DNA of 64,000 bases from Dehalococcoidia bacterium. Its GTDB lineage: Bacteria > Chloroflexota > Dehalococcoidia > Dehalococcoidales > Fen-1064. The notes beneath the pieces were generated by a model, which did not search any database, was not told the DNA's origin, and saw nothing but the letters and a program-made list of their open reading frames with translations. The first letter of the stretch is position 1. Each line of letters opens with the position of its first letter. Shown here one piece after another: positions 1 through 64,000 of this stretch. A program made the position numbers and the translations under genes. Location: NCBI GenBank assembly GCA_011170375.1, contig DUEV01000002.1, positions 124,001 through 188,000 of the forward strand, in the 5' to 3' direction.

Positions 1-1487
1 GGGACATCGAAAAGCATCGTGGCACGGTGCTCAGCAGAATAAGGCTCCCATTTCGGAATTCCCGGATGATTGGGGTCGCCACTGCGTGCAAAGGATGCCC
101 AGGCATCTCTCATCTGTGCCGCCAGTTCGTGTTTATCAGGACGGTCACCGGCCATGCCCACGTCGTCGGTAATATCAAACACGAACGGAATCTCAAGACC
201 ATGGCCTGCCTTAAAAAGACCCCCGAGGAAATCGGACTGCCAGTTAAACAGGTACATATATACCGGGGCAGGGCCACCGGCTGCCTTACGTTCAGCGAGC
301 TGGATAGAGCGTATCCGCGCTCCCTCACTCTGAATCGCTATTAACAGGTCCCAGGGGGTAGCATCCGGCCGTGTCTTCTTGTAGACACCAATTACGCTAT
401 CCACTTTGTCACCGAGCATAGGTGTCAGGCGCTGGCGTAACTCTTCGTCGGTAAGCCGTCGACGTCTGGGATCTGCAGCCAGGAAAGTTGCACTCTCGTC
501 ACGGTTGGTGCCGATGATGAGCGGCACCTCTGCTGCCGTCGGGGCTGCCACCGGGTCGAATGGGTGGACAGGATAATAATTCCCCTCTACCACAGGGGAA
601 AACCGCATGATGGCACCCCTCGGTGTCCCCATCATACCTGTATCAGGCCGCTGTGGTAACTGGTCTAAGGCATCCAGTAGCTGCTGAGCCGGTACTTCCT
701 GAAGTTTCTCTATTTCATTTTTCTTGATGTTCAGCACGGCCAGCAGGCGTTCAGCCAAGTCCGAGGCTTCACTGGCATCGACACCTCGTATTCCCGCACC
801 ACTCTGAATAGAGGCCCGGTTGAACAGGCCTTTTGCTGAGGGTAGGGCCAGCATCGTACTGACCTTGGCACCACCACCGGACTCACCGAATATCATTACC
901 CGGCCGGGGTCACCGCCGAACGTCTCAATGTTGTTCTTGACCCACTCAAAAGCCAGTACCATGTCCAGCGCTCCTGCCACACCTGAGCCGGCATACTCTT
1001 CACCGATAATATCCGCCAGGTGCAGGTGACCGAAGACGTTCAGCCGGTGGTTAATGGTAACGACGACCACGTCGCCACGTTTGGCCAGGTTAGCGCCATT
1101 ATACTGCGTCTCCGAACCGGCACCCTGGGCAAAACCACGACCGTGTAGCCACACCATCACCGGGCGCTTGCCGCCGTCCTTTACAGCCGGCGTCCACACG
1201 TTCAGCACCAGGCAGTTCTCACTCTGAGGGAGCAATATGGTATGCCCTTCGGTGCGGGTAATTGACCAGAGCCTGGCCTCATCGACCAGCGAACTCGTCT
1301 GCGGACAGATCGGGCCGAAGGAGCCGGCGTACCGTACACCCGCCCAGGGCTCAACCGGAACTGGTGGCAGGAAACGGCGTTTGCCACCGGTCGGAGCACC
1401 ATAGGGAACACCCTTGAAGGTGTGAACTTCCCGCTCCATTATTCCGGCAATATTTCCCCCCGTAGTTTCGACAATTGTCACGTCCAT
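1..1487 (-). CDS. Carboxylesterase type B, copy 1 (3' end cut by window edge)
   Basis: Serine esterase of the alpha/beta-hydrolase carboxylesterase/lipase type B family. About 495 codons are visible and the frame stays open to base 1; by comparison with the two neighbouring copies only about 25 C-terminal residues are missing. It starts MDVTIVET at 1487 behind a purine-rich site. The reverse strand encodes the oxyanion loop H-G-R-G-F (about 1130-1145) and the nucleophile elbow G-E-S-G-G-G (about 870-890). Most relatives have H-G-G-G-F and G-E-S-A-G, so both oxyanion-hole elements are altered in the same way as in the next two genes. It is the third of three head-to-tail paralogs on this strand and probably cotranscribed with them. 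No signal peptide is seen, so it should be cytoplasmic. The natural ester substrate cannot be told. Confidence 0.9.
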
Positions 1488-1593
1488 TTCTCTTTCCTTC
1501 CTATTCTCCTACAGCAACATTCATACCATGACCATTGTCTGTCTTTTACCAAATCTTTGTCAAGATATTCTCCGAGAAGTCGAATTATTTAAG

Positions 1594-3144
1594 CTAGGGA
1601 ATTACCTCCATACCTTTCCAGGCATCAAGCTCCTCACGGGCCGGGTCAATCTCTAGACGACACGGCACATCCAGGAGCATGGTAGCGCGGTTGTCAATAG
1701 TATATGGCTCCCACTTCGGTATCCCCGGATGGCTGGGGTCTCCGTTGCGTGCGAAAGCTGCCCAGGCCCCACTAACGGCTGCCGCCAGTTCTTGCTTATC
1801 GGGGCGGTCACCAGTCATGCCCACATCATCAGCAACATCAAACGCGAAGGGAATCTCGAGGCCATGTCCTGCTTTGAAGAGGCCACCAAGGAAATCGGAT
1901 TGCCATGTCAAAAGGTACATGTAGACAGGAGCAGGACCACCAGCCAGCTTACGTTCTACCATATTGATACAACCTATTCGCCTGTCTTCACTGGTAATAC
2001 CGACTAAAAGGTCCCAGGGCGTATCGCTTGGCCGTGCTTTCCTGTAGACACTGAGGATACTCTCCGCCTTATCACCAAGCAGTCTTGCCAGGCGTTCGTG
2101 CAATTCCTCCTCAGTAAGCCGGCGACGACGAGGGTCGCGAGCTAGGAATGTGGCAGACTCATCCCGGTTAGTGCCAATCATAAGCGCCACATCTGCTGCT
2201 GATGGTGCCGCTACTGGGTCGAAGGGGTTGGCAGGAAGATAATGACCATCCACTACCGGGGCCAGACTCATAATAGCTCTACTAACCATCACACTCTCAG
2301 GTGCATCTGGCGCAATACTACCCATGGCATTCAGTAGCTGCTGTGCCGGTAGCTCCTGTAGCCTTTCTATTTCATTCTTCTTGATGTTTAACTTCGCCAG
2401 GAAGCGTTCGGCCACATCCGTGGCTGCTTTAGAGTCTCTGCCCCGAAGACCCGGGCTGCTCTGGACAATACCCTTATGAAAAAGGCCTTTAGCCGACGGC
2501 ATGGCCATCATCACGCTGACTTTCCGGCCACCACCTGACTCACCAAAGATAGTAACGTTACCGGGGTCACCGCCGAATGTCTCAATGTTTTCTCGAACCC
2601 ACTTAAGAGCGAGTTCAGCGTCCAGCATTCCGTTGATGCCTGATGAAGCATACTCCTCCCCGGCGATTTCTTTCAGATATAGATAACCAAATAGATTTAG
2701 GCGGTGGTTAATGGTAATGACAACGACATCACCACGTTTTGCTAGGTTGGCCCCGTTGTACTGTGTCTCCGAACCGGCACCCTGGGCAAAACCTCGACCG
2801 TGCAGCCATACCATCACCGGACGCTTGCCACCATCCTTTACCCCAGGTGTCCACACGTTCAGCACCAGGCAGTTTTCACTTTGAGGAAGTAAAATAGTAT
2901 GCCCTTCAGTGCGGGTGATAGAGTAAATCCGGGATTCATCTACCAGTGACCCCGTCTGCGGGCAGATTGGCCCGTAGGCACCAGCGTAACGCACACCCAT
3001 CCACGGCTCAACTGGTAGTGGCGGCAGGAAACGACGTTTGCCACCGGTCGGGGCACCGTAGGGAACACCCTTGAAGGCATAAACGTCTCGCTCTGTGATG
3101 CCAGCAATATTTCCCGTGGTTGTCTCTACAATTGTCACATCCAT
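1594..3144 (-). CDS. Carboxylesterase type B, copy 2 of tandem array
   Basis: A 516-residue carboxylesterase type B paralog, the usual length for bacterial members. I start it at the second in-frame ATG (3144), because AAAGGAG lies 9 bases upstream and the protein then begins MDVTIVET like its two neighbours; an ATG at 3171 would add nine residues and bury that ribosome site. Visible motifs are [14 protein letters not shown], the nucleophile G-E-S-G-G-G, the acid region N-R-D-E-S and the histidine in G-H-G-L-E-I. It lies 38 bases after the upstream copy, which fits one transcript. The paralogs share active-site motifs but differ over much of the surface, as expected for divergence after an old duplication. 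Confidence 0.92.
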
Positions 3145-3182
3145 TATTTCTTGCTCCTTTAATGCATCCAATATTTTGTCAG

Positions 3183-4745
3183 CTACCGGCGCAATGGTAT
3201 TCCTTCCCAGGCGTCAAGCTCCTCGTGGTACGGGTCGATTTCCGCCCGACTGGGTACATCGAAAAGCATGGTGGCACGGTTGTCAGCGGTAAAAGGCTCC
3301 CACTTCGGAATCCCTGAGTGATTAGGGTCCCCCTTACGCGCGAAGGCGGCCCATGTTTCACTCATCTGCGCTGCCAAGTCATGCTTGTCAGGTCGTTCAC
3401 CGACCCAGCCTACATCGTCGGTATTGTCAAATACGAAGGCAATTTCAAGGCCGTGACCTGCCTTGAAGAGGCCTCCAAGGAAATCGGATTCGTAGGTGAA
3501 CAAATACACGTATACCGGGGCCGGGCCACTAGCTGCCTTGCGTTCGGCAAGCTGGATGACCGTTCGCCGTTCGCGCTCACTCATAATCCCGATTAGCAGG
3601 TCCCAAGGCGTGGCATCAGGCCGTGTCTTCTTATAGACGCTGAGTATTTTATCCATCTTGTCACCGAGCACAGGCTCCAGACGCTGGTGTAGCTCTTCTT
3701 CTGTCAGTCGACGGCGACGGGGGTCAGGGGCCAGGAAGGTCGCTGATTCATCCCTATTTGACCCAACCATAAGTGGTACATCGGCGGCTGTTGGCGCTGC
3801 CACTGGCTCGAACGGATGGACAGGGAGATAGTAACCATCGACTGATGGCGAAAGCTGCATCACTTCCCCGGCAGGAGCACCTATCATGCCCGTCCGGGCT
3901 CGTGCCGGCATTAACGCATCCACAGAATCCAATAGCTGCGGTGCCGGTACTGCCTGGAGCTTCTCGATTTCATTTTTCTTGATATTCAGCCCCGCTATCA
4001 AGCGCTCCGCCAGGTTGGTGGCAGCTTTGGCCTCTACCGCCCACGTCCCCATCGAGCCGCTCTGAATAACGGCACGGTGGAACAACCCTTTCGCCACGGG
4101 CATAGTCAGGAGTGTGCAGACCTTCACACCGCCACCGGACTCACCGAAAATCGTCACGTTAGATGGGTCACCACCGAATGTCTCGATGTTATCACGGACC
4201 CACTCAAGAGCAAGTACCATGTCCAGCGCTCCGGCTACCCCCGAAGCAGCATATTCCTTGCCGAATATGTCTGCCAGATACAGGTAGCCAAAAACGTTTA
4301 GCCGATGGTTAATGGTAACTACAACGACATCACCACGTTTGGCAAGGTTAGCACCATGGTACATCGTCTCCGAACCGGCACCGGAGGTAAATCCACGACC
4401 ATGCAGCCACACCATAACCGGACGCTTGCCGCCGTCCTTTATCCCCGGTGTCCACACGTTCAACACCAGGCAGTTCTCACTCTGAGGCAAGAGTCTGGTA
4501 TGCCCCTCGGCACGGGTGATTGCGTAAGGTCGAGCCTCGTCCACCAGTGAGCCCCGCTGTGGGCTGATTGGTCCGAAGCCACCGGCGTATCGCACACCTG
4601 CCCAAGGCTCAACCGGAAGCGGTGGCAGAAAACGACGCTTACCACCGGTGGGAGAACCATAAGGGACGCCCTTAAAAGCAAAGACGTCCCGTTCCATTAT
4701 GCCTGCAATGTTCCCTGCGGTAGTTTCTACAATTGTTACATCCAT
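3183..4745 (-). CDS. Carboxylesterase type B, copy 3 of tandem array (promoter-proximal)
   Basis: A 520-residue carboxylesterase type B protein, first of the three esterase genes in transcription order. AAAGGA precedes the ATG at 4745. Oxyanion loop H-G-R-G-F is at residues 115-119 and the nucleophile Ser203 sits in F-G-E-S-G-G-G. Asp/Glu of N-R-D-E-S-A-T-F and His of A-G-H-G-L-E-I complete a normal Ser-acid-His set, so it should be active despite Arg in the oxyanion loop and Gly instead of Ala after the serine. A CoA-transferase pair lies 70 bases upstream on the same strand. This suggests the esterases release a carboxylic acid that is then activated to a CoA ester; that link is inference from position only. 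Confidence 0.92.
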
Positions 4746-4814
4746 TCCTCAGTCCTTTCCATTAATGCTGAAAAATATTATAGCAGATGTTAAGCTATCA
4801 GATTTCGTCCTGCT

Positions 4815-5492
4815 TTAGAACTCCATCTCCCGCACGTCAGGAGCAATAGTCAGGGTAGCTTCGGTCTGCTCCTGAATCTCTTCGGGCGTCCAGCCCGGCG
4901 CAAATTCCTTTAGCACCAGGCCACTACTGGTAACCTCTATCACAGCCATGTCAGTCACAATCAGGTTAACACGACCCCTGGTGGTAACCGGCATGGTCAG
5001 TTCACGGACAATCTTGGGGCTGCCGTCCTTGGAGCAGTGGGTCATGGTAACGATAAGTCGTTTGGCTCCCCAAGAAAGGTCCATGGAACCACCAATCTTC
5101 GAAGCAATGTCGTCCTTACTTGTGCTATGTATAGCTGCATCGCCTTTTTCAGAGACCTGGAGCCCGCCGAGGATACTGATAAGCCGGCCACTCCTGATCA
5201 TGGCAAACGAAGTCAGCATGTCGAAGAATGACATCCCTGGCACATATTCTAGATATCTCATACCAGCATCCGCAATATCCCAATCTACCCGTTCTATATT
5301 CTCATCCAGGCTCTCCCGGTCATGCACAGGGCCATAGCCCAATACACCGTTCTCACTTTCTAGCAGCACACCTTCTGCAGCATAGGCAGCGCAGTTCAGG
5401 GGAATACCAATACCCAGATTGCAGTAATCACCTGGTACCAGTTCTTTGGCAGCCCTCATTGCCACCAGCTCTTCTGTCAGCTTTTCTTTCAT
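4815..5492 (-). CDS. CoA-transferase subunit B (3-oxoacid CoA-transferase type)
   Basis: Family I CoA-transferase beta subunit, 225 residues, typical length. The sequence L-L-E-S-E-N-G-V-L-G carries the S-E-N-G motif whose glutamate forms the covalent glutamyl-CoA thioester in this family. The N-terminal region (V-P-G-D-Y-C-N-L-G-I-G-I-P) matches the usual G-x-G-I-P loop. Its start overlaps the stop of the alpha subunit by four bases (ATGA), a mark of translational coupling, so the two form a heteromeric enzyme. It moves CoA between a donor acyl-CoA and a free acid in the cytoplasm; the acid is unknown. Esterase genes follow on the same strand. Confidence 0.93.
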   Translation of the reverse strand: MKEKLTEELVAMRAAKELVPGDYCNLGIGIPLNCAAYAAEGVLLESENGVLGYGPVHDRESLDENIERVDWDIADAGMRYLEYVPGMSFFDMLTSFAMIRSGRLISILGGLQVSEKGDAAIHSTSKDDIASKIGGSMDLSWGAKRLIVTMTHCSKDGSPKIVRELTMPVTTRGRVNLIVTDMAVIEVTSSGLVLKEFAPGWTPEEIQEQTEATLTIAPDVREMEF

Positions 5493-6292
5493 GCTCCGCC
5501 TCCCTGGGCAGCCTCAGCCTCGGCCTCGGCCATCTTTTCTAACCTGTACTTGACACTGCGCAAGGTCTGCTCGACCCGCCGTTCCCTGCTGTATGGGTCA
5601 TCGTCGGGAATACGTACAATCCTGTCCACAAATGATGCCGGGATAACAATGGTATCCGGGTCCAGCCCACCCGGCTCGACTACCTCAAAGACCTCGGCAA
5701 CCGTATACCGGGACGCCATTGCGATAACGGGATTGGCTGCCCTCGCCGTACCGTGACAGACAAGGTTACCAAGCGTATCCGCCTTCGCTGCGTTGATCAG
5801 ACCGAGGTCCGGTACAATCGGCTCCTGGAAGAGATATTCGACACCATTGATAACACGTTTCTCTTTGCCGTTCTCAAGGCTGGTACCGATACCTATTGGA
5901 CTGTAGATTCCACCGAGATGCATCGCCCCGGCATGGAGACGTTCAATGAAAAGACCATGAGATACATTCTCAATCTCAAGTGTGCCTTCTTGAACACGCC
6001 GAGCTATCTCCACAGAAGCCGAGGAATCCTCCTGTTGAACACCGCTGAAGGCAACGATGATTTTCCTTGTCTGAGGGAGCAATATCGCTGCGTCTACCGC
6101 TCCTTGCTCCCTGAGCACATCTGCTCTCAGTGTGTAATTGTTGGTGCATATTGTCAGGTCCTTTACACCCCGCTCCTGTAACGCTCGCATAAGATGGAGT
6201 GGCGTGCCGGGACCCCAGAAATTGAAGGCGACTAGAGCCCCGTCCCGAACTTCAGCCAGTGCTTCGGCAGCAGTTACAACCTTGTCTCTCAT
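5489..6292 (-). CDS. CoA-transferase subunit A
   Basis: Family I CoA-transferase alpha subunit, 267 residues. The glycine-rich CoA-binding stretch is visible as F-N-F-W-G-P-G-T-P near residue 25, and the protein runs through the expected T-N-N-Y segment to P-G-G-L-D-P-D. It starts at ATG 6292 behind GGAGGAG and overlaps subunit B by four bases. It is the first gene of the leftward block of CoA-transferase and three esterases, so the promoter should lie in 6293-6400. Alternatives such as glutaconate CoA-transferase cannot be excluded; the alpha/beta split and the S-E-N-G motif in the partner favour a 3-oxoacid-type enzyme. Confidence 0.92.
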   Translation of the reverse strand: MRDKVVTAAEALAEVRDGALVAFNFWGPGTPLHLMRALQERGVKDLTICTNNYTLRADVLREQGAVDAAILLPQTRKIIVAFSGVQQEDSSASVEIARRVQEGTLEIENVSHGLFIERLHAGAMHLGGIYSPIGIGTSLENGKEKRVINGVEYLFQEPIVPDLGLINAAKADTLGNLVCHGTARAANPVIAMASRYTVAEVFEVVEPGGLDPDTIVIPASFVDRIVRIPDDDPYSRERRVEQTLRSVKYRLEKMAEAEAEAAQGGGA

Positions 6293-6579
6293 AAATCTCC
6301 TCCATTCTCCCCGCGCTATACATCGTATTGTCCAGTTGTCTATACCTTACTCACACGTGCGATATTAATCTGCTTTCTTATCGTTGTAAGTTTTTTATTA
6401 TTACATCGCCAGATATATTCTGCAAGATATAGCCATAACCACCCACTTGACATCAACACAACCATACTCATAGACTGAGGATATTCCAATGATATGATAC
6501 AGCTGACTTATTCAGCCTTATATTAAAACTATGTTACTTTTAGAACCGCTACCACGTAAGCACAAGAAAGGACAATCAA

Positions 6580-8124
6580 ATGAATCCCGTAGTAGAGACA
6601 ACCGACGGTAAAATCGAGGGTTTCGAAAAAGACGGCCTTAAGGTTTTTCTGGGAATACCCTTTGCCGCTCCTCCTACTGGGGAGAGGCGCTGGCTTCCTC
6701 CCCAGCCGGCTGAGCCCTGGACGGGAGTGAAAGAAACGAGGTCGTTTGTTGCCACCGCCCCGCAGAATATATACATACCGGGTCCTGATAGCCCAGCCCG
6801 GCCCAGTCCCAAGCTCGACCTGAGCCTGGGTACGCAGCCAGCCATAAACGAGGACTGCCTTCAACTAAACATCTGGACACCGGGTGTAGATAATGCCCAC
6901 CGACCTGTTATGGTCTGGATTCACGGTGGTGCTTTCATCCGTGGTACCGGCGCATCGGCGGTATCAAATGGTGGGATGCTGGCCAGTCGCGGTGATGTCG
7001 TTGTAGTGACAATTAATTACAGGCTCAATGTTTTCGGTTTCTTGAGGCTGAAGGACATCACCAATGGCAGGATTCCTTCAACTGGAAACGAGGGAATGCT
7101 GGACCAGGTGGCTGCCCTGCAATGGGTACATGATAACATCGAGTCCTTTGGCGGCGATCCTAGCAACGTCACTATCTTCGGGGTGTCGGCCGGAGGGGCC
7201 AGCGTTGCCGCATTACTGGCCATGAAGGAGGCCAGAGGTCTCTTTCACAAGGCAATTTGCCAGAGCGGCTCCGCACACTTCTTGACCGACCTTGACGAAG
7301 CCAACAACTACGCAGAGTATTTCCTTCATGTGCTTGGAAATGGAGGCAATGTAAATTCGCTGCAGACACTAACCATGGAGCAGGTACTCAAAAATTACGT
7401 AAAGGCGCTCCCGGCGCCGAAAGGGGCCCGCGGGCCTATGCTGGTAATTGACGGTGAGGTATTCCCCAGACTACCGATTGACAGCATCAGGGCAGGCTCG
7501 GCTGATGGGATTCCTCTGATTGCAGGCACCACCGCCGATGAGTGGCGTACCTGGCAGGTAATGGATCCAGCAATACAGGACCTGGTCGAGGGACGCATGT
7601 TCGGGCGGTTCAGGAGGATGATTCCGAACCGGGATATGACAGACACGGTGGAAGCGTATCGCCAGTTACTTACCAAGAGAGGTATCACTCCTACCCCCTC
7701 CGAAATCTACCTTGCCGTGATGACAGCGCGCATGTTCTGGATACCCACCACCCAGATGCTTGAAGCCCATGGGACTCGCGGTAATCCAACATACGGCTAT
7801 ATGTTCACCTGGAAAACGCCCTTTAGAGGCGGCATGTTTGGTGCCTATCATGGTATCGACAGCCGATTTCTGTGGGGTATATTTGATCCGGAGGTTGTGG
7901 GCACCGACCCCGCCGCCGACACCCTCTCCCGCAATACGCAGGATGCCTGGATAAACTTTGCCCGTACCGGTAGTCCCGACGGTACAGGTCTGGGCGAATG
8001 GCCGGTCTACGGCGCGCACCGGAAGACAATGCTGCTCGGCCAGCAGTCCGGTATTGAGGAAGCTCCCTTTGAAGAAGAACGGCGCATCTGGGACAAGGCT
8101 CCCTCCAATATATATAAATGGTAG
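6580..8124 (+). CDS. Carboxylesterase type B, canonical active site
   Basis: A 514-residue carboxylesterase type B enzyme, transcribed away from the three-esterase array. Unlike them it has the standard oxyanion loop H-G-G-A-F (115-119) and nucleophile G-V-S-A-G-G with Ser203. T-A-D-E-W carries the likely acid and A-Y-H-G-I-D the histidine. E-D-C-L-Q-L-N-I-W is the family signature. The ATG at 6580 has only a weak ribosome site (AAAGGACAATCAA). About 290 bases separate it from the divergent CoA-transferase gene, enough for two promoters. Two MaoC-like genes follow in the same direction after 65 bases, so ester cleavage and acyl chain processing may be coexpressed. Confidence 0.93.
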   Translation: MNPVVETTDGKIEGFEKDGLKVFLGIPFAAPPTGERRWLPPQPAEPWTGVKETRSFVATAPQNIYIPGPDSPARPSPKLDLSLGTQPAINEDCLQLNIWTPGVDNAHRPVMVWIHGGAFIRGTGASAVSNGGMLASRGDVVVVTINYRLNVFGFLRLKDITNGRIPSTGNEGMLDQVAALQWVHDNIESFGGDPSNVTIFGVSAGGASVAALLAMKEARGLFHKAICQSGSAHFLTDLDEANNYAEYFLHVLGNGGNVNSLQTLTMEQVLKNYVKALPAPKGARGPMLVIDGEVFPRLPIDSIRAGSADGIPLIAGTTADEWRTWQVMDPAIQDLVEGRMFGRFRRMIPNRDMTDTVEAYRQLLTKRGITPTPSEIYLAVMTARMFWIPTTQMLEAHGTRGNPTYGYMFTWKTPFRGGMFGAYHGIDSRFLWGIFDPEVVGTDPAADTLSRNTQDAWINFARTGSPDGTGLGEWPVYGAHRKTMLLGQQSGIEEAPFEEERRIWDKAPSNIYKW

Positions 8125-8189
8125 TGACTAAATAGGACAATCCAGACCCGATTGATATTGAAACGCTGCATAAGAAGGAGGTAAGTAGT

Positions 8190-8657
8190 ATGACTCAGGA
8201 ATCCCTGATAACCGATGAGGTAAGGGCTATCATCGGGGTTGAGACGGTTAGCCCTCCCGAGTTAATCGAGATGAAGGCAATCAAAGACTACGCCAGAGCC
8301 ATCAACTGGCCCGACCCACCCAACCCGCTGCACGTCGATGAGGAGTACGCCAAGAAGACCCGGTTCGGTGGTATCATAGCACCGTGGTGCTTCTATACCA
8401 CCCTGGGTCGTAGCGCACCGCGTCAAAGAGTGCCCCTACCACCGCCACGTGTCGGCATGAATGGGGGTAACGACTACGAATACTTCCTGCCAATTCGTCC
8501 CGGCGATATGATTACCACCACGAGCAAGACTGTCGACATCGTCGAGCGAGAAGGCCGGGCAGGGAAATTAATCATCACGACATCCGAGAGAAAATTCACC
8601 AATCAAAATGGCGAGGTCGTCGGTATCGCTCGAAGTACCGGTCTCAGCCAATATTAA
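8190..8657 (+). CDS. MaoC/FAS1-like hot-dog dehydratase, N-terminal-domain type
   Basis: A 155-residue hot-dog fold protein of the MaoC-like, FAS1-type dehydratase N-domain group. N-P-L-H-V-D-E-E-Y-A (about residues 47-56) is the hydratase loop with catalytic-type histidine, and R-F-G-G-I-I-A-P-W follows as in (R)-specific enoyl-CoA hydratases. The aspartate before the loop is displaced by one residue (P-D-P-P-N-P-L-H) compared with the common D-x-N-P-x-H. AAGGAGG lies nine bases before ATG. The next gene is a second hot-dog protein 22 bases away; such pairs usually form one heteromeric hydratase. It is predicted to add or remove water on an acyl-CoA; substrate unknown. Confidence 0.85.
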   Translation: MTQESLITDEVRAIIGVETVSPPELIEMKAIKDYARAINWPDPPNPLHVDEEYAKKTRFGGIIAPWCFYTTLGRSAPRQRVPLPPPRVGMNGGNDYEYFLPIRPGDMITTTSKTVDIVEREGRAGKLIITTSERKFTNQNGEVVGIARSTGLSQY

Positions 8658-8679
8658 GACGACGTAAGGAGATAGAGAA

Positions 8680-9129
8680 ATGGCTCAGCTCTTTTGGGAT
8701 GACGTTGAAGTAGGCATGGAGATACCTCCCTACAAGAAAGCGGTAACGCTGATGGAACTGAATCGGTACGCCGGAGCCAACGAGGAGTTTGTACTTATCC
8801 ACATGGACAGGGACTACTCACAGAAGGTTGCCCGCCTTCCGGATGTCATTGTCATGGGAAATCTGAAATATGCCTATCTGTCAAATATGATGATTAACTG
8901 GATAGGTGAGGAAGGTACCCTGAAAAGACTCAGCGCTCAGTATCGAGGCATGGACATCCCTGGACCAGCCCTCAGCACCGAGCCCACCATGATTTGTGAA
9001 GGCAAGGTAACCAAAAAGTATGTCCAGGACGGTGACCACTGCATTGAATGCGAGGTCTGGACAGAGACCAAGGAAGGACAGGTAACAACACCGGGGTCAG
9101 CCATAGCCATCCTTCCTGCCAAGAGCTAA
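8680..9129 (+). CDS. MaoC-like hot-dog protein, partner subunit
   Basis: A 149-residue hot-dog protein, partner to the preceding gene. It has the outline of the MaoC C-terminal type: D-D-V-E-V-G-M-E-I-P-P near the start and Y-A-G-A-N-E-E-F-V-L-I-H-M-D in the hydratase loop. The histidine is kept, but the usual D-x-N is replaced by E-F-V, so on its own it would lack the standard Asp/His dyad. Possible readings are that the active site is shared with the partner, or that this subunit is structural. TAAGGAG lies at good distance from ATG. Intergenic sequence to the next gene (9130-9256) shows no clear terminator. Confidence 0.82.
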   Translation: MAQLFWDDVEVGMEIPPYKKAVTLMELNRYAGANEEFVLIHMDRDYSQKVARLPDVIVMGNLKYAYLSNMMINWIGEEGTLKRLSAQYRGMDIPGPALSTEPTMICEGKVTKKYVQDGDHCIECEVWTETKEGQVTTPGSAIAILPAKS

Positions 9130-9256
9130 AAGCCCGGCGGCAATAAGGTGCGAAATAGCACCAAAGGTCACAGATACGAGCAAAATCATTCTGGTGGGAA
9201 TGGATATCTACGTACCGGTGATTTAAGGAAGGCAATATCGTAGTTTGAGGTGACGT

Positions 9257-10084
9257 ATGATTGAATTGCCGGAAGCCGAATGCCTGTCAAGGCAACTAAC
9301 AGGGACAATCGGCGGTAAAAAGATTGCGGGAGTGGTCGCCGGTCTATCTCCACATAAGTTCGCCTGGTACCATGGCGACCCCAAGGACTACGATGCTCTA
9401 TTGCGTAGCAAAATCATTAACACAGCCGTAGCCCGCGGAGGTATGGTGGAAGTAAGGATCGGTGATGCTGTGGCACTTTTTAGCGACGGTACCGCACTAA
9501 GGTTTCATACCAGAGACGAACAGCGTCCCAAGAAGCACCAATTGCTAATCGAATTCGAGGACGGCACTGCCATCAGTGCCTCCGTTCAGATGTATGGCGG
9601 CCTGTGGTGCTTCAAGGAGGGTGAATTTCACAATCCCTACTACGACTCCGCTAGAGGCAAGCCTTCACCTTTGTCAGATGAGTTCGATGAGGCATACTTC
9701 GATAGCCTCATCTCTTCTGGCGAAGTCCAGAAGCTGAGTGCTAAGGCATTCCTGGCCACCGAGCAGAGAATGCCGGGCCTGGGGAATGGTGTCTTGCAGG
9801 ACATCCTCCACAACGCCAGGATTCATCCGAGGCGGACGATAGCTACCCTCACTGACGACGAGAGGAAAGCTCTTTTCCAATCTGTAAAATCTACTCTCAA
9901 GGAGATGACCGCACAGGGAGGCAGGGACACGACAAGCGACCTGTTCGGTAAACCGGGAGGATATGTAACTAAGCTCAGTCAGAATACCGTTGATAAACCC
10001 TGCCCGATATGCGGCGGAACGATTATCAAACAGTCGTACATGGGCGGCAGTATATACTTCTGCGACGGGTGTCAAAAAGTTTAG
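9257..10084 (+). CDS. Fpg/Nei-family DNA glycosylase-like protein lacking Pro2
   Basis: A 275-residue protein with the full architecture of formamidopyrimidine-DNA glycosylase/endonuclease VIII. It has an N-terminal domain starting M-I-E-L-P-E-A-E, a helix-two-turn-helix region (M-P-G-L-G-N-G-V-L-Q-D-I-L, R-I-H-P-R-R), and a C-terminal zinc finger with paired C-x2-C (C-P-I-C and C-D-G-C). Canonical Fpg/Nei enzymes begin M-P-E-L-P-E, and Pro2 is the Schiff-base nucleophile after Met removal. Here residue 2 is Ile, while Glu3 and the rest are kept. It may be a glycosylase with another nucleophile or a DNA-binding relative. The start is supported by GAGGTGACGT before ATG; no upstream ATG would restore a proline. 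The following PPOX gene is close and codirectional. Confidence 0.88.
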   Translation: MIELPEAECLSRQLTGTIGGKKIAGVVAGLSPHKFAWYHGDPKDYDALLRSKIINTAVARGGMVEVRIGDAVALFSDGTALRFHTRDEQRPKKHQLLIEFEDGTAISASVQMYGGLWCFKEGEFHNPYYDSARGKPSPLSDEFDEAYFDSLISSGEVQKLSAKAFLATEQRMPGLGNGVLQDILHNARIHPRRTIATLTDDERKALFQSVKSTLKEMTAQGGRDTTSDLFGKPGGYVTKLSQNTVDKPCPICGGTIIKQSYMGGSIYFCDGCQKV

Positions 10085-10126
10085 TGCCGACACCGTGCTT
10101 GTTACTCTGTAGAAAAGGAGTGTAAT

Positions 10127-10537
10127 GTGGACAAAAAAGAGATATGGGAGTTCATAAACGCGAATAGGACCAGTCATTTGGCGACAGTAGAAGAGGGTGC
10201 ACCACGAGTTCGGGCCATGGGGATAATAAAGGCCGACGAGGATGGCATCTTATTCCAGACATGGAGAGACAAGGACGTAGGTAAACAATTGGAACAAAAC
10301 CCGGACGTGGAGTTCTGTTTCAATAATTATGAGCAGCGTATCCAAGTTAGAGTCAGGGGTAAGGTGGAGCCAGTCGAAGACACCGCTATGAAGGAGAAAT
10401 TTCTGGAACAGCGACCAAACTTCCAGAAATTGGTGGAGGAAGGTTATGAACTGGTCCTTTACAGGCTAAAGAACGGCCTTGCTCACGTATGGACTTTTGA
10501 CAAGAACTTTGAACCGAAAAGTTTCGTCAGCTTATAA
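10127..10537 (+). CDS. Pyridoxamine 5'-phosphate oxidase (PPOX) family protein
   Basis: A 136-residue split-barrel flavin- or F420-binding family protein. The N-terminal pattern W-E-F-I-N-A-N-R-T-S-H-L-A-T-V, then R-V-R-A-M-G, then D-G-I-L-F-Q-T and the D-V-G-K-Q-L-E-Q-N-P segment are typical of small general-stress-type PPOX proteins. The start is GTG 10127, six bases after AAAAGGAG; an ATG two bases earlier is out of frame. No exact substrate can be given; members bind FMN or F420 and often reduce small molecules or heme. A good intrinsic terminator follows 27 bases after the stop, so this ends the transcript from the esterase/MaoC/Fpg block. Confidence 0.85.
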   Translation: MDKKEIWEFINANRTSHLATVEEGAPRVRAMGIIKADEDGILFQTWRDKDVGKQLEQNPDVEFCFNNYEQRIQVRVRGKVEPVEDTAMKEKFLEQRPNFQKLVEEGYELVLYRLKNGLAHVWTFDKNFEPKSFVSL

Positions 10538-10563
10538 ACCGGAATTCAGGCCCGACAATATCG

Positions 10564-10590
10564 AGGGGAGTATTTTACTCCCCTTTTATG
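10564..10590 (+). terminator. Rho-independent terminator after PPOX gene
   Basis: Nine-base arms AGGGGAGTA and TACTCCCCT around a TTT loop, running into a short T tract (10584-10587). It lies just after the PPOX stop codon and separates the upstream operon from the repeat-rich region that follows. Confidence 0.8.
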
Positions 10591-10634
10591 TGACAAAATA
10601 CTGAAAAATCAAATACGCTTTACGTCCATGCAAA

Positions 10635-10745
10635 CATCCCGATGTTTACTCAATAGCTCCGCTCTCCCTTTGACTTCGCACGTTCACCCTATTGACAACA
10701 ACTCTCCAAGACATTACAATCAACTACCCCTTACAATACTGATGC
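10635..10745 (+). promoter_or_regulatory. Dispersed repeat copy A: dyad plus strong sigma70-type promoter
   Basis: Begins with the dyad AAACATC-CC-GATGTTT (10634-10648 region) and continues to a promoter with TTGACA at 10692-10697, a 17-base spacer and TACAAT at 10715-10720. A second TACAAT sits at 10732-10737. The block from TTCACCCTATTGACAAC through the -10 and on to the second box is clearly related to copies at 13444 and 62940, including spacer and flanks, so it is a repeated module and not just a chance promoter. The predicted start of transcription is near 10727. Only the first box is at correct spacing for use as -10. Confidence 0.7.
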
Positions 10746-10858
10746 GTACGCCAAACCCGACCTCTAGACCAGCGATATTCTGGTTGATGGGCGGGAGAGG
10801 AAGGTAGAAGAGGCACTGGAATCGCTACTATGAGGCAGCCAGTGCCTTATCTTTTAGA
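10727..10858 (+). ncRNA. Candidate structured leader RNA / attenuator, copy A
   Basis: About 130 bases between the promoter at 10692-10720 and the lipoprotein gene. It holds an internal hairpin (ACCAG-CGATATT-CTGGT, about 10768-10784) flanked by C-rich and G-rich arms that can pair (CCCGACC with GGGCGGG, one mismatch). It ends in AGGCACTGG (10811-10819) pairing with CCAGTGCCT (10839-10847), followed by TATCTTTT, a terminator-like end. Copy B at 13479 has the same order, a related purine-rich linker (GGTAGAAGAGG versus GAAGAGGTAAGAG), the same A-A-T-C-G after the first terminator arm, and compensating base changes in the terminator stem (CACTGG/CCAGTG versus CACCAG/CTGGTG). Covariation suggests a real RNA. 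It could be a riboswitch-like attenuator of the next gene or a free small RNA. Confidence 0.45.
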
Positions 10859-10883
10859 AATAGAAGAGTGGGGTAATCAAGAA

Positions 10884-12200
10884 ATGAAGAGGAAATTGCT
10901 ATGGCTGTTTCTTAGTTGTCTTGTGGTTCTAACTCTAGTAGCGTGGTCTTGCGGTGGGACAACGTCTGTGAATGGGGAAGAGGAAGAAGAGGAGGAAGAA
11001 CTGAAACCGTCGGAGGTTGGTGAGTGCACTTTTGAAATAGATGTTGTAGGCCAGGGTAATACCAATCCCAGTCTAGGTAGTCATACATATGTCGGAGGTC
11101 ATGAGTTAACCATCACAGCAGAACCTGAACAGGGTTATCATTTCGTCGGTTGGGGTGGTGATATCCAGAGTACCTCGGATATTGTTCTTATTATCGTCGA
11201 CAGGGACATAAGTGTGACCGCGTATTTCGAGCTAGAAGAACCCGATCTTGTAACACTTGTGATCAACATTATTGGGCCTGGAACTACTGAACCTGAACCA
11301 GATGCATACACCTATGACAAAAACGCAAGCGTAACCATCACTGCAAAACCTGATACCTATGCTCACTTTATGGGATGGAGCGGAAATATTTCAGGTACCT
11401 CTCTCGAAATAACCATCACGATGGACAGTGATAAGGCTATTACAGCTAACTTCGAACGAGACCAGGTAACACTCGACTTAGCCATGACAGGAGAGGGAGG
11501 AGGGATCATTCCCACTGTGGGAGTGTATACCTATGATAAGGGAACTCTGGTGACTGTTGAAGTGGATTACGTCGATGAGGATACTGCATATTTCGATGGC
11601 TGGTATAACCTGCAAGGAGCTCAGGTGAGTGATGAGTACAACTATAGCTTCGATATCAAGAATGACACTTATCTTGAGGCTCGTTTCGTACGGCTGTTTT
11701 ATTTCAGCTATAGCTGGCAAGGTCCAGGGAGTGTGGAAAGTAGCCAATCTGCAGGTATCTATGGTGAGGGCACCGAGATAACTGCAACGAGTTATCCCGA
11801 TTCAGGAGCATGTTTTGTTGGTTGGTTTTACAATAATGGATATCTAGTAAGTCAGCAGAATCCATATCAGGTTATCATGAGTGGTGATATTCAACTCGAG
11901 GCTCGTTTCGCTACAGCAATATCACTCGTGATTAACGTTGATGGACCAGGTAGCAGCAATCCTACTGAAGGCATACATTGGTATTGCCAAGGAAGTCAGG
12001 AATCAATCACTGTCACGCCTGATCCGGGTGCTCATCTCGTAAGTTGGACCGTGGATAGTTATACAATTTTCTCCTCGGATTGGTCCGTTCATTTAGACTT
12101 CGGGTCACATATATTTCGGGTCTATAATAGTGCTGGCATCCTAATGGCTATATTTACTTCTAACGAAGACGTGCATGTTAATATTGTGTTTGATTCATAA
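10884..12200 (+). CDS. Secreted lipoprotein with five InlB-type B repeats
   Basis: 438 residues from the ATG at 10884. An ATG at 10830 lies inside the upstream terminator hairpin and would place 18 residues before the signal sequence, so I reject it. Residues 1-23 are a lipoprotein leader, M-K-R-K-L-L-W then a hydrophobic core ending L-V-A-W-S-C, with Cys23 as lipid site; Trp at -2 is unusual. A linker with eight consecutive glutamates follows, then about five repeats of 65-75 residues. Each has G-x-G near the start, a Y or H-T-Y turn, an I-T-A-x-P-x-x-G/Y segment, F-x-G-W and a closing A-x-F. This is the Listeria-Bacteroides/InlB B-repeat type found on cell-surface proteins. Probably a surface-exposed adhesin-like or spacer protein. 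The leader matches that of the binding protein at 35092. Confidence 0.85.
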   Translation: MKRKLLWLFLSCLVVLTLVAWSCGGTTSVNGEEEEEEEELKPSEVGECTFEIDVVGQGNTNPSLGSHTYVGGHELTITAEPEQGYHFVGWGGDIQSTSDIVLIIVDRDISVTAYFELEEPDLVTLVINIIGPGTTEPEPDAYTYDKNASVTITAKPDTYAHFMGWSGNISGTSLEITITMDSDKAITANFERDQVTLDLAMTGEGGGIIPTVGVYTYDKGTLVTVEVDYVDEDTAYFDGWYNLQGAQVSDEYNYSFDIKNDTYLEARFVRLFYFSYSWQGPGSVESSQSAGIYGEGTEITATSYPDSGACFVGWFYNNGYLVSQQNPYQVIMSGDIQLEARFATAISLVINVDGPGSSNPTEGIHWYCQGSQESITVTPDPGAHLVSWTVDSYTIFSSDWSVHLDFGSHIFRVYNSAGILMAIFTSNEDVHVNIVFDS

Positions 12201-12345
12201 TAGGATAATCAAACATCTGAATACGTATGCGGTAAAATTCTATTTGTAGATTTAGTCGCCCACGTTTGCGGTGGTATTGTTTGTGAACGATGGACGCACT
12301 TCACCCGACCACTGCACAAGGGAATCATTGATGGAGGTGATTGAA

Positions 12346-12519
12346 ATGGCAGAGACATTGGTGATATGCACACATTGTAAGGCTATGTTTCCTTCTCCAA
12401 TAGTGTTTGGAGATAGAAAATCCTTTCAAACCTCTACTCTAAAAGGAAATACAGTAACATGCCCAGAATGTGGTACTATCGTGCCCTGCAATAAGGAGAA
12501 CATGATATTCAAGGAGTGA
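12346..12519 (+). CDS. Small zinc-ribbon protein
   Basis: 57 residues from ATG 12346, preceded by GGAGGTG at proper distance; longer starts at 12271 or 12331 lack such a site. Two C-x2-C pairs, C-T-H-C near the start and C-P-E-C about 25 residues on, form a likely four-cysteine zinc ribbon, with a further C-N-K-E near the end. No known family is recognised. It lies between two secreted-protein genes and may be a regulator or metal-binding protein. Confidence 0.6.
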   Translation: MAETLVICTHCKAMFPSPIVFGDRKSFQTSTLKGNTVTCPECGTIVPCNKENMIFKE

Positions 12520-12577
12520 CACCCACTAATATGAGGGATAGAATGAGTGTACGATAGTATATAAGAGGAAATAGCAG

Positions 12578-13378
12578 ATGAAGGCCAAAACACTCACAAT
12601 AGTAGTGGTTCTGGCTATACTGGCCTGTTCTATTACAACGTGTACACCCAACGACAGCTACTTGGTACAGGTAATGAAGCTGGCGCCTGAAGATACCAAC
12701 GTGGTTTTGTGTATAGACGCCGAAGCAATAGCGGAAGATCCCGATTTCGGTTATATATATGACGCCACTGTTAGCAGCTTGGGTCACGAGACGGCCAATA
12801 TAGACCGTTCGGCCATCTCCACTCTCGCCAGTATTTCCACTGATTCGTATTACGTACTTGTATTTGTAGGGGACTTTGGCCTCAAAGATGTCCGCGGTAC
12901 CCTGATTGAGGAAGACTATGTGGAAGGCGAATACCTGGGGGTAGAAATCTGGACGGGTGACTTTGAACACACTGTAGCCTTTATAGATAACATGATTGTC
13001 TCTAGCTATACGACAGACTCAGTTAAGGCCTGCATCCGCATCCATAAGAACGAGGAGCCCTCAATGTATGACAATGAAGACATGAAATCCGTGGTGGACA
13101 AACTGCCCGCCAGCGTCGTCAGCGTGGTATTCGGGCCAGACTATATGTCTGATATTGAAATTTTAGCTGGTGGAATATGCGTGCAAAACCAGAATCGTGA
13201 AGATGAAGTCCTGGATTATACAGGCTGGTACAGATTTGATAGTGAGGTAAGTGCCGAAGACGCCATGGAAGACTTCGAAGATTATATGAGAATCGAATTA
13301 GATGCCATAAGTATTAACGCTCATTTGAGTGGTCAATTTATAGAAATAGCCGCCGAGGTGGAGTTACCTGAATATTGA
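12578..13378 (+). CDS. Uncharacterised lipoprotein
   Basis: 266 residues with a short N-terminal hydrophobic leader (M-K-A-K-T-L-T-I-V-V-V-L) and two possible lipobox cysteines (I-L-A-C and I-T-T-C). Export and lipid anchoring are therefore likely, although the exact cysteine is uncertain. AAGAGGAAATAG stands before ATG. The mature part is acidic (many D/E) with alternating V/I/F strands and no catalytic motif I recognise. The passage V-V-L-C-I-D-A-E-A-I then D-Y-V-E-G-E-Y-L-G-V-E-I-W recalls domains found in secreted proteins of unknown function. It sits among other small accessory genes and is followed by repeat copy B. Confidence 0.65.
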   Translation: MKAKTLTIVVVLAILACSITTCTPNDSYLVQVMKLAPEDTNVVLCIDAEAIAEDPDFGYIYDATVSSLGHETANIDRSAISTLASISTDSYYVLVFVGDFGLKDVRGTLIEEDYVEGEYLGVEIWTGDFEHTVAFIDNMIVSSYTTDSVKACIRIHKNEEPSMYDNEDMKSVVDKLPASVVSVVFGPDYMSDIEILAGGICVQNQNREDEVLDYTGWYRFDSEVSAEDAMEDFEDYMRIELDAISINAHLSGQFIEIAAEVELPEY

Positions 13379-13395
13379 TAGATTATGACTAGCAT

Positions 13396-13505
13396 ATCTT
13401 CAACGGTCTACTAGTCTTCTTCTTTGACTTCCCATGTTATGTATTGACAACACCCTACCAAGGGACTAAAATCGACTCCCCAGTACAATATTCATACGTA
13501 TACCA
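13396..13505 (+). promoter_or_regulatory. Dispersed repeat copy B with sigma70-type promoter
   Basis: Second copy of the repeat module: TTGACA at 13444-13449, 17-base spacer, TAAAAT at 13467-13472, then a further TACAAT at 13484-13489. The stretch CTTTGACTTCCCATGTTATGTATTGACAA aligns with CTTTGACTTCGCACGTT...ATTGACAA of copy A (shown in part). The left end (13396-13421, TCTTCAACGGTCTACTAGTC) recurs at 14124-14150. Predicted transcription start is near 13479, feeding the leader RNA and the SRPBCC gene. Confidence 0.65.
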
Positions 13506-13616
13506 CTAATACCCAACCATATTCGACCTCTTGTGAAATAAGTCGGGAGGTGGGTAGTGGAAGAGGTAAGAGCACCAGAATCGTCAGAACGAATGGTGGT
13601 GACTGGTGCTTTTTAA
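13479..13616 (+). ncRNA. Candidate structured leader RNA / attenuator, copy B
   Basis: Homologous to the leader at 10727. CCACTAATACCC (about 13504-13515) can pair with GGGTAGTGG (about 13552-13560) around an inner ACCTC/GAGGT stem. An alternative pairing CGAC/GTCG competes with the inner stem, the kind of switch used in attenuation. The end is a clear intrinsic terminator: AGCACCAG (13571-13578), a loop holding its own TCGT-CAGA-ACGA hairpin, CTGGTGCT (13603-13610), then TTTTT. The next gene starts 25 bases later behind its own AAAGGAG, so readthrough would control it. No known riboswitch class is recognised by eye. Confidence 0.5.
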
Positions 13617-13640
13617 CAATTGATTGAAAAGGAGCGATAA

Positions 13641-14087
13641 ATGAGAATAGAGAATTCTATAGAGATTGCCGCAACAGCGGAAAAATTTTGGCATTTTTTG
13701 ATCGAGCCTGAGAGGGTCTTAAGGTGGTCTCCTTTCAGCAAGTATGAGTATACAAGTGAGCAACGTAGCGGAGTGGGCACGACAATACACGTTGAAGAGA
13801 AAGTCCCCCTTCTAATACCATCGCTAGAGGTCGACTTTACAGTTACAGAATGGATTGAGAACGAGAAAATTGTTGCTGAGATGCAATCTGGTCCTGGATT
13901 CCTTAAGGAAGTCGAAGAAAAATGGTTGATAGAAGCTATTCCATCTGGGAGTCGAGTTACCTATATAGAAAACGCCGAATTTTCTCGTAGTATCATTGGT
14001 AAGCTTTTCGGATTTTTTACCCAGCTTACTGCTGATAAGAATACAAGAAAGATGTTATTAAAGTTGAAAGGGCAGGTAGAGGCATGA
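13641..14087 (+). CDS. SRPBCC/polyketide-cyclase-like protein
   Basis: 148 residues with the START/SRPBCC layout. A first strand M-R-I-E-N-S-I-E-I-A-A is followed by helix A-T-A-E-K-F-W-H-F-L-I-E-P-E-R-V-L-R-W-S-P-F, then alternating strands with T-V-T-E-W and E-E-K-W-L-I-E-A, and a long C-terminal helix. Members bind a small hydrophobic ligand in the helix-grip cavity; no catalytic residue can be assigned. AAAAGGAG lies 9 bases before ATG. It stands alone under the promoter and terminator-containing leader described above. A-T richer than the neighbouring metabolic genes, perhaps acquired. Confidence 0.75.
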   Translation: MRIENSIEIAATAEKFWHFLIEPERVLRWSPFSKYEYTSEQRSGVGTTIHVEEKVPLLIPSLEVDFTVTEWIENEKIVAEMQSGPGFLKEVEEKWLIEAIPSGSRVTYIENAEFSRSIIGKLFGFFTQLTADKNTRKMLLKLKGQVEA

Positions 14088-14308
14088 AGGATATGATGTC
14101 TATAGTATATTTAACGCCAGCAGGTCTTCAATGGTCTGCTAGCCTTCTTTGTAATTAGGCATTAATTACAGTTTTTTTATCCCTAATAATCGTTTGGCTA
14201 ATTCCCACTTAGGGCGTATAGTCCAGTCAACTCTTACCCCTGGGGGGCGAGTATGGATATTGAATCTATTCGATAGTAGAAATACATAGCATTCTGGAGG
14301 GCTACAAG

Positions 14309-14791
14309 TTAATCTGTCTCCAACTGTATGCCTTCAAAATGAATCTGCCCTGTATAATCATTATCCTCATCACTGTAAAGGTCAACATCCCCTGTAAATG
14401 CACTACCTAAACTAGTCTTAAAGAACTCACCTGTGTAATAAATCCAATCACCATCCTCTTGACCATTATATGTCCTAATTTCTTCTGCCCACCAGTTGCT
14501 TTGGTTAGCATAGAAATAGATATTTAATCGCATTTCCACTCCGTTTTCCTGCCATTCGGCTTCCAGTGTAAAATCGTCAGTCCCTGGGTCAGAGTGGAGG
14601 TCAACGTCTTCAACATCAGCATAGAAGCATTCCCCATCAGCTATTATGTAGAAGTCATCAGCTTTAAGTGAAATCTGGCCTGTCTCCCAGCTAATACTGT
14701 TCTTATTGTCACCGCCGCTGTCACAATTCGCTGACAGAACAGTGACAAGCATTAGAATAACTACCAGACAGATTACTACTATTCTTTTCAT
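14309..14791 (-). CDS. Small lipoprotein, unknown function
   Basis: 160 residues from ATG 14791 (AAAGGA nine bases upstream); a GTG two codons earlier is too close to that site. M-K-R-I-V-V-I-C-L-V-V-I-L-M-L-V-T-V-L-S-A-N-C is a leader with lipobox S-A-N-C, so it should be anchored outside the membrane. The mature chain is rich in D, E, Y and W, with two similar motifs (D-V-D-L-H-S-D-P-G-T-D-D-F-T and D-V-D-L-Y-S-D-E-D-N-D-Y-T-G). This suggests a duplicated beta structure, perhaps calcium-binding. No family recognised. A repeat dyad lies 70 bases upstream. Confidence 0.65.
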   Translation of the reverse strand: MKRIVVICLVVILMLVTVLSANCDSGGDNKNSISWETGQISLKADDFYIIADGECFYADVEDVDLHSDPGTDDFTLEAEWQENGVEMRLNIYFYANQSNWWAEEIRTYNGQEDGDWIYYTGEFFKTSLGSAFTGDVDLYSDEDNDYTGQIHFEGIQLETD

Positions 14792-14860
14792 TCTCACCCA
14801 TCCTTTCGTTTATACGTTATAAACGAATTATAACAGAAACACAGAATACGCTTACGTCGA

Positions 14861-14880
14861 CATCCCGATGTTTGTTTAAT
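14861..14880. repeat. Repeat dyad copy D (CATCCCGATGTTTGTTT)
   Basis: CATCCCGATGTTTG followed by TTTAATGGTGAGT, matching the left end of repeat copies A (10635) and C (62890) and the copy at 63707. It is upstream of the lipoprotein gene read leftward. No promoter half follows here, so this is a partial copy. Confidence 0.6.
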
Positions 14881-14942
14881 GGTGAGTAGCCACTGAATGA
14901 CTAATCCCTAGCGGCTATATCTGTGATTAATAAAGTTAATGA

Positions 14943-16319
14943 TTAAACCTTTGATACAGTTGAAGGTACACCGGGCAAAGGCACGTTTTGCCTGGTCAGA
15001 CTATCCTGCAAGGCCCTGATATCCACATCCCTCACATTCACATCGTTCTTGACGGCGAGTGCCGCCGCCGTACCGGCGGCCTGCCCCATGGCAATGCAAT
15101 GGGGTATAAGGTTGACCATGTTGTTAGCCGCCATGTCCGACGAGAAGCTTCGGCCAGCCACGAGCAGACCATCCACCTTAACTGGCACCAAGCAACGGTA
15201 AGGAATTTGAACGTGAGCAGTATCTCCCAAGGCATCGAAACGTGGAATCACGGCTATGGCGTCATCATATTCTTTACCGGCCTGTAAATCCTCCCTGGTT
15301 ACTACGCACTCTCCGACTAACCGCCGTCCACCACGTGTTCCGGTCTGGGAAGCCGTATCAATAATAAAGCTATTTTCAAAAGTGGGGATATTCTTCTTCA
15401 TGAAGTCGTGGCCCCGCAGCATCATCTTACGCATCTCGACCTCCAGTGTAGTGAGGTCTTCCACATTCATGCAGTTCAGGTCGGGTATCCAGTTGTTTAC
15501 CCACAGGACATCATTACGGGGTGACGGGAGGGGCACGAGACGGGTACCGGCAACCTTAGCAAGCTCTGCCATCAGTTCCTGATACCGCTCTTGCTCTCTT
15601 TCCCTGAAATCACAGAGCTTCTGGTAATCACAGTTACCCAATCGGAATACTAAAGCCAGCATTGAGCTTCTTATCTTAGGGTCGAGCGTGCCATCGAACT
15701 CTGCTCCGGCCAATGGCAACAGGTCGCCATCCCCGGTACCGTCGATTACGACCTTGCCCAGTATCGCCTGTCTTCCCGACTTGCTCTCAAAGATGACACC
15801 CCGAACCTTATTTTTATCAACAATGACCTGTGCACCCCAGGAATGTAGAAATAGCTTTACCTCCGATTCTTCCACCATGTTATTCAGGACGCATTTCAAC
15901 AGCTCGGGGTCTACCCACGCCGTTTGTTTTATCCGGCCCCTGACCGTGTTGCCCATAAAGCGCCGCCAGTATGAAACCAGCTTTTCATCACTCGAGCCGA
16001 TTTCGTCTCTCTTTGGGTGGAGACACCCGCCTATCTCATCCAACCTATCAAGCCATTCCTGCGTAAGACCGATTATTTGCTGCTCTTCAGTGCCGTCACT
16101 CATGTGCGGGATCTGTATCACGATACCGCCGGTCGCCATGCCTCCAAGGTGCCCGTACCTCTCCACAAGCACTGTTCTGGCACCACTCCGTGCCGCCGCT
16201 ATCGCCGCCGAATGACCCCCGGGACCACCACCCACCACCACAACATCGGCCTCACGGCATACTTTTACTTCTCTGGCAGCTTCCTGAATCGTCTTGGTAG
16301 TTGATGTTTTCTCTTCCAT
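14943..16319 (-). CDS. FAD-dependent oxidoreductase (FAD_oxidored family)
   Basis: 458 residues. The Rossmann dinucleotide motif V-V-V-G-G-G-P-G-G-H-S-A-A-I-A-A-A-R-S-G lies near residue 25. It is followed by V-L-V-E-R-Y-G-H-L-G-G-M-A-T-G-G, a hallmark of the FAD_oxidored group, and a late G-L-L-V-A-G-R-S-F-S-S-D and G-Q-A-A-G-T-A-A-A segment that closes the FAD site. Relatives are flavoproteins of uncertain substrate, some annotated as fumarate-reductase-like or tricarballylate-type oxidases. AAGGAA lies before ATG. It is divergent from a WYL regulator 220 bases away and could be its target. Cytoplasmic; no transmembrane segment. Confidence 0.85.
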   Translation of the reverse strand: MEEKTSTTKTIQEAAREVKVCREADVVVVGGGPGGHSAAIAAARSGARTVLVERYGHLGGMATGGIVIQIPHMSDGTEEQQIIGLTQEWLDRLDEIGGCLHPKRDEIGSSDEKLVSYWRRFMGNTVRGRIKQTAWVDPELLKCVLNNMVEESEVKLFLHSWGAQVIVDKNKVRGVIFESKSGRQAILGKVVIDGTGDGDLLPLAGAEFDGTLDPKIRSSMLALVFRLGNCDYQKLCDFREREQERYQELMAELAKVAGTRLVPLPSPRNDVLWVNNWIPDLNCMNVEDLTTLEVEMRKMMLRGHDFMKKNIPTFENSFIIDTASQTGTRGGRRLVGECVVTREDLQAGKEYDDAIAVIPRFDALGDTAHVQIPYRCLVPVKVDGLLVAGRSFSSDMAANNMVNLIPHCIAMGQAAGTAAALAVKNDVNVRDVDIRALQDSLTRQNVPLPGVPSTVSKV

Positions 16320-16514
16320 AGCTATTTCCTTCTTCAGTGATATCCTTTTATGTCTATTCGTAGTTATTGATTATATCGCATTATTACAAAGCACGCTAAT
16401 TATGCCAGTCAATCCTGTGGTTCTCCAAAGGCAATAGTATACCAGCAATATGTTGAGATTGATATTTTGTTATCACACTTTTTAATATGACAAACCGATG
16501 TCTTATTTATGATG

Positions 16515-16520
16515 TATAAT
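16515..16520 (+). promoter_or_regulatory. Likely -10 box of WYL regulator gene
   Basis: A perfect TATAAT lies 19 bases before the GTG start chosen for the WYL gene. No good -35 is found at standard spacing, which would fit a promoter that needs an activator. The transcript would have a very short leader with just the GGGAGGTGGGG ribosome site. Confidence 0.35.
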
Positions 16521-16539
16521 CTTGGGAGGTGGGGCCAAA

Positions 16540-17451
16540 GTGAAAATAAATCGACTCCTGGAAATAGTTTTAATATTACTGAACAAAGAAACTACTACGG
16601 CGAAGGAACTGGCTGACAGGTTCGGTGTCTCGACAAGAACAATATATCGGGACATAGATGTACTTTCTACTGCCGGTATCCCGGTATACATGAACAAGGG
16701 AAGCGGTGGTGGTATCTGTCTTCTGGAAAACTATGCTCTCAACAGGGCTCTGATAACCGAACACGAGCGAGATAATATTCTTCTGGCCCTTCGAACCTTG
16801 CAGGCTACGAAATATCCTGAGGTTGAGGCGATTCTTGGCAAAATCGGAGCGCTATTTAAGAATACTACCCCTTCTAATTGGGTTCGTATCGAGCTTTCAC
16901 CTCTGGGTAGTGGCCCTAATGCAGAGAATAAAATCGTGGACATCAAGAAAGCGATCCTTGAATGCAAGGTAATTGACTTCGACTATATAGATGCTAATGG
17001 AATCAGAAGCCACCGGAATATAGAACCAATGCAGCTCCTGTTTAAGAACCAGGCGTGGTACCTGAATGGATATTGCCGAACGAGGTATGATACTCGTGCT
17101 TTCCGTATTTCGAGTATAAAAAACCTGGTAACTACAGATGAAGTATTTATACGAAGACCGTTGGAAGACGTAAAGGAGGAAGAACCTGCGGCGGTATCCA
17201 AAAAATACATTACCCTGAAACTAAGGTTTCAACCCGAGGATTTATACCGGGTCTACGACGACTACGAAGAGGAGAGTATTATTCGCAACGCAGACGGAAC
17301 CTATGATGTTACGGTCACTCTTCCGGAAGACGAGTGGGTGTACGGCTATATCATGTCCTTTGGCTGCTATGTAGAGGTGCTTGAACCGCAATACATCCGG
17401 GAGATTGTCCAAGAGAGAATGAAAAAAGCGCTGGAACTTTATCAAAAATGA
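16540..17451 (+). CDS. WYL-domain transcriptional regulator (DeoR/YafY type)
   Basis: 303 residues from GTG 16540, preceded by GGGAGGTGG; a TTG at 16522 would add six residues made of the ribosome site itself. The N-terminal winged HTH has T-T-A-K-E-L-A-D-R-F-G-V-S-T-R-T-I-Y-R-D-I-D (residues about 18-39). The WYL domain follows, with Q-A-W-Y-L-N-G-Y-C near residue 175, and a C-terminal WCX-like extension. WYL proteins sense ligands such as nucleic acids or small molecules and control nearby genes. Partners here would be the divergent FAD oxidoreductase and the GyrI-like gene downstream. Confidence 0.9.
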   Translation: MKINRLLEIVLILLNKETTTAKELADRFGVSTRTIYRDIDVLSTAGIPVYMNKGSGGGICLLENYALNRALITEHERDNILLALRTLQATKYPEVEAILGKIGALFKNTTPSNWVRIELSPLGSGPNAENKIVDIKKAILECKVIDFDYIDANGIRSHRNIEPMQLLFKNQAWYLNGYCRTRYDTRAFRISSIKNLVTTDEVFIRRPLEDVKEEEPAAVSKKYITLKLRFQPEDLYRVYDDYEEESIIRNADGTYDVTVTLPEDEWVYGYIMSFGCYVEVLEPQYIREIVQERMKKALELYQK

Positions 17452-17454
17452 TTT

Positions 17455-17482
17455 TTAACCTGACATTTGTATGTCAGGTTAA
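17455..17482. promoter_or_regulatory. Perfect 12-bp palindrome between WYL and GyrI-like genes
   Basis: TTAACCTGACAT and ATGTCAGGTTAA around a TTGT loop. It lies just after the WYL stop and 45 bases before the next start. There is no T tract after the hairpin in either direction, so it is not a standard terminator. It may be an operator for the WYL protein or an RNA stem that tunes expression of the second gene. Confidence 0.5.
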
Positions 17483-17526
17483 TTACTCTAAGATAGAGTC
17501 AAATAGTAAAAGGAGAAGCCGAAATA

Positions 17527-17991
17527 ATGGAACCGAAGATATTTACAAGAGAGGCCCTCTTGATTGCAGGCGTTACTGGAAGTGGCGATGAGACCGGCAA
17601 AGCATGGGACGCTTTTATGAAGCTTGACAAACTTAACCCTTTGAAGAATAGAATCACTGACGATGGGTACGAAATCCGTCTGTATTCCGGCGAAGGAGCT
17701 GGCGAAGTCCATGTAGGCGCTTGTGTCAAAGACGTTCATGTGCCGGTGGAGTATAAGGTTATCTCGCTTCCCTCCTCTCTGTACGCCGAGTTTGAAATTT
17801 ACCCGTCAAAGGGTTATACCAGCGGTAATGCGGAAATGAATAAATGGTTATCGGATAACGCCAGTGTTTACAGGCAGGGTCGTCTAGATGATAAGTATTT
17901 TGCGGTGGAGGTATACGATAACAGATATAAAGGTGAGAAAGACCCGACATCAGTGGTCGGAATCATGGTACCAATAGTGCCCATCGATTAG
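17527..17991 (+). CDS. GyrI-like/effector-binding domain protein
   Basis: 154 residues resembling GyrI-like small-molecule-binding (SOUL/AraC effector-binding) domains. It has an opening strand I-A-G-V-T-G-S-G, then D-G-Y-E-I-R-L-Y-S, V-H-V-G-A-C-V, and a closing Y-F-A-V-E-V-Y-D-N-R-Y with V-G-I-M-V-P-I-V-P-I. Such stand-alone domains bind hydrophobic or cationic compounds and often sit beside regulators, as here behind the WYL gene. AAAGGAG is 11 bases before ATG. It probably acts as a ligand-binding accessory in the cytoplasm. Confidence 0.75.
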   Translation: MEPKIFTREALLIAGVTGSGDETGKAWDAFMKLDKLNPLKNRITDDGYEIRLYSGEGAGEVHVGACVKDVHVPVEYKVISLPSSLYAEFEIYPSKGYTSGNAEMNKWLSDNASVYRQGRLDDKYFAVEVYDNRYKGEKDPTSVVGIMVPIVPID

Positions 17992-18043
17992 AAAAGACAG
18001 GTTATTCTTCGACTCAAAGATTTCTACGTAATATAATTGTATT

Positions 18044-18799
18044 TCATTCCCGAATCACTTCATAGCGAAACCACACGTGTCCTTCATCGTAACTTTGTAC
18101 GGAAATCAAATTGAGCTTCGTCGGCCAGTCATCTATTTTTAAATCAGGAGAATCGAATAATGACGGTGTTTCCATTCCACCTATCACCACCGGGCAGACG
18201 AGAATATTGATTTCATCTACAAGTCCCGCACGCAAAAGCGCTCCGTTGATTTTGCCCCCACCCGCTGAGCATATACATGTAACGCCAAGCTGAGTTCTTA
18301 ATTTCTCCAACGCTAAAGGCAGATTGACACGTTCTTCACCGGCGACCAGATAAGGATATTCCTTACGCTGGAGGTCGGCGAGATACTCGGGTGACGTCTG
18401 TTTAGCGACCAAAATAAGACCATGTATTCCCTCATCTACCCACGCCAACAGGTTCCGGCACAGTCCTTTGCTATCAACCAACACACCCCACCCCTGCAAC
18501 TTGGGGTCCTTAAGGACGGAGTCAGGTAAGAAGTCCCCGTAAAGCTGCTGGGTGTCGCCATGGAATAAGGGAAGGTCGTCTAGCTTACAGTCTTTCCGCA
18601 CAAATGTGCCGCTACCCTCGAGGAAAGCCTGGGGGTGGTGGGTAGACTTAATCCACTCCATTAACTCTGGATAGAGCGTGCTATCCCCCATCATGCCACG
18701 CCACTTGCCAAAAACATATAGCATTGAGACATCTGGTGTATACGCTACCCTACCGTCAACCGAAGCCTCCTGATAAACGACAACCTTTGGCCTATCCAC
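18044..18799 (-). CDS. RibD C-terminal/dihydrofolate-reductase-like reductase
   Basis: 251 residues of the RibD C-terminal (DHFR fold) family. It begins R-P-K-V-V-V-Y-Q-E-A-S-V-D-G-R-V-A, the usual first strand with S-x-D-G. Later it shows I-C-S-A-G-G-G-K-I-N-G-A-L-L-R-A-G-L-V-D-E-I, the NADPH-binding loop with the conserved D-E, then C-P-V-V-I-G-G. The start is GTG 18799 after AGGGGG. RibD enzymes reduce the ribosyl group in riboflavin synthesis, but stand-alone copies outside rib operons often have other substrates; no rib gene is nearby. It is followed by a GrpB-like gene on the same strand upstream. Confidence 0.82.
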   Translation of the reverse strand: MDRPKVVVYQEASVDGRVAYTPDVSMLYVFGKWRGMMGDSTLYPELMEWIKSTHHPQAFLEGSGTFVRKDCKLDDLPLFHGDTQQLYGDFLPDSVLKDPKLQGWGVLVDSKGLCRNLLAWVDEGIHGLILVAKQTSPEYLADLQRKEYPYLVAGEERVNLPLALEKLRTQLGVTCICSAGGGKINGALLRAGLVDEINILVCPVVIGGMETPSLFDSPDLKIDDWPTKLNLISVQSYDEGHVWFRYEVIRE

Positions 18800-18852
18800 A
18801 AGTATTCCCCCTTAACGTTGAATACTGTCCGTAAGTGTCACAGTAGTAGGTT

Positions 18853-19377
18853 TTATAGTTCTTCGTGCCCAAGAGCCTTCTCAGTGATTTCCCTGCATAG
18901 TGCCGCTTTGCCTTCCATGTAGGCCTCGCGGTCATTATTGAATTTCTCAGCCAATGACCACTTTAACTCGCTTAGACGTTCGGCATACTCTTTACTCTGC
19001 CAGAGGAAATCGCGAAATGCCGTCTCCTTCTTCAATTCAACACTATGCTTTGGGCAGACATAGAGGTGATGATTCGGTAGTGGGCTATGCATGGACATAT
19101 CTCTGAGCTTGAAGACTTCCCGGTCCTTGATTCCCAGGTCTCCTTGATGATAGTATCCACGTTCTGCTAAGAGTTCTTTAATCCTCTCGAAATCCTGAGG
19201 CTCGATAACCAGAATCAGGTCAATAATCGGCTTCGCGGTCATTCCAGGGATGGAAGTGCTGCCGACATGCTCAATGCAGATACAAGCCTGGGATACCTTC
19301 TCTCCCAGATATGCCTTGGTTTCCTCGAACCATTTCGGCCATTCAGGACTGTATCTCTCAACAAGCGTAACAGCCAT
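18853..19377 (-). CDS. GrpB family protein (UPF0157, nucleotidyltransferase fold)
   Basis: 174 residues. The motif I-E-H-V-G-S-T-S-I-P-G-M-T-A-K-P-I-I-D-L-I-L-V (about residues 38-60) is the GrpB signature G-S-T-S-V-P-G-L-x-A-K-P-x-I-D, a minimal nucleotidyltransferase motif with the two acidic residues D-L-I. The C-terminal half has N-H-H-L-Y-V and F-R-D-F-L, as in the family. Function unknown in bacteria; some are fused to CoaE. Ribosome site GGAGACGACAG. It may share a promoter with the RibD-like gene 53 bases downstream. Confidence 0.9.
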   Translation of the reverse strand: MAVTLVERYSPEWPKWFEETKAYLGEKVSQACICIEHVGSTSIPGMTAKPIIDLILVIEPQDFERIKELLAERGYYHQGDLGIKDREVFKLRDMSMHSPLPNHHLYVCPKHSVELKKETAFRDFLWQSKEYAERLSELKWSLAEKFNNDREAYMEGKAALCREITEKALGHEEL

Positions 19378-19439
19378 TCTGTCGTCTCCAAGATTTCGAA
19401 CTGGCTTAGCGTCCTGTATTATATATCAAAATCTCCTAT

Positions 19440-19469
19440 TTGCGCTCTCCAACCTGAGCGGGATATAAT
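19440..19469 (+). promoter_or_regulatory. Promoter of molybdopterin oxidoreductase operon
   Basis: TTGCGC (19440-19445), 18-base spacer, perfect TATAAT (19464-19469). Start of transcription near 19476, then AGGGGAG seven bases before the ATG at 19493. Confidence 0.55.
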
Positions 19470-19492
19470 CGGGACTGGCAAGGGGAGTCCTC

Positions 19493-21952
19493 ATGACGAA
19501 AGGTAAAAACCGTCAGATTGTGCGTACCACCACCTGGTCAGCCGGGCCTGGCTGCCACGGTGGCTGCGGTGTGCTGGCACACATCGAAGACGGCAAACTG
19601 GTCAAGATTGAAGGTGACCCGGAGCACCCCTGGAACCAGGGGCGTCTCTGTTCTCGATGTCTGGCCATGACACAATATATCAATCACCCCGACCGACTGA
19701 CCCGCCCCCTTAAGAGAATCGGAGAGCGGGGGGAGGGGAAGTGGCAGGAGATTTCCTGGGACGAGGCTTTCGACCTGATAGAGAACAAGCTGGGTAAGAT
19801 TCGGGAAGACTACGGTCCGGAGAGTGTCATTTTCTCGATGGGTACCGGGCGGGATATCGGGGCCTGGATATGCATGCTCGCCTACGCCTACGGCAGCCCC
19901 AACGTCATGTTTGCCCTGAGTGGGATAGCCTGTTACAGCCCTAGAATCTCCGCTGTTGAAACTGTCCAGGGAGACTACTGCATCCTCGATGCCGCCCAGT
20001 GGTTTCCCAAGCGCTACGAGGACCCGAGGTATCAAGTGCCGGAGTGTATCGTGGTATGGGGTTACAACATCCCAGCCTCCTGTCCCGACAATGTCTTCGG
20101 CCACTGGATAATCGATCTGATGAAGAAGGGCACCAAGATTATTACCATCGACCCGAGGTTGTCCTGGTTCGCTTCAAGAGCAGAGAAATGGCTAAGGCTC
20201 CGCCCCGGGACGGATGGTGCCCTGGCGATGGGTTTTCTCAACGTGATTATCAACGAGGGCCTGTACGATAAAGAATTCGTCGAGAAGTGGACCAATGCCG
20301 CTCACCTAGTAAGGAGCGATACCGGCAAACTACTCCGGGAGAGCGACTGGGTGGAGGGTGGCTCTCCGGTGAACTTCGTCGTCTGGGACACAGCCAGACA
20401 GGCACCGGCAATCTGGGACTCCCAGCAGTTAGAGTATAAATCAGCCAATGTAAGACCAGCCCTCGAGGGAGAATATGAAGTCAGCCTTGCTGATGGAACA
20501 AGAGTTTCCGCCAAGACAGTCTGCGACGTGTTTGTTGAGCAGGTCAACCAGTATCCGGTAGAGCGGGTATCCGAAATAACCTGGGTGCCTCCAAAAGACA
20601 TCATTGAAGCAGCACGCCTTTACGCCAGAAGCAAGCCCGCCGCTATACACTGGGGGGTGCCTATCGATATGACGCCGGCGATTACTCCCACAGTCCAGGC
20701 GATTACCGACCTGTGGTGCCTCACCGGCAACCTGGATGTGCCCGGTGGCAACGTAATCTCCCGTTATGCCTTTGATGCCGTTGCCTACGCTTTACCCGGA
20801 GCAAAAGGGGTAATCAAGCTGAAGTCCAAAGAGGACGATGAAAAGAGGATAGGCGCTGACCAGTATGGGCCATTGAGAAAATTCATCTGGCGGGCCCAGA
20901 CGGACGTTACCCTGGAGCAAATCTTCACCGAAGACCCCTATCCCATCAAAGGCATGTGGCTGCAGGCCTGTAACCCGGTGGCCGGCATTGGTCTCGACCC
21001 GAAGAGGTGGGTTGAGGCCTTGAAAAAGCTCGACTTTGTAGTAGCGGTTGACCTTTTTATGAATCCAACTACCCAGCTGGCTGACGTCGTCCTGCCGGCA
21101 ACCACTTTCCTTGAGAAAGACAGTATCCGGAGCTGGTGGATACCCCTCCAGAGCATCAACAAGGCCATTACGGTCGGCGAGTGCAAACCCGATATTGAAA
21201 TCAATTTTGAACTGGCGAAGAGATTCGACCCGGACTTTCGCTGGAACAATATTCATGAGCTTTTTGACGAAATCCTTAAGCCCTCCGGCCTGACCTTTAG
21301 GGAGTTGCAGCAGCAGGGCTGGGCCTTTCCGCCGGAAGGGCACCCCAGCCACCCCTACCACCGCTTTGAAAAAGGCCTACTACGTCCTGACGTAAAGCCC
21401 GGCTTCCAGACTCCATCAGGTAAGGTCGAGCTATACTCCGTCCTGCGAGAAGAGTGGGGACTGGAACCTGTAGCCCACTATGAAGAACCGCCTTTCACAC
21501 CCATCAGTCAGCCTGAATTATGTAAAGAATATCCCCTCATCTTGTCCACCGGGAGAAGGTCTCCGGTCTATTTTCATGCCGAGCATCGAAATATCCCCTG
21601 GCTACGAGAGATTGACCCCGACCCCGTGATTGAAATCCATCCTAAGACCGCCAAATCACTCAACATCGCTAACGGAGAATGGGTATGGGTTGAGAACTGG
21701 CTTGGTCGGTGCAAATTCAGGGCTAAAGTCACCCTGGTTGTGCCTGAGTGGATGGTGATGACGGCTCATGGCTGGTGGTTCCCCGAGGAGCCTGGCGAAG
21801 AGCCTTCTCTATTCGGCGTGTGGAAATCAAATGTCAACCAGCTTATTCCCATGGGCTTCCAAGGGGAAGACGGCCTGGGTGCCCCTATAAAGCACCTGCT
21901 TTGTAAGATATACAGAGTCGATGAGCAAGAGGAGGCCCGAGATGCCCGATAA
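19493..21952 (+). CDS. Molybdopterin-dependent oxidoreductase, DMSO-reductase family, catalytic subunit
   Basis: 819 residues, usual length for this family. The N-terminal Fe-S motif is G-P-G-C-H-G-G-C-G with Cys21, Cys25 and Cys53 in C-x3-C-x27-C spacing. The first cysteine of the common C-x2-C-x3-C-x27-C set is Gly18, with an extra Cys56 (L-C-S-R-C). The rest has the molybdopterin domains: S-W-D-E-A-F-D, I-D-P-R-L-S-W (pterin-binding), D-V-V-L-P-A-T-T-F-L-E-K, and a C-terminal dinucleotide-binding barrel with I-L-S-T-G-R-R-S-P. No Tat signal is visible, so it is probably cytoplasmic. Its Fe-S partner overlaps by 11 bases. Substrate unknown; relatives include acetylene-hydratase-like and thiosulfate/polysulfide reductases. 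Confidence 0.9.
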   Translation: MTKGKNRQIVRTTTWSAGPGCHGGCGVLAHIEDGKLVKIEGDPEHPWNQGRLCSRCLAMTQYINHPDRLTRPLKRIGERGEGKWQEISWDEAFDLIENKLGKIREDYGPESVIFSMGTGRDIGAWICMLAYAYGSPNVMFALSGIACYSPRISAVETVQGDYCILDAAQWFPKRYEDPRYQVPECIVVWGYNIPASCPDNVFGHWIIDLMKKGTKIITIDPRLSWFASRAEKWLRLRPGTDGALAMGFLNVIINEGLYDKEFVEKWTNAAHLVRSDTGKLLRESDWVEGGSPVNFVVWDTARQAPAIWDSQQLEYKSANVRPALEGEYEVSLADGTRVSAKTVCDVFVEQVNQYPVERVSEITWVPPKDIIEAARLYARSKPAAIHWGVPIDMTPAITPTVQAITDLWCLTGNLDVPGGNVISRYAFDAVAYALPGAKGVIKLKSKEDDEKRIGADQYGPLRKFIWRAQTDVTLEQIFTEDPYPIKGMWLQACNPVAGIGLDPKRWVEALKKLDFVVAVDLFMNPTTQLADVVLPATTFLEKDSIRSWWIPLQSINKAITVGECKPDIEINFELAKRFDPDFRWNNIHELFDEILKPSGLTFRELQQQGWAFPPEGHPSHPYHRFEKGLLRPDVKPGFQTPSGKVELYSVLREEWGLEPVAHYEEPPFTPISQPELCKEYPLILSTGRRSPVYFHAEHRNIPWLREIDPDPVIEIHPKTAKSLNIANGEWVWVENWLGRCKFRAKVTLVVPEWMVMTAHGWWFPEEPGEEPSLFGVWKSNVNQLIPMGFQGEDGLGAPIKHLLCKIYRVDEQEEARDAR

Positions 21953-22286
21953 ATGCGAGTACGGCCTGTTGATAGACTACGAATACTGCACTGGCTGCTA
22001 TGCCTGTCAGGTCGCCTGTGCCCAGGAATACGGGTGGCCTGAGGGGATGGGGGGAATACGTGTCATTGAAGTAGAGCAGAGACTGCCCAATGACAGGGCA
22101 TATCTTTCATACATTCCTTTTCCTACCGAGCTGTGCATCCTGTGTGCACCCCGCACCCGGCAGGGGCTTGAACCCGCCTGCGTAAAGCACTGCATGGCAG
22201 CCTGTATGAAATACGGCAAAATTGAGGACCTGGCCAGGGAAATGAGCCAGAAACCTCGCATGGTACTCTGGGTACCACGTTCGTGA
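21942..22286 (+). CDS. 4Fe-4S ferredoxin-type electron transfer subunit
   Basis: 114 residues from ATG 21942, chosen because GAGGAGG lies at the right distance; the stretch overlaps the end of the catalytic gene by 11 bases, showing coupling. C-T-G-C-Y-A-C-Q-V-A-C is a full C-x2-C-x2-C-x3-C cluster motif. A second group, L-C-I-L-C-A-P then A-C-V-K-H-C-M-A-A-C, could hold another cluster. It is shorter than normal DmsB/PhsB-type subunits (about 180-200 residues), so it may carry two clusters instead of four. It passes electrons to or from the molybdenum subunit. No membrane anchor gene follows, so the complex is likely soluble. Confidence 0.88.
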   Translation: MPDKCEYGLLIDYEYCTGCYACQVACAQEYGWPEGMGGIRVIEVEQRLPNDRAYLSYIPFPTELCILCAPRTRQGLEPACVKHCMAACMKYGKIEDLAREMSQKPRMVLWVPRS

Positions 22287-22333
22287 TTATCGCAGCCTAA
22301 CTTCGAGGAAGTCCAACACTGGAGTGTAATGGC

Positions 22334-23035
22334 ATGAACCACTCCGCAGATGAAAAGCACTACTACCTAGCTCAAAAACCAGAAATCATGCTGCAATTTG
22401 ATACCCACGCTAAGGCCTGGAGACCATTCCTTGCCGAACGCTACGGTGATAAATTTGCTGACACGGCCTTGGAAGATACCCGCCAGCAGTATGAAGCCCT
22501 AATCCCCACAATCCCTTACATCGGTGGTGACGAAAATCCGATGACCCGCCATCTCGTCCGCTCAACTACGAGTCTGGTGCTCTACAAGGTTATGAAGGCA
22601 CGGGGAAAGACAGCCGAAGAAGTTGGCAAGATAGTCTACGATGCAGTTGAGACCAGTGTTAACCAGATGCCTCCCCTCCCCAGCCCGGAGTTCAATACGG
22701 AGTTTACAGTCGAAGAAAAAGAGCAAGCAAGGAAATCCCAAGAACGGCGCTATTCTGGGGATTGGGTGTGGGAGTTTGTTAAAGGGGATGGGGTGGAATT
22801 CGACTATGGTCGTGATTTTCTGGAGTGCAGTACCAAAAAGCTCTATTATGCCCACGGTGCCGATGAGTTCTTACCCTTTTACTGCTACCTCGACTTCGTG
22901 ACCCACCGGACTATCGGCTGGGGATTTACCAGAACAAAAACCCTGGCTGAGGGCGATGAGCGATGCGACTTTCGGTGGAAGAAGGGGGGAGAGACAAAAA
23001 AGGGATGGCCGCCGCCATTTCTGAAACGGAAATAA
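22334..23035 (+). CDS. Probable L-2-amino-thiazoline-4-carboxylate hydrolase-like protein
   Basis: 233 residues. The segment M-T-R-H-L-V-R-S-T-T-S-L-V-L-Y-K-V-M-K-A-R-G-K-T-A-E-E-V-G (shown here as separated letters) and the C-terminal C-D-F-R-W-K-K-G-G match the general pattern of the ATC hydrolase family. That family has spread well beyond thiazoline degradation in anaerobes. Catalytic residues cannot be fixed by eye. It starts 47 bases after the Fe-S gene behind GGAGTG, so it belongs to the same operon and may work with the molybdenum enzyme on a heterocycle or amide. That role is inference. Confidence 0.6.
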   Translation: MNHSADEKHYYLAQKPEIMLQFDTHAKAWRPFLAERYGDKFADTALEDTRQQYEALIPTIPYIGGDENPMTRHLVRSTTSLVLYKVMKARGKTAEEVGKIVYDAVETSVNQMPPLPSPEFNTEFTVEEKEQARKSQERRYSGDWVWEFVKGDGVEFDYGRDFLECSTKKLYYAHGADEFLPFYCYLDFVTHRTIGWGFTRTKTLAEGDERCDFRWKKGGETKKGWPPPFLKRK

Positions 23036-23203
23036 ATATACATTGTGTTGAGCAGGTACAATAACAAGCTCCGTAATCGTTGGATACACGAGGTTTAGAC
23101 AGGAAGACATCGTACCACGAGAGTCCCGGCCGATTGTCTTATAGGGACACCGGAGATGTTAAGCCGGATAGAGTTATTTTACTCCATATATAAGCTAAAT
23201 AGT

Positions 23204-23233
23204 TTGCACTAACTTGGCGAACCCTCCTATAAT
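23204..23233 (+). promoter_or_regulatory. Promoter of crotonase-family gene
   Basis: TTGCAC (23204-23209), 18-base spacer, TATAAT (23228-23233). Transcription would start near 23240, just before the GGAGG ribosome site. Confidence 0.55.
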
Positions 23234-23263
23234 GCTGTCATCCAGCAGCTTCGGAGGCATGAA

Positions 23264-24025
23264 TTGGAATATGAAACACTGATTTTAGAAAAACAAGAAG
23301 GGGTGGGCATTATTACGCTCAACCGTCCAGAACAACTTAATGCTCTTAACGCTACCCTGACTACAGAATTGGACAAAGCCCTCAGCTATTTTGAGGGCGA
23401 AGATGAGGTTAAGGCGATAATCATCACCGGTGCTGGTGATAAGGCATTCTCAGCCGGGGGAGACATTCATGAAATGGCCCAGCAGTCTGAGGCTGGGCTC
23501 AAACGGCGGGGCTCTCGTAGAGTCGATCAGAACTGGCATCTGGCTACGTGTAAGAAACCCACCATTGGCGCTATCAACGGTTTAGCTTATGGTGGTGCTG
23601 CCCTGATGTCCTCTACCTTCGACATTCGCATTGGCTGTGAGCGTACAAGTTTTCGTTTCGTTGGCGTTATCTACGGTCGGGTGAATTCCACCTGGACACT
23701 TCCGTTAATAGTAGGCTGGCCGATAGCCAAGGAGCTTCTCTTCACCGGACGGGTGGTTGAGGCTGAGGAAGCCCTACGCATCGGGCTACTCAACAAGCTG
23801 GTACCTTCATCAGAGCTTATGAAAGCTGCAATAGATATGGGACAGGCCATCGCTGCGAACAATCCAACAAGCGTTCAAGGAATTAAGGAGATACTGACAA
23901 AGAATATAGGGATGAGCTGGCGTAAGATGCTGCTCAACGAAGCCCAAATGGTGTCCCAAGCTCTAAAGCCACCCCCGGCTGAAGAAAGTTTCCGAGATTT
24001 TCTGGAACGTAAGCGAAGCCAATAG
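23264..24025 (+). CDS. Crotonase (enoyl-CoA hydratase/isomerase) family protein, both catalytic Glu replaced
   Basis: 253 residues of the crotonase fold. It has G-V-G-I-I-T-L-N-R-P-E-Q-L-N-A-L-N near the start, oxyanion segment A-F-S-A-G-G-D-I, and second oxyanion helix N-G-L-A-Y-G-G-A-A-L. The start is TTG 23264, six bases after GGAGG; an ATG five bases earlier is out of frame. By eye alignment with classical enoyl-CoA hydratase, the two catalytic glutamates (in G-G-x-C-E-L and in Q-P-E) correspond to Leu and Gly here. Simple water addition is therefore unlikely; isomerase, hydrolase, decarboxylase or other crotonase chemistry is possible. It follows the molybdenum operon but has its own promoter. 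Confidence 0.85.
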   Translation: MEYETLILEKQEGVGIITLNRPEQLNALNATLTTELDKALSYFEGEDEVKAIIITGAGDKAFSAGGDIHEMAQQSEAGLKRRGSRRVDQNWHLATCKKPTIGAINGLAYGGAALMSSTFDIRIGCERTSFRFVGVIYGRVNSTWTLPLIVGWPIAKELLFTGRVVEAEEALRIGLLNKLVPSSELMKAAIDMGQAIAANNPTSVQGIKEILTKNIGMSWRKMLLNEAQMVSQALKPPPAEESFRDFLERKRSQ

Positions 24026-24058
24026 CTTTAAGGCATATCTATAAAACAGCCTGAGACG

Positions 24059-25270
24059 TCAGATCGACCGTGTTCTGGGTGAAAGCACTCCTTCATCCTT
24101 CAGAGATGCAATCTCCGATTGACTCATGCCAAGCAGCGATGACAGCACCTCCTCAGTGTACTGGCCAAGGTCTGGGGCACCTCTCTCAATCTCTGGCGGT
24201 GTTCGTGATAGTCTGATTGGCGTATTGGACACTTTCAAACTACCTGGCTTTGTACCTGGGCAGGGCAAATAAATAAACATATTCCGGTGGAGTAACTGAG
24301 GGTTTTCGGCTGCCTGGGCAATGTTGTTTACTGGACCACACGGCATGCCAATAGCCTCGAACTTTTCAAGCCATTCAGCGCTCGTTCCATGCTTTAGTGC
24401 CTCAATTATAATAGGCTCCAGCTCCTTGATATTTTGTGCTCGGGAATATCTGCTGTGGTACTTCTCCTCAGAAAGAATGTCGAGCCGGCCAATTATCTCA
24501 AGGAAGGCAGTCCACTGCTCAAAACCTCCGACGGTAAAGGCTATATATCCATCCTTTGTGGGGAAGGCCTGATGAATTGCTGTCACCGGGTGTTTAGAGC
24601 CCTTTCTCTGAGCCACCTCTCCCGTGGCAAAATATCGTACGAAGGCATTCTCCAGAATTGCCGCCTGGCAATCTAGCATCGAGAGGTCGAGCATCTGCCC
24701 CTGTCCACTCCGGCTTCGCTCTGCAAGGGCAGACAGCATTCCGACGGCAAAGAAAAGACCATCACCAATATCCCCAATAGACGCTCCTGCCCTTACCGGC
24801 TCACCGCCCTCGGATCCGGTAATACTCATAAGACCTCCCATAGCCTGAACGACTATATCTAGGGCCGGTTTCTCACGGTAGGGGCCAGTCTGGCCAAACC
24901 CTGACAGGGCTGCATAAATCAACCCGGGATTATGCTGTCTAAGTACCTGATAATCAAGACCCAGCCTTTCCATCGTCCCCGGAGTAAAATTTTCAGCCAC
25001 TATATCAACCAGTTTCACCAACTCCAGAGCAATCTGCCTGCCTCTATCAGTACGAAGGTCAATAACCACACTCTTCTTTCCCCTATTGATGCTGAAGAAG
25101 TAGGTGCTTACCCCGTCAACTCTCGGTCCCTGCCTCCTTGCCCCATCACCGAAAGGTGCCTCGATCTTGATAATATCCGCTCCCAGGTCTCCCAGTATCA
25201 TAATTCCATAGGAACCGGCCAGCGCCCAGGTGAAATCCAGAATCCTGATGCCTTCCAAGGGACCTGCCAT
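24059..25270 (-). CDS. Class III CoA-transferase (CaiB/BaiF family)
   Basis: 403 residues. It opens G-P-L-E-G-I-R-I-L-D-F-T-W-A-L-A-G, then G-A-D-I-I-K-I-E-A-P-F-G-D and N-R-G-K-K-S-V-V-I-D-L, all typical of formyl-CoA/bile-acid type CoA-transferases. The expected catalytic aspartate lies near L-D-I-V-V-Q-A-M-G-G-L-M (D of A-L-D). GGAGGG stands before ATG. These enzymes transfer CoA between an acyl-CoA and a carboxylic acid by a ternary mechanism. It converges with the crotonase gene (33 bases between stops), so both products may act on one acyl-CoA, but they have separate promoters. Confidence 0.93.
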   Translation of the reverse strand: MAGPLEGIRILDFTWALAGSYGIMILGDLGADIIKIEAPFGDGARRQGPRVDGVSTYFFSINRGKKSVVIDLRTDRGRQIALELVKLVDIVAENFTPGTMERLGLDYQVLRQHNPGLIYAALSGFGQTGPYREKPALDIVVQAMGGLMSITGSEGGEPVRAGASIGDIGDGLFFAVGMLSALAERSRSGQGQMLDLSMLDCQAAILENAFVRYFATGEVAQRKGSKHPVTAIHQAFPTKDGYIAFTVGGFEQWTAFLEIIGRLDILSEEKYHSRYSRAQNIKELEPIIIEALKHGTSAEWLEKFEAIGMPCGPVNNIAQAAENPQLLHRNMFIYLPCPGTKPGSLKVSNTPIRLSRTPPEIERGAPDLGQYTEEVLSSLLGMSQSEIASLKDEGVLSPRTRSI

Positions 25271-25652
25271 TTCAAACCCTCCTGTATCAATAGACTTATT
25301 TCTAAGGCAGTAATATATTTAGTTAGCCACCTCTCAGTCAGGTTATATTACACTGGGCAAAGTGTCAATGTCTTTCTATAATGGTAGCCTGTGTACCCAG
25401 GTCACTCTTATATATCCTGCAAGTAACAGTTCTGTAGAATGTTACTTCAAAATGTTACTTAAAGAGGTAGCTTGCTGGGCAACGATATACTGGTACACGA
25501 CAATGATTACAGCTCACGAACCCGAATTCGAGGAAATCCCTGCTGCTTTTGAAGTTAATAAGTAAACCAGCTACCTCCCGCGTGTAAAGAAAGTGCTAAA
25601 CTGTCATTCGCGGTTATAATTTGGTCAGAATTCCCTGAACAAACAGACACAC
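25271..25652. other. Intergenic region between CoA-transferase and tRNA-Val
   Basis: 382 bases. A TATAAT occurs at 25377-25382 on the plus strand with only a poor -35. A 67-codon open frame at 25362-25565 has no ribosome site, odd composition and no recognisable domain, so I do not call it. The start-proximal part holds the leader of the CoA-transferase gene. Nothing else is seen. Confidence 0.5.
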
Positions 25653-25729
25653 TGGTGGGCAGTAGAGGACTCGAACCTCTGACCTCTCGGATGTGAACCG
25701 AACGCTCTGACCAACTGAGCTAACTGCCC
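25653..25729 (-). tRNA. tRNA-Val (anticodon CAC)
   Basis: The reverse strand reads a full cloverleaf. Acceptor arm GGGCAGT pairs with ACTGCCC, D arm AGCTCAG-TTGGTCA-GAGC, anticodon loop TTCACAT with anticodon CAC (reads GUG valine codons), T arm AGAGG-TTCGAGT-CCTCT, and a 3' CCA encoded in the DNA (25653-25655). It stands alone with no integrase or repeat beside it. Confidence 0.96.
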
Positions 25730-25956
25730 CTGCGTGCAGTGTACCTAGATTCTACGTAAAAACCCCGTCAAAATCAAGTTCGAGAATACCTTATTTAAAG
25801 AGGGGTGCGATTCAGGTGCAATTTAGTATATCCCCCAAGCCGAGTCTCCAATATCTATTTGTGCCCATTAGTATACTACTATATACGAGACCATTGACAT
25901 GGTAACGAGGACGAACTACCATTTATCCAACGTGTTAAATCAAAGGAGGAGAGAAA

Positions 25957-26256
25957 GTGGTGGAGCAAAATAAACCCAAGCCAATGGAAATAAAGGTTAA
26001 AGTGCCCGATAGTCTTATGGGTGGCGTTTATGCTAATAATGCAATTATCTCGCACACGAAAGAAGAGTTTATCATGACCTTCCTGATGGTTACACCCCCT
26101 CAAGGAATTGTTACTTCCCGTGTAGTAATGAGTCCAAGTCACACCAAAAGGCTGGCAAATGCTCTCCAGGAGAATATTAAGAGATATGAAGCGAATATCG
26201 CTAAGATTGAGCCGGCCGCTGAGCCGAAAGGTAAACTGGGTTTCCATACCAGCTAA
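25957..26256 (+). CDS. DUF3467 family protein
   Basis: 99 residues from GTG 25957, behind AAAGGAGGAGAG. The order I-K-V-K-V-P-D-S-L-M-G-G-V-Y-A-N, then E-E-F-I-M-T-F-L-M-V-T-P-P-Q-G-I-V-T-S-R-V and H-T-K-R-L-A-N-A-L-Q-E-N-I is the DUF3467 signature (G-x-Y-A-N, F-x-L-D/M-F, P-S-H-x-K). The family is small, cytoplasmic and of unknown role. It is monocistronic here; no neighbour suggests a function. Confidence 0.85.
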   Translation: MVEQNKPKPMEIKVKVPDSLMGGVYANNAIISHTKEEFIMTFLMVTPPQGIVTSRVVMSPSHTKRLANALQENIKRYEANIAKIEPAAEPKGKLGFHTS

Positions 26257-26418
26257 AACTATTAAGACGAGTTTGTTGAAACCCGCTACCGCGGAGGAAT
26301 AAAGCAACACAGATAGCGTGTTAAATACTGCGTTGCCTACCACAGAACCCAAGAAAACTATCTGGATAAGTGAAGGATGACACTCAAGTGTAAGCCGGGG
26401 GAGTAGTAAGGAGGCTAT

Positions 26419-27693
26419 CTAGGAGAAGAGGGAGAACCTGTAAATGATATCATCCAGTTGGGCAGCATAGGTTGAGAAGATTGATTCCTCCGTAACACCT
26501 CGAATCGAGTACTTCCACCCATCATGTGAGAGGCATATCTCGTGGCACTGCAGTACTTCGCTCGTTCTACTCACCTGTCCTACCCACGTTATCTCTTGTG
26601 CCTCAAATCCGTGCCAGATAATCTCCTCGTTCGTGAGAACCTCGTAGGAATACCATTCGTCTTCTCTGGTATTGTTGTTTTCATCGACCCACTGGTCCAG
26701 TCGATACCCGGGGCGTTTCTGGATTTCGACTATTACCATAGCCTCACCAGTGGGGTCCTCTATCGTCAGCAACGACTCCAGAGAGGTGCCCTCTTCGGTC
26801 ACAGTCCAATCAACCGGGTGCGTTATGGCATACTCCCAGACCTCATTGGCATAAGTCTGCATAGGGATAAGGTTTACATTAGCTTCATGGGTAACGATAA
26901 CACTACCTGCACTGTCTTGAAGTTCAACGTCTACCTCGACCGGGAAAATGCTGGAAGGATTAGAGCCGGTATACAATTCAATGAATACCGCAGTGGTCTC
27001 GCCCGGTAAGACGCCGACCCGGTCTACGGCGACCCACGGGTGCGAGTCCTCAATCCAAAGGTCGGCAATTGCAGCATAGGCAGGGAGTCCACCTTTATTC
27101 TCGATATCAACCACCACCGCCTCGATTGGAGTACTCACCCCACCGACAAATAAGACATTCTTTACAGTCAGCTCCGGCTCCTGAGAAACGACCAAATCCA
27201 CCGTCGTCACCGGCTCACCCAGCAAAGTGTGGACGATAACAGAATACGTCCCGGACGCCGGTGTCTCATAGGGTGAGGATGTCATCGGTAGCTCGATGGA
27301 CGATTCGCCCGCTTCAACCTGCTGGAAGTAACTTGTCTTGACACCGTTGGTGTCAGCCACAGCCAGGCTTAGTTGCGTGTTGCAGGAGAAATCTACAGCC
27401 AGGTATGCCCTGTCGGCCTCGCTGAGTACCTCCCAGCCCTCTAGCTCAAATGAAACCAATACCCCCTCATCGTCAGGAGGGTCTTCAATAACATCATCAT
27501 CCTCACCAAGAGTAGCCTCGTCAGCAGCAGTCTCACTGTCTCCATTATCAGATTGCTGTGTCTGTCCCGACTCAAGTGTGTCTGCATTTTTGCAAGCCGA
27601 CAGACTGCCTGCCAGAAGCAAAACGACGAGGAAAACCGCGAGAACGACCGAAATACTCCGCGCACGAGTCACAGCATGGACAACATTATGCAT
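26419..27693 (-). CDS. Large lipoprotein with CARDB-like and PsbP-like regions
   Basis: 424 residues from ATG 27693; the frame extends to an ATG at 27756, which would put 21 residues before the signal sequence. Residues 13-33 are hydrophobic and end L-S-A-C with Cys34 as lipid site. An acidic linker follows (many D, E, S, T), then a beta-rich middle (T-V-K-N-V-L-F-V-G-G, V-V-D-I-E-N-K-G-G-L-P-A-Y) like CARDB/NEW3 folds. The C-terminal part, E-V-W-E-Y-A-I-T-H-P-V-D-W-T-V to the end, resembles the PsbP/DUF1795 type. Anchored outside the membrane, role unknown. No partner gene in the same direction nearby. Confidence 0.72.
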   Translation of the reverse strand: MHNVVHAVTRARSISVVLAVFLVVLLLAGSLSACKNADTLESGQTQQSDNGDSETAADEATLGEDDDVIEDPPDDEGVLVSFELEGWEVLSEADRAYLAVDFSCNTQLSLAVADTNGVKTSYFQQVEAGESSIELPMTSSPYETPASGTYSVIVHTLLGEPVTTVDLVVSQEPELTVKNVLFVGGVSTPIEAVVVDIENKGGLPAYAAIADLWIEDSHPWVAVDRVGVLPGETTAVFIELYTGSNPSSIFPVEVDVELQDSAGSVIVTHEANVNLIPMQTYANEVWEYAITHPVDWTVTEEGTSLESLLTIEDPTGEAMVIVEIQKRPGYRLDQWVDENNNTREDEWYSYEVLTNEEIIWHGFEAQEITWVGQVSRTSEVLQCHEICLSHDGWKYSIRGVTEESIFSTYAAQLDDIIYRFSLFS

Positions 27694-27938
27694 TGCCCCG
27701 CATGATTTCGGCAGGACACGTAAAGCAGTGCCGACCTTTATACCAGGTAAGCCCATATAACCATTTTAAGCCTGAACGTATGGGTTTTGAATAGTACTTT
27801 GAGTACTTTAGAACTGGTACTAAATGGTCAACTGACAGCAGTCCAAAACATACTAGCCGAACAGGAGTCCAGCTCCTTGTACCGGTTAACGACCTCTGAT
27901 AGACTGGAATCATCAGAACTAGAGTAAGGAGTAGACTT

Positions 27939-29840
27939 ATGCATCTGCTCGAGCCAATAACAATCAGAGGAGTTGAGTTCAAAAACCGCATGGTTATGGC
28001 ACCGATGCTGGTAGCAATAGGCATCAGGAGCACCAGGGCAAGGGCCTACTACATGGAACGTGCCAAAGGAGGTGTCGGCACCATAATAATGGCAGGGACA
28101 TCAGTAGATGTCTTCGCTACGGATGACGTCTGGAGACAGGCTGGGGGCCTCGATGCATTCTTGGAAGGAACAAGGCATGTCACCGATGATATCCACCAGA
28201 CCGGAACGAAGGTAGGTATACAGTTCTGGCACGGTAATGTCTTTCCGGCCGGAACGGGTAATCCCCAAGATACACGTGGTGAGCCAGTTGCGCCATCAGT
28301 GACTAATGAGAGGCGCGAACTCACTATCCCTGAGATTGAAACGATAATATACCGATTCGCTCAGGCATCTGCCAACGCTCGGAAGGCAGGCTTCGACTTT
28401 ATTGAGGTGCACGGTGCACATGGCTACCTCACCTGCCAATTCTTCTCCCCGGCCACCAACCGACGCCGTGACCGGTACGGAGGTGACCTGAGCGGGCGCA
28501 TGAGGTTCGGTACGGAGTGTGTCGCCAAGATACGGGCAGCGGTAGGTGATGACTTCCCTATCTTCTATCGTTTGGGGGCTTGGGAAGACATCCCAGATGG
28601 CATCACCACAAACGATAGCGCCCAATTCGCTGTCGAGCTGGAGAAGGCAGGAGCCGATGTCATTGATGTCTCTCTCGGAGCGATGACCAGAAAGGGGCTC
28701 ACATCAAGCCCCGGACCGGAACATCCCGAAGGCACCCTCGTTCCCTTTGCTGAGACCATTAAACACAGGGTAAAAATACCTGTAATAGCCGTTGGTCGTT
28801 TCCGGACAGCGGAGGCAGCTGAGGCAGTGCTGGCACAGGGCAACGCCGACATGATCGCTATCGGGCGACAGCTTATCGCCGATCCCCACTGGCCAGAAAA
28901 AGTAACCACCGGCAGAGCCGAAGACATCGTGCCGTGCATCAGTTGTGACACCTGCTTCGAACCCGTACGGGTAGGCACCAGTCTAAGGTGCTCCGTGAAT
29001 GCCCTGGCCGGTAGAGAGGCAGAACTGAAGATTGAACCTGCCCTGAAACCGAAGAGGATCATGGTGGTGGGTGGAGGTCCTGGCGGTATGGAAGCAGCCC
29101 GGGTGGCTGCCCAGCGAGGTCATCAGGTTACGCTATATGAAAGGCAAAATGAACTGGGCGGACAGCTTATACCAGCATCAATACCTCCATATAAATACGA
29201 ACTGGCCCACCTGAAGCAGTATTTAGCCCGCCAGCTTGAAAAAAGCGGGGTCCAGATTAGGCTCGGTGTAGAGGTTACACCAGAGCTCGTGGAAAAGGAA
29301 CGGCCCGATGCCTTTATCAGCGCCATCGGACCAATATCCCTGACACCGGAAATCCCGGGAATAGAGAAAAAAAAGGTTGTCACCGACCTCGATGTCCTCT
29401 CGGGTGAAGCCGATGTCGGAGACAGGGTAGTTATCATCGGCGGCGAGCTGTCTGGCTGCGAGACGGCCGATTTCCTCTCGGAACATGGCAAACAGGTGGT
29501 AGTAGTCCGCCGAGGCCCTGAAATGGCCACCGGTATTTTCCCCAGCGCACGTCAAGCCCTGCTGAACCGGCTTGAGGAGAAGGGTGTAATCCTCATGCCA
29601 GGTATCAGGGAGTACCTGGAGATAACCCAAGAAGGGCTATATATACTTAATAAGGAAGGGAAAAGGCAATTGCTTGATGCCGACAGCATTGTCCTCGCCA
29701 CCGGGGTCACTGCCAATGACCAGCTGGCTAAGGCTGTCCAGGGTAAAGTCGGCGAAGTCCATCTGGTGGGTGACTGCGCTGAGCCGGGGCGTATCCTCGA
29801 TGCCATCCGCGACGGCTCACGCGTGGGACGTGATATATAG
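27939..29840 (+). CDS. NADH:flavin oxidoreductase / 2,4-dienoyl-CoA reductase-like enzyme
   Basis: 633 residues with the three-domain FadH/BaiCD layout. The first part is an old-yellow-enzyme TIM barrel (P-I-T-I-R-G-V-E-F-K-N-R, H-G-A-H-G-Y-L, F-S-P-A-T-N-R-R-x-D-x-Y-G-G). Next comes a 4Fe-4S motif C-I-S-C-D-T-C with a fourth Cys after 11 residues, then an FAD/NAD module (V-V-G-G-G-P-G-G-M-E-A-A-R and V-V-I-I-G-G-E-L-S-G-C-E-T-A). It should reduce activated double bonds of enoyl-CoA or related compounds with NAD(P)H. It starts MHLLEPI after AAGGAG. It is monocistronic with 400 bases of noncoding DNA behind it; the substrate is open. Confidence 0.93.
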   Translation: MHLLEPITIRGVEFKNRMVMAPMLVAIGIRSTRARAYYMERAKGGVGTIIMAGTSVDVFATDDVWRQAGGLDAFLEGTRHVTDDIHQTGTKVGIQFWHGNVFPAGTGNPQDTRGEPVAPSVTNERRELTIPEIETIIYRFAQASANARKAGFDFIEVHGAHGYLTCQFFSPATNRRRDRYGGDLSGRMRFGTECVAKIRAAVGDDFPIFYRLGAWEDIPDGITTNDSAQFAVELEKAGADVIDVSLGAMTRKGLTSSPGPEHPEGTLVPFAETIKHRVKIPVIAVGRFRTAEAAEAVLAQGNADMIAIGRQLIADPHWPEKVTTGRAEDIVPCISCDTCFEPVRVGTSLRCSVNALAGREAELKIEPALKPKRIMVVGGGPGGMEAARVAAQRGHQVTLYERQNELGGQLIPASIPPYKYELAHLKQYLARQLEKSGVQIRLGVEVTPELVEKERPDAFISAIGPISLTPEIPGIEKKKVVTDLDVLSGEADVGDRVVIIGGELSGCETADFLSEHGKQVVVVRRGPEMATGIFPSARQALLNRLEEKGVILMPGIREYLEITQEGLYILNKEGKRQLLDADSIVLATGVTANDQLAKAVQGKVGEVHLVGDCAEPGRILDAIRDGSRVGRDI

Positions 29841-30239
29841 ATAAATATATATAAAGGAAATCTCCTTATCCAGCGCTTTGGGGCCTAGACCACTATAGGG
29901 CTGACTGCATAGTCACAGTCGTACTACCAGCTACTACCTTGAACAATTCCCACCACCACATCTGATACAAGGACACTCCCCTCGAACATCTCGAGCATAA
30001 TTTCAGGGAATCGTTTGACTCTTATTCCCCTTGGGCAGACTCTTGTACCCTTCCCGGTGCATTTATCAGACCTCCCAATCCAAATCCTGAACTAAGTGGC
30101 TCTGACAACCTGCCCCATTAATTAGCAATATTTGTCCGCTGGGGTCTTATTTATGGTTCGTTTTGCCCTTAAAGCAAAACGGGCACCGTGATAATCTCTT
30201 TTGTAAAGGGGCAGAATCACAAACGAAAGGAGGTAGTAG
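29841..30239. other. Intergenic region before pilin-like gene, with hairpin
   Basis: 399 bases. It holds a perfect 8-bp hairpin CGTTTTGC-CCTTAAA-GCAAAACG at 30159-30181, about 60 bases before the pilin start, then GAAAGGAGG directly ahead of the ATG. The hairpin lies in the 5' leader of the pilin-like gene. It does not match the c-di-GMP-I consensus by eye. The remaining sequence shows no gene. Confidence 0.4.
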
Positions 30240-30641
30240 ATGCTCAAAGTAATCAGGAAGAAATTCCGCTACGGGGAGAAAGGTTTTACCCTGATCGAGC
30301 TGCTGGTAGTGGTGGCTGTCCTCGGCGCACTGGCTGCCGTGGCTATTCCCAATGTCGGTAAGTTCATCGGCCAGGGCGAACAGGAATCCTACGAGACAGA
30401 ACTGCACAACGTCCAGACGGCGGTTATGGCCATGCTGGTTGACAGTGCAGCCGGCATTCTTGACTGTGGCGCCGCCGGCTATAACGGTGTCAGTGACATG
30501 TCCACCGTCCTTGCGACCGACCAGGCAGCTGGTGACCTCAACCTCGCTATGTACATGACAGGATTGAGTGGGACATCAGTGAGATCGGGCTGCACCTACG
30601 ACTTTACCGAAGATGGCACTGTGACTCAACATACCCCGTAG
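30240..30641 (+). CDS. Type IV pilin-like/pseudopilin protein
   Basis: 133 residues with a class III signal: a positively charged leader (residues 1-14), then E-K-G then F-T-L-I-E-L-L-V-V-V-A-V-L-G-A-L-A-A-V-A-I-P, with prepilin peptidase cleavage after Gly and Glu at +5. The rest is a small globular domain with two cysteines (D-C-G and S-G-C) that may form a loop. AAAGGAGG precedes ATG. No pil genes lie near, so assembly must use machinery elsewhere. A strong terminator follows, so it is monocistronic. It may be a major or minor pilin or a secretion pseudopilin. Confidence 0.88.
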   Translation: MLKVIRKKFRYGEKGFTLIELLVVVAVLGALAAVAIPNVGKFIGQGEQESYETELHNVQTAVMAMLVDSAAGILDCGAAGYNGVSDMSTVLATDQAAGDLNLAMYMTGLSGTSVRSGCTYDFTEDGTVTQHTP

Positions 30642-30671
30642 TACCCAAAACCTCCTATTACTCCCCTCATA

Positions 30672-30714
30672 AAGAAGCCTGTAACTTGGGATGGTTACAG
30701 GCTTCTTTTGTTTT
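30672..30714 (+). terminator. Strong Rho-independent terminator after pilin gene
   Basis: Perfect 14-bp arms AAGAAGCCTGTAAC (30672-30685) and GTTACAGGCTTCTT (30694-30707) around an 8-base loop, followed by TTGTTTT. Confidence 0.9.
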
Positions 30715-30853
30715 ACCAACCCCCATTCTTGCCCGATGACCAGTCCTTAACCCTTTGCCCTCTCAACATATGCATAATAATTTGCCCTCCTGATACCGTC
30801 AGCAGTATACTTTATTATAGTAGTGTCTGAACGATTTACCCGCGTTTAGCGCC

Positions 30854-32266
30854 ATGTGCTATTCCGGCCGGCAATCATTCATGTGTAGCATACGGTGCTT
30901 TTTAAATTCAGGGAATTACATTGCAGAAAGAAGTCGGTTGATTAAACGAAGAAAATTCCCGAAGATATTCTTCGGCTGGTGGACAGTAATAGCCGGCGGT
31001 TTTCTCGCTCTCTGGGGACACGGCTTTCACACCTACGGGTTCTCGGCACTTTTCAAACACATTTCAGAGGACCTGCATTTCGACCGGGCAGTCACGTCGG
31101 TGGCTGCCGGTATCGGCAGGTTCGAGGGTGGGTTCGAAGCCCCGATAACAGGCTGGATAACTGACAGATTCGGACCCAGGTGGATTGTACTTCTTGGCGT
31201 CTCCCTCATCAGCATCAGCCTAATACTGATGCGATTCATTGATTCCCTCTGGGCCTTTTACGCCGTCTGGGGCGTCATGCTGGGTACAGGAGTCAATATT
31301 GCCCTCACCCTGCCCATGGACGTGGCAATCACGAACTGGTTCATTAAGAAGCGTGGCAAGGCGCTAAGTGTCAGGATGGTATTCTCCGGCCTTTCCGGAG
31401 TCATCGTGATGCCTCTTGTGGCTGCCCTGATTGGAGCAGTGGAATGGCGTATGACCTGCTTCATCGGCGGCGTGGTTATGGCCGCCGTCGGTATACCCCT
31501 GGTCTGGTTCTTCGTGAAACAGCACCGTCCTGAGTATTACGGAATGCTACCGGATGGCGCCACATTTGAGGGCGACGCCACAGATATGGAGCAGATGCTG
31601 GAGAGGGGTAGAGCCTACGCCGCCGAAGTACAGGAAGTAGAATTCACGGTGAAACAGGCGATGAAGACCCGTGTCTACTGGTTGATGATACTAACACAGG
31701 CCGTTCACAGCCTGATAATGCCGGTGATGAGCATTCACTGCATCCCTTTTCTGACCGATATGGAATGGTTAAATATCGACGACGTTCAGGCCGCCGGTAT
31801 GATGACCATCTGGATTGCCGCCAGCCTTCCGGCCAGATTCGCTGGCGGTGTCATCGCCGACCGTATCAAGGCACGCAACCTGCGCCTAATAACAGGTGGC
31901 TCTTACTTCCTACAGGCCCTTGGTGTATCTATCTTTCTCATGAACCGTAGTATGCCTGCCATAATCATCTGGTTCATTCTTTATGGTATCGGACAAGGCG
32001 GTGGTATGGCAGCAAACCCCATCGTCAGGGCACGCTTTTTCGGCCGCAAGAGCTTCGGCTCGATTGCAGGACTTTCGAGATTCTTCATGACACCTATAGG
32101 CGTACTGGGGCCTATCTATGCCGGCTGGATATATGACACCACCGGGAGTTATGACAACGCTTTTATCCAGATGGCAATAATGGTGGGGGTCTCCGCAGTC
32201 CTTGCACTTTTCATTCTTCCCCCCAAACCCCCCACCGAGAGTACAGAAATTCTCAGCACAGCCTAA
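30854..32266 (+). CDS. MFS transporter
   Basis: 470 residues as drawn, with about 12 hydrophobic segments. F-F-G-W-W-T-V-I-A-G-G-F is the first helix of oxalate/formate- and monocarboxylate-type MFS proteins. The cytoplasmic loop 2-3 motif is visible as G-W-I-T-D-R-F-G-P-R, and the second-half copy as G-G-V-I-A-D-R-I-K-A-R. The annotated ATG gives 35 residues before the first helix and has no good ribosome site; a start near residue 29 (TTG) is possible. Likely moves an organic acid or related solute through the inner membrane by proton or solute exchange. It stands alone after the pilin terminator and before the ABC operon. Confidence 0.88.
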   Translation: MCYSGRQSFMCSIRCFLNSGNYIAERSRLIKRRKFPKIFFGWWTVIAGGFLALWGHGFHTYGFSALFKHISEDLHFDRAVTSVAAGIGRFEGGFEAPITGWITDRFGPRWIVLLGVSLISISLILMRFIDSLWAFYAVWGVMLGTGVNIALTLPMDVAITNWFIKKRGKALSVRMVFSGLSGVIVMPLVAALIGAVEWRMTCFIGGVVMAAVGIPLVWFFVKQHRPEYYGMLPDGATFEGDATDMEQMLERGRAYAAEVQEVEFTVKQAMKTRVYWLMILTQAVHSLIMPVMSIHCIPFLTDMEWLNIDDVQAAGMMTIWIAASLPARFAGGVIADRIKARNLRLITGGSYFLQALGVSIFLMNRSMPAIIIWFILYGIGQGGGMAANPIVRARFFGRKSFGSIAGLSRFFMTPIGVLGPIYAGWIYDTTGSYDNAFIQMAIMVGVSAVLALFILPPKPPTESTEILSTA

Positions 32267-32697
32267 TCAACCTTATCTCAGCAATTTTTGCCAGTAACGT
32301 AGTTTGCGGCTGCATCAGCACCGCCCCATCTGACTAACCCGCACTCAACTTTCATATTCCCCCACACAGGCACTTGACAAACATTCTCATGTCTATTATA
32401 TTTGTGTAACTTGAGCAAGCAAATTACCAGCATCCTGCGCCATGCAGGTGGTCAAAATATATCATAATGATGCATGAAAAGGGGGGCTTTCGAGGGAAAT
32501 CAGAGTGCTGGGGAAACATTGTACTTATCCACCAGCTTGAATCAGTATTACCCTTGCCTCGAAAGATAGCTTTGGAAGCAACCGGACCTAGTAATATAAA
32601 ACATCTGACGGACAGATATCGGTATGAGAAGGCTGTGAGAGAAATCGTAAAATAGCCTCCTCAGGGTAGCGAGCGTTTATATACTGAAAGGAACGAG
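32267..32697 (+). other. Long 5' region of ABC transporter operon
   Basis: 431 bases with a near-consensus promoter at 32374-32402, implying an untranslated leader of about 290 bases before the first permease. An open frame at 32467-32655 (62 codons) begins ATGATGCATG without a ribosome site and resembles no protein, so I do not call it. The leader length leaves room for regulation, but no known riboswitch was recognised. Confidence 0.5.
32374..32402 (+). promoter_or_regulatory. Promoter of ABC transporter operon
   Basis: TTGACA (32374-32379), exact 17-base spacer, TATATT (32397-32402). Five of six matches at -10 and all six at -35. It drives the permease and binding-protein genes that follow. 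Confidence 0.65.
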
Positions 32698-33969
32698 ATG
32701 CGCGCCTATCTAATCAGAAGAATCTTTCTAATCATACCCACCCTCGTCTTGGTGACTATTATCGTCTTTCTCACCGTCCGTTTCATTCCTGGCTCGGTGA
32801 TAGAACAGATGGCAGGCATGAACCTCGGCGAAGGGGATACGGATCTCGATGAAATCGTCGCACAAATCAGGCATGACCTGGGCATGGACGTGCCAATCTG
32901 GGAGGAGTACCTGCGCTGGATGGGAGCATGGCCAAAACACGAATGGGGGTGGAGTGCAGAAGCATCAGTCAGCGACCTATCAGTGACGCCGGGTGGAGCA
33001 GGAACTGTCACTGTAAGGGCCTTAGTCACTAACACGGGTGATACCGTCAGCGATTATAAAGTAAAACTCAAGCTCAATGACGAAACGTTAGAAACTAAAA
33101 AAATCGTCATAAATGTTGATAACCCCGATACTACAGCAATTGAGACTAACAGCACGACAGTCTATTTCACCGCATCAAGCAGTAATGTGGGGACTTATTC
33201 CATAGAGGCCAGCGGATACTCCAATTTTACCGGTGTCCTCCAGGGCAGCCTCGGTAACTCAATCTGGACAGGCCGTGCAATACTCCCTGATATTATAAGT
33301 AGAGTTCCAATTTCTCTGGAGCTCGGCATCATTGCGATAGTAACCGGGTTACTGATAGCCTTCCCTGTCGGCATATACTCGGCGATACGGCAAGATTCAA
33401 TTGGTGACTACGTAGGACGAAGTTTTGCTATATTCTGCATGGCCGTCCCCGGTTTCTGGCTGGGAACAATGGTATGGGCCTTCCCCTCGGTCTGGTGGGA
33501 CTGGACACCCGCCACAGTTTATATCCCCATCGAGAAGGATTTTCTCGGAAACATCACACAGTTCATCATCCCCGGGGTACTCATGGGGATGGTCATGTCC
33601 GGGGTAACCATGAGGATGACGCGCACCATGATGCTGGAGGTGCTGCGACAGGACTACATCAGGACTGCCTGGTCAAAAGGGCTCAGGGAAAGAGTGGTTG
33701 TTATCAGGCATGCCCTGAAGAACGCCATGATTCCGGTGATAACTATCATCGGACTCCAGCTACCCGTTTTAATCGGGGGCACGGTTATCATGGAATCGAT
33801 ATTTAACCTGCCGGGGATGGGACGATACATGCTTTATCAAGGCATTACTCTGAGAGACTACCCGATAGTCTCTGGTACAAACCTAATGATGGGCAGCGTC
33901 ATCCTGGTAGCCAACTTGCTAGTCGACATGACCTATGGCTGGCTTGACCCCAGGGTTCGCTACAGATAG
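32698..33969 (+). CDS. Peptide/nickel-type ABC permease (DppB-like) with inserted Ig/CARDB-like domain
   Basis: 423 residues against about 310-330 in ordinary DppB/OppB. The N-terminus (M-R-A-Y-L-I-R-R-I-F, first helix, I-P-G-S-V-I) and the C-terminal core (Y-I-R-T-A-W-S-K-G-L, the E-A-A-like loop, and N-L-P-G-M-G-R-Y) are standard. Between Y-L-R-W-M-G (about residue 75) and V-L-Q-G-S-L-G-N-S-I-W (about 180) lies an extra block of about 100 residues. It is rich in beta-type sequence: D-L-S-V-T-P-G-G-A-G-T-V-T-V-R, V-T-N-T-G-D, Y-K-V-K-L-K-L-N-D, G-T-Y-S-I-E. That looks like a CARDB/Ig-like fold in the external loop after helix 1. The frame is continuous, so it is an insertion, not an artefact. 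It could contact substrate or the binding protein. Confidence 0.9.
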   Translation: MRAYLIRRIFLIIPTLVLVTIIVFLTVRFIPGSVIEQMAGMNLGEGDTDLDEIVAQIRHDLGMDVPIWEEYLRWMGAWPKHEWGWSAEASVSDLSVTPGGAGTVTVRALVTNTGDTVSDYKVKLKLNDETLETKKIVINVDNPDTTAIETNSTTVYFTASSSNVGTYSIEASGYSNFTGVLQGSLGNSIWTGRAILPDIISRVPISLELGIIAIVTGLLIAFPVGIYSAIRQDSIGDYVGRSFAIFCMAVPGFWLGTMVWAFPSVWWDWTPATVYIPIEKDFLGNITQFIIPGVLMGMVMSGVTMRMTRTMMLEVLRQDYIRTAWSKGLRERVVVIRHALKNAMIPVITIIGLQLPVLIGGTVIMESIFNLPGMGRYMLYQGITLRDYPIVSGTNLMMGSVILVANLLVDMTYGWLDPRVRYR

Positions 33970-33980
33970 AGGGAGAAAAA

Positions 33981-34967
33981 ATGGCTGAGGAAACAACCAG
34001 CATATATGCCGGGGAGTTATCGGCAAAGAAGCCCCGCCGGTTCCTGACTGACCTGGCCGTCAGGCTTGTCAAGGAGAAACCTCTGGGTACTTTCGGCGCA
34101 GCCATCGTCCTGATATTTCTTATTGTCGGTATCTTTGCCGGCCTTCTGGCCCCATACGGATACAACGATACAATGGTGGGGCCTGCACTATCTAGCCCAA
34201 CATGGGACTACTGGATGGGCACAGACCGTACAGGGCGGGACGAACTCAGCCGTATCATCTACGGAGCCCAAATCTCCATGTTCGTCGGCCTGGGCGTAAG
34301 CGCTTTGTCCACCATTATAAGCGGTCTCATCGGTCTTATTTCAGGCTATCTTGGTGGCAAAACCGACCTGATAATTCAGAGATTTGTTGATGCCTGGATG
34401 TGTTTTCCCGCTCTTTTCATCATGATAACACTGATGTCTATCGTCGGGCAGGGTATTATGCCGGTGATAATAGTACTCGGAATACTCTACGGTATTACTG
34501 GTTCCAGGACAGTGAGAAGTGCCGTCGTCTCCATTAAGGGAAACGTCTACCTTGAAGCGGCCAGGGCTATTGGCGCTCCAACCAGGACAATACTCTGGAA
34601 GCATGTCCTCCCCAATATCATGGCACCCCTCATTATCGTATTCACTTCACGAATGGGGGCAGCCATTCTTGCTGAGGCGAGTATCAGCTTCCTCGGCTAC
34701 GGAATCCCGGAGCCATTTCCCAGCTGGGGTGGCATGCTCCAACGCTCAACCGGGTCTATGCTTCAGGCATTACATCTGGCAGTATTCCCGGGCTTATGCC
34801 TGTCCATCGTCGTCTGGGGAATAAACATGTTCGGAGACGCTCTGAGAGACCTGCTGGACCCCAGGCTGAGAGGTGGACTGGGGCGCTACTCCGGAACAAA
34901 GAAGAAGTTATCCAAACGGCTTACCAAGGTACAAACCGAGCGTGAGCAGACAGAGGAGTCAGGTTAG
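33981..34967 (+). CDS. Peptide/nickel-type ABC permease (DppC-like)
   Basis: 328 residues. It has an N-terminal OppC-type cytoplasmic stretch, a first helix (A-A-I-V-L-I-F-L-I-V-G-I-F-A-G), M-G-T-D-R-T-G-R-D-E-L-S-R-I-I-Y-G-A (the family signature after helix 1), and the coupling loop E-A-A-R-A-I-G-A-P-T-R-T-I-L-W-K-H-V-L-P-N. It starts 11 bases after the first permease behind GGGAGAAAAA, so the two are cotranscribed and pair in the membrane. The C-terminal tail is charged (K-K-K-L-S-K-R-L-T-K). Confidence 0.95.
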   Translation: MAEETTSIYAGELSAKKPRRFLTDLAVRLVKEKPLGTFGAAIVLIFLIVGIFAGLLAPYGYNDTMVGPALSSPTWDYWMGTDRTGRDELSRIIYGAQISMFVGLGVSALSTIISGLIGLISGYLGGKTDLIIQRFVDAWMCFPALFIMITLMSIVGQGIMPVIIVLGILYGITGSRTVRSAVVSIKGNVYLEAARAIGAPTRTILWKHVLPNIMAPLIIVFTSRMGAAILAEASISFLGYGIPEPFPSWGGMLQRSTGSMLQALHLAVFPGLCLSIVVWGINMFGDALRDLLDPRLRGGLGRYSGTKKKLSKRLTKVQTEREQTEESG

Positions 34968-34973
34968 AAAAAA

Positions 34974-34991
34974 AGTCGTTCGAAAACGACT
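34974..34991 (+). repeat. Hairpin between permease and binding-protein genes
   Basis: AGTCGTT-CGAA-AACGACT, a 7-bp stem with a CGAA loop, just after the DppC stop. It is not followed by a T tract. Such intercistronic stems often shield upstream mRNA and set different levels for permease and binding protein. Confidence 0.4.
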
Positions 34992-35091
34992 ACCGCAAGC
35001 AAGGGAGGTGCGAGATGTGAGATTTTTAAAAACAGGAGTGATAGCACTCATCGCTCACCCAAGTGACACAAGTGAAAGGAGATGAGAGGAA

Positions 35092-36936
35092 TTGAAGAAG
35101 AAGTTTTTATGGATTTTCCTGAGCTGTATCATGGCCCTGACTCTGGTGGCATGGTCCTGTGACGGCGGGGCCGGTGAGCAGGAAGAGGAAGAGGAGGAGG
35201 AGGAAGAGGAGGAGGAAGAAGAGGAGGAAGAAGAAGAAGAAGAGGAGGAGGAGGAAGAGGGCGACGACGTGCCACAGTATGGGGGGATAAGACATAGTGC
35301 TGTCGAAAACAGCCCCAGCTGGTTTGACGAATTGGTCGGCTCTCCCGGAGGCCATGCCTACGTCGCCTCTTTGCACCTATGCATGGACGAGCTAGTGCAG
35401 AATGACTGGACGAAGGGACCGGCCGGTACCGGTGAGATTCAGATGGTTAATGGCGGCGACAACCGCTGGGATATAAAGGCACCTTCTCTGGCAGATAGCT
35501 GGGAGATACCCCAACTCGGGACAATCATCTTCCACATCCGCGAGGGCGTCAACTTCTGGGACAAGGAGCCGGTAAACGGCCGGGAGATGACCGTCGATGA
35601 CGTTAAGTACTCCCTGGACCGGGTAATGAGCGGCGGTTACCTGGCATACGCTTACCCCGGCATGTGCGCCACCGCCGTGGTAACGGCCGATGCGGTTGCC
35701 AATACGGTTACCATAGAGGTACCCGTGTCCGAGTGGACCAACATGCTAAGCCTGCTTCCTGACTATTGCTCAATAATCCCGAGGGAAGTAATTGACGAAT
35801 ACGGCGACATGACTAACTGGGAGGTCATGGTCGGTACCGGTCCGTTTATGCTCACCGAATTTGTCTACGATAGCTATACCCTGTACGAAGCGAACCCGGA
35901 CTACTGGATGACCGACCCCATCGGGCCGGGAATGGGTAACCAGCTACCCTATATTGACGCATGGGAGATAGCCATCATACCCAACGAGGCCGCGAGATAC
36001 GCAGCATTTCGTACCGGGCAGGTGGATTCGATACGCGGCTCATACTGGACCCCATCCCAGGCAAAGGGCATCCTCACTGACCCCGCCCTGGAGGATAAGA
36101 TAGAGTATCTAGAATATATCCGCGACGCCACTTTCGCCCTGTTCTTCAGGCTGGACAAGCCGGAGTCACCCTTCAGTAGTATCGAGGTCCGAAAGGCGAT
36201 GATGCTGGCCATAGACCAGCCGGGCATAATCGAGGATTACTGGGATGGCCGCGCCGAGTTACTGGGCTGGCCGGTGACACCCTCTATAGGCTACGAAGAC
36301 GCCTTTTGCCCACTGGAGGATATGCCCGAGGAAACCCAGCAACTCTACACCCACGATGTGGCTGCAGCCCAGGCTATGCTGGCATCGAGTCCCTATCCCA
36401 ATGGTTTCGATTGCTCGGTCCTCTGCTATGACACGCCCATCATGATAGACATCCTCTCCATGATCCAGGACAATCTGGATGACATCGGCATCGATATGGA
36501 ACTCGACGTCCTCGAATACAGCACCTGGCAGCAACGGAGCCGCTACAAGAACAACGGGCCGTTTGAGATTATGTACAACGGTCCTTCCGGCAACGGTACC
36601 TACATGAAGATGATCAATTTCAGAGGAGGGGGCGCTTACAACTGCGGCTACGTTAACTACGACTACAGTGACGCCACTATCGAAGCGGCCTATGCTGAGG
36701 TACAACAGTGGGTGGGTATCGATGAATCGGAAATGATGAGAATCAACCGTGAACTGATGCCGTATGTCGTCGGTCAGGCCTTCTGCTGTCCATCGCCGAC
36801 TTCCAGAGGGTACAATATGTGGTGGCCGTGGCTAAAGAACGAGTATGGTACAGTCTATGGCGGCTACTACAACATCTCCAGCACGGCTAAGTATTGCTGG
36901 CTTGACCAAGACCTCAAGGAAGAGATGGGATACTAA
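35092..36936 (+). CDS. ABC transporter substrate-binding lipoprotein (family 5) with poly-Glu linker
   Basis: 614 residues from TTG 35092, behind AAAGGAGATGAGAGG. The leader M-K-K-K-F-L-W-I-F-L-S-C ends L-V-A-W-S-C-D with Cys23 as lipid site and Trp at -2. Residues 31-56 are 26 glutamates in a row, coded by a pure GAA/GAG tract (35182-35259). The mature part is a family 5 (DppA/OppA) binding protein: P-S-L-A-D-S-W-E-I, F-H-I-R-E-G-V-N-F-W-D, V-D-D-V-K-Y-S-L-D-R-V, G-T-G-P-F-M-L-T and V-R-K-A-M-M-L-A-I-D. It delivers a peptide-like or other solute to the two permeases upstream. No ATPase genes follow, so those must be supplied from elsewhere. Confidence 0.93.
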   Translation: MKKKFLWIFLSCIMALTLVAWSCDGGAGEQEEEEEEEEEEEEEEEEEEEEEEEEEEGDDVPQYGGIRHSAVENSPSWFDELVGSPGGHAYVASLHLCMDELVQNDWTKGPAGTGEIQMVNGGDNRWDIKAPSLADSWEIPQLGTIIFHIREGVNFWDKEPVNGREMTVDDVKYSLDRVMSGGYLAYAYPGMCATAVVTADAVANTVTIEVPVSEWTNMLSLLPDYCSIIPREVIDEYGDMTNWEVMVGTGPFMLTEFVYDSYTLYEANPDYWMTDPIGPGMGNQLPYIDAWEIAIIPNEAARYAAFRTGQVDSIRGSYWTPSQAKGILTDPALEDKIEYLEYIRDATFALFFRLDKPESPFSSIEVRKAMMLAIDQPGIIEDYWDGRAELLGWPVTPSIGYEDAFCPLEDMPEETQQLYTHDVAAAQAMLASSPYPNGFDCSVLCYDTPIMIDILSMIQDNLDDIGIDMELDVLEYSTWQQRSRYKNNGPFEIMYNGPSGNGTYMKMINFRGGGAYNCGYVNYDYSDATIEAAYAEVQQWVGIDESEMMRINRELMPYVVGQAFCCPSPTSRGYNMWWPWLKNEYGTVYGGYYNISSTAKYCWLDQDLKEEMGY

Positions 36937-36991
36937 GCTGCGGTAGCGGGTTGCTAAGCTAGAATTACCATTACGATATCGATCTATAGCA

Positions 36992-37029
36992 GCAAAGGGG
37001 CCAGAGGTTTGACCCTCTGGTCCCTTTGC
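36992..37029 (+). terminator. Large hairpin after binding-protein gene (possible terminator)
   Basis: 16-bp arms GCAAAGGGGCCAGAGG and CCTCTGGTCCCTTTGC with one G-T pair and a six-base loop. No T tract follows, so it may stop transcription weakly or protect the 3' end of the ABC message. Confidence 0.5.
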
Positions 37030-37090
37030 GCGTGAAGTCATCCGCTGACTTGTTGACTAGCATCAATGCCTGGTTTATACTCACAACCGT

Positions 37091-37611
37091 ATGGGGTATT
37101 GCGCTTTGACAGACATGCAGGTGGTAATACTGGCCGGAGGGCTGGCCACGAGGTTGGGCCATGTGACCAAAGACCGCCCCAAGTCTCTGGTCAGAGTCCA
37201 GGGGAAACCCTTCCTAGAATACCAGCTGGACTTGTTACGCAGGGCGGGTATCAGGAATATAGTCCTGTGTGTTGGACATCTCGGGAGGCAAATCGAAAGA
37301 TACTTCGGTGATGGGAAAGAGCATGGGTTGGATCCGCTACAGCTATGAGGACACGCCTCTGGGCACTGCCGGGGGCACTCAAGCACGCTGCACCCTTACT
37401 CAATGACACCTTCTGCTGCGTGTACGGCGACTCCTACCCGTTGGCTGATTTATCCACAGTGATGCGCTATTTCGAGGCGCAGAAAAAGCTTGCCCTGATG
37501 ACCGTCTTTAAAAATAACGACCATTTCGACAAAAGCAACACTGTGGCGGCTTTAACACCCTCACAATGGCACACTATTACACAAGCGGAAACAGAACAAC
37601 AGCACTACTAG
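37091..37611 (+). pseudogene. Decayed sugar nucleotidyltransferase (two frameshifts and truncated)
   Basis: Remnant of an NTP-transferase family protein (glucose/mannose-1-phosphate nucleotidyltransferase or HddC-like). Frame 1 gives V-V-I-L-A-G-G-L-A-T-R-L-G with K-D-R-P-K-S-L-V-R-V, the nucleotide-binding start, to about 37330. I-R-Y-S-Y-E-D-T-P-L-G-T-A-G continues in another frame, and G-A-L-K-H-A-A-P-L-L-N-D-T-F-C-C-V-Y-G-D-S in a third. Removing one G at 37330-37331 and one from the G5 run at 37371-37375 restores a perfect family sequence. Homology then ends near 37550, about 90 residues short of normal length, so deletion adds to the frameshifts. The two single-base insertions in G runs could also be assembly errors; the missing 3' half argues for real decay. 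Confidence 0.8.
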
Positions 37612-37653
37612 GAACAAACTGGGGTGCTATCAGGGACGAGAGAGTAACTACTC

Positions 37654-38472
37654 TTATTCACCCCGGAATAATGGCTCCCGCTTCTCTACAAAGGCTGTGG
37701 CCCCTTCTTGATGGTCCCTTGTCTGGTTGAGGCCCTGCATCACGCCACTAATATACTTCAAAGTCTCCTCAAGGTCCATCATCAGGCCTTCATAGATGGC
37801 TTTTTTCGTCTTCTGAATTGCCAGTGTTGGTCCTTTGGCTAGCTTCTCTGCCAGTTCCATGGTGGCGATTTCAAGCTCATCATGGGGAACGATCATCGTA
37901 ACCAGTCCGATACGCTCTGCTTCCCTGGCATCAATCATGTCACCCGTCATCGCCATGAAAAGAGCTTTATCGATGCCGACAAGTCTCGGCAGAAAGTAGG
38001 TACCGCCGGCGGCCGGCAGCATACCACGCCTGATGAATACCTCAGCAAAACGCGCCTTATCGGAGGCAATACGGATATCGCAGGCACAGGCAAAATCAAG
38101 ACCGCCACCGACCGCTACCCCATTAATCGCTCCGATAATCGGTTTCGGGCATTTTTGCATCAGGAGGTGAAGTGAAATACGCTCTGAACTCCTTGCTATC
38201 ATTGCACCCTGAGCACCAGGTTGTCTAAGACGCTCCGCCATCGCCTTAACATCGGCACCAGAACAGAAGGCCCGGCCCTCTCCAGTAATTACCAATACCT
38301 TCACATCGTCGTCATTCATGCTGTCTTCTACCGCCCGGTAAAGGCTGTCTGACATCTCAGGAGTAAAGGCATTCATCTTATCCGGCCGATTCATCTTGAT
38401 AGTGGCAATACCATTTTCCTTAGCATATATAATATCCGGATACCCTTTCAGCACCTTTCCTTTTTTCGCCAT
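37654..38472 (-). CDS. Enoyl-CoA hydratase/isomerase (crotonase) family protein
   Basis: 272 residues. I-A-T-I-K-M-N-R-P-D-K-M-N-A-F, oxyanion motif A-F-C-S-G-A-D-V-K, N-G-V-A-V-G-G-G-L-D-F-A-C-A-C-D-I-R-I-A and R-F-A-E-V-F-I-R-R-G are visible. The first catalytic position (Glu in G-G-x-C-E-L) is Asp here and the second is in A-E-V-F, a pattern common in crotonases that are not classical hydratases. AAAGGAG precedes ATG. On the same strand a PHP-domain gene lies 32 bases upstream. Likely acts on an acyl-CoA in the cytoplasm; exact reaction open. Confidence 0.9.
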   Translation of the reverse strand: MAKKGKVLKGYPDIIYAKENGIATIKMNRPDKMNAFTPEMSDSLYRAVEDSMNDDDVKVLVITGEGRAFCSGADVKAMAERLRQPGAQGAMIARSSERISLHLLMQKCPKPIIGAINGVAVGGGLDFACACDIRIASDKARFAEVFIRRGMLPAAGGTYFLPRLVGIDKALFMAMTGDMIDAREAERIGLVTMIVPHDELEIATMELAEKLAKGPTLAIQKTKKAIYEGLMMDLEETLKYISGVMQGLNQTRDHQEGATAFVEKREPLFRGE

Positions 38473-38504
38473 CAGATATGCACTCCTTTCAAGCAGACAG
38501 ACCC

Positions 38505-39236
38505 TTAACAGGCAAGCTCTTCCGGGAAATAAATTGCCGTTTCATAGTCCTCAATAGCCCTCCGCAATGCATCCAGACTTATTGACTCCATCCAAACACA
38601 CAGCGGACGTCGGCCGATTTCGTCCAAGCTATGAGCATCAGAGCTTTGAGTACAGGCACGCTTTTTAGGATAACCACGCATTGCCCCGGCGTTCCACTGA
38701 GCCTTATTCTGAGGAATAGTAATCTCCAGGGCACTCAGATAGTCGCTGGCATGGATTGCTGCTTTGACATGGCGCGGCTGATTCGTCTCGAGGAAACCAC
38801 TGGGCCAGCGCTCAACATGGGCAGCAATGGCCAGCCCGCCCCACTCGTCTATCTTCTGAAGCACCTCTTCTGTGTCTCCGTTAGCTACGTGAATAGCATC
38901 GCCCCACTGAGGCCGGTCAAGGCCAACGTAGATGAGAAAACTCTGCAATTTCTCCATCGGGGTATCGAGAGCAAACAGGGCCAAGATATGTCCACCGACC
39001 GTGGACAACTCGATACCTGGGAAAATGCTGAGGCCTCCCCCACTGGCTACCTGTCGCATATCCTCAACTGCCTCCACGGAATTATGGTCGGTGATAGCGA
39101 TCGCTTCAAGACCAGCAGCCAGAGCAGCATCAGTTATCTGCTCTGGAGTAGCGGATATATCACTGTAGCAGACTGATTTGGGGGTATGTATATGGAGGTC
39201 AACCCTCCTTAATGCCAGCTCTTTGAGTCCACTCAC
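38505..39236 (-). CDS. PHP-domain phosphoesterase-like protein
   Basis: 243 residues with the PHP metal motifs. D-L-H-I-H-T-P-K-S opens the protein, I-T-D-H-N-S-V-E-A-V follows, then P-G-I-E-L-S-T-V-G-G-H, A-A-H-V-E-R-W-P-S-G-F and S-S-D-A-H-S-L. These bind a trinuclear metal site in the family, which includes phosphatases and DNA polymerase-associated domains. The GTG start at 39236 has no good ribosome site. The length fits a stand-alone PHP phosphatase (nucleoside bisphosphate or histidinol phosphate type); the substrate is not evident. Confidence 0.88.
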   Translation of the reverse strand: MSGLKELALRRVDLHIHTPKSVCYSDISATPEQITDAALAAGLEAIAITDHNSVEAVEDMRQVASGGGLSIFPGIELSTVGGHILALFALDTPMEKLQSFLIYVGLDRPQWGDAIHVANGDTEEVLQKIDEWGGLAIAAHVERWPSGFLETNQPRHVKAAIHASDYLSALEITIPQNKAQWNAGAMRGYPKKRACTQSSDAHSLDEIGRRPLCVWMESISLDALRRAIEDYETAIYFPEELAC

Positions 39237-39312
39237 TGCACTATAAAATAGGTTAGCAAGCTCTAGTCACTTTGTCAAAGCCAGCATACCTTAGGTCCTG
39301 ATTGACTCCGAA

Positions 39313-39342
39313 TTGACAAAGCGACCATGGAAATACTATTAT
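39313..39342 (+). promoter_or_regulatory. Promoter of NIL-ferredoxin operon
   Basis: TTGACA (39313-39318), 18-base spacer, TATTAT (39337-39342). The next plus-strand gene starts at 39515, leaving an untranslated leader of about 165 bases. A 60-codon frame starting inside the -35 box has no support. Confidence 0.6.
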
Positions 39343-39514
39343 TCTGAGAAGACTTGTCACGAGAAAAAGCCTTCGGTATTGCTGGAAAATGCACATTATT
39401 CCTTTTTAATACGTGACTGCGCCAGCACGGAGAACCCTCCGGTGAAGGTCTGGGCCTTTATCGGAAAGCGTGAATCTGAGTTCAACACTAGATAACAATT
39501 GCGGAGGTGGTGGA

Positions 39515-39925
39515 ATGACTGTTTCCCGAAGAATTGTGCTGCATTTTCCTCATAGACTGGTGGACCGGCCAATCGTCTACCGGTTGATTAAAGACTACGA
39601 CCTGGAGTTCAATATCCTGAAGGCCTCGGTCACCCCGGAGGAGGAAGGGCTGATGGTACTGGAGCTCAAGGGGGAACAGAAGGACTATGACCGGGGCATC
39701 AATTACCTGGGTGAGGCCGGTGTCCAGATACAATCGCTCAGCCAGAATGTAACCCGCAATGAGGAACGCTGTACCCACTGTGGTGCCTGCATCACCATCT
39801 GCCCCACTATGGCTTTTAAACTGGACAGAAAAACCCGGATGGTCGCTTTTGATAACGACAAATGTATCGCCTGCGGCCTGTGTATCAAGGCCTGCCCCCC
39901 GAGAGCGATGGAACTGCATTTCTGA
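39515..39925 (+). CDS. NIL-domain 4Fe-4S ferredoxin
   Basis: 136 residues from ATG 39515, with GGAGGTGG at good distance; the longer frame from 39470 lacks a site. Residues 1-75 are a NIL-type domain (R-I-V-L-H-F-P, L-V-D-R-P-I-V-Y-R-L-I-K-D-Y-D-L-E-F-N-I-L). The rest has two 4Fe-4S motifs, C-T-H-C-G-A-C-I-T-I-C-P and C-I-A-C-G-L-C-I-K-A-C-P. NIL-ferredoxins occur with sulfur and methionine metabolism proteins in anaerobes. It starts an operon with a MoaD-like protein and a nitronate monooxygenase. Confidence 0.92.
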   Translation: MTVSRRIVLHFPHRLVDRPIVYRLIKDYDLEFNILKASVTPEEEGLMVLELKGEQKDYDRGINYLGEAGVQIQSLSQNVTRNEERCTHCGACITICPTMAFKLDRKTRMVAFDNDKCIACGLCIKACPPRAMELHF

Positions 39926-39981
39926 CTCAAATGTGACCCGGCGATATTGAGAATTGCGAAAGGAAGCGGAATAAGTACACC

Positions 39982-40254
39982 ATGAGTGTCAAGATAAACA
40001 TCCCTTCTTATTTACAGCCCTATACTGGCGGCTCTGAGGTGATTGAGGTCACCGGTAGCACTATCGCCGAATGTCTAAACCAGCTCATCGGACAGTTCCC
40101 TGATATCAGTAAGACAATTTTTACCGAGGAGGGTAAATTATTAGACTACGCCAGTGTCTATCTCAACGGAGAGTTCGCCGACGCAGCCGAATTGACCAGA
40201 CCAGTCAATAATAATGACGAACTGCACATACTGTACCTTCTCGGTGGTGGCTGA
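39982..40254 (+). CDS. MoaD/ThiS-like ubiquitin-fold sulfur carrier
   Basis: 90 residues, beta-grasp fold, ending Y-L-L-G-G-G. The C-terminal Gly-Gly is the site where MoaD/ThiS proteins are adenylated and charged with sulfur. Inner motifs are V-K-I-N-I-P-S-Y-L-Q-P-Y, I-A-E-C-L-N-Q-L-I, V-Y-L-N-G-E and D-E-L-H-I-L-Y. No MoeB/ThiF gene is in view. Next to the NIL-ferredoxin (56 bases) it may serve sulfur transfer for a molybdopterin or methionine/cysteine pathway, but that is inference. Confidence 0.85.
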   Translation: MSVKINIPSYLQPYTGGSEVIEVTGSTIAECLNQLIGQFPDISKTIFTEEGKLLDYASVYLNGEFADAAELTRPVNNNDELHILYLLGGG

Positions 40255-40320
40255 TACTGACAGTACGTACCTGATATAGATAAATCTGGGGCAGAATACT
40301 GAAAGGAGAAAGAAAACCCA

Positions 40321-41298
40321 ATGTTCAAGAACAGGATTACGGAGATGCTCGGTATAGAGTACCCGATTCTTGCCGGACCGATGGCCTACATGTCAGGACC
40401 GGAACTGATATCGGCAGTTTCCAACGCCGGCGGACTCGGCATCATGGCCTCCCTGGGCTACCAGACGACGGATGAGCTCCGAGAAGCCATCAGGAAGACC
40501 AAGCAATTGACGGACAAGCCTTTTGCGGTCAACATCACACTACTGCCTTCGGCGCGACAGGTCAAATATGAGGACTACTTCCTCACTGCTGTAGAGGAAG
40601 GGGCAAATATTATCGAGACATCGGGGCGAAGTCCCGAACCTTACATGAAGCTGCTCAAGGACGCCGGTGCGACAGTGTTGCACCGGGCGACCAGAACTAA
40701 GGACATCCAGACGGCGGAGCGCGTTGGCGTGGACGCGGTTACCATCCTCGGTATGGAAGCAGCCGGACATCCTGGACAGGAAGAAGTAGGTTCGATGGTC
40801 AGAATCCCGATAGCGGTTGATGCGGTAAAGGTACCCGTTATCGCTGGAGGAGGCATCGGTGATGCCCGGGGATTTGTCGCTGCCCTGGCGATGGGAGCCG
40901 AAGGCGTGCTCATGGGCACGCGTTTCATGGCAAGCAAGGACTGCCTTATCCACGCTAATGTTAAAGACTGGTTGTTGACTCTTGGCGAAATGGACACCAT
41001 CCTCATCCAGAAGTCAATCAAGAATGCCTCCCGCGTCGTCAGGACGGAACACTCAGAAAAAATCCTAGAGATGGAGAATCGTGGTGCTAGCCTAGAAGAG
41101 CTAATGCCGATGATTAGTGGGCAGCGTGGGAGGAATGTCTACGCTACTGGTGACGTTGGCTCTGGAGCAGCGATATCAGTGGGGCAGGTCGTCGGGATGA
41201 TACATAATATCCCCACAGTGAAGGAAATCATCGACGGCATGATCAGTGAGGCCAGCGTCATAATGCAGCGTCTGCAAAAGATGGGGCTGGCTGACTGA
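40321..41298 (+). CDS. Nitronate monooxygenase-family flavoprotein, copy 1
   Basis: 325 residues of the NMO/2-nitropropane dioxygenase TIM-barrel family. I-L-A-G-P-M-A-Y-M-S-G-P-E-L-I-S-A-V-S-N-A-G-G-L-G is the FMN-proximal start, E-A-A-G-H-P-G-Q holds the conserved histidine, and P-V-I-A-G-G-G-I-G-D-A-R-G-F and G-A-E-G-V-L-M-G-T-R-F bind the flavin phosphate. AAAGGAG precedes ATG. In strict anaerobes such proteins may act as enoyl reductases or nitro-compound reductases. A closely related copy is at 45181 and a more distant one follows at 41412. Confidence 0.93.
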   Translation: MFKNRITEMLGIEYPILAGPMAYMSGPELISAVSNAGGLGIMASLGYQTTDELREAIRKTKQLTDKPFAVNITLLPSARQVKYEDYFLTAVEEGANIIETSGRSPEPYMKLLKDAGATVLHRATRTKDIQTAERVGVDAVTILGMEAAGHPGQEEVGSMVRIPIAVDAVKVPVIAGGGIGDARGFVAALAMGAEGVLMGTRFMASKDCLIHANVKDWLLTLGEMDTILIQKSIKNASRVVRTEHSEKILEMENRGASLEELMPMISGQRGRNVYATGDVGSGAAISVGQVVGMIHNIPTVKEIIDGMISEASVIMQRLQKMGLAD

Positions 41299-41411
41299 GC
41301 CAAGCAGATTAAGCAGGAGGTGACCTATATTTAGTTGGTGCTGAACTGGTTGGTGGAGAGAAGGGCGGATGGGTATTGACTCAGGAATACAATAGAAGGA
41401 GATAATGTGCT

Positions 41412-42482
41412 ATGAAAACAAGAATGACTGAGCTATTCGGAATCAAGTATCCCATCATGCTGGCAGGAATGAACTGGTTGACTACACCCAAGCTGGTCGC
41501 AGCCGTCTCCAATGCCGGTGGTCTCGGTGTCCTAGCCGGAAACCACCAGACCCCCGACGAGCTCAGGGAGGCGATTAAGGAAATCAGGAGTCTTACTGAC
41601 AAGCCCTTTGGTGTAAACCTGACCCTGGGAGTCGGCTCTGCACAGCGTGCCCCGATAGTTATCGAAGAGAAGGTGCCGGTATTGAACTATGCTCTGGGCA
41701 GGCCTCCGGAGATTGCCCCTCTCATTGAAGCGGTGCATGGTTATGGCGGTAAGGTAATCGGGACAATCGCCCTGCTGAGACACGCCCTTCGGTCCGAGCA
41801 ACTCGGCGCGGATGCATTGATTATCACCGGGTATGAAGCCGCCTCACATTCCGGTAACGTCGGTGCGCTCGTGCTGGTACCAACCATCTCTGAGGCAGTA
41901 AAGGTCCCCTGCATCGGTGCTGGTGGCTACGCTGACGGTCGAGGTCTGGCTGCCGCACTGGCACTCGGGGCCGAGGGTATATCGATGGGCAGTCGTCTGG
42001 CAGCCACTCAGGATGCCGAAGTTGTTGATGCTGTCAAGGAAACCTGGGTCAACGCCAGCGAAGAAGACACGGTAATCGACCCGGCCTTCGACGGGATAAA
42101 TTGTCGAGTATTAAGAAATAAGGCCGCCGAAGACCTGCTCGAGAAGAAGGCATTCCCGTTGTTCGATGCCATCTCCGCCGGCCTGCATATGAAGAGAGTA
42201 TTGAAAATATCCTGGGGAGAGTTATTCCGCACGGCCAATAACATGCGAAAAATGCCGTCGGGTATCGGAGGTGGCCAGCGTGGTCTGGGTTCATCAATGC
42301 GTTTCGCCGTTGGCAGCCGACTGTTTAGAGTCGCTCTCGAGGACCCTGTAAATGGTATTCTGATGATGGGGCAGACTGCCGGTAGAATCAAAGACGTCCC
42401 CACGGTGGCTGAACTAATCGAACGCACCGTCAAGGAAGCCGAAGAGATACTGCAGAACATGAACAAGCAGTTCGCCAACTGA
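41412..42482 (+). CDS. Nitronate monooxygenase-family flavoprotein, copy 2
   Basis: 356 residues, same family but longer than the flanking copies. M-L-A-G-M-N-W-L-T-T-P-K-L-V-A-A-V-S-N-A-G-G-L-G and Y-E-A-A-S-H-S-G-N (His kept), then C-I-G-A-G-G-Y-A-D-G-R-G-L. The extra C-terminal section holds a basic stretch (N-N-M-R-K-M-P-S-G-I-G-G-G-Q-R-G) before the last helix. AGAAGGAG lies before ATG. It is 113 bases behind copy 1 and ends in a good terminator, so it can be read with copy 1. Confidence 0.92.
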   Translation: MKTRMTELFGIKYPIMLAGMNWLTTPKLVAAVSNAGGLGVLAGNHQTPDELREAIKEIRSLTDKPFGVNLTLGVGSAQRAPIVIEEKVPVLNYALGRPPEIAPLIEAVHGYGGKVIGTIALLRHALRSEQLGADALIITGYEAASHSGNVGALVLVPTISEAVKVPCIGAGGYADGRGLAAALALGAEGISMGSRLAATQDAEVVDAVKETWVNASEEDTVIDPAFDGINCRVLRNKAAEDLLEKKAFPLFDAISAGLHMKRVLKISWGELFRTANNMRKMPSGIGGGQRGLGSSMRFAVGSRLFRVALEDPVNGILMMGQTAGRIKDVPTVAELIERTVKEAEEILQNMNKQFAN

Positions 42483-42520
42483 GAGCGAGCAAGCTAATAT
42501 CAAAGTGAAATTCGACGAGA

Positions 42521-42564
42521 GGCGGGTACTAACATGAGGTAATTCCTGGTAGTGCCCGCCTTTA
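42521..42564 (+). terminator. Terminator after nitronate monooxygenase copy 2
   Basis: GGCGGGTACTA (42521-42531) pairs with TAGTGCCCGCC (42550-42560), followed by TTTAC. It converges with the acyl-CoA dehydrogenase gene. Confidence 0.7.
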
Positions 42565-42667
42565 CTATAGATTGCAACACAAAGCCCAACAGGGGATTCC
42601 GTTTGTTCTCGCTCTAGAATATAATAAGACTAACAGACCATTAAAGACCTGCTATGCCCCATTCTAA

Positions 42668-43924
42668 TTACCATTCAAAGGTATAGTATCCCAACGCCGT
42701 ATCAAGGAGACGACGCTGCGGGCCACCCAGCCAAAGTTGAAGAATCTTCGCATCACGTAAATATTTCTCTATATGGTAGTCATAAGAATATCCGTATGAG
42801 CCCATAAGCTCCATCGCCTTATGAGCAACCCAGATAGCCGTTTCGCAGCCGAAGTTCTGTGCAGCAGAGCACTTTGAGAGGAGAAACGGTTCGCCACTCC
42901 GACCAAACTGCCTCGAGCGAGTCATCTCGGCCACCTTCTGTTGATAAGCCCTAGCGCAGTCAATTCTTAGGGCCATTTCTCCAATAATGCTGGCATGAAG
43001 CGAACGTGACCTCACAGGTCTCCCAGCAATCTCTCTATCCTTGGTATAGTTCACTACTATCTCAAAACAGGCTTGAGCAACACCTGTTGCCCAAACGCAT
43101 GTTCCAGACCGACCCCCAGCAACTATGTTGTGCAAGAGTGCTGCATCTCCGCCTGGTCCAAGTAACCGGTTTTCCTTAGGCACTCTGACGTCATCATAGA
43201 ATATCTCAGCATTTATATCTGTCCAGCACATGCCCATTTTCTCAAAGGGTTTACTAAATGACAGCCCCTCTGCATCGGGTGGAACGAGGATGAGAGCAAT
43301 CCCATCGTCTCCCTGCTCCGGGTCAGTCGTGCACACCGTGAGATATGCAGTATCCGACATTCCAGCACCGCTTGGCCATACCTTGTGACCACTAATAACC
43401 CATTCCTCACCGTCAAGCTTGGCAATTGTCCTTATGGTACGGCCATGCTGGGTTGGGTCCTCCACATTTGCACCACCTGCAGGCTCTGTGAGGGCCATAC
43501 ATGAAGCATGTGGTTTATCATCGCATACCTTTTTTACAAGCGGTTCTGCTATATCCCACCGCCCAGCCCCGACAATAGCCCCCATCACCCATCCTATGAT
43601 TCCGATGTGAGTCGCCAGACCACAATCACCCCTGGCTATCTCTTCAAAAACCATGCTTCCTAATCCAGGAGCCACCCCCAATCCGCCGACTGATTCGGGA
43701 TAGGCCATTCTTTGTACCCCAATATCTACCAATCCCTGGTGAACCTTCTCAATTGTATCCTTAGCGAGCTTTTCGTCGTGATGCCAGCCTCCATCAAGAT
43801 CTTTACGTCTGGGCATGATTTCTTTGTCCACATACTCGTGAACGGTCCTGACAACTTCCAGATCCTCATCGGAGTAGCCTGGTGCTCCTAAGTACTTTCT
43901 TCTGATCTCTTCAATGGTTATCAT
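42668..43924 (-). CDS. Acyl-CoA dehydrogenase
   Basis: 418 residues, normal length. C-M-A-L-T-E-P-A-G-G-A-N-V-E-D is the FAD/substrate signature, W-V-I-S-G-H-K-V-W-P-S-G-A follows, and the C-terminal region has G-S-Y-G-Y-S-Y-D-Y-H-I-E-K-Y-L-R-D-A-K, where classical enzymes have R-D-x-R/K. The catalytic base is expected near this segment; by eye it would be the Glu of H-I-E-K or a residue close to it. AGGGAGGT precedes ATG. The enzyme oxidises an acyl-CoA to enoyl-CoA, passing electrons to ETF. It fits with the crotonase and CoA-transferase genes around it. Confidence 0.93.
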   Translation of the reverse strand: MITIEEIRRKYLGAPGYSDEDLEVVRTVHEYVDKEIMPRRKDLDGGWHHDEKLAKDTIEKVHQGLVDIGVQRMAYPESVGGLGVAPGLGSMVFEEIARGDCGLATHIGIIGWVMGAIVGAGRWDIAEPLVKKVCDDKPHASCMALTEPAGGANVEDPTQHGRTIRTIAKLDGEEWVISGHKVWPSGAGMSDTAYLTVCTTDPEQGDDGIALILVPPDAEGLSFSKPFEKMGMCWTDINAEIFYDDVRVPKENRLLGPGGDAALLHNIVAGGRSGTCVWATGVAQACFEIVVNYTKDREIAGRPVRSRSLHASIIGEMALRIDCARAYQQKVAEMTRSRQFGRSGEPFLLSKCSAAQNFGCETAIWVAHKAMELMGSYGYSYDYHIEKYLRDAKILQLWLGGPQRRLLDTALGYYTFEW

Positions 43925-43991
43925 TAATATACCTCCCTAAACAATTAGAAAAACACCAATCACCACCATTCATCCGTCGATTCTGCCACTC

Positions 43992-44723
43992 TTACCTCAG
44001 ACGCCTCGTTATCCAAGAGCGAATAGCGCTGGGTTTTTCGGCGCTCTGAGGTTCGCTTGATCTATCTACCACTTCCTTTTCGAGAAAAGCACCTATCGCT
44101 CTTGCGAGGCTATATATATCCTCTTCATTCCTCTGCCCCTGATTTAGGCTTTCGAGTTTAATATCCTCTTCACCAGTATCAAGAGAGCATTCCCAATGAA
44201 AAGAATCCTCCCAGGAAGGTCCACCAAACCAATCCTTATTTATGACGACCTTTTTTGCCTTGGATATTGGGATGGAACGTTGCCTTTTAATCAGCAGTGG
44301 GTCCCTAAATTCAAAGACAATAGTCCCACTGTACTTGCTAATAATGATTTTCTTACTAGTAATATAAATTAGATAAAGCCAACCCACGACAGTAAAGAAT
44401 AGACCAATTATAGCCAACAATATAAAAGGGAAACTCCATCGAATAATGGAAATGACTATCATGGAGATTCCAGACCCCAAAATCATAGTCATTAGAAGGA
44501 AATCGAAGTAATTCGATCTAAGACGCTGGACAAAACCCGGTGCTATCACCAAGGTCTGCCAGTCCCACACCTTAATTCTCCTGCTATATTTCCACGGTTC
44601 GCGCCGCTCTTCCTTATGTTGATGCCGCTCGTCTGTATACTGTTGTTGGTCTCTTTCCGCCCTTTCTTTCCACCTTTGAATTATTTCATCTCTGTCAGGT
44701 TCTCTTGATTTATCGCTATTCAT
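43992..44723 (-). CDS. Membrane protein with two central helices, unknown family
   Basis: 243 residues. Residues 1-60 are highly charged (E-R-D-Q-Q-Q-Y-T-D-E-R-H-Q-H-K-E-E-R-R-E). Two hydrophobic helices follow (about 75-95 and 100-120: L-L-M-T-M-I-L-G-S-G-I-S-M-I-V, F-I-L-L-A-I-I-G-L-F-F-T-V-V-G). A soluble C-terminal part with beta-strand pattern (K-K-I-I-I-S-K-Y-S-G-T-I-V-F-E-F) resembles a PH-like domain and ends in a basic tail. No start site stronger than the ATG at 44723. Function unknown; possibly a cell-envelope or signalling protein. It shares no operon partner except the small ORF upstream. Confidence 0.6.
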   Translation of the reverse strand: MNSDKSREPDRDEIIQRWKERAERDQQQYTDERHQHKEERREPWKYSRRIKVWDWQTLVIAPGFVQRLRSNYFDFLLMTMILGSGISMIVISIIRWSFPFILLAIIGLFFTVVGWLYLIYITSKKIIISKYSGTIVFEFRDPLLIKRQRSIPISKAKKVVINKDWFGGPSWEDSFHWECSLDTGEEDIKLESLNQGQRNEEDIYSLARAIGAFLEKEVVDRSSEPQSAEKPSAIRSWITRRLR

Positions 44724-45180
44724 CTTCCCTTACTCCTACCATCAACTACAAACCAAAAAGAGCGCCACTCACAACTATTCATCTGACGATTCTGGTAATC
44801 TTGACTATCTTCCACCGCCCACCCCTACCAAGGATTCCCTTGTATCGGGGTTCTACATGATACGATAATCCATGCTGCATAGCCCCGAACTGAATCCGAC
44901 GACCAAGAGTATGACTACAATAATCACCAGTACTATTACGCACCCTCTCATCACAATACCGCACTCCATGCGGGCGGTTAATAACCTATATAAATCCCTA
45001 TTATCTTCCAAGCGCCTTGTCAGTTGCTATCGAGTGGAGGGGACGTATCGTGTGCCAAGGATATCACCGTGAACGTAGAAAATCAAATCAGGTTCTTGTC
45101 GCCCCTGTCACTTAAATCACCTAACTGCTATACTATAGGTGCTAAAAACTATGTCTTGCTTTTGAAGGGGGTGAGCACCA
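44724..45180. other. Intergenic region with possible small membrane ORF
   Basis: 457 bases between the membrane protein and nitronate monooxygenase copy 3. The reverse strand holds a 38-codon hydrophobic ORF (listed separately). The part from 45000 to 45180 should hold the promoter of the plus-strand gene: a TATACT at 45129-45134 is the best -10 seen, with only a weak -35, then AAGGGGGTGAG before the TTG start. Confidence 0.4.
44853..44969 (-). CDS. Possible small single-helix membrane protein
   Basis: 38 codons: M-E-C-G-I-V-M-R-G-C then a run V-I-V-L-V-I-I-V-V-I-L-L-V-V-G-F and a short tail with C-S-M-D-Y-R. The continuous hydrophobic helix with a positively charged edge is what small membrane proteins look like, and the codons keep it across about 50 bases. 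The ribosome site is weak (ATAGGTTATTAA). It could form an operon with the membrane protein 130 bases downstream. Uncertain: no homolog is known to me. Confidence 0.3.
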   Translation of the reverse strand: MECGIVMRGCVIVLVIIVVILLVVGFSSGLCSMDYRIM

Positions 45181-46158
45181 TTGTTTAAGACCAGGATTAC
45201 CGAACTATTCGGCATCGACTACCCCATAATTCAGGGGGCGTTGGGGGGAGGACTGTCACGGGCCGGTCTGGTATCGGCAGTATCCAACGCTTGTGGCCTG
45301 GGGATGATAACCTCTCTCAATTACGCAACCGCCGAAGGACTCCGCGAGGAAATCAGGGAGACAAAACGTCTTACTGACAAGCCCTTTGCAGTCAACGTCA
45401 CCCTGCTACCGACGATGCGGCCGGTAAACTACGAGGAATACTTTGCAGCCGCCCTTGATGAAGGGGTACGTATCATCGAAACTTCGGGGCGTAGCCCGGA
45501 ACCATACATGAAGATGATAAAAGATGCCGGTGCTATCATCATGCACAAGGTTGGGGGGGCCAGACATGCTAAATCAGCCGAGCGGGTGGGGGTTGATGCC
45601 GTCAGTGTCGTCAGCTTCGAGGCTGCAGGGCATCCCCTCCCGGATGATGTCGCCTCGTCGGTGCTTATTCCAGCCTGTGTCAATGCCGTCAAGATACCGG
45701 TCATTGCTGCTGGTGGTATCGCCGACGCCCGTGGATTCGTCTCAGCACTGGCCCTCGGGGCGGAGGGAGTCCTGATGGGGACACGCTTTACCATCAGCAA
45801 GGAGTGCTCTCTGCATGACAAAGCCAAAGAATGGCTGCTCCAGCTCAGCGAAGCCGACACGATGCTCATCCACAAGGCCATCAACAACACGGAGAGGGTG
45901 GTCAAAACAGAGTTCGCCCAGAAGATACTTGAAATGGAGGAAAAGGGCACACCTGTTGAAGAGATACTCCCCCTGATAAGCGGTGAAAACGTCAGAAATG
46001 CTTACAGCACGGGAGACATAAGTGATGCCCTGTTCACCGTGGGTCAGGTGGTTGGTCTGGTACATGACATTCCCAGCGTCAAGGAGATTATCGACAGTAT
46101 CGTCAGTGAGGCCAGTGCCATTGTCCAGCGCCTTCAGGATGTCACTGGCACTAAATAG
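45181..46158 (+). CDS. Nitronate monooxygenase-family flavoprotein, copy 3
   Basis: 325 residues, close paralog of the copy at 40321: F-K-T-R-I-T-E-L-F-G-I-D-Y-P-I-I, S-A-V-S-N-A-C-G-L-G, E-A-A-G-H-P-L-P-D-D and A-A-G-G-I-A-D-A-R-G-F. The start is TTG 45181, behind AAGGGGGTGAG. Same predicted role: FMN-dependent oxidation or reduction of a small nitro or enone compound. It sits 4 bases from the converging tgt stop codon. Confidence 0.93.
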   Translation: MFKTRITELFGIDYPIIQGALGGGLSRAGLVSAVSNACGLGMITSLNYATAEGLREEIRETKRLTDKPFAVNVTLLPTMRPVNYEEYFAAALDEGVRIIETSGRSPEPYMKMIKDAGAIIMHKVGGARHAKSAERVGVDAVSVVSFEAAGHPLPDDVASSVLIPACVNAVKIPVIAAGGIADARGFVSALALGAEGVLMGTRFTISKECSLHDKAKEWLLQLSEADTMLIHKAINNTERVVKTEFAQKILEMEEKGTPVEEILPLISGENVRNAYSTGDISDALFTVGQVVGLVHDIPSVKEIIDSIVSEASAIVQRLQDVTGTK

Positions 46159-46162
46159 CATA

Positions 46163-47344
46163 CTAGCTACTGGTATTTCGTGACTGGAACCACTTTTGCT
46201 TCTGGTCGAGCCGCGTTACCTCATCGGTGGTCTGGTAGTTTGCCAGGAAGTCGTCGCGAAACGAGTTAAACGTGCCATCAAGGATAGTCTCACGCATCCG
46301 ACGTATCAGGTTACTGATGAAGGTCAGGTTGTGGATGGTGGCCAGTCGGTAGGCAAGCAACTCCCTGGCCTTGAAGAGGTGATGCAGGTAGGCGGCTGAA
46401 AAGGTACGGCAGTTATAGCAACCACACGTAGCATCAATCGGTTGCAGCATCTCACTGAAGCCCGCATTGAGAATATTCACCCGCCCCGAAGGCGTGTACA
46501 GAGCACCGTTCCGGGCAACACGGGTAGGCAGGGCGCTATCAAAGACATCGATACCACGGGAGACGCACTCGACCAGGTCTTCCGGCGAGCCGACTCCCAT
46601 CAAGTAGCGTGGTTTGTCTTCAGGTAATAGGGCCGCCGTCTCCCCTGCCACATCATAAGTCGATTGTTTTGGCTCACCGACACTCAAACCTCCGATGGCA
46701 TAGCCGGGGAAATCCAACGAGGTCAGGAACTCGACCGACCGCCTTCGTAGCTCGGAGAAAACCCCGCCCTGGACAATCCCGTAGAGCGCCTGGTCCTTAC
46801 GTCGCTGTGCTTTTAAGCACCTCTCTGCCCAGCGGTGTGTCCGCTGCAGCGCCTGTTCCACCCTAGCACGACTACTATCGGCAGCGCTGCATTCATCGAA
46901 GACCATAATGATATCGGCCCCAAGCGACTCCTGGTACTGCACTGCCAGCTCAGGGGTGAAGGTATGCTCACTACCGTCGATGTGAGAGCGGAAGACAACA
47001 CCCTCATCACTCACACGCCTCAGTCCCGCCAGGCTGAAGACCTGATATCCCCCACTGTCAGTTAGAATAGGCCCATCCCAGACCATGAACTTATGTAAAC
47101 CACCTGCCTTCTCAACCACCGAAATGCCTGGTCGAAGATAGAGATGATAGGTATTGGCCAATACCATACTCATGCCGGTATCACGGACTTCGCCAGGTGT
47201 CAACGTCTTCACCGAGCCCTGACTACCCACCGGCATGAATATCGGCGTAGGCACAGCACCGTGGGGCGTAACTAGCTCTCCGGCACGCGCCTGGCTACTA
47301 GGGCATGTCTTTATCAGGCTGAAACTAGCATGACTGGCTGACAT
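46163..47344 (-). CDS. tgt: Queuine tRNA-ribosyltransferase
   Basis: 393 residues, normal for bacterial Tgt, which exchanges guanine-34 of GUN-anticodon tRNAs for preQ1. A-R-A-G-E-L-V-T-P-H-G-A-V-P-T-P-I-F-M-P-V-G is the family start. D-S-G-G-Y-Q-V-F-S-L holds the substrate-binding Asp, G-G-L-S-V-G-E-P-K the loop, G-I-D-V-F-D-S-A-L-P-T-R the nucleophile Asp, and C-G-C-Y-N-C with the following H-H the zinc site. The ribosome site before ATG 47344 is weak. ruvX and alaS follow upstream in the same direction, a housekeeping block read leftward. Confidence 0.97.
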   Translation of the reverse strand: MSASHASFSLIKTCPSSQARAGELVTPHGAVPTPIFMPVGSQGSVKTLTPGEVRDTGMSMVLANTYHLYLRPGISVVEKAGGLHKFMVWDGPILTDSGGYQVFSLAGLRRVSDEGVVFRSHIDGSEHTFTPELAVQYQESLGADIIMVFDECSAADSSRARVEQALQRTHRWAERCLKAQRRKDQALYGIVQGGVFSELRRRSVEFLTSLDFPGYAIGGLSVGEPKQSTYDVAGETAALLPEDKPRYLMGVGSPEDLVECVSRGIDVFDSALPTRVARNGALYTPSGRVNILNAGFSEMLQPIDATCGCYNCRTFSAAYLHHLFKARELLAYRLATIHNLTFISNLIRRMRETILDGTFNSFRDDFLANYQTTDEVTRLDQKQKWFQSRNTSS

Positions 47345-47384
47345 CTCAGTTAAAAAATCCTTTTACAGCAAGATGCGGACAAAA

Positions 47385-47798
47385 CTACGTCTGACGCTGC
47401 TCTTCCAGATAGGTTTGAAGGATAATGGCCGCGGCAGCGGCATCGTATCGTGGCTTCCTCTTTGTTTTTCGGCCGCTGCTCTGTACAAGGCGTTTAGCAG
47501 ATACAGTACTGAGACGCTCGTCCCGAAGCTTTATCGGAGTTCGGGTATGACCGCGCAGCCGCTCTACAAATGCCTCTACCTTAGCCGACTGTTGTCCGGT
47601 CGTACCATCCATTAAGCGTGGCAAGCCAACGATAATCACGCCGACATCATTCTGGATTATTATGTCAATAATAGCCTTGATATCGTCTTCTTCGTGGTTA
47701 CGTTCGATGATGGTAAATGGGCTGGCCAGCACGCCTCCGGGGTCACTGAGGGCTACCCCGATTCTCTTATCACCAATATCCAGTCCCATAATACGCAT
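47385..47798 (-). CDS. ruvX: Holliday junction resolvase-like protein RuvX (YqgF)
   Basis: 137 residues, usual length. G-L-D-I-G-D-K-R-I-G-V-A-L-S-D (first acidic residue of the RNase H fold), G-L-P-R-L-M-D-G-T, D-E-R-L-S-T-V-S-A and D-A-A-A-A-A-I-I-L match YqgF. Family members process pre-16S rRNA ends and may cut Holliday junctions. It lies between alaS and tgt, an arrangement often seen for yqgF next to alaS. Confidence 0.95.
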   Translation of the reverse strand: MRIMGLDIGDKRIGVALSDPGGVLASPFTIIERNHEEDDIKAIIDIIIQNDVGVIIVGLPRLMDGTTGQQSAKVEAFVERLRGHTRTPIKLRDERLSTVSAKRLVQSSGRKTKRKPRYDAAAAAIILQTYLEEQRQT

Positions 47799-47820
47799 TA
47801 TAAATTACTACCTCACCCCA

Positions 47821-47883
47821 TGTGTCCCCTTCTCCTTCAAAGGAGAGGGGGAAGCGTGGGACTAGAGGGGCTGCGCCCCTCTA
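47821..47883. repeat. Two-hairpin intergenic repeat between alaS and ruvX
   Basis: A G/C-rich double hairpin. The first is CCCCTTCTCCTT (47826-47837) with AAGGAGAGGGG (47840-47850) and one bulge. The second is TAGAGGGGC (47863-47871) with GCCCCTCTA (47875-47883). It occupies the alaS-ruvX gap and could be a dispersed element or a transcript-processing stem. No second copy was seen in this window. Confidence 0.4.
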
Positions 47884-47965
47884 TAACTCCCCTCATGCGA
47901 ATTACTCTCGGACTGCAGGGGCTTACCCAGCACAGGTTGCTGAAAGATATGCTTCTACTCTATGT

Positions 47966-50575
47966 CTAAATCAGGTCTTTGACCAGACGCAGGGCTTCTT
48001 CCAGCTTGGTCTTATCACGGCCACCAGCCTGGGCAAGGGTAGCCCTTCCCCCACCGCCACCACCAGTCACCTCCGCTACCTGCTTAACAATATCCCCAGC
48101 ATTATAGCCGCGATCCACCAGGTCAGATGTTACTGCTGCGAGGAAGAAAGGCCTGTCTCCATGAACCATCCCCAATACCACAATAGCACTCTTCAATTTG
48201 TCCCGCAGAAAGTCGCTCATCTCCCGCAGCACCTGCTGAGGGAAAGGTCGTACGGCGGCTACCAGTACCTTTACCCCTTTAATTTCCTCCACCTTGTCAA
48301 GCAGGTCTTCAGCCACCATCCGAGACATCTCCCGCTCCAGGGCCAGCATCTGCTTCTGCTCGGCATTCAGTTCAGAGACCAGACTGGAGACTTTCTCCTC
48401 AGCTTCGATTAACGAAGAACTCGCTGCCCGAGCAACATTTTCGAGGGTGGAAAAACGCTCCTCGACCAATCGTTCGGCACCCCTGCCAGTGACGGCTTCA
48501 ATCCGCCGCATCCCGGAACCGATACTACCCTCGCTGGTAATCACGAAAAGGCCAATTTCACCAGTGGCAGTAACGTGGGTACCGCCACACAGCTCGGCGC
48601 TGACCACTGGCTCACCACTCTTCACCACCCGAACGGTATCTCCGTATTTCTCATCAAACAGGGCAATTGCCCCTTGGTCAATTGCCTCCCGGTAGGCCAT
48701 ATCTTCTGCCTTAACAGGAAGGTTCTGACGGATGCGCTCATTGACAATCTCCTGCACCCGTTGCACCTCTTCCGGCATCATCGAGGTGAGGTAGGAGAAG
48801 TCAAAGCGGAGCCGGTCCGGGGCCACCATTGACCCCCGCTGCTGCACCTCATCGCCGAGTACCTGCCGTAGAGCTGCCTGAAGCAGGTGGGTAGCCGTAT
48901 GGTTACGGGCGATATCAAGTCGGCGCTCCTTATCGACAACCGCCACCACCTCATCACCCACTTCTAAACTGCCCTCGTCCAGATTGCCCTGATGGGCAAT
49001 CGTGTCCGGGGTGGGGCGTATCGTATCAGTTACCAGAAAACGCCCCGATGCTCCTTCTATCTCGCCGGTATCACCCACCTGACCACCCATCTCCCCATAG
49101 AAGGGGGTTGTTTCAAGGACGACGCTGGCCTCCTGACCAACCTCTATTTTTTCCACAGACTGTCCATCAACCAGTAGCCCAATCACCCGCGATGGACAGT
49201 CTATATTCTCATAGCCCACAAAAGGCGTATTCCTGATGCCAACCAACTGCTCAAATCCGTTTGCCAAATCAGCGGAAACCCCGAACTTCTGAGCATCTTT
49301 AGCCCGCTGCCGCTGCGCCTCCATCTCCCGCTCAAAGCCATCCATATCCACAGAAAAGCCCCTTTCGGCAGCAACCTCTTTAGTGAGCTCCACCGGCAGG
49401 CCATAGGTATCGTACAGACGGAAAGCTTCCTCGCCAGAGATTTCCTTTGACTTGCTTCCTTCAATAATATCCTCAAGAATTTCAAGACCGGACTTCAAAG
49501 TCTCGTTAAACCGGGTCTCCTCAAGCTCAATGACGCGTGTAACGAAGCCCTCCCGCTCTTTGATCTCAGGATAGATATGCCCCATTTTCTCCAAAGTGGC
49601 CCGGGCAATCTCGGCAAGGAAGGGCTTGTCCAGTCCCAGCCTCAGTCCAAATAAGGTAGCCCGACGCAGCAGCCGCCGCAGCACATAGCCCCTCCCCTCG
49701 TTGCTGGGCATAACACCATCGGCAATAAGGAACGTAACCGCCCGGCCATGCTCCGCTACCACCCGCATAGCGTGGTCCGCCTCTTTGTCAAGGCCATACT
49801 CTTTACCGCTCAATCCCACGATTCGCTCAATCAGAGGGGCAAAAAGGTCTGTTTCGTATACCGTCGTCTTACCCTGCATGACCACGGCCATCCTCTCTAT
49901 TCCCATACCGGTATCAATACTAGGCTTGGGTAATAGAGTACGGTTCCCTTCCTTGTCCTGGTCATATTGCATAAAAACAAGGGTACCGATTTCATTAAAG
50001 CGACCGCAGGCGCAATTTGGTGCGCAGGAAGGTTTGCCACAACCAAACTCTTCGCCGAAATCATAGAAGATTTCGGTATCCGGCCCGCAAGGCCCAGAAT
50101 CGCCGACCGGACCCCAGAAGTTGTCCCCTTCGCCAAACCTTGATATTCTTTCCTCAGGAAGTCCTATCTCTCGCCAATATTTAAAAGCTTCGTCGTCGTC
50201 GAGGAAAATAGTCGCCCAAAGCCGTTCGGGGGTGATTCGCAGGTACTTTGTGACAAACTCCCACGCCCAGGCAATGGCTTCCTTCTTGAAGTAGTCACCG
50301 ACACTGAAGTTTCCCAGCATCTCAAAGAAGGTAAGGTGAGTGGCATCCCCCACTGACTCTATATCGGTCGTACGGAAGCACTTCTGGCACGATGCCAGTC
50401 GGGGGCCGGGAGGAACAACTTCACCCAGGAAGTAGGGCTTCATCTGTACCATGCCGGCACTGGTAAGCAGCAGGGTCGGGTCGCCGTGCGGTATCAGTGA
50501 AGAGCTTGGAATAATCTTATGATCCTTGTCCTCAAAGAACTTCAGAAACGCTGCCCGTATTTCGTCACTATTCAA
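47966..50575 (-). CDS. alaS: Alanyl-tRNA synthetase
   Basis: 869 residues, full length. R-A-A-F-L-K-F-F-E, S-S-S-L-I-P-H-G-D-P-T-L-L-L-T-S-A-G-M-V-Q-M-K-P-Y-F is the class II catalytic start. The editing domain has H-T-A-T-H-L-L-Q-A-A-L and C-G-G-T-H-V, which bind the metal that removes mischarged Ser and Gly. The C-terminal C-Ala glycine-rich stretch (G-G-G-G-G-G-R-A-T-L-A-Q-A-G-G) is intact. The start is TTG 50575 with CTGGAG upstream. It leads the leftward block alaS-ruvX-tgt. Confidence 0.97.
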   Translation of the reverse strand: MNSDEIRAAFLKFFEDKDHKIIPSSSLIPHGDPTLLLTSAGMVQMKPYFLGEVVPPGPRLASCQKCFRTTDIESVGDATHLTFFEMLGNFSVGDYFKKEAIAWAWEFVTKYLRITPERLWATIFLDDDEAFKYWREIGLPEERISRFGEGDNFWGPVGDSGPCGPDTEIFYDFGEEFGCGKPSCAPNCACGRFNEIGTLVFMQYDQDKEGNRTLLPKPSIDTGMGIERMAVVMQGKTTVYETDLFAPLIERIVGLSGKEYGLDKEADHAMRVVAEHGRAVTFLIADGVMPSNEGRGYVLRRLLRRATLFGLRLGLDKPFLAEIARATLEKMGHIYPEIKEREGFVTRVIELEETRFNETLKSGLEILEDIIEGSKSKEISGEEAFRLYDTYGLPVELTKEVAAERGFSVDMDGFEREMEAQRQRAKDAQKFGVSADLANGFEQLVGIRNTPFVGYENIDCPSRVIGLLVDGQSVEKIEVGQEASVVLETTPFYGEMGGQVGDTGEIEGASGRFLVTDTIRPTPDTIAHQGNLDEGSLEVGDEVVAVVDKERRLDIARNHTATHLLQAALRQVLGDEVQQRGSMVAPDRLRFDFSYLTSMMPEEVQRVQEIVNERIRQNLPVKAEDMAYREAIDQGAIALFDEKYGDTVRVVKSGEPVVSAELCGGTHVTATGEIGLFVITSEGSIGSGMRRIEAVTGRGAERLVEERFSTLENVARAASSSLIEAEEKVSSLVSELNAEQKQMLALEREMSRMVAEDLLDKVEEIKGVKVLVAAVRPFPQQVLREMSDFLRDKLKSAIVVLGMVHGDRPFFLAAVTSDLVDRGYNAGDIVKQVAEVTGGGGGGRATLAQAGGRDKTKLEEALRLVKDLI

Positions 50576-50725
50576 CTATTACTCCAGGTTTTTAATAAGG
50601 GGAATTATGTCTGATTTTAGTGCACCAGCCGCCACCTGTCAACGAGGCTGGAAATCTTAGACTATACCCAGCCACTGATGACTTAATTGACAACCCACCC
50701 ACAGTCCCTTAAACTGGTTCCTTGT

Positions 50726-52102
50726 ATGGTAGATATTGTAACCGCCAGTCAGCAGCTGGCCGAAGCTTTCAAAGGACAGGACGCCGATTATGTCGAGGCC
50801 CGGCTGACCGAGGGGGAGACAAGCCACATCACCTACCGCGGCAGGCAACTGGAGTCCATCGGGCGGTCGAGCGCTATCGGTGGCAACGTACGGGCACTGG
50901 TGAAGGGTGGTTGGGGTTTCGTTTGTTTCAATGACCTCAGCGAGCTACCGGATAAGGTAGCACTGGCAGTAAAGCAGGCCCAGTTCGTCGGCAAGGAAGA
51001 AAGCCAGCTTGCCCCGGCAGAGCCAGCAGTCGAAACCGTCCCCTCAACAATCGCTGAAGACCCTGCGAACGTGTCCCTCGCCGAAAAGAAGCAACTTCTC
51101 GATGAATATAACGACATTATCTGCCGCTATCCCAAGATACAGACCTCAATGATAAACTACAGCGACAGCCAGAGAAGGACTATATTTCTGAACTCAGCGG
51201 GCAGCCGGATTGAGCAGGAACGCAGGGACGTTGCTCTGAGACTGGCGGCTGTAGCTGCCAGCAATAGTGAGGTCCAACAGGCAGGTATAAGCCTGGGTGG
51301 GCTGAATGATTTCGGTGCTGTTCGCGGGTTACATTCAGAGGCCGAGCAACTTGCCAAGCGGGCGGTAGACCTGCTCTCAGCACCCCATGTGAAAGGGGGA
51401 GAGTACACCGTTGTCCTTGACCCGATACTGGCTGGTGTCTTCACTCACGAGGCCTTCGGGCACCTGTCCGAGGCCGATTTCGTCTACGAAAATGAGCAGT
51501 TCCGCCAGATAATGACACTGGGCAAGACCTTCGGCGAGCCCCATCTTAACATTGTTGATACAGCCACCTTACCCGGCCTGCGCGGCAGTTACAAGTACGA
51601 TGACGAAGGCGTCCTCGCCACCAAGACCTATCTCATCAGGGAGGGTAAACTGGTCGGCCGTCTGCACTCTCGTGAAACAGCCGCCAAGATGAAAGAGGCC
51701 CCCACCGGCAACGCCCGCGCCATCAGCTATCGCTTCCCGCCAATCGTGCGCATGACCAATACCTACATCGAGCCGGGGTTGGCCTCTCTCGACGATATTA
51801 TCAGCGAGATTAAAGAGGGTGTCTACGCCAAAAACTGGTACGGTGGCGTCACCAGCATGGAGATGTTCACCTTCTCCGCCGGTGAAGCCTACATGATACG
51901 TGACGGCAAGGTCGCCGAGCTGCTGAGGCCAGTAGTCCTTACCGGCAATGTTTTCAACACCCTGAAGAATATAGACGCCATAGGTAATGACCTCGACATG
52001 AACCAGGGTGGCGGCTGCGGTAAGGGGGGCCAGTCCCCGTTGCCGTGCAGTAACGGCAGCCCTCACATCAGAATTCGGAACTGCCTGGTCGGAGGTAGAT
52101 AG
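50726..52102 (+). CDS. tldD: TldD-like metalloprotease
   Basis: 458 residues from ATG 50726; a TTG at 50687 is in frame but has no site. The metal motif H-E-A-F-G-H (HExxxH) at about 51445-51462 is the TldD signature. T-L-P-G-L-R-G-S-Y-K-Y-D-D-E-G-V, R-L-H-S-R-E-T-A and N-A-R-A-I-S are the other conserved blocks. TldD pairs with TldE to form a heterodimer that cleaves unfolded peptides and helps mature peptide antibiotics such as microcin B17. It is 1 base before the TldE gene, so the two are translated together. Confidence 0.95.
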   Translation: MVDIVTASQQLAEAFKGQDADYVEARLTEGETSHITYRGRQLESIGRSSAIGGNVRALVKGGWGFVCFNDLSELPDKVALAVKQAQFVGKEESQLAPAEPAVETVPSTIAEDPANVSLAEKKQLLDEYNDIICRYPKIQTSMINYSDSQRRTIFLNSAGSRIEQERRDVALRLAAVAASNSEVQQAGISLGGLNDFGAVRGLHSEAEQLAKRAVDLLSAPHVKGGEYTVVLDPILAGVFTHEAFGHLSEADFVYENEQFRQIMTLGKTFGEPHLNIVDTATLPGLRGSYKYDDEGVLATKTYLIREGKLVGRLHSRETAAKMKEAPTGNARAISYRFPPIVRMTNTYIEPGLASLDDIISEIKEGVYAKNWYGGVTSMEMFTFSAGEAYMIRDGKVAELLRPVVLTGNVFNTLKNIDAIGNDLDMNQGGGCGKGGQSPLPCSNGSPHIRIRNCLVGGR

Positions 52103-53404
52103 GTGGAGGAAATCCTTAACCGTGCCAGTAAAGTAGCCGAGGAAGCCGAAGTATTTATGGTCTCCTCGGAGGAGACACCGGTTGAATTTGAAACCAACCG
52201 CCTCAAACATATCCAGAGCAAACAGAGCACCAACGTCGCACTCCGCATTGTCAAAAACGGTAGGATTGGCTATGCCACCACCACGCGGGTAGACGACATC
52301 GAAAACCTGATTGCTAACGCTGTGGCAACCGCCGAGTTCGGCACCACCGCCCACTTTACGCTGCCATCGTTAACCTCCTACCCGAACATTGAAGTCTTCG
52401 ACCCTGATGTCGAGAAGGTAACCCAGGAGCGAATGGCGGAACTCGGCCAGGGGATGATTGACGCACTAACAAAACACACACCAGAGCTTATTTGTGAAGC
52501 GGCAGTGACCCGCATAATCGCGTACGTCAGCATCATAAATTCCCGCGGGGGACAGGCCAGATACCGGCAGAGTGCCTTCACCACAGCCATTGAAGGCCAG
52601 CTAATCCGGGATACCGACATGCTGTTTGTCGGTGAGCACTGGAGTTCCTGCCACCCCCTGTTAGAACCTGGAGATATCATCAGAGCAGTGCTCCAACAAC
52701 TTGAGTGGGCGCGGGAGCAGGCATCGGTACCCACGAGGTCACTGCCGGTCATCTTCACCCCTCACGGGATAGCCAGTGCCTTCGCCGGACCAATTATAGC
52801 CGCCTTTAACGGCAAGACCGTCCTCGAAGGGGCCTCACCGATAGCTAAAAAGCTGGGGAAGGGAGTCTTTGACAAAAGGCTATCGCTCCGTGACGACCCA
52901 ACAATTGACTACCGACCCGGCAGCAGCCCCTGCGATGCCGAGGCTGTTCCCAGCGAGGCCACACCACTTATCACCGAGGGGACTGTCAGCAGTTTCTATT
53001 ACGACCTGCAGACGGCTGCTCTGGCCAAGACCCGTAGCACCGGCAACGGCCACCGAAGCCAGGGAGGACAACCCAGCCCTCTACCCAGCGCCCTTGTTGT
53101 TACCCCGGGTGATGCTACTTTTGACGACATGTTGCACGATATCAAGGAAGGGCTGGTGGTCGAGCAGCTGATGGGTGCTACCCAGGGTAACATCCTGGGT
53201 GGCGACTTCAGTGGTAACGTCCTGCTGGGATACAAGGTGGAAGGTGGGCAGATTGTCGGGCGGGTCAAAGACACCATGGTCGCAGGTAATGTCTACGAGC
53301 TTCTCAAGCAGGTAGCCGCCATCGGCAGCGACGCCAGATGGGTAGGCAGCTTCCTCAACACCCCCTCGATATACTGCCCCTCAGTGTCTGTGGCCAGTAA
53401 GTAG
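52103..53404 (+). CDS. tldE: TldE/PmbA-like partner protease subunit
   Basis: 433 residues, GTG start immediately after the tldD stop. It shows the PmbA pattern: V-E-F-E-T-N-R-L-K-H-I, L-R-I-V-K-N-G-R-I-G-Y-A-T-T, R-S-L-P-V-I-F-T-P-H-G, and G-T-V-S-S-F-Y-Y-D-L-Q-T-A. HExxxH is absent, as in other TldE proteins, which rely on TldD for catalysis. No bacteriocin precursor is visible nearby, so the pair probably has a general peptide clean-up role. Confidence 0.94.
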   Translation: MEEILNRASKVAEEAEVFMVSSEETPVEFETNRLKHIQSKQSTNVALRIVKNGRIGYATTTRVDDIENLIANAVATAEFGTTAHFTLPSLTSYPNIEVFDPDVEKVTQERMAELGQGMIDALTKHTPELICEAAVTRIIAYVSIINSRGGQARYRQSAFTTAIEGQLIRDTDMLFVGEHWSSCHPLLEPGDIIRAVLQQLEWAREQASVPTRSLPVIFTPHGIASAFAGPIIAAFNGKTVLEGASPIAKKLGKGVFDKRLSLRDDPTIDYRPGSSPCDAEAVPSEATPLITEGTVSSFYYDLQTAALAKTRSTGNGHRSQGGQPSPLPSALVVTPGDATFDDMLHDIKEGLVVEQLMGATQGNILGGDFSGNVLLGYKVEGGQIVGRVKDTMVAGNVYELLKQVAAIGSDARWVGSFLNTPSIYCPSVSVASK

Positions 53405-53454
53405 GCAATTCTCAAATTGGTTGAAATGACGCCCTATATCTATTGACCTGTTCT

Positions 53455-54204
53455 TCACAACCTGTTCTTCGAGAAGTCCCACATCATATTCTTTACCATC
53501 AGTTGAGCCAGCATTTTTTTGAAGAAACTGGGTTTTCTGTCAGAAGCAAATTCAGTCTTATCCTTATAATATTGATAGTCTGCTTGATAATGCTCTTTAT
53601 TGTACTCGGATATTGTTTTGAAAAGGTAAAAATGTAATATCTGCCTCAGTGTTGGCGTACTTTTCTGTCCTTGTTTTATTCTGTCAATTAGCGTGTTAAA
53701 TGCCTTCGTGACTTTTTCTTGATTCCATGCAATCTCTTTTTTTGTCTTTGTCGCAACTCCGAGTTCAGCACATGAGACAACATCAAAACCAAACGTGGTG
53801 AATATACCTTTCATATATTCATTCGCTTGTTTTGCTCCAAACATGGCACATACTGCCATCACCATGGCATATTTACCATAAAAAGGTGGTCTATGCGACA
53901 TGAAACCCAGCCTGCCCATGAAATCCTTCATTAGTGCCGGAATATGATTAACATTTATTGAAGATGCAAATATGACTCCATCAGCATCCATTATCTCTTG
54001 GATAATCATATCCCTGTCATCTTTCAGTGGACAGTGCTCTTCCCCGTAGAGGACACAGCCATAACATCCTATACACTTCTGTAAATTCAGCTCACCAAGC
54101 ATCAGTAATTTGTAGTCAATATCGGGGTAATCTTCCTCTATTTTGCTAAGCACTTCATAAGTATTACCTCGATGCGGGCTACCACAGATTGCGAGTATTT
54201 TCAC
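53455..54204 (-). CDS. NADPH-dependent FMN reductase/iron-sulfur flavoprotein-like protein
   Basis: 249 residues, flavodoxin-like. M-K-I-L-A-I-C-G-S-P-H-R-G-N-T-Y-E-V-L is the FMN phosphate loop. C-I-G-C-Y-G-C then C-P-L-K-D-D is the compact Cys motif that can hold a 4Fe-4S cluster in iron-sulfur flavoproteins, and D-G-V-I-F-A-S-S-I-N-V-N-H-I-P-A the flavin-ring loop. The C-terminal 60 residues are extra and hydrophobic/basic. The start is GTG 54204 with GGAGG upstream. Cytoplasmic electron carrier; partner unknown. Confidence 0.85.
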   Translation of the reverse strand: MKILAICGSPHRGNTYEVLSKIEEDYPDIDYKLLMLGELNLQKCIGCYGCVLYGEEHCPLKDDRDMIIQEIMDADGVIFASSINVNHIPALMKDFMGRLGFMSHRPPFYGKYAMVMAVCAMFGAKQANEYMKGIFTTFGFDVVSCAELGVATKTKKEIAWNQEKVTKAFNTLIDRIKQGQKSTPTLRQILHFYLFKTISEYNKEHYQADYQYYKDKTEFASDRKPSFFKKMLAQLMVKNMMWDFSKNRL

Positions 54205-54414
54205 TCCATACCTCCGATCTTAATTCCTTGACAAAGTATACTGCTCTCTAATCCCTTCCTGTGCCCCATAGTATATTCATAGTGTCGGGCTGTCAACCCT
54301 CTGCAACGACTATACTAGTGCTATCAATCATCGTCCTTAGCCCCCTCTCCTTGACCGTCCTCACCGGACGTTGTACCATTTAACTAGAACCCATTATTAA
54401 GGCTGTCTATTACA

Positions 54415-55233
54415 GTGAGTAATCTCGCCAAAATCAGGGCCCGACCAAAGCTCGAATCGCCAGTTATGCTGGCTGCCTGGCCTGGTGTCGGTAACGTATC
54501 GATGATTTTAGCCAGCTATCTACTGAAGAAGCTGGAATTCAAGACGTTGGGTGAGATTGAAGCCTCCTATTTCTTCGACCCGATTGGAGTTGTCGCCAGT
54601 AACAACGTGGTAGAAGCCCCCCAGTTCCCCCAGAGCCGTTTCTACTATCGCAAGGGCACTAACGAAGCAGAACGCGACCTGATACTTTTCATTGGTGATG
54701 ACCAGCCAGCCACCAAAGTGTATGAGCTAGCCAGAGCTGTCCTCGATGTCGGTGCCGCATTTCAGATTGAAAAAGTAATCACCTGTGCCGCAGCCCTGAC
54801 ACGAATTCACTTCACGGAGCAGCCCCGGGTCTGGGGAGTAGCCACCGGCCAGGAAATGACCACAGAATTGCAGGAATATGACCTGGTACATCGTGGCAAC
54901 CTCCAGATTGCCGGGTTGAATGGCCTGCTCCTTGGAGCAGCCAAGGAAAGGGGAATCAACGGTATCTGCTTGCTGGGTGAGGTACCGGCACACGCGTCAC
55001 GAGTCGAGAACCCGATGGCTGCCCTGGCAATTCTGGAAGTTCTGTCCAGGATGCTCGGCATCGAAGTAGATACTACCGAACTTTCCGAAACAGCTAGCGA
55101 AACAAAGGAGCAAATCAAGCAGGCAACAGCCGTCGCCATGGGCGAGTACATTGAGCATTTTACCCAGCCTATCTGGCAACAGGGAGATAATGGTGAAGAG
55201 TTCGATGACGAAGAAGACGATGAGGAAGATTGA
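54415..55233 (+). CDS. PAC2 family protein with acidic tail
   Basis: 272 residues. A-A-W-P-G-V-G-N-V-S-M-I-L-A-S-Y-L, then F-I-G-D-D-Q-P-A, A-A-A-L-T-R-I-H-F and G-L-N-G-L-L-L-G-A-A-K-E-R-G-I-N-G-I-C-L-L-G-E-V-P are the PAC2/ATP-binding hallmarks. The C-terminus is 12 residues of nearly all D/E. The family was named from proteasome assembly, but bacterial members are of unknown function. The start GTG 54415 lacks a strong site. HEAT-repeat and GNAT genes follow in close spacing, making a three-gene unit. Confidence 0.88.
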   Translation: MSNLAKIRARPKLESPVMLAAWPGVGNVSMILASYLLKKLEFKTLGEIEASYFFDPIGVVASNNVVEAPQFPQSRFYYRKGTNEAERDLILFIGDDQPATKVYELARAVLDVGAAFQIEKVITCAAALTRIHFTEQPRVWGVATGQEMTTELQEYDLVHRGNLQIAGLNGLLLGAAKERGINGICLLGEVPAHASRVENPMAALAILEVLSRMLGIEVDTTELSETASETKEQIKQATAVAMGEYIEHFTQPIWQQGDNGEEFDDEEDDEED

Positions 55234-55267
55234 GCTACGGTCAATCTCTCCTTCAGGGGATGTTTAG

Positions 55268-56179
55268 GTGTCAGTCGAGGAAGCGATAGCTAAGCTAAAA
55301 GATAACGACCTGTCAGACTCCAACCTGGCCGAATTATCAGGTCTTGATACACAGCAAATGACACTGTTCGAGCAGACCTGGACAAATATTGAAACGGAAC
55401 AGAGGCGTCGGATAGTCGACCATCTGGTCAGATTGGCCGAAAAGAATTTCGGGCTCAGCTTTGACAGCATCTTCAAAACCCTCCTGAAAGACCCAAGTGC
55501 TGAGATAAGGAGCCAGGCAATTGAGGGGCTATGGGAACACGAGGAGCCCTCACTGGTTCCACTGCTTATCAGCCTGCTCGAGGAAGACGATTCGGTGAAG
55601 GTCCAGACCAAAGCAGCGGTTGCTCTGGGCAGGTTTGCCATGCTCGCTGCATATGGTAAGCTCGATGAAGACGATGTCACAAAAATAGGCCAGGCCCTGC
55701 TGTCCGTGATTAATGAAGAAACCAAGCCAGTAGATGTTAGATGTGTTGCCCTGGAGGCAGCCGCCCCGCTCCCTCTGCCCGGAGTCAGCAAGGCAATTAA
55801 GGAAAACTACGACAGCAGTGATGACAGGCTATTAATAAGCTCCATACGTGCCATGGGTACAAACTGCGACCCATCGTGGCTGCCAATATTACTCGGTGAG
55901 TTGGAAAGCACCGATGCGGAGAGACGCCGTGCTGCGGCCACCGCCCTCGGTGAACTCGAAGAAGAATTGGCAGTTCCCCAGCTTGCCGAGCTGCTCTATG
56001 ACCCCGATATTGATGTGCAGATGGCATCCATCGAGGCACTGAGTGACATTGGTGGTGCTGAAGCCAAGGAATACCTGGAGCTATGCTTGCAGGACGCCGA
56101 CGAAGATATCAGTCTTGCAGCCGAGGAAGCCCTCATTGACATGGAAGACGAAGAGGACATGGAATCTTTCTTCGGCTGA
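55268..56179 (+). CDS. HEAT-repeat protein
   Basis: 303 residues, GTG start behind AGGGGA. From about residue 80 there are at least four or five HEAT/PBS-lyase-like repeats, for example P-S-A-E-I-R-S-Q-A-I-E-G-L-W, D-D-S-V-K-V-Q-T-K-A-A-V-A-L-G, T-D-A-E-R-R-R-A-A-A-T-A-L-G-E-L and D-I-D-V-Q-M-A-S-I-E-A-L. The alpha-helical solenoid serves as a protein-binding scaffold. It is very acidic at the end. It is flanked by PAC2 and GNAT genes, so it may support that unit; its partner is unknown. Confidence 0.88.
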   Translation: MSVEEAIAKLKDNDLSDSNLAELSGLDTQQMTLFEQTWTNIETEQRRRIVDHLVRLAEKNFGLSFDSIFKTLLKDPSAEIRSQAIEGLWEHEEPSLVPLLISLLEEDDSVKVQTKAAVALGRFAMLAAYGKLDEDDVTKIGQALLSVINEETKPVDVRCVALEAAAPLPLPGVSKAIKENYDSSDDRLLISSIRAMGTNCDPSWLPILLGELESTDAERRRAAATALGELEEELAVPQLAELLYDPDIDVQMASIEALSDIGGAEAKEYLELCLQDADEDISLAAEEALIDMEDEEDMESFFG

Positions 56180-56196
56180 AGTAATTACAGGACAAT

Positions 56197-56736
56197 ATGA
56201 CTGACAGCAGTAAGATAGCACTACGTAGTAAGAGACTCTCCGATGTCAGAAATGACTACGACTGGCAGAGGGACCACGAATTGGCCCGACTGGATGCCAC
56301 CACTCCGATAACCTGTTCTTTCGAAGAGTACCTGGCAGACTATGCCAACGAACTGCGATACCCCTCCCCATCCCGATGTTCCTTCGCCGTAGAAACGCAT
56401 GACGGCCAGCACATCGGTAACTGCGTCTACTACAACACCAACGAAGGCAAGAGCGAGACCGAGTTAGGTATCATAATCGGCGACCGCGAATATTGGAATA
56501 AAGGCTATGGCACCGACGCCGTATCTGCCCTGATAGACCATATATTCCGGCAGACTAAGCTAGACCGTATCCACCTGAAGACCCTGACCTCCAACCTCCG
56601 AGCCCATAAGTGCTTTCAGAAATGCAACCTGAAGCCCTGCGGCTATCTGGAGAGGGATGGGTATGAGTTCCTGCTTATGGAAATCTACCGTACAGAGTGG
56701 CAAAAACTGCAGTTGAAGACATCATCTGCTCTATAA
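56197..56736 (+). CDS. GNAT family N-acetyltransferase (RimJ-like)
   Basis: 179 residues. T-E-L-G-I-I-I-G-D-R-E-Y-W-N-K-G-Y-G-T-D-A-V-S-A-L-I-D-H-I-F (letters separated) is the acetyl-CoA loop and following helix, with V-Y-Y-N before it and L-T-S-N-L-R-A-H-K-C-F-Q-K-C-N-L-K-P-C-G after. The layout fits acetyltransferases of the ribosomal protein/amino acid type. It is 17 bases after the HEAT-repeat gene, probably the same transcript. Substrate unknown. Confidence 0.9.
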   Translation: MTDSSKIALRSKRLSDVRNDYDWQRDHELARLDATTPITCSFEEYLADYANELRYPSPSRCSFAVETHDGQHIGNCVYYNTNEGKSETELGIIIGDREYWNKGYGTDAVSALIDHIFRQTKLDRIHLKTLTSNLRAHKCFQKCNLKPCGYLERDGYEFLLMEIYRTEWQKLQLKTSSAL

Positions 56737-56765
56737 AGACTCAGATGATAAGGTTGTTGTATCTT

Positions 56766-59489
56766 CTACGCCCCCAGAATCTCCTTGTGTCTCAGCGCCC
56801 TCTCCAGTGAGGGCTGCATATCCATCTCGCGGAATCCGTTGATGGCGAAGTCCAGGTGCTCCAGTTCCTCTGGCTTCTCATCGGGGTAGTGCTCCAGGAG
56901 CAGCTCGGCAAGCTGCAGGCGGGTGAGAGCGAGCTCCGGGCGGAACCGCATCTCTGTGCAGACCCTGATGGCTTCCCGGTAGTGTTTACGGGCTTCGTCG
57001 GGTCTTCCGAGAAGAACAGCAGCTGCCCCGAGATGGCGATCCACACATGTACCCCAGTATAGACCTGTTGTATGGATTCCGCTGCCCGAAAACCTTCTAA
57101 GCAACAAATCAGCGACCTTGCGATTCTCGACGATGACCGCCACCTCTAACAGCATTGTATCTTCCCAGGCTTGAGTCTTGTCTTGAACTAAGCCAAGTTG
57201 GGGGCGCGCTTCGTGAATTTGTTGCAGCATTAGTGCGGCTTCTTCCATGTGACCCAAACAGGCCATGGAGAAAGCCTCTAACGCCCATTCGCCATACGCT
57301 TCGGCCATTTCGCTATTACGCTGTAGAGCGCTGAGGCCCCTGCCTGTGTAGATACGGGGCCTCAGCCCGGCCATGCTCGCCGCTATAGCTGCGCCTTCAA
57401 CAAGACCCTTCTCCTGAGATAGAGTCACAATTCGGCGAGTAATATCAATCGCCTCTTCCAATCGGCCATCCATAGCAGTTAGATGGGCATCTACAAGCAA
57501 TCGCCCGATGTGGTCACCGATTCGCTCGAAAATGTCTCTCCGCTCGTCCAGTACCTTCTCAGCTCCTTTACGCTGCCCGAGATGGAGGAGGGCATTGCCT
57601 ACTGCTCTCAGGCCATCGACTACCAACTGCAGAGGGATACCGGAGCGCGAACCTCGCGTCAGTTCCTCAACCAAGGCCTCCAGTTCCAGGATATGCTGCG
57701 GCGTCAAAGAAAAGGTAATGCACCGTTCAGCAACTGACCAGAATATTGCCCGGTCGTCAAGTTGACGGCTGAGTTCGAGAGCCCTGTAGAGACGAGGTAT
57801 ACCTTCTTCTAAACGATCGACCTGACACAAGACCTGGCCTTGCATAAAATCGGCACACACCTGTTCACGGATACCGGCGGACGCGTGGCATTGGGCACGC
57901 TCAGCCCACTCCGCTGCTTCAGCAGTAGCCCACGCTGGCATAGCCATATACGCATATAGCGCTCGGTGGGCAAGCCAGCAGGCATCGGATGCCCGTGAGT
58001 CGTCGCCAATAGCTTCGGCCAAGGTGTAGACCTCGAGTAATTCGTCATCAAGAACACGCCGCGGTTCACCGGAGCACAACAAGGCTTCACTCAGTCTAAT
58101 TAGTAAGTCGCACCGCTTAGCCTTGTCCTCCGGGTCTAGTACTTCCTGCACCTTGAGCGCCTGCTCCAGCAGCCGAACCTCCTCACCATAGGCATAAACA
58201 CTGGCAGCCCTCTGTGCTGCCATCTCACCGTAACTGACTGCCCTGGTAAGGTCATCTGGGTCAGACGAATATGAGAAGTGCTCGGCCAGCTCGGCGGCAC
58301 GTTCCTCGAGTCGCTTTTCGTCGACCTCTTCCAGCGCTCTTCCTACATGCTGGTGGAGTCGTATCCGCCACGGGGCGAGTATTTCCTCGTATAGGGTCTG
58401 CCTGATAAGGGCATGAGTAAAACGATAAGAGACAGTTCCCCCAACCGAGGCGTGCTCTTCGATGATTGCCGAAGCCTTAGCTTCTTCCAGGGCAGCAAAT
58501 ACCTCGTTATCGCGAACACCGGCTACGCGGCGTAGTATTTCCAGTGGGAATTCCCTGCCGATGACGGCAGCAGTGGACAGTACCCGGTTGCATTCCTCGC
58601 TCAAGCGTGAAAGGCGCCTACCAATGACATCCCGCAGCCCCTCGGGTATGCTCAGCTTAAGAGGTGTTTCCCTGGCTAAAAGCCAGTGGCCTTTCTCCCG
58701 GCTGATGACACCTGCCTCAATCAAATAGCGTACGACCTCCTGTACAAAGAGAGGGTTGCCCTCTGTCTGGTGGTGCACTGCCTCGGCCAGACCCTGAGGG
58801 ACAGCCTCCCCTGCGATGTTCTCGAGCATACGGCTGACTTCGCCAATGTCCAAACCATGCAGGAGCACGCGGTCAAAGGTGGTGATACGTCGCAGCTCAG
58901 CCAGAGCGGCGGACAGGGGATGCACACGGTCTACCTCGACATCGCGGTAGGTACCAATAATTAGAAGTCGCGTACCACTGAGATTGCGGACAATATATAT
59001 GAGCATCTCCAGGGTATCCTTATCGGCGTTGTGCAGGTCCTCAAGCACGACCAACAGCGGGCGGGTGATAGCAGCATTACTCACAAAGCCGGTGACGGCA
59101 TGAAACAGACGGTAGCGGTCTTCTTCAGGACTTGCGGGAGGTCTTGGTCTTATCGCCAGTTTTTCCGTGACCTCGGAAACAATCCTTGCCACGTCAGCCG
59201 CACCCGAACCAAGCTCCTTTCTGAGAGCAGATGGGTCACTGGTGAGAATATAAGAACACATTGCCTCGATGAGCGCCAGGTATGGCAGTTTCAGCGACCC
59301 CTCTTCATAGCAGTGCCCCACCACGGTCTTGCCACCGCGTGTTGTCACGTAGGCGGATAATTGCTCCCAGAGAGAGGTCTTGCCGATGCCCGGCTCTCCC
59401 ACCACCATCACGATTGAGCCGTTACCAAACATCGCATTATCAAAGGTCGACTGAAGCAGTTTAAGCTCCGCTTCGCGGCCGACAAACAC
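56766..59489 (-). CDS. Large AAA/STAND ATPase with TPR-like repeats, no fused HTH
   Basis: 907 residues. F-V-G-R-E-A-E-L-K-L-L opens the protein. G-E-P-G-I-G-K-T-S is the Walker A loop (about residues 31-39) and L-L-V-V-L-E-D-L-H-N-A-D Walker B, followed by the STAND-type winged helix and a long alpha-helical solenoid (E-A-I-D-I-T-R-R-I-V, L-E-E-G-I-P-R-L-Y-R-A-L-E-L) to the C-terminus. Relatives (MalT/LuxR-like) end in a DNA-binding LuxR HTH; none is visible here. A small HTH gene lies 72 bases upstream on the same strand, so the regulator appears split in two. GTG start at 59489, weak site. Likely a signal-sensing switch. Confidence 0.85.
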   Translation of the reverse strand: MFVGREAELKLLQSTFDNAMFGNGSIVMVVGEPGIGKTSLWEQLSAYVTTRGGKTVVGHCYEEGSLKLPYLALIEAMCSYILTSDPSALRKELGSGAADVARIVSEVTEKLAIRPRPPASPEEDRYRLFHAVTGFVSNAAITRPLLVVLEDLHNADKDTLEMLIYIVRNLSGTRLLIIGTYRDVEVDRVHPLSAALAELRRITTFDRVLLHGLDIGEVSRMLENIAGEAVPQGLAEAVHHQTEGNPLFVQEVVRYLIEAGVISREKGHWLLARETPLKLSIPEGLRDVIGRRLSRLSEECNRVLSTAAVIGREFPLEILRRVAGVRDNEVFAALEEAKASAIIEEHASVGGTVSYRFTHALIRQTLYEEILAPWRIRLHQHVGRALEEVDEKRLEERAAELAEHFSYSSDPDDLTRAVSYGEMAAQRAASVYAYGEEVRLLEQALKVQEVLDPEDKAKRCDLLIRLSEALLCSGEPRRVLDDELLEVYTLAEAIGDDSRASDACWLAHRALYAYMAMPAWATAEAAEWAERAQCHASAGIREQVCADFMQGQVLCQVDRLEEGIPRLYRALELSRQLDDRAIFWSVAERCITFSLTPQHILELEALVEELTRGSRSGIPLQLVVDGLRAVGNALLHLGQRKGAEKVLDERRDIFERIGDHIGRLLVDAHLTAMDGRLEEAIDITRRIVTLSQEKGLVEGAAIAASMAGLRPRIYTGRGLSALQRNSEMAEAYGEWALEAFSMACLGHMEEAALMLQQIHEARPQLGLVQDKTQAWEDTMLLEVAVIVENRKVADLLLRRFSGSGIHTTGLYWGTCVDRHLGAAAVLLGRPDEARKHYREAIRVCTEMRFRPELALTRLQLAELLLEHYPDEKPEELEHLDFAINGFREMDMQPSLERALRHKEILGA

Positions 59490-59561
59490 CCTGTGGTAGA
59501 TGAAACCTTACTCCACAAGCTCAGTAGTTGAAATGTCTCTCCGTTGCTTGATTTCAACCGC

Positions 59562-59888
59562 TTACTCGATAGACTCCAGGAGGTCTTTCTCCGGTGTCTC
59601 AGGGAATAACTCACCGCATTCGGAGAGAGACAGCGGTTTGCCACGGTGTCTCAGAGAGAGCCGATGGCTCTCGGCCAGGTCGATGATTTGTAGCTGAACG
59701 AATGGTTTGAGAAGACTGGCATAGAGTCCACCCGGTCGCCGGTCTGGCATGGTTCGCAGTTGCGAGATGTACTTGTAACTGACCCCACACTCGTCGGCGT
59801 ACTGGCGGAGGTTGAATTTCCCTGCCTGATTTAGTAAGGAATCCAGGTCCTTTCCGAAGGCAGTCAGTGTTCTGGAACGTTTAACCAT
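59562..59888 (-). CDS. HTH (XRE-like) DNA-binding protein, partner of AAA regulator
   Basis: 108 residues. L-L-N-Q-A-G-K-F-N-L-R-Q-Y-A-D-E-C-G-V-S-Y-K-Y-I-S-Q-L-R (residues about 18-45) is a helix-turn-helix with the usual turn C-G-V-S and recognition helix. The rest may contact the ATPase or a second site. ATG 59888 after AGAGGTT. It is the first gene of a unit with the large ATPase. A TATAAT promoter and a CTCTGG-AA-CCAGAG dyad lie just upstream, so it may regulate itself. Confidence 0.72.
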   Translation of the reverse strand: MVKRSRTLTAFGKDLDSLLNQAGKFNLRQYADECGVSYKYISQLRTMPDRRPGGLYASLLKPFVQLQIIDLAESHRLSLRHRGKPLSLSECGELFPETPEKDLLESIE

Positions 59889-59936
59889 TGCCGTACAACC
59901 TCTTCACTCAGCCCTAGTCACAGATACAGATCACGA

Positions 59937-59990
59937 CTCTGGAACCAGAGAGGTCGCCCGTATTATACAGCATTGCTTGACTCTCAACAA
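59937..59990 (-). promoter_or_regulatory. Promoter and operator-like dyad of HTH/AAA unit
   Basis: On the minus strand TTGTTG (59990-59985), 17-base spacer, TATAAT (59967-59962). The 14-base dyad CTCTGG-AA-CCAGAG (59937-59950) lies just past the predicted transcription start, a position where a repressor would block initiation. Confidence 0.45.
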
Positions 59991-60129
59991 CGGCAGGGAC
60001 ACTATCCAGCACCCCAGCTAACCACTGTTCCTGTTTCCGCTAACCACCTGCTTGTTGAGGTTCATTCTGTAGCTGGTAGCATGAGAACTGATAGTTGTAG
60101 ACACGGGATTTTTGTAAAGGAGGACTCTG

Positions 60130-60441
60130 ATGATTAAATGGGTTGCCATTGCTAACAAGCCGCCCACCATGAGCATGGACGAACTGAAGACATGGTGGCT
60201 GGATGTCCACGCCCCTAATGTTAAAAAGCTCCCCGGCCTGAGGAAATACGTAGTAAGCCTCACTTTTGGCACGCCGGAAGAAGCACCTACTCACGACGGT
60301 ATTGCCGAGCTCTGGTTCGATGACATGGCGGCTCTTCAGAAAGCCATGGAATCCCCCGAAGCAGCAGAAGGGGTCAAAGATTTACAGTCAAGCAAGGTTG
60401 GTTTTACCCACCTGTTCACAGAAGAGCATGCCATCGTCTAG
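60130..60441 (+). CDS. EthD-domain protein
   Basis: 103 residues with ferredoxin-like alpha/beta fold. I-K-W-V-A-I-A-N-K-P-P-T-M-S-M-D-E-L-K-T-W-W-L-D-V-H-A-P is the EthD start, where a conserved H-x-P closes the first helix. V-V-S-L-T-F-G, D-G-I-A-E-L-W-F-D-D and A-L-Q-K-A-M-E-S-P-E match further. AAGGAGG precedes ATG. EthD-fold proteins catalyse ring or hydrolysis steps or assist oxygenases; the role here cannot be given. Confidence 0.88.
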   Translation: MIKWVAIANKPPTMSMDELKTWWLDVHAPNVKKLPGLRKYVVSLTFGTPEEAPTHDGIAELWFDDMAALQKAMESPEAAEGVKDLQSSKVGFTHLFTEEHAIV

Positions 60442-60584
60442 ACCGGTGACTGAAGGATAGTAAAGGCCTTAACTAGCCGTAGCATAGCTAACAATAGAAA
60501 CGTAAGACAAGGGAGGTGATGCCTACTAAAGTAATCTTATACCCGAATGTAAGTCCGATAATATTTTAGAAAGGAGATAAAAAA

Positions 60585-61208
60585 GTGAAAAGGAATACAA
60601 TCAGAATCGTATTGGCTCTCGTGATGGTACTGAGCATCTGTTTCGCCACAGCTGTGCCGGCAACCGCAGATGATGACAATGGTGGTCGTGCTGCCGGTTT
60701 TGCCAGCGGCGCTGGTGAGTGGACTTTCGACGGAGGGGACTACCCGTATCCATGGAACCTGCCCTGGTACGGTGATTTTATATTTCACGTCCAGGAAGCT
60801 CATCACGGGCAACCATCAAAAGGTTTCCAATACAGCACCTGGATTACGGATGACATTGATCCTGTTACGCCAGGTGACCAGCCATACAAAATGTGGATAC
60901 TGGACAGTATAACAGACGTAACAGTTGTGAATCGTGGTGATGGTACTAGTGAGGTATGGGTTCTTTCTGAGATAGTGGCTTGCAGCGATCCTAATTATGT
61001 GGGTACGATGCACATCTTCGCTTACCTTGACGGCGGAACGCCAGGGCGGAATGGCGACAAGATTTTCGCGGCACTAGCACCCTACGACTGGTACCCCGGC
61101 ATGACTCCACAGGACATCTACGAGGCTGGAATTGCGGGAGCACCGCCTCCATTTGATAATCCGTGGTTGTCACCGGTGACCAAGGGTAATGTTGTCGTGA
61201 AACCGTAG
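60585..61208 (+). CDS. Secreted protein of unknown function
   Basis: 207 residues, GTG start with AGAAAGGAG. Residues 1-28 are a Sec signal (M-K-R-N-T-I-R, hydrophobic core, A-T-A then D-D-D) with likely cleavage after Ala28; no lipobox. The mature part is W-, Y- and G-rich (G-E-W-T-F-D-G-G-D-Y-P-Y-P-W-N-L-P-W) with a middle that looks like an all-beta domain (V-T-V-V-N-R-G-D-G-T-S-E-V-W-V-L-S). No known domain assigned. A hairpin follows the stop codon. Confidence 0.7.
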   Translation: MKRNTIRIVLALVMVLSICFATAVPATADDDNGGRAAGFASGAGEWTFDGGDYPYPWNLPWYGDFIFHVQEAHHGQPSKGFQYSTWITDDIDPVTPGDQPYKMWILDSITDVTVVNRGDGTSEVWVLSEIVACSDPNYVGTMHIFAYLDGGTPGRNGDKIFAALAPYDWYPGMTPQDIYEAGIAGAPPPFDNPWLSPVTKGNVVVKP

Positions 61209-61232
61209 TGATTGCTCTCATCTTCACTATTC

Positions 61233-61272
61233 AAGGAGGCCAGCAAATCTTTAATAGCCTGCTGGCCTTCCT
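61233..61272 (+). terminator. Hairpin after secreted-protein gene
   Basis: AGGCCAGCA (61237-61245) pairs with TGCTGGCCT (61260-61268), then a pyrimidine-rich TTCCTCTTCT tail. Likely weak terminator between converging genes. Confidence 0.5.
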
Positions 61273-61304
61273 CTTCTCGGTAAAGAGCCGAACCAGAGTT
61301 AATT

Positions 61305-62714
61305 TCACCCCTGTCGGAACCGGTAGTAGTCCAGAGCATTCCTCAGTGCCAGGGCCCCTCTCTCCAGGCTGGTAAACGCTGGAACTCCAGCGTCTTGGAG
61401 CTTTTTAACGATAGTTCGCGCATCCGCAATAACACGTGGCAACATGGTAAGTTGAAGACATACCATCACCGGTTTAGCAGTCCGGTCTCGCATCTGGGCC
61501 ACCGCCTTGACTTCTTCATCCCGCTGGTCTTCCATACCCGCTGGACCAGCACCACTGGCATTCATCAGCATCACGATATTGTCCGTGTTCGTATCTTGCT
61601 CGATAATATTCATGATGCGCTGCATCTCAAGACGGTTTGGGTTACCGGTATCTATCGGGTTGCGATAGCTGCCACCAATCACACTGAAGAACTCATCGAA
61701 TTTATCAAATGACTCCTGGCTGAGTGGAGGCACCTCCAGCCCGGCCTCGGTGAAAGCATCGGTAATCGCCACCGACTGGCCTCCCGAACCCCCCGCCAGG
61801 ACCACCCGGTCTCCATACACCGGTTTCAAATAAAGCAGAGCCTTCAGGGTATCAATCAGCTCATCCATCCCCAGGACCGGAATCGCCCCGCCCTGTCTCA
61901 TCGCTGCCGTCCAGATGTCCTGAGAGACCGCCAGCGAGCCCGTATGTGAGGCAACCGCCCGGCTGCCACTCTCAGTACGGCCACCCTTCCATATCACCAC
62001 AGGCTTCTTTCTGGAGACCTCCCGCAATACCTCGAGGAGCCGCCTGCCATCCCGCGTTCCTTCCAGATACATGCCAATCACTTTGGTACTCTCATCACGA
62101 CCGAGGTACTCCAGGTACTCAGCCGAGTCAAGCACTGTTCCGTTACCGAAGCTGACCGATTTACTGATATCAACCCCCTGCAGGTGGGCTTCGAGACTGA
62201 AGTTCATAGCGTGGGTGCCGCTCTGCGAGATGAAACCCAGCGGGCCCGTCGTTCCAACATACTGCCCCATGTTCTGCTTCAGGCCAATAGCCGGGTTGAA
62301 TATCCCCATACAGTTAGGGCCGATAAGATGGAAGCCAGCCTCTATGGCGCGCTCAGTCAGGGCACGTTCCAGGTCAGCCCCGTCTTCGGTATCGGTCTCG
62401 GTAAAGCCTGCTGTAAAGAAGTGGGCCGCCGCCACATCCTTCCGAATACAGTCCTCTAGTATCTGGAGAACATACTTCCGACCGACCGTGACAATCGCCA
62501 GGTCTATAGGCTCCGGAATATCCAGCAGGCTGGTGTAGTTCTTCACCCCCATCTCTTCGATTTGCTTGATGGTCTTTGGATTGACCTGTACGGAATAAAG
62601 CTTACCCTTGAAATTTTCGCTGGCACGAAGCCACTGAAAGAACCCTGAATCTCCCACCACAGCCAGAACCTTGGCATTAAAAGCCCTGTCCAACTTGGCC
62701 AAATCTGCTTTCAA
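61305..62714 (-). CDS. NDP-forming acyl-CoA synthetase, alpha-type subunit
   Basis: 469 residues, the length of stand-alone alpha subunits. It has an N-terminal CoA-binding Rossmann fold (A-K-V-L-A-V-V-G-D-S, V-Q-V-N-P-K-T), then G-P-N-C-M-G-I-F-N-P, I-S-Q-S-G-T-H-A-M-N, and S-H-T-G-S-L-A with the His that takes up phosphate in acyl-CoA synthetases (ADP-forming). The start is TTG 62714 behind GAGGTG. It makes ATP or GTP from acyl-CoA, or the reverse, a key energy step in anaerobes. The beta (ATP-grasp) subunit is not in this window. It fits the CoA-transferase and dehydrogenase genes of the region. Confidence 0.88.
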   Translation of the reverse strand: MKADLAKLDRAFNAKVLAVVGDSGFFQWLRASENFKGKLYSVQVNPKTIKQIEEMGVKNYTSLLDIPEPIDLAIVTVGRKYVLQILEDCIRKDVAAAHFFTAGFTETDTEDGADLERALTERAIEAGFHLIGPNCMGIFNPAIGLKQNMGQYVGTTGPLGFISQSGTHAMNFSLEAHLQGVDISKSVSFGNGTVLDSAEYLEYLGRDESTKVIGMYLEGTRDGRRLLEVLREVSRKKPVVIWKGGRTESGSRAVASHTGSLAVSQDIWTAAMRQGGAIPVLGMDELIDTLKALLYLKPVYGDRVVLAGGSGGQSVAITDAFTEAGLEVPPLSQESFDKFDEFFSVIGGSYRNPIDTGNPNRLEMQRIMNIIEQDTNTDNIVMLMNASGAGPAGMEDQRDEEVKAVAQMRDRTAKPVMVCLQLTMLPRVIADARTIVKKLQDAGVPAFTSLERGALALRNALDYYRFRQG

Positions 62715-63041
62715 CTCGTCACCTCTGGTTACTCCTGATTGAGGTCAGCCCACCGCAAGCCTGTGGACTACTCCCTATTCTATCTCACGAAGCCTGTTTC
62801 GACAAGCCTAGTACCATGTTATGTCAATATCCCAAAGTAATGATATAATGGGGGAAATACTAATATCTTGAATTCTACACCCATGTTGTCATGCCGATGT
62901 TTGTTTGCTAAAAACGTTCCTTCCTGCACGTTCGCCCTATTGACAACAACCACACAGAGGAATACAATCAACTCCCTATAATATGCATACAACTAACCAT
63001 AACCAAGTTTTACAGGGGCTCTCATGTTGGGAGGTCTGAAC
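62715..63041. other. Repeat-bearing intergenic region before DUF3795 gene
   Basis: 327 bases. It holds repeat copy C (62890-62992) with a good promoter and no structured leader like those at 10727 and 13479. A further TATAAT at 62844-62849 has poor -35. The gene after it starts with GGGAGGT seven bases ahead of ATG 63042. Confidence 0.5.
62890..62992 (+). promoter_or_regulatory. Dispersed repeat copy C with sigma70-type promoter
   Basis: CATGCCGATGTTTGTTT (62890-) aligns with the dyad part of copy A, although one arm is changed. TTGACA (62940-62945), 17-base spacer, TACAAT (62963-62968), second box TATAAT (62977-62982). The run GCACGTTCGCCCTATTGACAACAAC is nearly identical to copy A over most of its length (given in part). 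Predicted start near 62975. It drives the DUF3795 gene. Confidence 0.65.
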
Positions 63042-63584
63042 ATGGAAGGATGGGCCGAAGAGGAGATTAGAAACAAGGATTTAATGGCACCCTGCGGATT
63101 ATATTGCGGTTTATGTGGTGTTTACATAGCAACAAGGGATGGTAATGAAAAATTCAGGGCACTCATGGCGAACCTCTTCGGAACACAACCTGAAGAGACA
63201 GAATGCCTAGGTTGTATGCAACCTGATCCACCGAAAAAGATGCTTGGTTATTGCAGGATATGTGAAATAAGGGATTGTGTTAAATCAAAAGGATATTACT
63301 CTTGCCATCAATGTGAAGAATGACCGTGTGATATGACAAAAGCCTTCCCTATTCCAACTGGTGCAAGAGTAATGAAAAGAACGATTCCTATATGGCGCTC
63401 GAAAGTAGTTGAGCACGGTGATGAAAGGGGTAGCGTGGAATGGGCTCGTGCGGAATGTGAGCGTTATCATTGTTCTTCGTGTGGCAAACCGCTTTTCCGA
63501 GGGGCACAACGTTGTAGGGCCTGTAAAAAACCAGTAGCCGACGAGCTGGATGGAACTCCTGAGGATCGTCGAAGCATTTGGTAG
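63042..63584 (+). pseudogene. DUF3795 family protein interrupted by in-frame TGA
   Basis: ATG 63042 follows GGGAGGT; an ATG 18 bases earlier overlaps that site. The first 93 codons end at TGA (63321-63323) after C-H-Q-C-E-E. Directly in the same frame the sequence goes on P-C-D-M-T-K-A-F-P-I-P-T-G-A-R-V-M-K-R-T-I-P (letters separated), and then E-R-Y-H-C-S-S-C-G-K-P-L-F-R-G-A-Q-R-C-R-A-C-K-K-P to a stop at 63584. DUF3795 proteins carry these halves in one chain, with F-P-C or W-P-C after C-E-E. So a single nonsense codon, or a recoded UGA, splits a full-length Cys-rich protein of about 180 residues. At least 13 cysteines are spread over both halves, with likely metal-binding knuckles. Promoter copy C lies upstream. 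Whether the truncated or the readthrough form is made is unknown. Confidence 0.78.
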
Positions 63585-63706
63585 CTTAGCTAACTCCTAT
63601 GTTGAAAGAAGAGTGAAACATTTTTAAAAATTTGGAGTCGTGTGGCTTAGGTATAATACTCACAGCTTCATCCCCACTCGGCCAATCTTGCGTGCAGAGA
63701 AACGTA

Positions 63707-63730
63707 CATCCCGATGTTCGTTCAGTGGTA
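63707..63730. repeat. Repeat dyad copy E
   Basis: ACATCCCGATGTTCGTTCAGTGG repeats the start of copies A, C and D. It lies after the stop of the partial GNAT gene (minus) and 120 bases past the DUF3795 gene, so it has no clear target here. Confidence 0.55.
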
Positions 63731-63739
63731 ACTCAGTGG

Positions 63740-64000
63740 TCAGGCCTCCCACTTTCTCGTCCACAGGTTGATACCGAAGAGCTTTCTGAATCCCATAGAC
63801 AGATAGAATGGCTGCTCCGACCCAACGAAGGCAACTGTTGCGCCTTCCTGTCCGCACCTCCTGATGCCTTCAAGCACCACGGCCGTGCCCACACCGATAC
63901 GACGGTAGTCAGGGTCGGTGCAGACCGGCTCAACTATGGCGACTCGGTTGGCCGTATCATGCCACATGCCGCAGTAGGAGGCATAACTACCATTGGGAGC
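63740..64000 (-). CDS. GNAT N-acetyltransferase (5' end outside window)
   Basis: 87 codons including stop are visible; the start lies past the window edge. V-A-I-V-E-P-V-C-T-D-P-D-Y-R-R-I-G-V-G-T-A-V-V-L-E-G-I-R-R-C (letters separated) holds the acetyl-CoA loop R-R-x-G-x-G and the helix behind it. G-A-T-V-A-F-V-G-S-E and F-Y-L-S-M-G-F-R-K-L complete the C-terminal half. Substrate unknown. Confidence 0.9.
   Translation of the reverse strand, partial: APNGSYASYCGMWHDTANRVAIVEPVCTDPDYRRIGVGTAVVLEGIRRCGQEGATVAFVGSEQPFYLSMGFRKLFGINLWTRKWEA

Follow-up and report, generated by a model that had tools for sequence, protein, structure and literature searches.

The window analysed here is a 64,000-nt stretch of contig DUEV01000002.1 from a Dehalococcoidia bacterium, and all coordinates are positions within it. 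It contains an ORF whose product begins MIELPE (Table 1). The sequence-only reading had described the ribosome site as good and the start as secure, and both descriptions hold. An upstream start is impossible because an in-frame TGA lies just ahead of the ATG and the one codon between them is CGT. A start at codon 4 (TTG), the sole route to a proline at residue 2 (M-P-E-A), was rejected since the relatives contradict it. Of 45 related loci, 4 have TTG at codon 4 and the others CTA, ATA, ATC, ACA, TGT or similar; Met1 is also in register in each of the 39 members aligned. With these alternatives excluded, the isoleucine in place of the catalytic Pro2 of Fpg, on which the sequence-only reading rested, is genuine. 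The gene is flanked by genes for MaoC-like dehydratases and a pyridoxamine-phosphate-oxidase-like protein, neither of which was found among the neighbours listed for its closest relative (L004). Further along the forward strand (10830-12200), a long lipoprotein-like ORF with several repeat units, GxGxTxP...G-x-H-x-F-x-G-W, was recognised by eye.

Table 1. Features of the MIELPE-type gene and its product in the window.
Feature	Position	Strand	Details
MIELPE-type Fpg-fold protein ORF	9257..10084	+	275 aa + TAG; MIELPE...CQKV
GAGGTG ribosome-binding site	9247..9252	+	4 nt before ATG; from sequence
In-frame TGA stop	9251..9253	+	two codons before ATG; from sequence
Ile2 codon, catalytic Pro2 site of Fpg	9260..9262	+	clade Ile 39, Leu 5, Met 1 (n=45); never Pro, never Val
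Glu3	9263..9265	+	kept in 45/45
Family-specific loop, residues 29-45 (SPHKFAW...DPxxY)	9341..9391	+	His33, Phe35, Tyr45 invariant
Gly62 at catalytic/phosphate-binding Lys (Lys57 E. coli, Lys60 Bst)	9440..9442	+	Lys in 0/45 clade vs 32/32 Fpg
H2TH domain PF06831, residues 136-224	9662..9928	+	Asn177 in 45/45
Lesion-recognition-loop equivalent, residues 221-236	9917..9964	+	clade pattern GGRDTE-DLFG-PGGY
C4 zinc finger, residues 249-273	10001..10075	+	four Cys in 44/44
Gly264 at zinc-finger Arg (Arg264 Bst)	10046..10048	+	Gly in 44/44 clade vs Arg in 32/32 Fpg

Fold and sequence similarity place the product of this ORF in the Fpg/Nei superfamily, taken broadly. An AF2 model of the 275-aa protein, calculated with 39 natural homologues as input (pLDDT 94.6, pTM 0.90), contains the N-terminal β-sandwich, H2TH and C4 zinc finger of the Fpg fold. 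Its best structural match in Foldseek and VIA-align was MutM 1r2y over residues 2-274 (Z 28.4, rmsd 2.4, 264 aligned residues), with residue 2 of the model as the first aligned residue, opposite residue 2 of MutM. Nei 1k3x matched with a Z of 24.0, and among the structural matches listed the closest folds were all Fpg/Nei. A phmmer comparison with 4cis gave E 3e-20. In Pfam, H2TH scored over its cut-off (37.1 vs 34.7 bits), and the N-terminal Fapy domain narrowly missed its own (23.3 vs 25.5 bits). The NCBIfam fpg model TIGR00577 stayed below its equivalog cut-off (92.3 vs 203.3 bits; E 3e-26), as did the Nei model PRK10445 (38.2 vs 252 bits) and the Nei2 model NF040775 (17.4 vs 400 bits) below theirs. 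Because Pro2, Lys57 and the zinc-finger Arg are all missing and the equivalog score falls short, the protein is not filed as Fpg. One member of the clade described below is annotated as 'DNA-formamidopyrimidine glycosylase family protein'.

Alignment with MIELPE-type homologues, a step that the sequence-only reading had proposed, indicates that the Ile2 protein is a family and not a mutation or oddity of a single genome. Scanning one genome per species yielded 45 loci. For the sequence set, exact duplicates, sequences below 225 aa and sequences containing X were dropped, which left 84 of 98 matches, and the comparison set of 45 non-redundant members, spread across four phyla, also took in loci from the whole-genome searches. 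The hosts are Dehalococcoidia, Anaerolineae, other Chloroflexota, Clostridia, other Bacillota, Bacteroidota and one Propionibacteriaceae bin; judged from their names, most are presumably anaerobe groups. In a quick-search tree a branch with 99% SH-aLRT support has the 45 members together on one side. Chloroflexota members fall at more than one place, and the closest members from Dehalococcoidia sit among those of Clostridia, a pattern suggestive of horizontal transfer. Within Chloroflexota the distribution is patchy: a close member (E < 1e-100) was present in 5 of 301 genomes and an L054-type gene in one. Two fecal contigs labelled as phage carry members; since these contigs are unverified and unannotated and no relative turned up when viral contigs were scanned, the idea of a phage gene was rejected.

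Several sequences stand at the edges of the family. L054/L124 (Chloroflexota), the sister that adjoins the clade, has Phe2 and an Arg at the Lys57 position; its zinc finger shows the GG of the clade and is encoded in a different frame, indicating a frameshift or an assembly error. The member genes L044 and L047 are split or truncated (open frames of 120 aa and 66 aa) and are possible pseudogenes or sequence errors. L082 (Chloroflexota) is an otherwise canonical Fpg that begins MAELPE, with Ala2 for Pro2 and with Lys57 and the zinc-finger Arg retained; removal of Met is expected before Ala, so that it may be a natural primary-amine Fpg.

Residues were compared between the 45 members, 32 canonical Fpg and six hand-picked Pro2-bearing Chloroflexota paralogues, the last a 'sister' group that is not one clade in the tree, with L058 sitting among Fpg. 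Position 2 is Pro in 31 Fpg and Ala in one, and Pro in all six paralogues; three additional members of the clade (one of them L110) have Ile, Ile and Leu there. Glu3, listed as present by the sequence-only reading, is kept throughout the clade, and Glu6 is kept in all but one member, which has Asp. In the Lys57 column, Gly stands in 28 members, Ser in 6, Ala in 4 and Met in 4; the other three were read by eye as Ile (2) and Glu (1). At the intercalating Arg109/112 the clade has Gln (33), Ala (6), Ser (4) and His (1) and, by eye, Arg in one member (L022). The Tyr after GxGN-I (Tyr172 of the reference) is replaced by Val, Cys, Ser or Thr. The H2TH and zinc finger had been described as intact. 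This was borne out for the H2TH and for the four Cys (counted out of 44, one clade row being truncated there), but not for the zinc-finger Arg of Fpg, which is Gly264. The earlier account was therefore incomplete, as in the alignment the Lys57 and zinc-finger Arg equivalents are lost clade-wide and the intercalating Arg in all but one member. In Bst MutM, Asn174, Arg264 and Lys60 are reported to grip jointly the phosphates flanking the lesion (PMC3188539), and two of these three clamp residues are therefore lost in the clade. Lys163 (Lys160 in Bst) is present in 45/45 members. Other positions have become invariant or nearly so: His33, Phe35, Tyr45, Gln95, Met112, Tyr147, Gln170, Pro173, Gly178, Asp182, Arg223 (44/45) and Tyr236 (44/44).

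The pattern of conservation differs from that of Fpg as well. Mean pairwise identity over the whole protein is 0.55 in the clade and 0.43 in Fpg. It is 0.77 vs 0.37 in the lesion-recognition loop (residues 221-236) and 0.70 vs 0.24 in loop 29-45; in the Lys57 segment it is 0.45 vs 0.56. These values indicate that constraint has shifted from the catalytic and phosphate-binding region to the base pocket and the new loop. The dN/dS ratio of the window gene (YN00) was 0.20 against L004, 0.21 against L005 and 0.19 against L007, a clear signature of purifying selection at the sequence level. At residue 226 in the lesion loop the window protein has Thr, as in 3/45 members, where 41/45 have Glu.

The identity of residue 2 bears on the fate of Met1. 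Methionine aminopeptidase is reported to cleave Met only ahead of non-bulky residues (PMC3154147), and NEIL3, with Val2, is reported to be poorly processed in E. coli (PMC5727206). In all seven genomes checked a methionine aminopeptidase scored over the cut-off. Whereas the Val2 of NEIL3 is small enough to let Met1 be removed, all 45 members have Ile, Leu or Met. Eleven columns of the clade are at least half Ile, and position 2 alone among them lacks any Val, which is suggestive and not a test, the sequences being related. A bulky residue 2 is thus probably under selection, and Met1 is predicted to stay on. Since Ile, Leu or Met at position 2 is predicted to hold Met1, a NEIL3-like N-terminal amine would be displaced by one residue.

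The window's genome carries three Fpg/Nei genes: besides the Ile2 gene, it has a canonical Fpg of the VPELPE type (L001) and a paralogue that bears Pro2 (L002). The second Fpg-like paralogue (L002/L068, on contig C1) has similar counterparts in a few other Chloroflexota. Among 13 member-bearing genomes examined, seven have a Pro2-bearing gene too and six have the Ile2 type only: G256, Alkaliphilus serpentinus, Ruminiclostridium hungatei, Clostridium sulfidigenes, Prevotella sp. 10(H) and a Dysgonomonas sp. with two copies. A completeness figure exists for G256 alone among these six (95%). The Dysgonomonas genome (sp. Marseille-P4677) has two MIE-type copies (L110, L122), and no canonical Fpg/Nei was found in it. 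Xth scored over the cut-off in 6/7 genomes, that is, in all six with the Ile2 type only. The exception is the window's genome, with no Xth match and an Nfo match only below the cut-off. This co-occurrence of AP endonucleases with the clade is too general to weigh much. A conserved operon was sought in 50 stretches, and no neighbour recurred beyond a few among those listed. Named by eye among those listed, these were ABC-transporter parts (at least nine loci), a WYL/YafY-like regulator (at least four Clostridia), a small zinc-ribbon protein (at least three loci) and a radical-SAM protein (at least three loci). In some Clostridia (L010, L011, L013, L014, L017) the surroundings of the gene include, judged by eye, a radical-SAM protein resembling spore photoproduct lyase as well as the WYL/YafY-like regulator and the small zinc-ribbon protein.

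The sequence-only reading had reasoned that, with Pro2 absent, the normal Schiff-base chemistry of the N-terminal proline cannot occur and that either another residue acts as nucleophile or the protein is a monofunctional or DNA-sensing relative. Pro2 is indeed absent. Its loss alone is an insufficient argument, however, given NEIL3 with Val2, hNEIL1 P2G and E. coli Fpg P2G and P2T. More weight attaches to the predicted retention of Met1 by Ile, Leu or Met and to the clade-wide loss of the Lys57 and zinc-finger Arg equivalents. The alternatives it listed fare better, as the evidence points toward other chemistry or a sensor. The most likely role is that of a putative glycosylase or base reader that lacks Schiff-base lyase chemistry. 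With rather less than even confidence, we propose from the alignments and the model that these proteins form a clade of their own within the Fpg/Nei superfamily, one that is no longer a Schiff-base glycosylase/lyase and may be a hydrolytic, lyase-free glycosylase. Retention of the Glu and the pocket with the proline dropped fits such an enzyme. In support, Glu3 (45/45) and Glu6 (44/45) persist despite the loss of Pro2 and Lys57. In Mycobacterium smegmatis Nei2, P2A is reported to abolish AP lyase and spare 5-hydroxyuracil glycosylase activity, and E3A to do the reverse, with loss of the glycosylase (PMC11323726). In calculations on Fpg, the first proton transfer reported is from Glu to the ribose O4' (PMC4445063). 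A particular altered base would be flipped or accepted into the conserved pocket. With Met1 retained, no N-terminal amine would reach C1', and Glu3 would protonate the sugar O4'. Water activated by Glu6 or by a new residue such as His33 could then complete a monofunctional excision, and the uncut AP site would be left for an AP endonuclease such as Xth.

The main objection to a glycosylase comes from the same study of Nei2, in which K51A is reported to lose both AP lyase and glycosylase (PMC11323726); by alignment, the matching Lys is absent from the clade. With this Lys and the zinc-finger Arg, which holds lesion phosphates, both absent, DNA binding by the clade may be weak or different. The missing Xth in the window's genome and Thr226 in the window protein also speak against this role. 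A low pI (median 7.06 in the clade vs 9.22 in the Fpg set) was set aside as an argument for lost DNA binding, since the clade's span of 5.2-9.6 overlaps with Fpg and the Pro2-bearing paralogues are also low (6.97).

Other explanations were weighed against the same observations. The protein may be a non-catalytic damage sensor that binds a flipped lesion, as alkyltransferase-like proteins do, and then passes it on or protects it with no bond broken. This somewhat unlikely possibility would explain why the Pro2, Lys57 and zinc-finger Arg equivalents vanish together while the base-pocket loop and H2TH are strongly conserved, and it is consistent with the occurrence of the gene, with no Pro2-bearing paralogue, in 6/13 genomes. 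Mere binding would not need Glu3 and Glu6, however, and a DNA binder should retain the phosphate-binding residues that are lost here. That loss sits more easily with a protein that has left DNA repair and whose former base pocket accommodates a different ligand, for instance a modified nucleoside, a nucleotide or RNA. We consider this unlikely. The broken phosphate clamp (the Lys57 and Arg264 equivalents, and Tyr172 changed to Val, Cys, Ser or Thr), the lower pI and the new conserved loop 29-45 argue for it, as do weak matches of 17/39 members to NFACT_N, a ribosome-associated family, via the H2TH part. Asn177, Lys163, the H2TH and the zinc site are nevertheless retained, the pI span keeps charge from being decisive, and the closest folds among the matches listed are all Fpg/Nei.

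A Schiff-base enzyme of the NEIL3 kind, in which Met1 or an exposed Ile2 supplies the nucleophilic amine, appears improbable. NEIL3 is reported to function with Val2 (PMC5727206) and hNEIL1 P2G still to make an adduct, while about 10% of activity on Fapy is reported to remain in E. coli Fpg P2G/P2T (PMC10164570). Against this, Met is reported to be removed only before non-bulky residues (PMC3154147), position 2 is Ile, Leu or Met and never Val, and the Lys57 equivalent is missing too. Hardly credible is a functionless pseudo-enzyme in decay: the catalytic residues are gone and a few relatives (L044, L047, L054) are interrupted or cut short, yet dN/dS is ~0.2, four phyla contain 45 members of full or nearly full length, and the clade is more conserved than the Fpg set. 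On the sequence data, conservation largely refutes decay. Returning to the glycosylase or base reader, a more specific picture, which we hold as doubtful, is that an Fpg fold that has shed its Schiff-base nucleophile along with most of its phosphate clamp and has tightened its base pocket could serve as a specific hydrolytic glycosylase or reader for an anaerobe base lesion (or a non-DNA nucleoside) and replace Fpg/Nei in some bacteria.

The Ile2 finding is both wider and deeper than the sequence-only reading supposed. An N-terminal proline is the accepted hallmark of the Fpg/Nei superfamily. The subgroup is probably already catalogued, as the uncharacterised CDD cd08975 (BaFpgNei_N_3), in which Ile or Val replaces the N-terminal proline and which is probably the same set as the clade. 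A text search of the open-licence literature found no paper on cd08975 or BaFpgNei_N_3, and no study of Fpg/Nei homologues with Ile2 was found in that literature, which is weak evidence of absence. In the sections covered, the nine-subfamily scheme describes no subfamily as lacking Pro2 (PMC3188539). A conservation study of 124 Fpg sequences reports that only those with the N-terminal Pro-Glu pair were retained (PMC5422863), a filter through which Ile2-type proteins therefore escape notice. As the Ile2 type is the sole family gene in 6/13 genomes, Fpg activity may be wrongly credited there. A natural clade without Pro2 and Lys57 would separate the parts of the active site for base recognition from those for chemistry, and the clade is amenable to testing since its hosts include isolates.

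Compared with Fpg/MutM (BaFpg1 subfamily; 1r2y, 4cis), the clade shares the fold over residues 2-274, Glu3, Glu6, the H2TH Asn, Lys163 as the equivalent of Lys160, and the C4 zinc finger. It differs in lacking Pro2, Lys57/60 and the zinc-finger Arg, in having the intercalating Arg in 1/45 members only, and in its lesion loop. The Pro2-bearing paralogues resemble the clade in part. In the same-genome paralogue L002/L068 and in L055, L056, L057 and L059, the lesion loop GGLAYEKDLYNKPGGF is similar to the clade's GGRDTEKDLFG-PGGY, and the zinc-finger Arg is replaced as in the clade (Thr in 5/6 of those picked). Unlike the clade, they retain Pro2 and Lys57 (6/6) and fall outside it in the tree. 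With Nei (endonuclease VIII; 1k3x) the clade has the fold in common. In mycobacterial Nei2 the glycosylase survives without Pro2, yet Lys51 is required, and the clade lacks that Lys. NEIL3, like the clade, has a residue other than proline at position 2 of an Fpg/Nei fold, but its Val2 is exposed by removal of Met, whereas the Ile, Leu or Met of the clade is expected to keep Met1 in place.

Follow-up and report, generated by a model that had tools for sequence, protein, structure and literature searches.

The two promoter-leader-terminator cassettes described here lie in a 64,000-nucleotide window, by which we mean the whole stretch of Dehalococcoidia DNA analysed. They belong to a real family that is absent from Rfam and, as far as sampled, specific to the class. 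What do these cassettes do? We lean towards reading them as ribosome-mediated transcription attenuators that have dispersed as a family, in which a ribosome at the start codon of a very short reading frame would keep an adjoining terminator from forming and so allow the downstream gene to be transcribed.

The cassettes of the window and their relatives

Both window cassettes lie on the plus strand. The first (10692-10856) begins with the promoter TTGACA-17-TACAAT (10692-10720), located by a promoter-site scan; folding predicts a leader hairpin at 10756-10795, CCCG/CGGG with inner GACCAG/CUGGUU, a subtype common to just one further copy (L037, at C10:268961). Sequence and fold place an intrinsic terminator with arms GAGGCACTGG/CCAGTGCCTT and a T-rich tail at 10810-10856, and the terminator model R2, described below, matches it at C10:134799-134857. 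Behind it is an InlB-repeat lipoprotein gene (10884-12200; Pfam Flg_new_2/InlB B-repeat PF18998, E 8.6e-38). The second cassette (13444-13616) carries the promoter TTGACA-17-TAAAAT (13444-13472, same scan) and a 5' hairpin, CCACTAATACCCAACC..TTCGAC / GTCGGGAGGTGGGTAGTGG (13503-13560), which by folding and by genus-wide pairing is predicted to pair with the Shine-Dalgarno sequence of a mini-ORF. This Shine-Dalgarno sequence, GGGAGGT (13545-13551), was assigned from the spacing to an NTG codon that nearly all genus copies with such a site show, and the mini-ORF itself (13557-13616) has a GTG start and 19 codons (VEEVRAPESSERMVVTGAF), with a frame that runs through the terminator. The intrinsic terminator, GAGCACCAG..CTGGTGCTTTTT (13570-13614), is identified by sequence, fold and covariation and is matched by R2 with E 1.5e-11; an SRPBCC / polyketide-cyclase-like gene follows (13641-14087; Polyketide_cyc2/SRPBCC PF10604, E 1.4e-10).

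A first-pass annotation of the window had proposed two homologous promoter-leader-terminator modules in front of unrelated genes, and this is borne out. Mean column identity between the two copies is 73% in an alignment of about 290 columns, DNA searches with both return a genome-wide family, and the downstream products fall into different Pfam families (PF18998 versus PF10604). The TTGACA-17-TACAAT/TAAAAT promoters score 11/12 each and rank first and second among the 39 promoter-like sites between 5000 and 20000, where 20 were expected. Also present are the second TACAAT, the stems of both leaders and the terminator arms CACTGG/CCAGTG and CACCAG/CTGGTG, and the leader folds reach z scores of -2.2 and -2.8 against dinucleotide shuffles (-2.7 and -3.0 with a shorter cut).

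Two further features lie around the first cassette and its gene. Directly 5' of the cassette, at about 10619-10684, is another dispersed repeat, distinct from the cassette, in which the hairpin AACATCCCGATGTT precedes TTTGACTTCGCACGTTCAC; it occurs elsewhere in the host genome before several cassettes and also without cassettes. At 12255-12300, a fragment, CCCACGTTTGCGGTGGTATTG, resembles the sequence that lies upstream of copy C6:113925 and is possibly a cassette relic.

How large is the family? DNA searches with the two copies found about 15 related places in the host genome (2.28 Mb, 17 contigs). The covariance-model check suggested by the first-pass annotation was carried out with a model built from family copies: R1, made from 11 full copies, recovers 13 host-genome copies at E<0.01, so that the family total there is at least 13. 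R1 also finds 7 and 10 copies in two congeneric genomes, four copies across two further genomes of the same taxonomic family, and copies in three genomes from other families. A second model, R2, covers the terminator hairpin and includes ten linker columns; of the 393 Dehalococcoidia genomes sampled, it finds 21 that carry the family, a lower bound owing to the filters used, with up to 14 matches per genome. Many of the positive genomes hold several matches and others single ones. Among 301 genomes of the phylum, R2 matched only two, both Dehalococcoidia, and no covariance-model match fell outside the class among the sampled genomes. A DNA pattern of the hairpin, run against 84,980 bacterial and archaeal species, returned 31 stretches, of which 26 are from Dehalococcoidia or Dehalococcoidales; at the other five (Catelliglobosispora, two Mycobacterium, Enterobacter and Verrucomicrobia) the remaining cassette parts are absent.

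The collection assembled in this way holds about 126 distinct copies, and TTGACA lies upstream in 32 of 40 copies from the host genus and 66 of 86 others. The first-pass annotation had matched the modules to no known class, and Rfam agrees: searches of the window and eight loci at gathering and relaxed thresholds gave nothing relevant, riboswitches and T-box included. We found no papers on such leaders in Dehalococcoidia or Chloroflexota in the open-licence literature.

Partial copies also occur in the window. A related terminator hairpin without promoter lies on the minus strand at 44750-44856 (C10:168750-168856; R2 E 5e-5), where it follows the end of the reading frame before it, and a weaker promoterless terminator copy lies between two genes at 43945-44034 on the same strand (R1 E 0.17, DNA E 7e-7). 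At 62928-62990, on the plus strand, a copy of the promoter only stands directly before a gene without a terminator (DNA match C10:186928-186976, E 3e-5). One copy in the collection (L104, 10880-10916) is near the end of an IMG/VR contig listed as viral.

Selected pairing and a start codon in the linker

The first-pass annotation had taken the changed but still complementary terminator arms to mean selection on RNA pairing, and had staked its proposal beforehand on further copies and covariation; both were found. In 64 copies, 91.8% of the cells of the terminator stem are paired, and 42 double-change cells were counted against 17.8 +/- 6.1 in shuffled controls, with none of 500 shuffles reaching 42. 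Leaders from the genus show 26 double-change cells against 10.3 +/- 3.5, mostly in the lower stem of the terminator. The shuffles take no account of how the copies are related, and the alignment of the genus leaders had been fitted to its own model; we therefore take these values as strong indications of selected pairing rather than as probabilities.

Upstream of the terminator, structure is a matter of the genus. There a small number of compensatory changes is seen in the 5' hairpin, and the upstream strand is complementary to the Shine-Dalgarno region above shuffles (p 0.0014). Outside the genus, the fold energy of the leader equals that of shuffles. Because the 5' hairpin is conserved in the genus only, an aptamer fold upstream of the expression platform is absent class-wide, and we reject a class-wide riboswitch aptamer. 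Of the original label, riboswitch-like or small RNA, the structured-leader family stands; riboswitch and free small RNA are not supported in that form, given a genus-only 5' hairpin and a linker that in most copies is a translation start. The switch proposed for the second cassette, an ACCTC/GAGGT stem competing with CGAC/GTCG, did not hold up as a conserved feature, since family members keep either stem: L030 and L031 lack CCTC and keep CCCGAC/GTCGGG, while L033 and L035 lack CCCGAC and keep CCTC/GAGG. Either variant would sequester the same Shine-Dalgarno sequence.

The purine-rich linker noticed at the outset is present. In most copies it reads as a ribosome-binding site followed by a start codon, and so speaks for an attenuator worked by the ribosome. 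Of the 86 copies from outside the genus, 71 have an ATG 6-18 nt ahead of the hairpin, against 27.4 under shuffling and at most 40 in 1000 runs; in 33 the distance is exactly 9 nt, against 2.4 under shuffling and at most 8. The shuffles overstate the significance of both values because the copies are mutually related, and about 15 of the 86 have no ATG within 6-18 nt. The ten linker columns of R2 could bias these counts, and the copies found by the hairpin pattern alone serve as a control: 21 of 23 have the ATG. Pairing to the anti-Shine-Dalgarno sequence, scored with an assumed canonical 16S tail, peaks 6-8 nt 5' of the ATG at about -5.0 kcal/mol, against +0.9 kcal/mol far upstream, and AAA is the most frequent codon after that ATG. 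Among the 28 genus copies with a GGAGGT-like site, 27 have an NTG 5-6 nt behind it (GTG 22, TTG 3, ATG 2). Within the window, the second cassette has the mini-ORF; the first, like its sister L037, has no start codon at the expected place.

A conserved leader peptide was considered and rejected: the non-genus products are MK, MKQGH, MKQGHWNR and longer ones, and their stops vary. What is conserved is the position of the start, while peptide length and frame vary; many mini-ORFs run through the hairpin, and in many the stop lies inside the terminator. Genus peptides often begin V-E-D/E, which may reflect a constraint on the nucleotides.

Side features were seen at several copies. L054 (G001:C11:79088-79188, minus strand), a member of the host genus, has promoter and 5' hairpin but no terminator. 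Its purine-rich block, equivalent to the linker of other copies, provides ribosome binding for a zinc-ribbon-like gene, which supports reading the linker as a translation start; the hidden Shine-Dalgarno sequence thus serves that gene directly, and this leader could act on translation. In seven copies (L028, L029, L041, L047, L083, L129 and L141), a second conserved block, AAGGAGGTGATRCCTAT, lies between terminator and gene; this block is possibly a further mini-ORF, such as MPM*, and the gene starts 80-140 nt further on. Non-genus copies also conserve CAAGTTCCAACATGTGAAAC..ACCTTAAAAT from the -10 to about +30 without stable folding, possibly as an operator or a protein-binding RNA site.

Proposed mechanism and relation to known attenuators

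How might a start codon control a terminator? A strong promoter would produce a leader of about 100-130 nt. The hairpin begins at about +10 from the start codon outside the genus and at +13 to +17 inside it. The mRNA covered by a ribosome on a start codon reaches +16/+18 (PMC9226507, PMC12121999), a footprint measured in bacteria other than Dehalococcoidia, and the ribosome's leading edge would here rest on the first bases of the terminator. If the ribosome were there as RNA polymerase passes, the lower stem beside the U-tract would be blocked and the gene transcribed; if it were absent, or had moved on and been released, transcription would stop at the terminator. With an edge at +16/+18, the predicted hairpin stability of about -23 kcal/mol in non-genus copies drops to about -13/-12 kcal/mol, and that of -22 kcal/mol in genus copies drops to -17/-13 kcal/mol. 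In the genus, the 5' hairpin that hides the Shine-Dalgarno sequence could set the ease of ribosome loading. It is from sequence that we infer termination, its prevention by ribosome occupancy and the response to a signal, all three.

Several observations weigh against an attenuator of this kind. Even with a ribosome bound, the hairpin could form its upper half, and the effect is weaker in the genus; the first window cassette, L037 and the roughly 15 of 86 non-genus copies are without the expected start; pairing between leader and terminator arm equals shuffles, so that no antiterminator is seen; and the terminator is more conserved than the model needs. At least six of its 18 pairs are near-invariant in identity (for example C16-G55 and C27-G45, each in 62 of 64 copies), and copies from different families retain an A/RN internal loop. 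Conservation beyond the needs of pairing may reflect a second reader of the hairpin, possibly a protein. Taken further, this becomes a different attenuator, one controlled by a protein or ligand that binds the terminator hairpin in trans, or the 5' hairpin in the genus, with the start codon secondary. The near-invariant pairs, the internal loop and the retention of the 5' hairpin in the genus would all suit it. We nevertheless think it unlikely, as the class has no common 5' structure, the downstream genes have no common pathway, and the geometry of start codon and Shine-Dalgarno sequence would be left unexplained.

For the ribosome-mediated attenuator there is precedent in mini-uORFs that precede a terminator, with a toeprint at +16 (PMC9226507, PMC10201436). 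The uORFs of ABC-F attenuators encode MIN (vmlR), MRI (cplR), MK[L/Q] (VmlR2) and MAGN (LsaA) (PMC9226507, PMC10201436). They share with our cassettes the order of promoter, very short uORF with Shine-Dalgarno sequence, intrinsic terminator and gene, and in both the start position counts above the peptide. In cplR a 5' hairpin hides the uORF, as in the Dehalococcoidia genus here (PMC9226507, PMC10201436). The cassettes differ in having no ABC-F or resistance gene behind the roughly 70 copies tested, many copies per genome, unrelated downstream genes, a conserved terminator sequence and a start codon directly at the terminator; unlike the vmlR model, they show no antiterminator pairing above shuffles. 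The known mini-uORF attenuators each guard one resistance gene. The short toiL uORF of E. coli topAI also has a start codon on which a ribosome can be held, its edge reaching +16 to +18, so that the downstream gene is switched, but toiL acts on translation and Rho-dependent termination rather than on an intrinsic terminator, and is a single locus (PMC12121999). Our best model is that the cassette would work like a mini-uORF transcription attenuator, yet outside the ABC-F group.

Two other leader types were compared. The terminator arm is often CACUGGAACCGC, which we take to resemble the T-box sequence UGGNACCGCG; a T-box leader was rejected, since Rfam gives no match and UGGN is missing from most genus copies (CACCAGAAUCG). 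In the surveys, the listed members of family f2, presumably Dehalococcoides/Dehalogenimonas, had no match to R1 or R2. The rdhA motif of Dehalococcoides, a weak riboswitch candidate (PMC11109978), is likewise a candidate leader RNA from Dehalococcoidia; it is tied to reductive dehalogenase genes, and we set it apart by its description and by the survey.

Downstream genes and dispersal

Of the 121 copies long enough to judge, 116 are followed by a same-strand gene after the terminator, at a median distance of 45 nt. In 106 of the 116 that strand is clearly the coding one, a few copies are without a clear gene, and most of the genes have their own ribosome-binding site. A simple rule based on hydrophobicity and the lipobox predicts export for 47 of the 116 products (41%); for the 47 control genes taken from the window the number is 6 (13%; Fisher p 0.0005). 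A common pathway was sought and rejected, the Pfam domains including SnoaL, SRPBCC, EthD, GYD, CARDB, cadherin, PKD, TPR, PAS, catalase and others; no ABC-F domain or resistance gene was found in about 70 downstream proteins tested.

Because the closest paralogous copies in the host genome are similar from the -35 to the terminator only, with unrelated flanks, the cassette evidently moves, or is homogenised, as a unit. Copies 87-92% identical precede unrelated genes. Between G000 and G002 only two loci are orthologous, out of ten or more copies; they are 84-86% identical, and at both leader and gene stay together. Could spread rather than regulation lie behind the copies, the cassette being a dispersed repeat with a constitutive promoter and terminator? 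The paralogues that match only within the unit, the scarcity of orthologous positions and the likewise dispersed, unrelated-looking repeat upstream would be expected of one, and the copies are indeed discrete units without flank similarity, as in REP/MITE-like repeats. Their placement, however, depends on orientation: the cassettes keep a consistent direction and spacing to the next gene, retain the start codon and compensatory changes, and are conserved across several families, which makes this reading improbable. Free small RNAs acting in trans, with the downstream gene a bystander, would fit the cassette's own promoter and strong terminator and the few copies that lack a clear gene, but are very improbable given the position of nearly all copies just 5' of a same-strand gene, mostly with its own ribosome-binding site, the joint retention of leader and gene at the two orthologous loci, and the failure to see a conserved unpaired seed.

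For annotators, model R2 offers a new RNA family. We put forward tentatively, as a rather doubtful extension of the ribosome-mediated attenuator, that the promoter, mini-ORF and terminator may form a portable attenuator, whose dispersal would put unrelated, often exported, genes under the control of ribosome loading and so build a regulon responsive to translation status. The cassette spreads without its gene, and a genome has up to about a dozen copies, standing before genes unrelated to each other, in a class of which hardly any member is in culture. If confirmed, such a regulon would owe its wiring to a mobile leader instead of a transcription factor.
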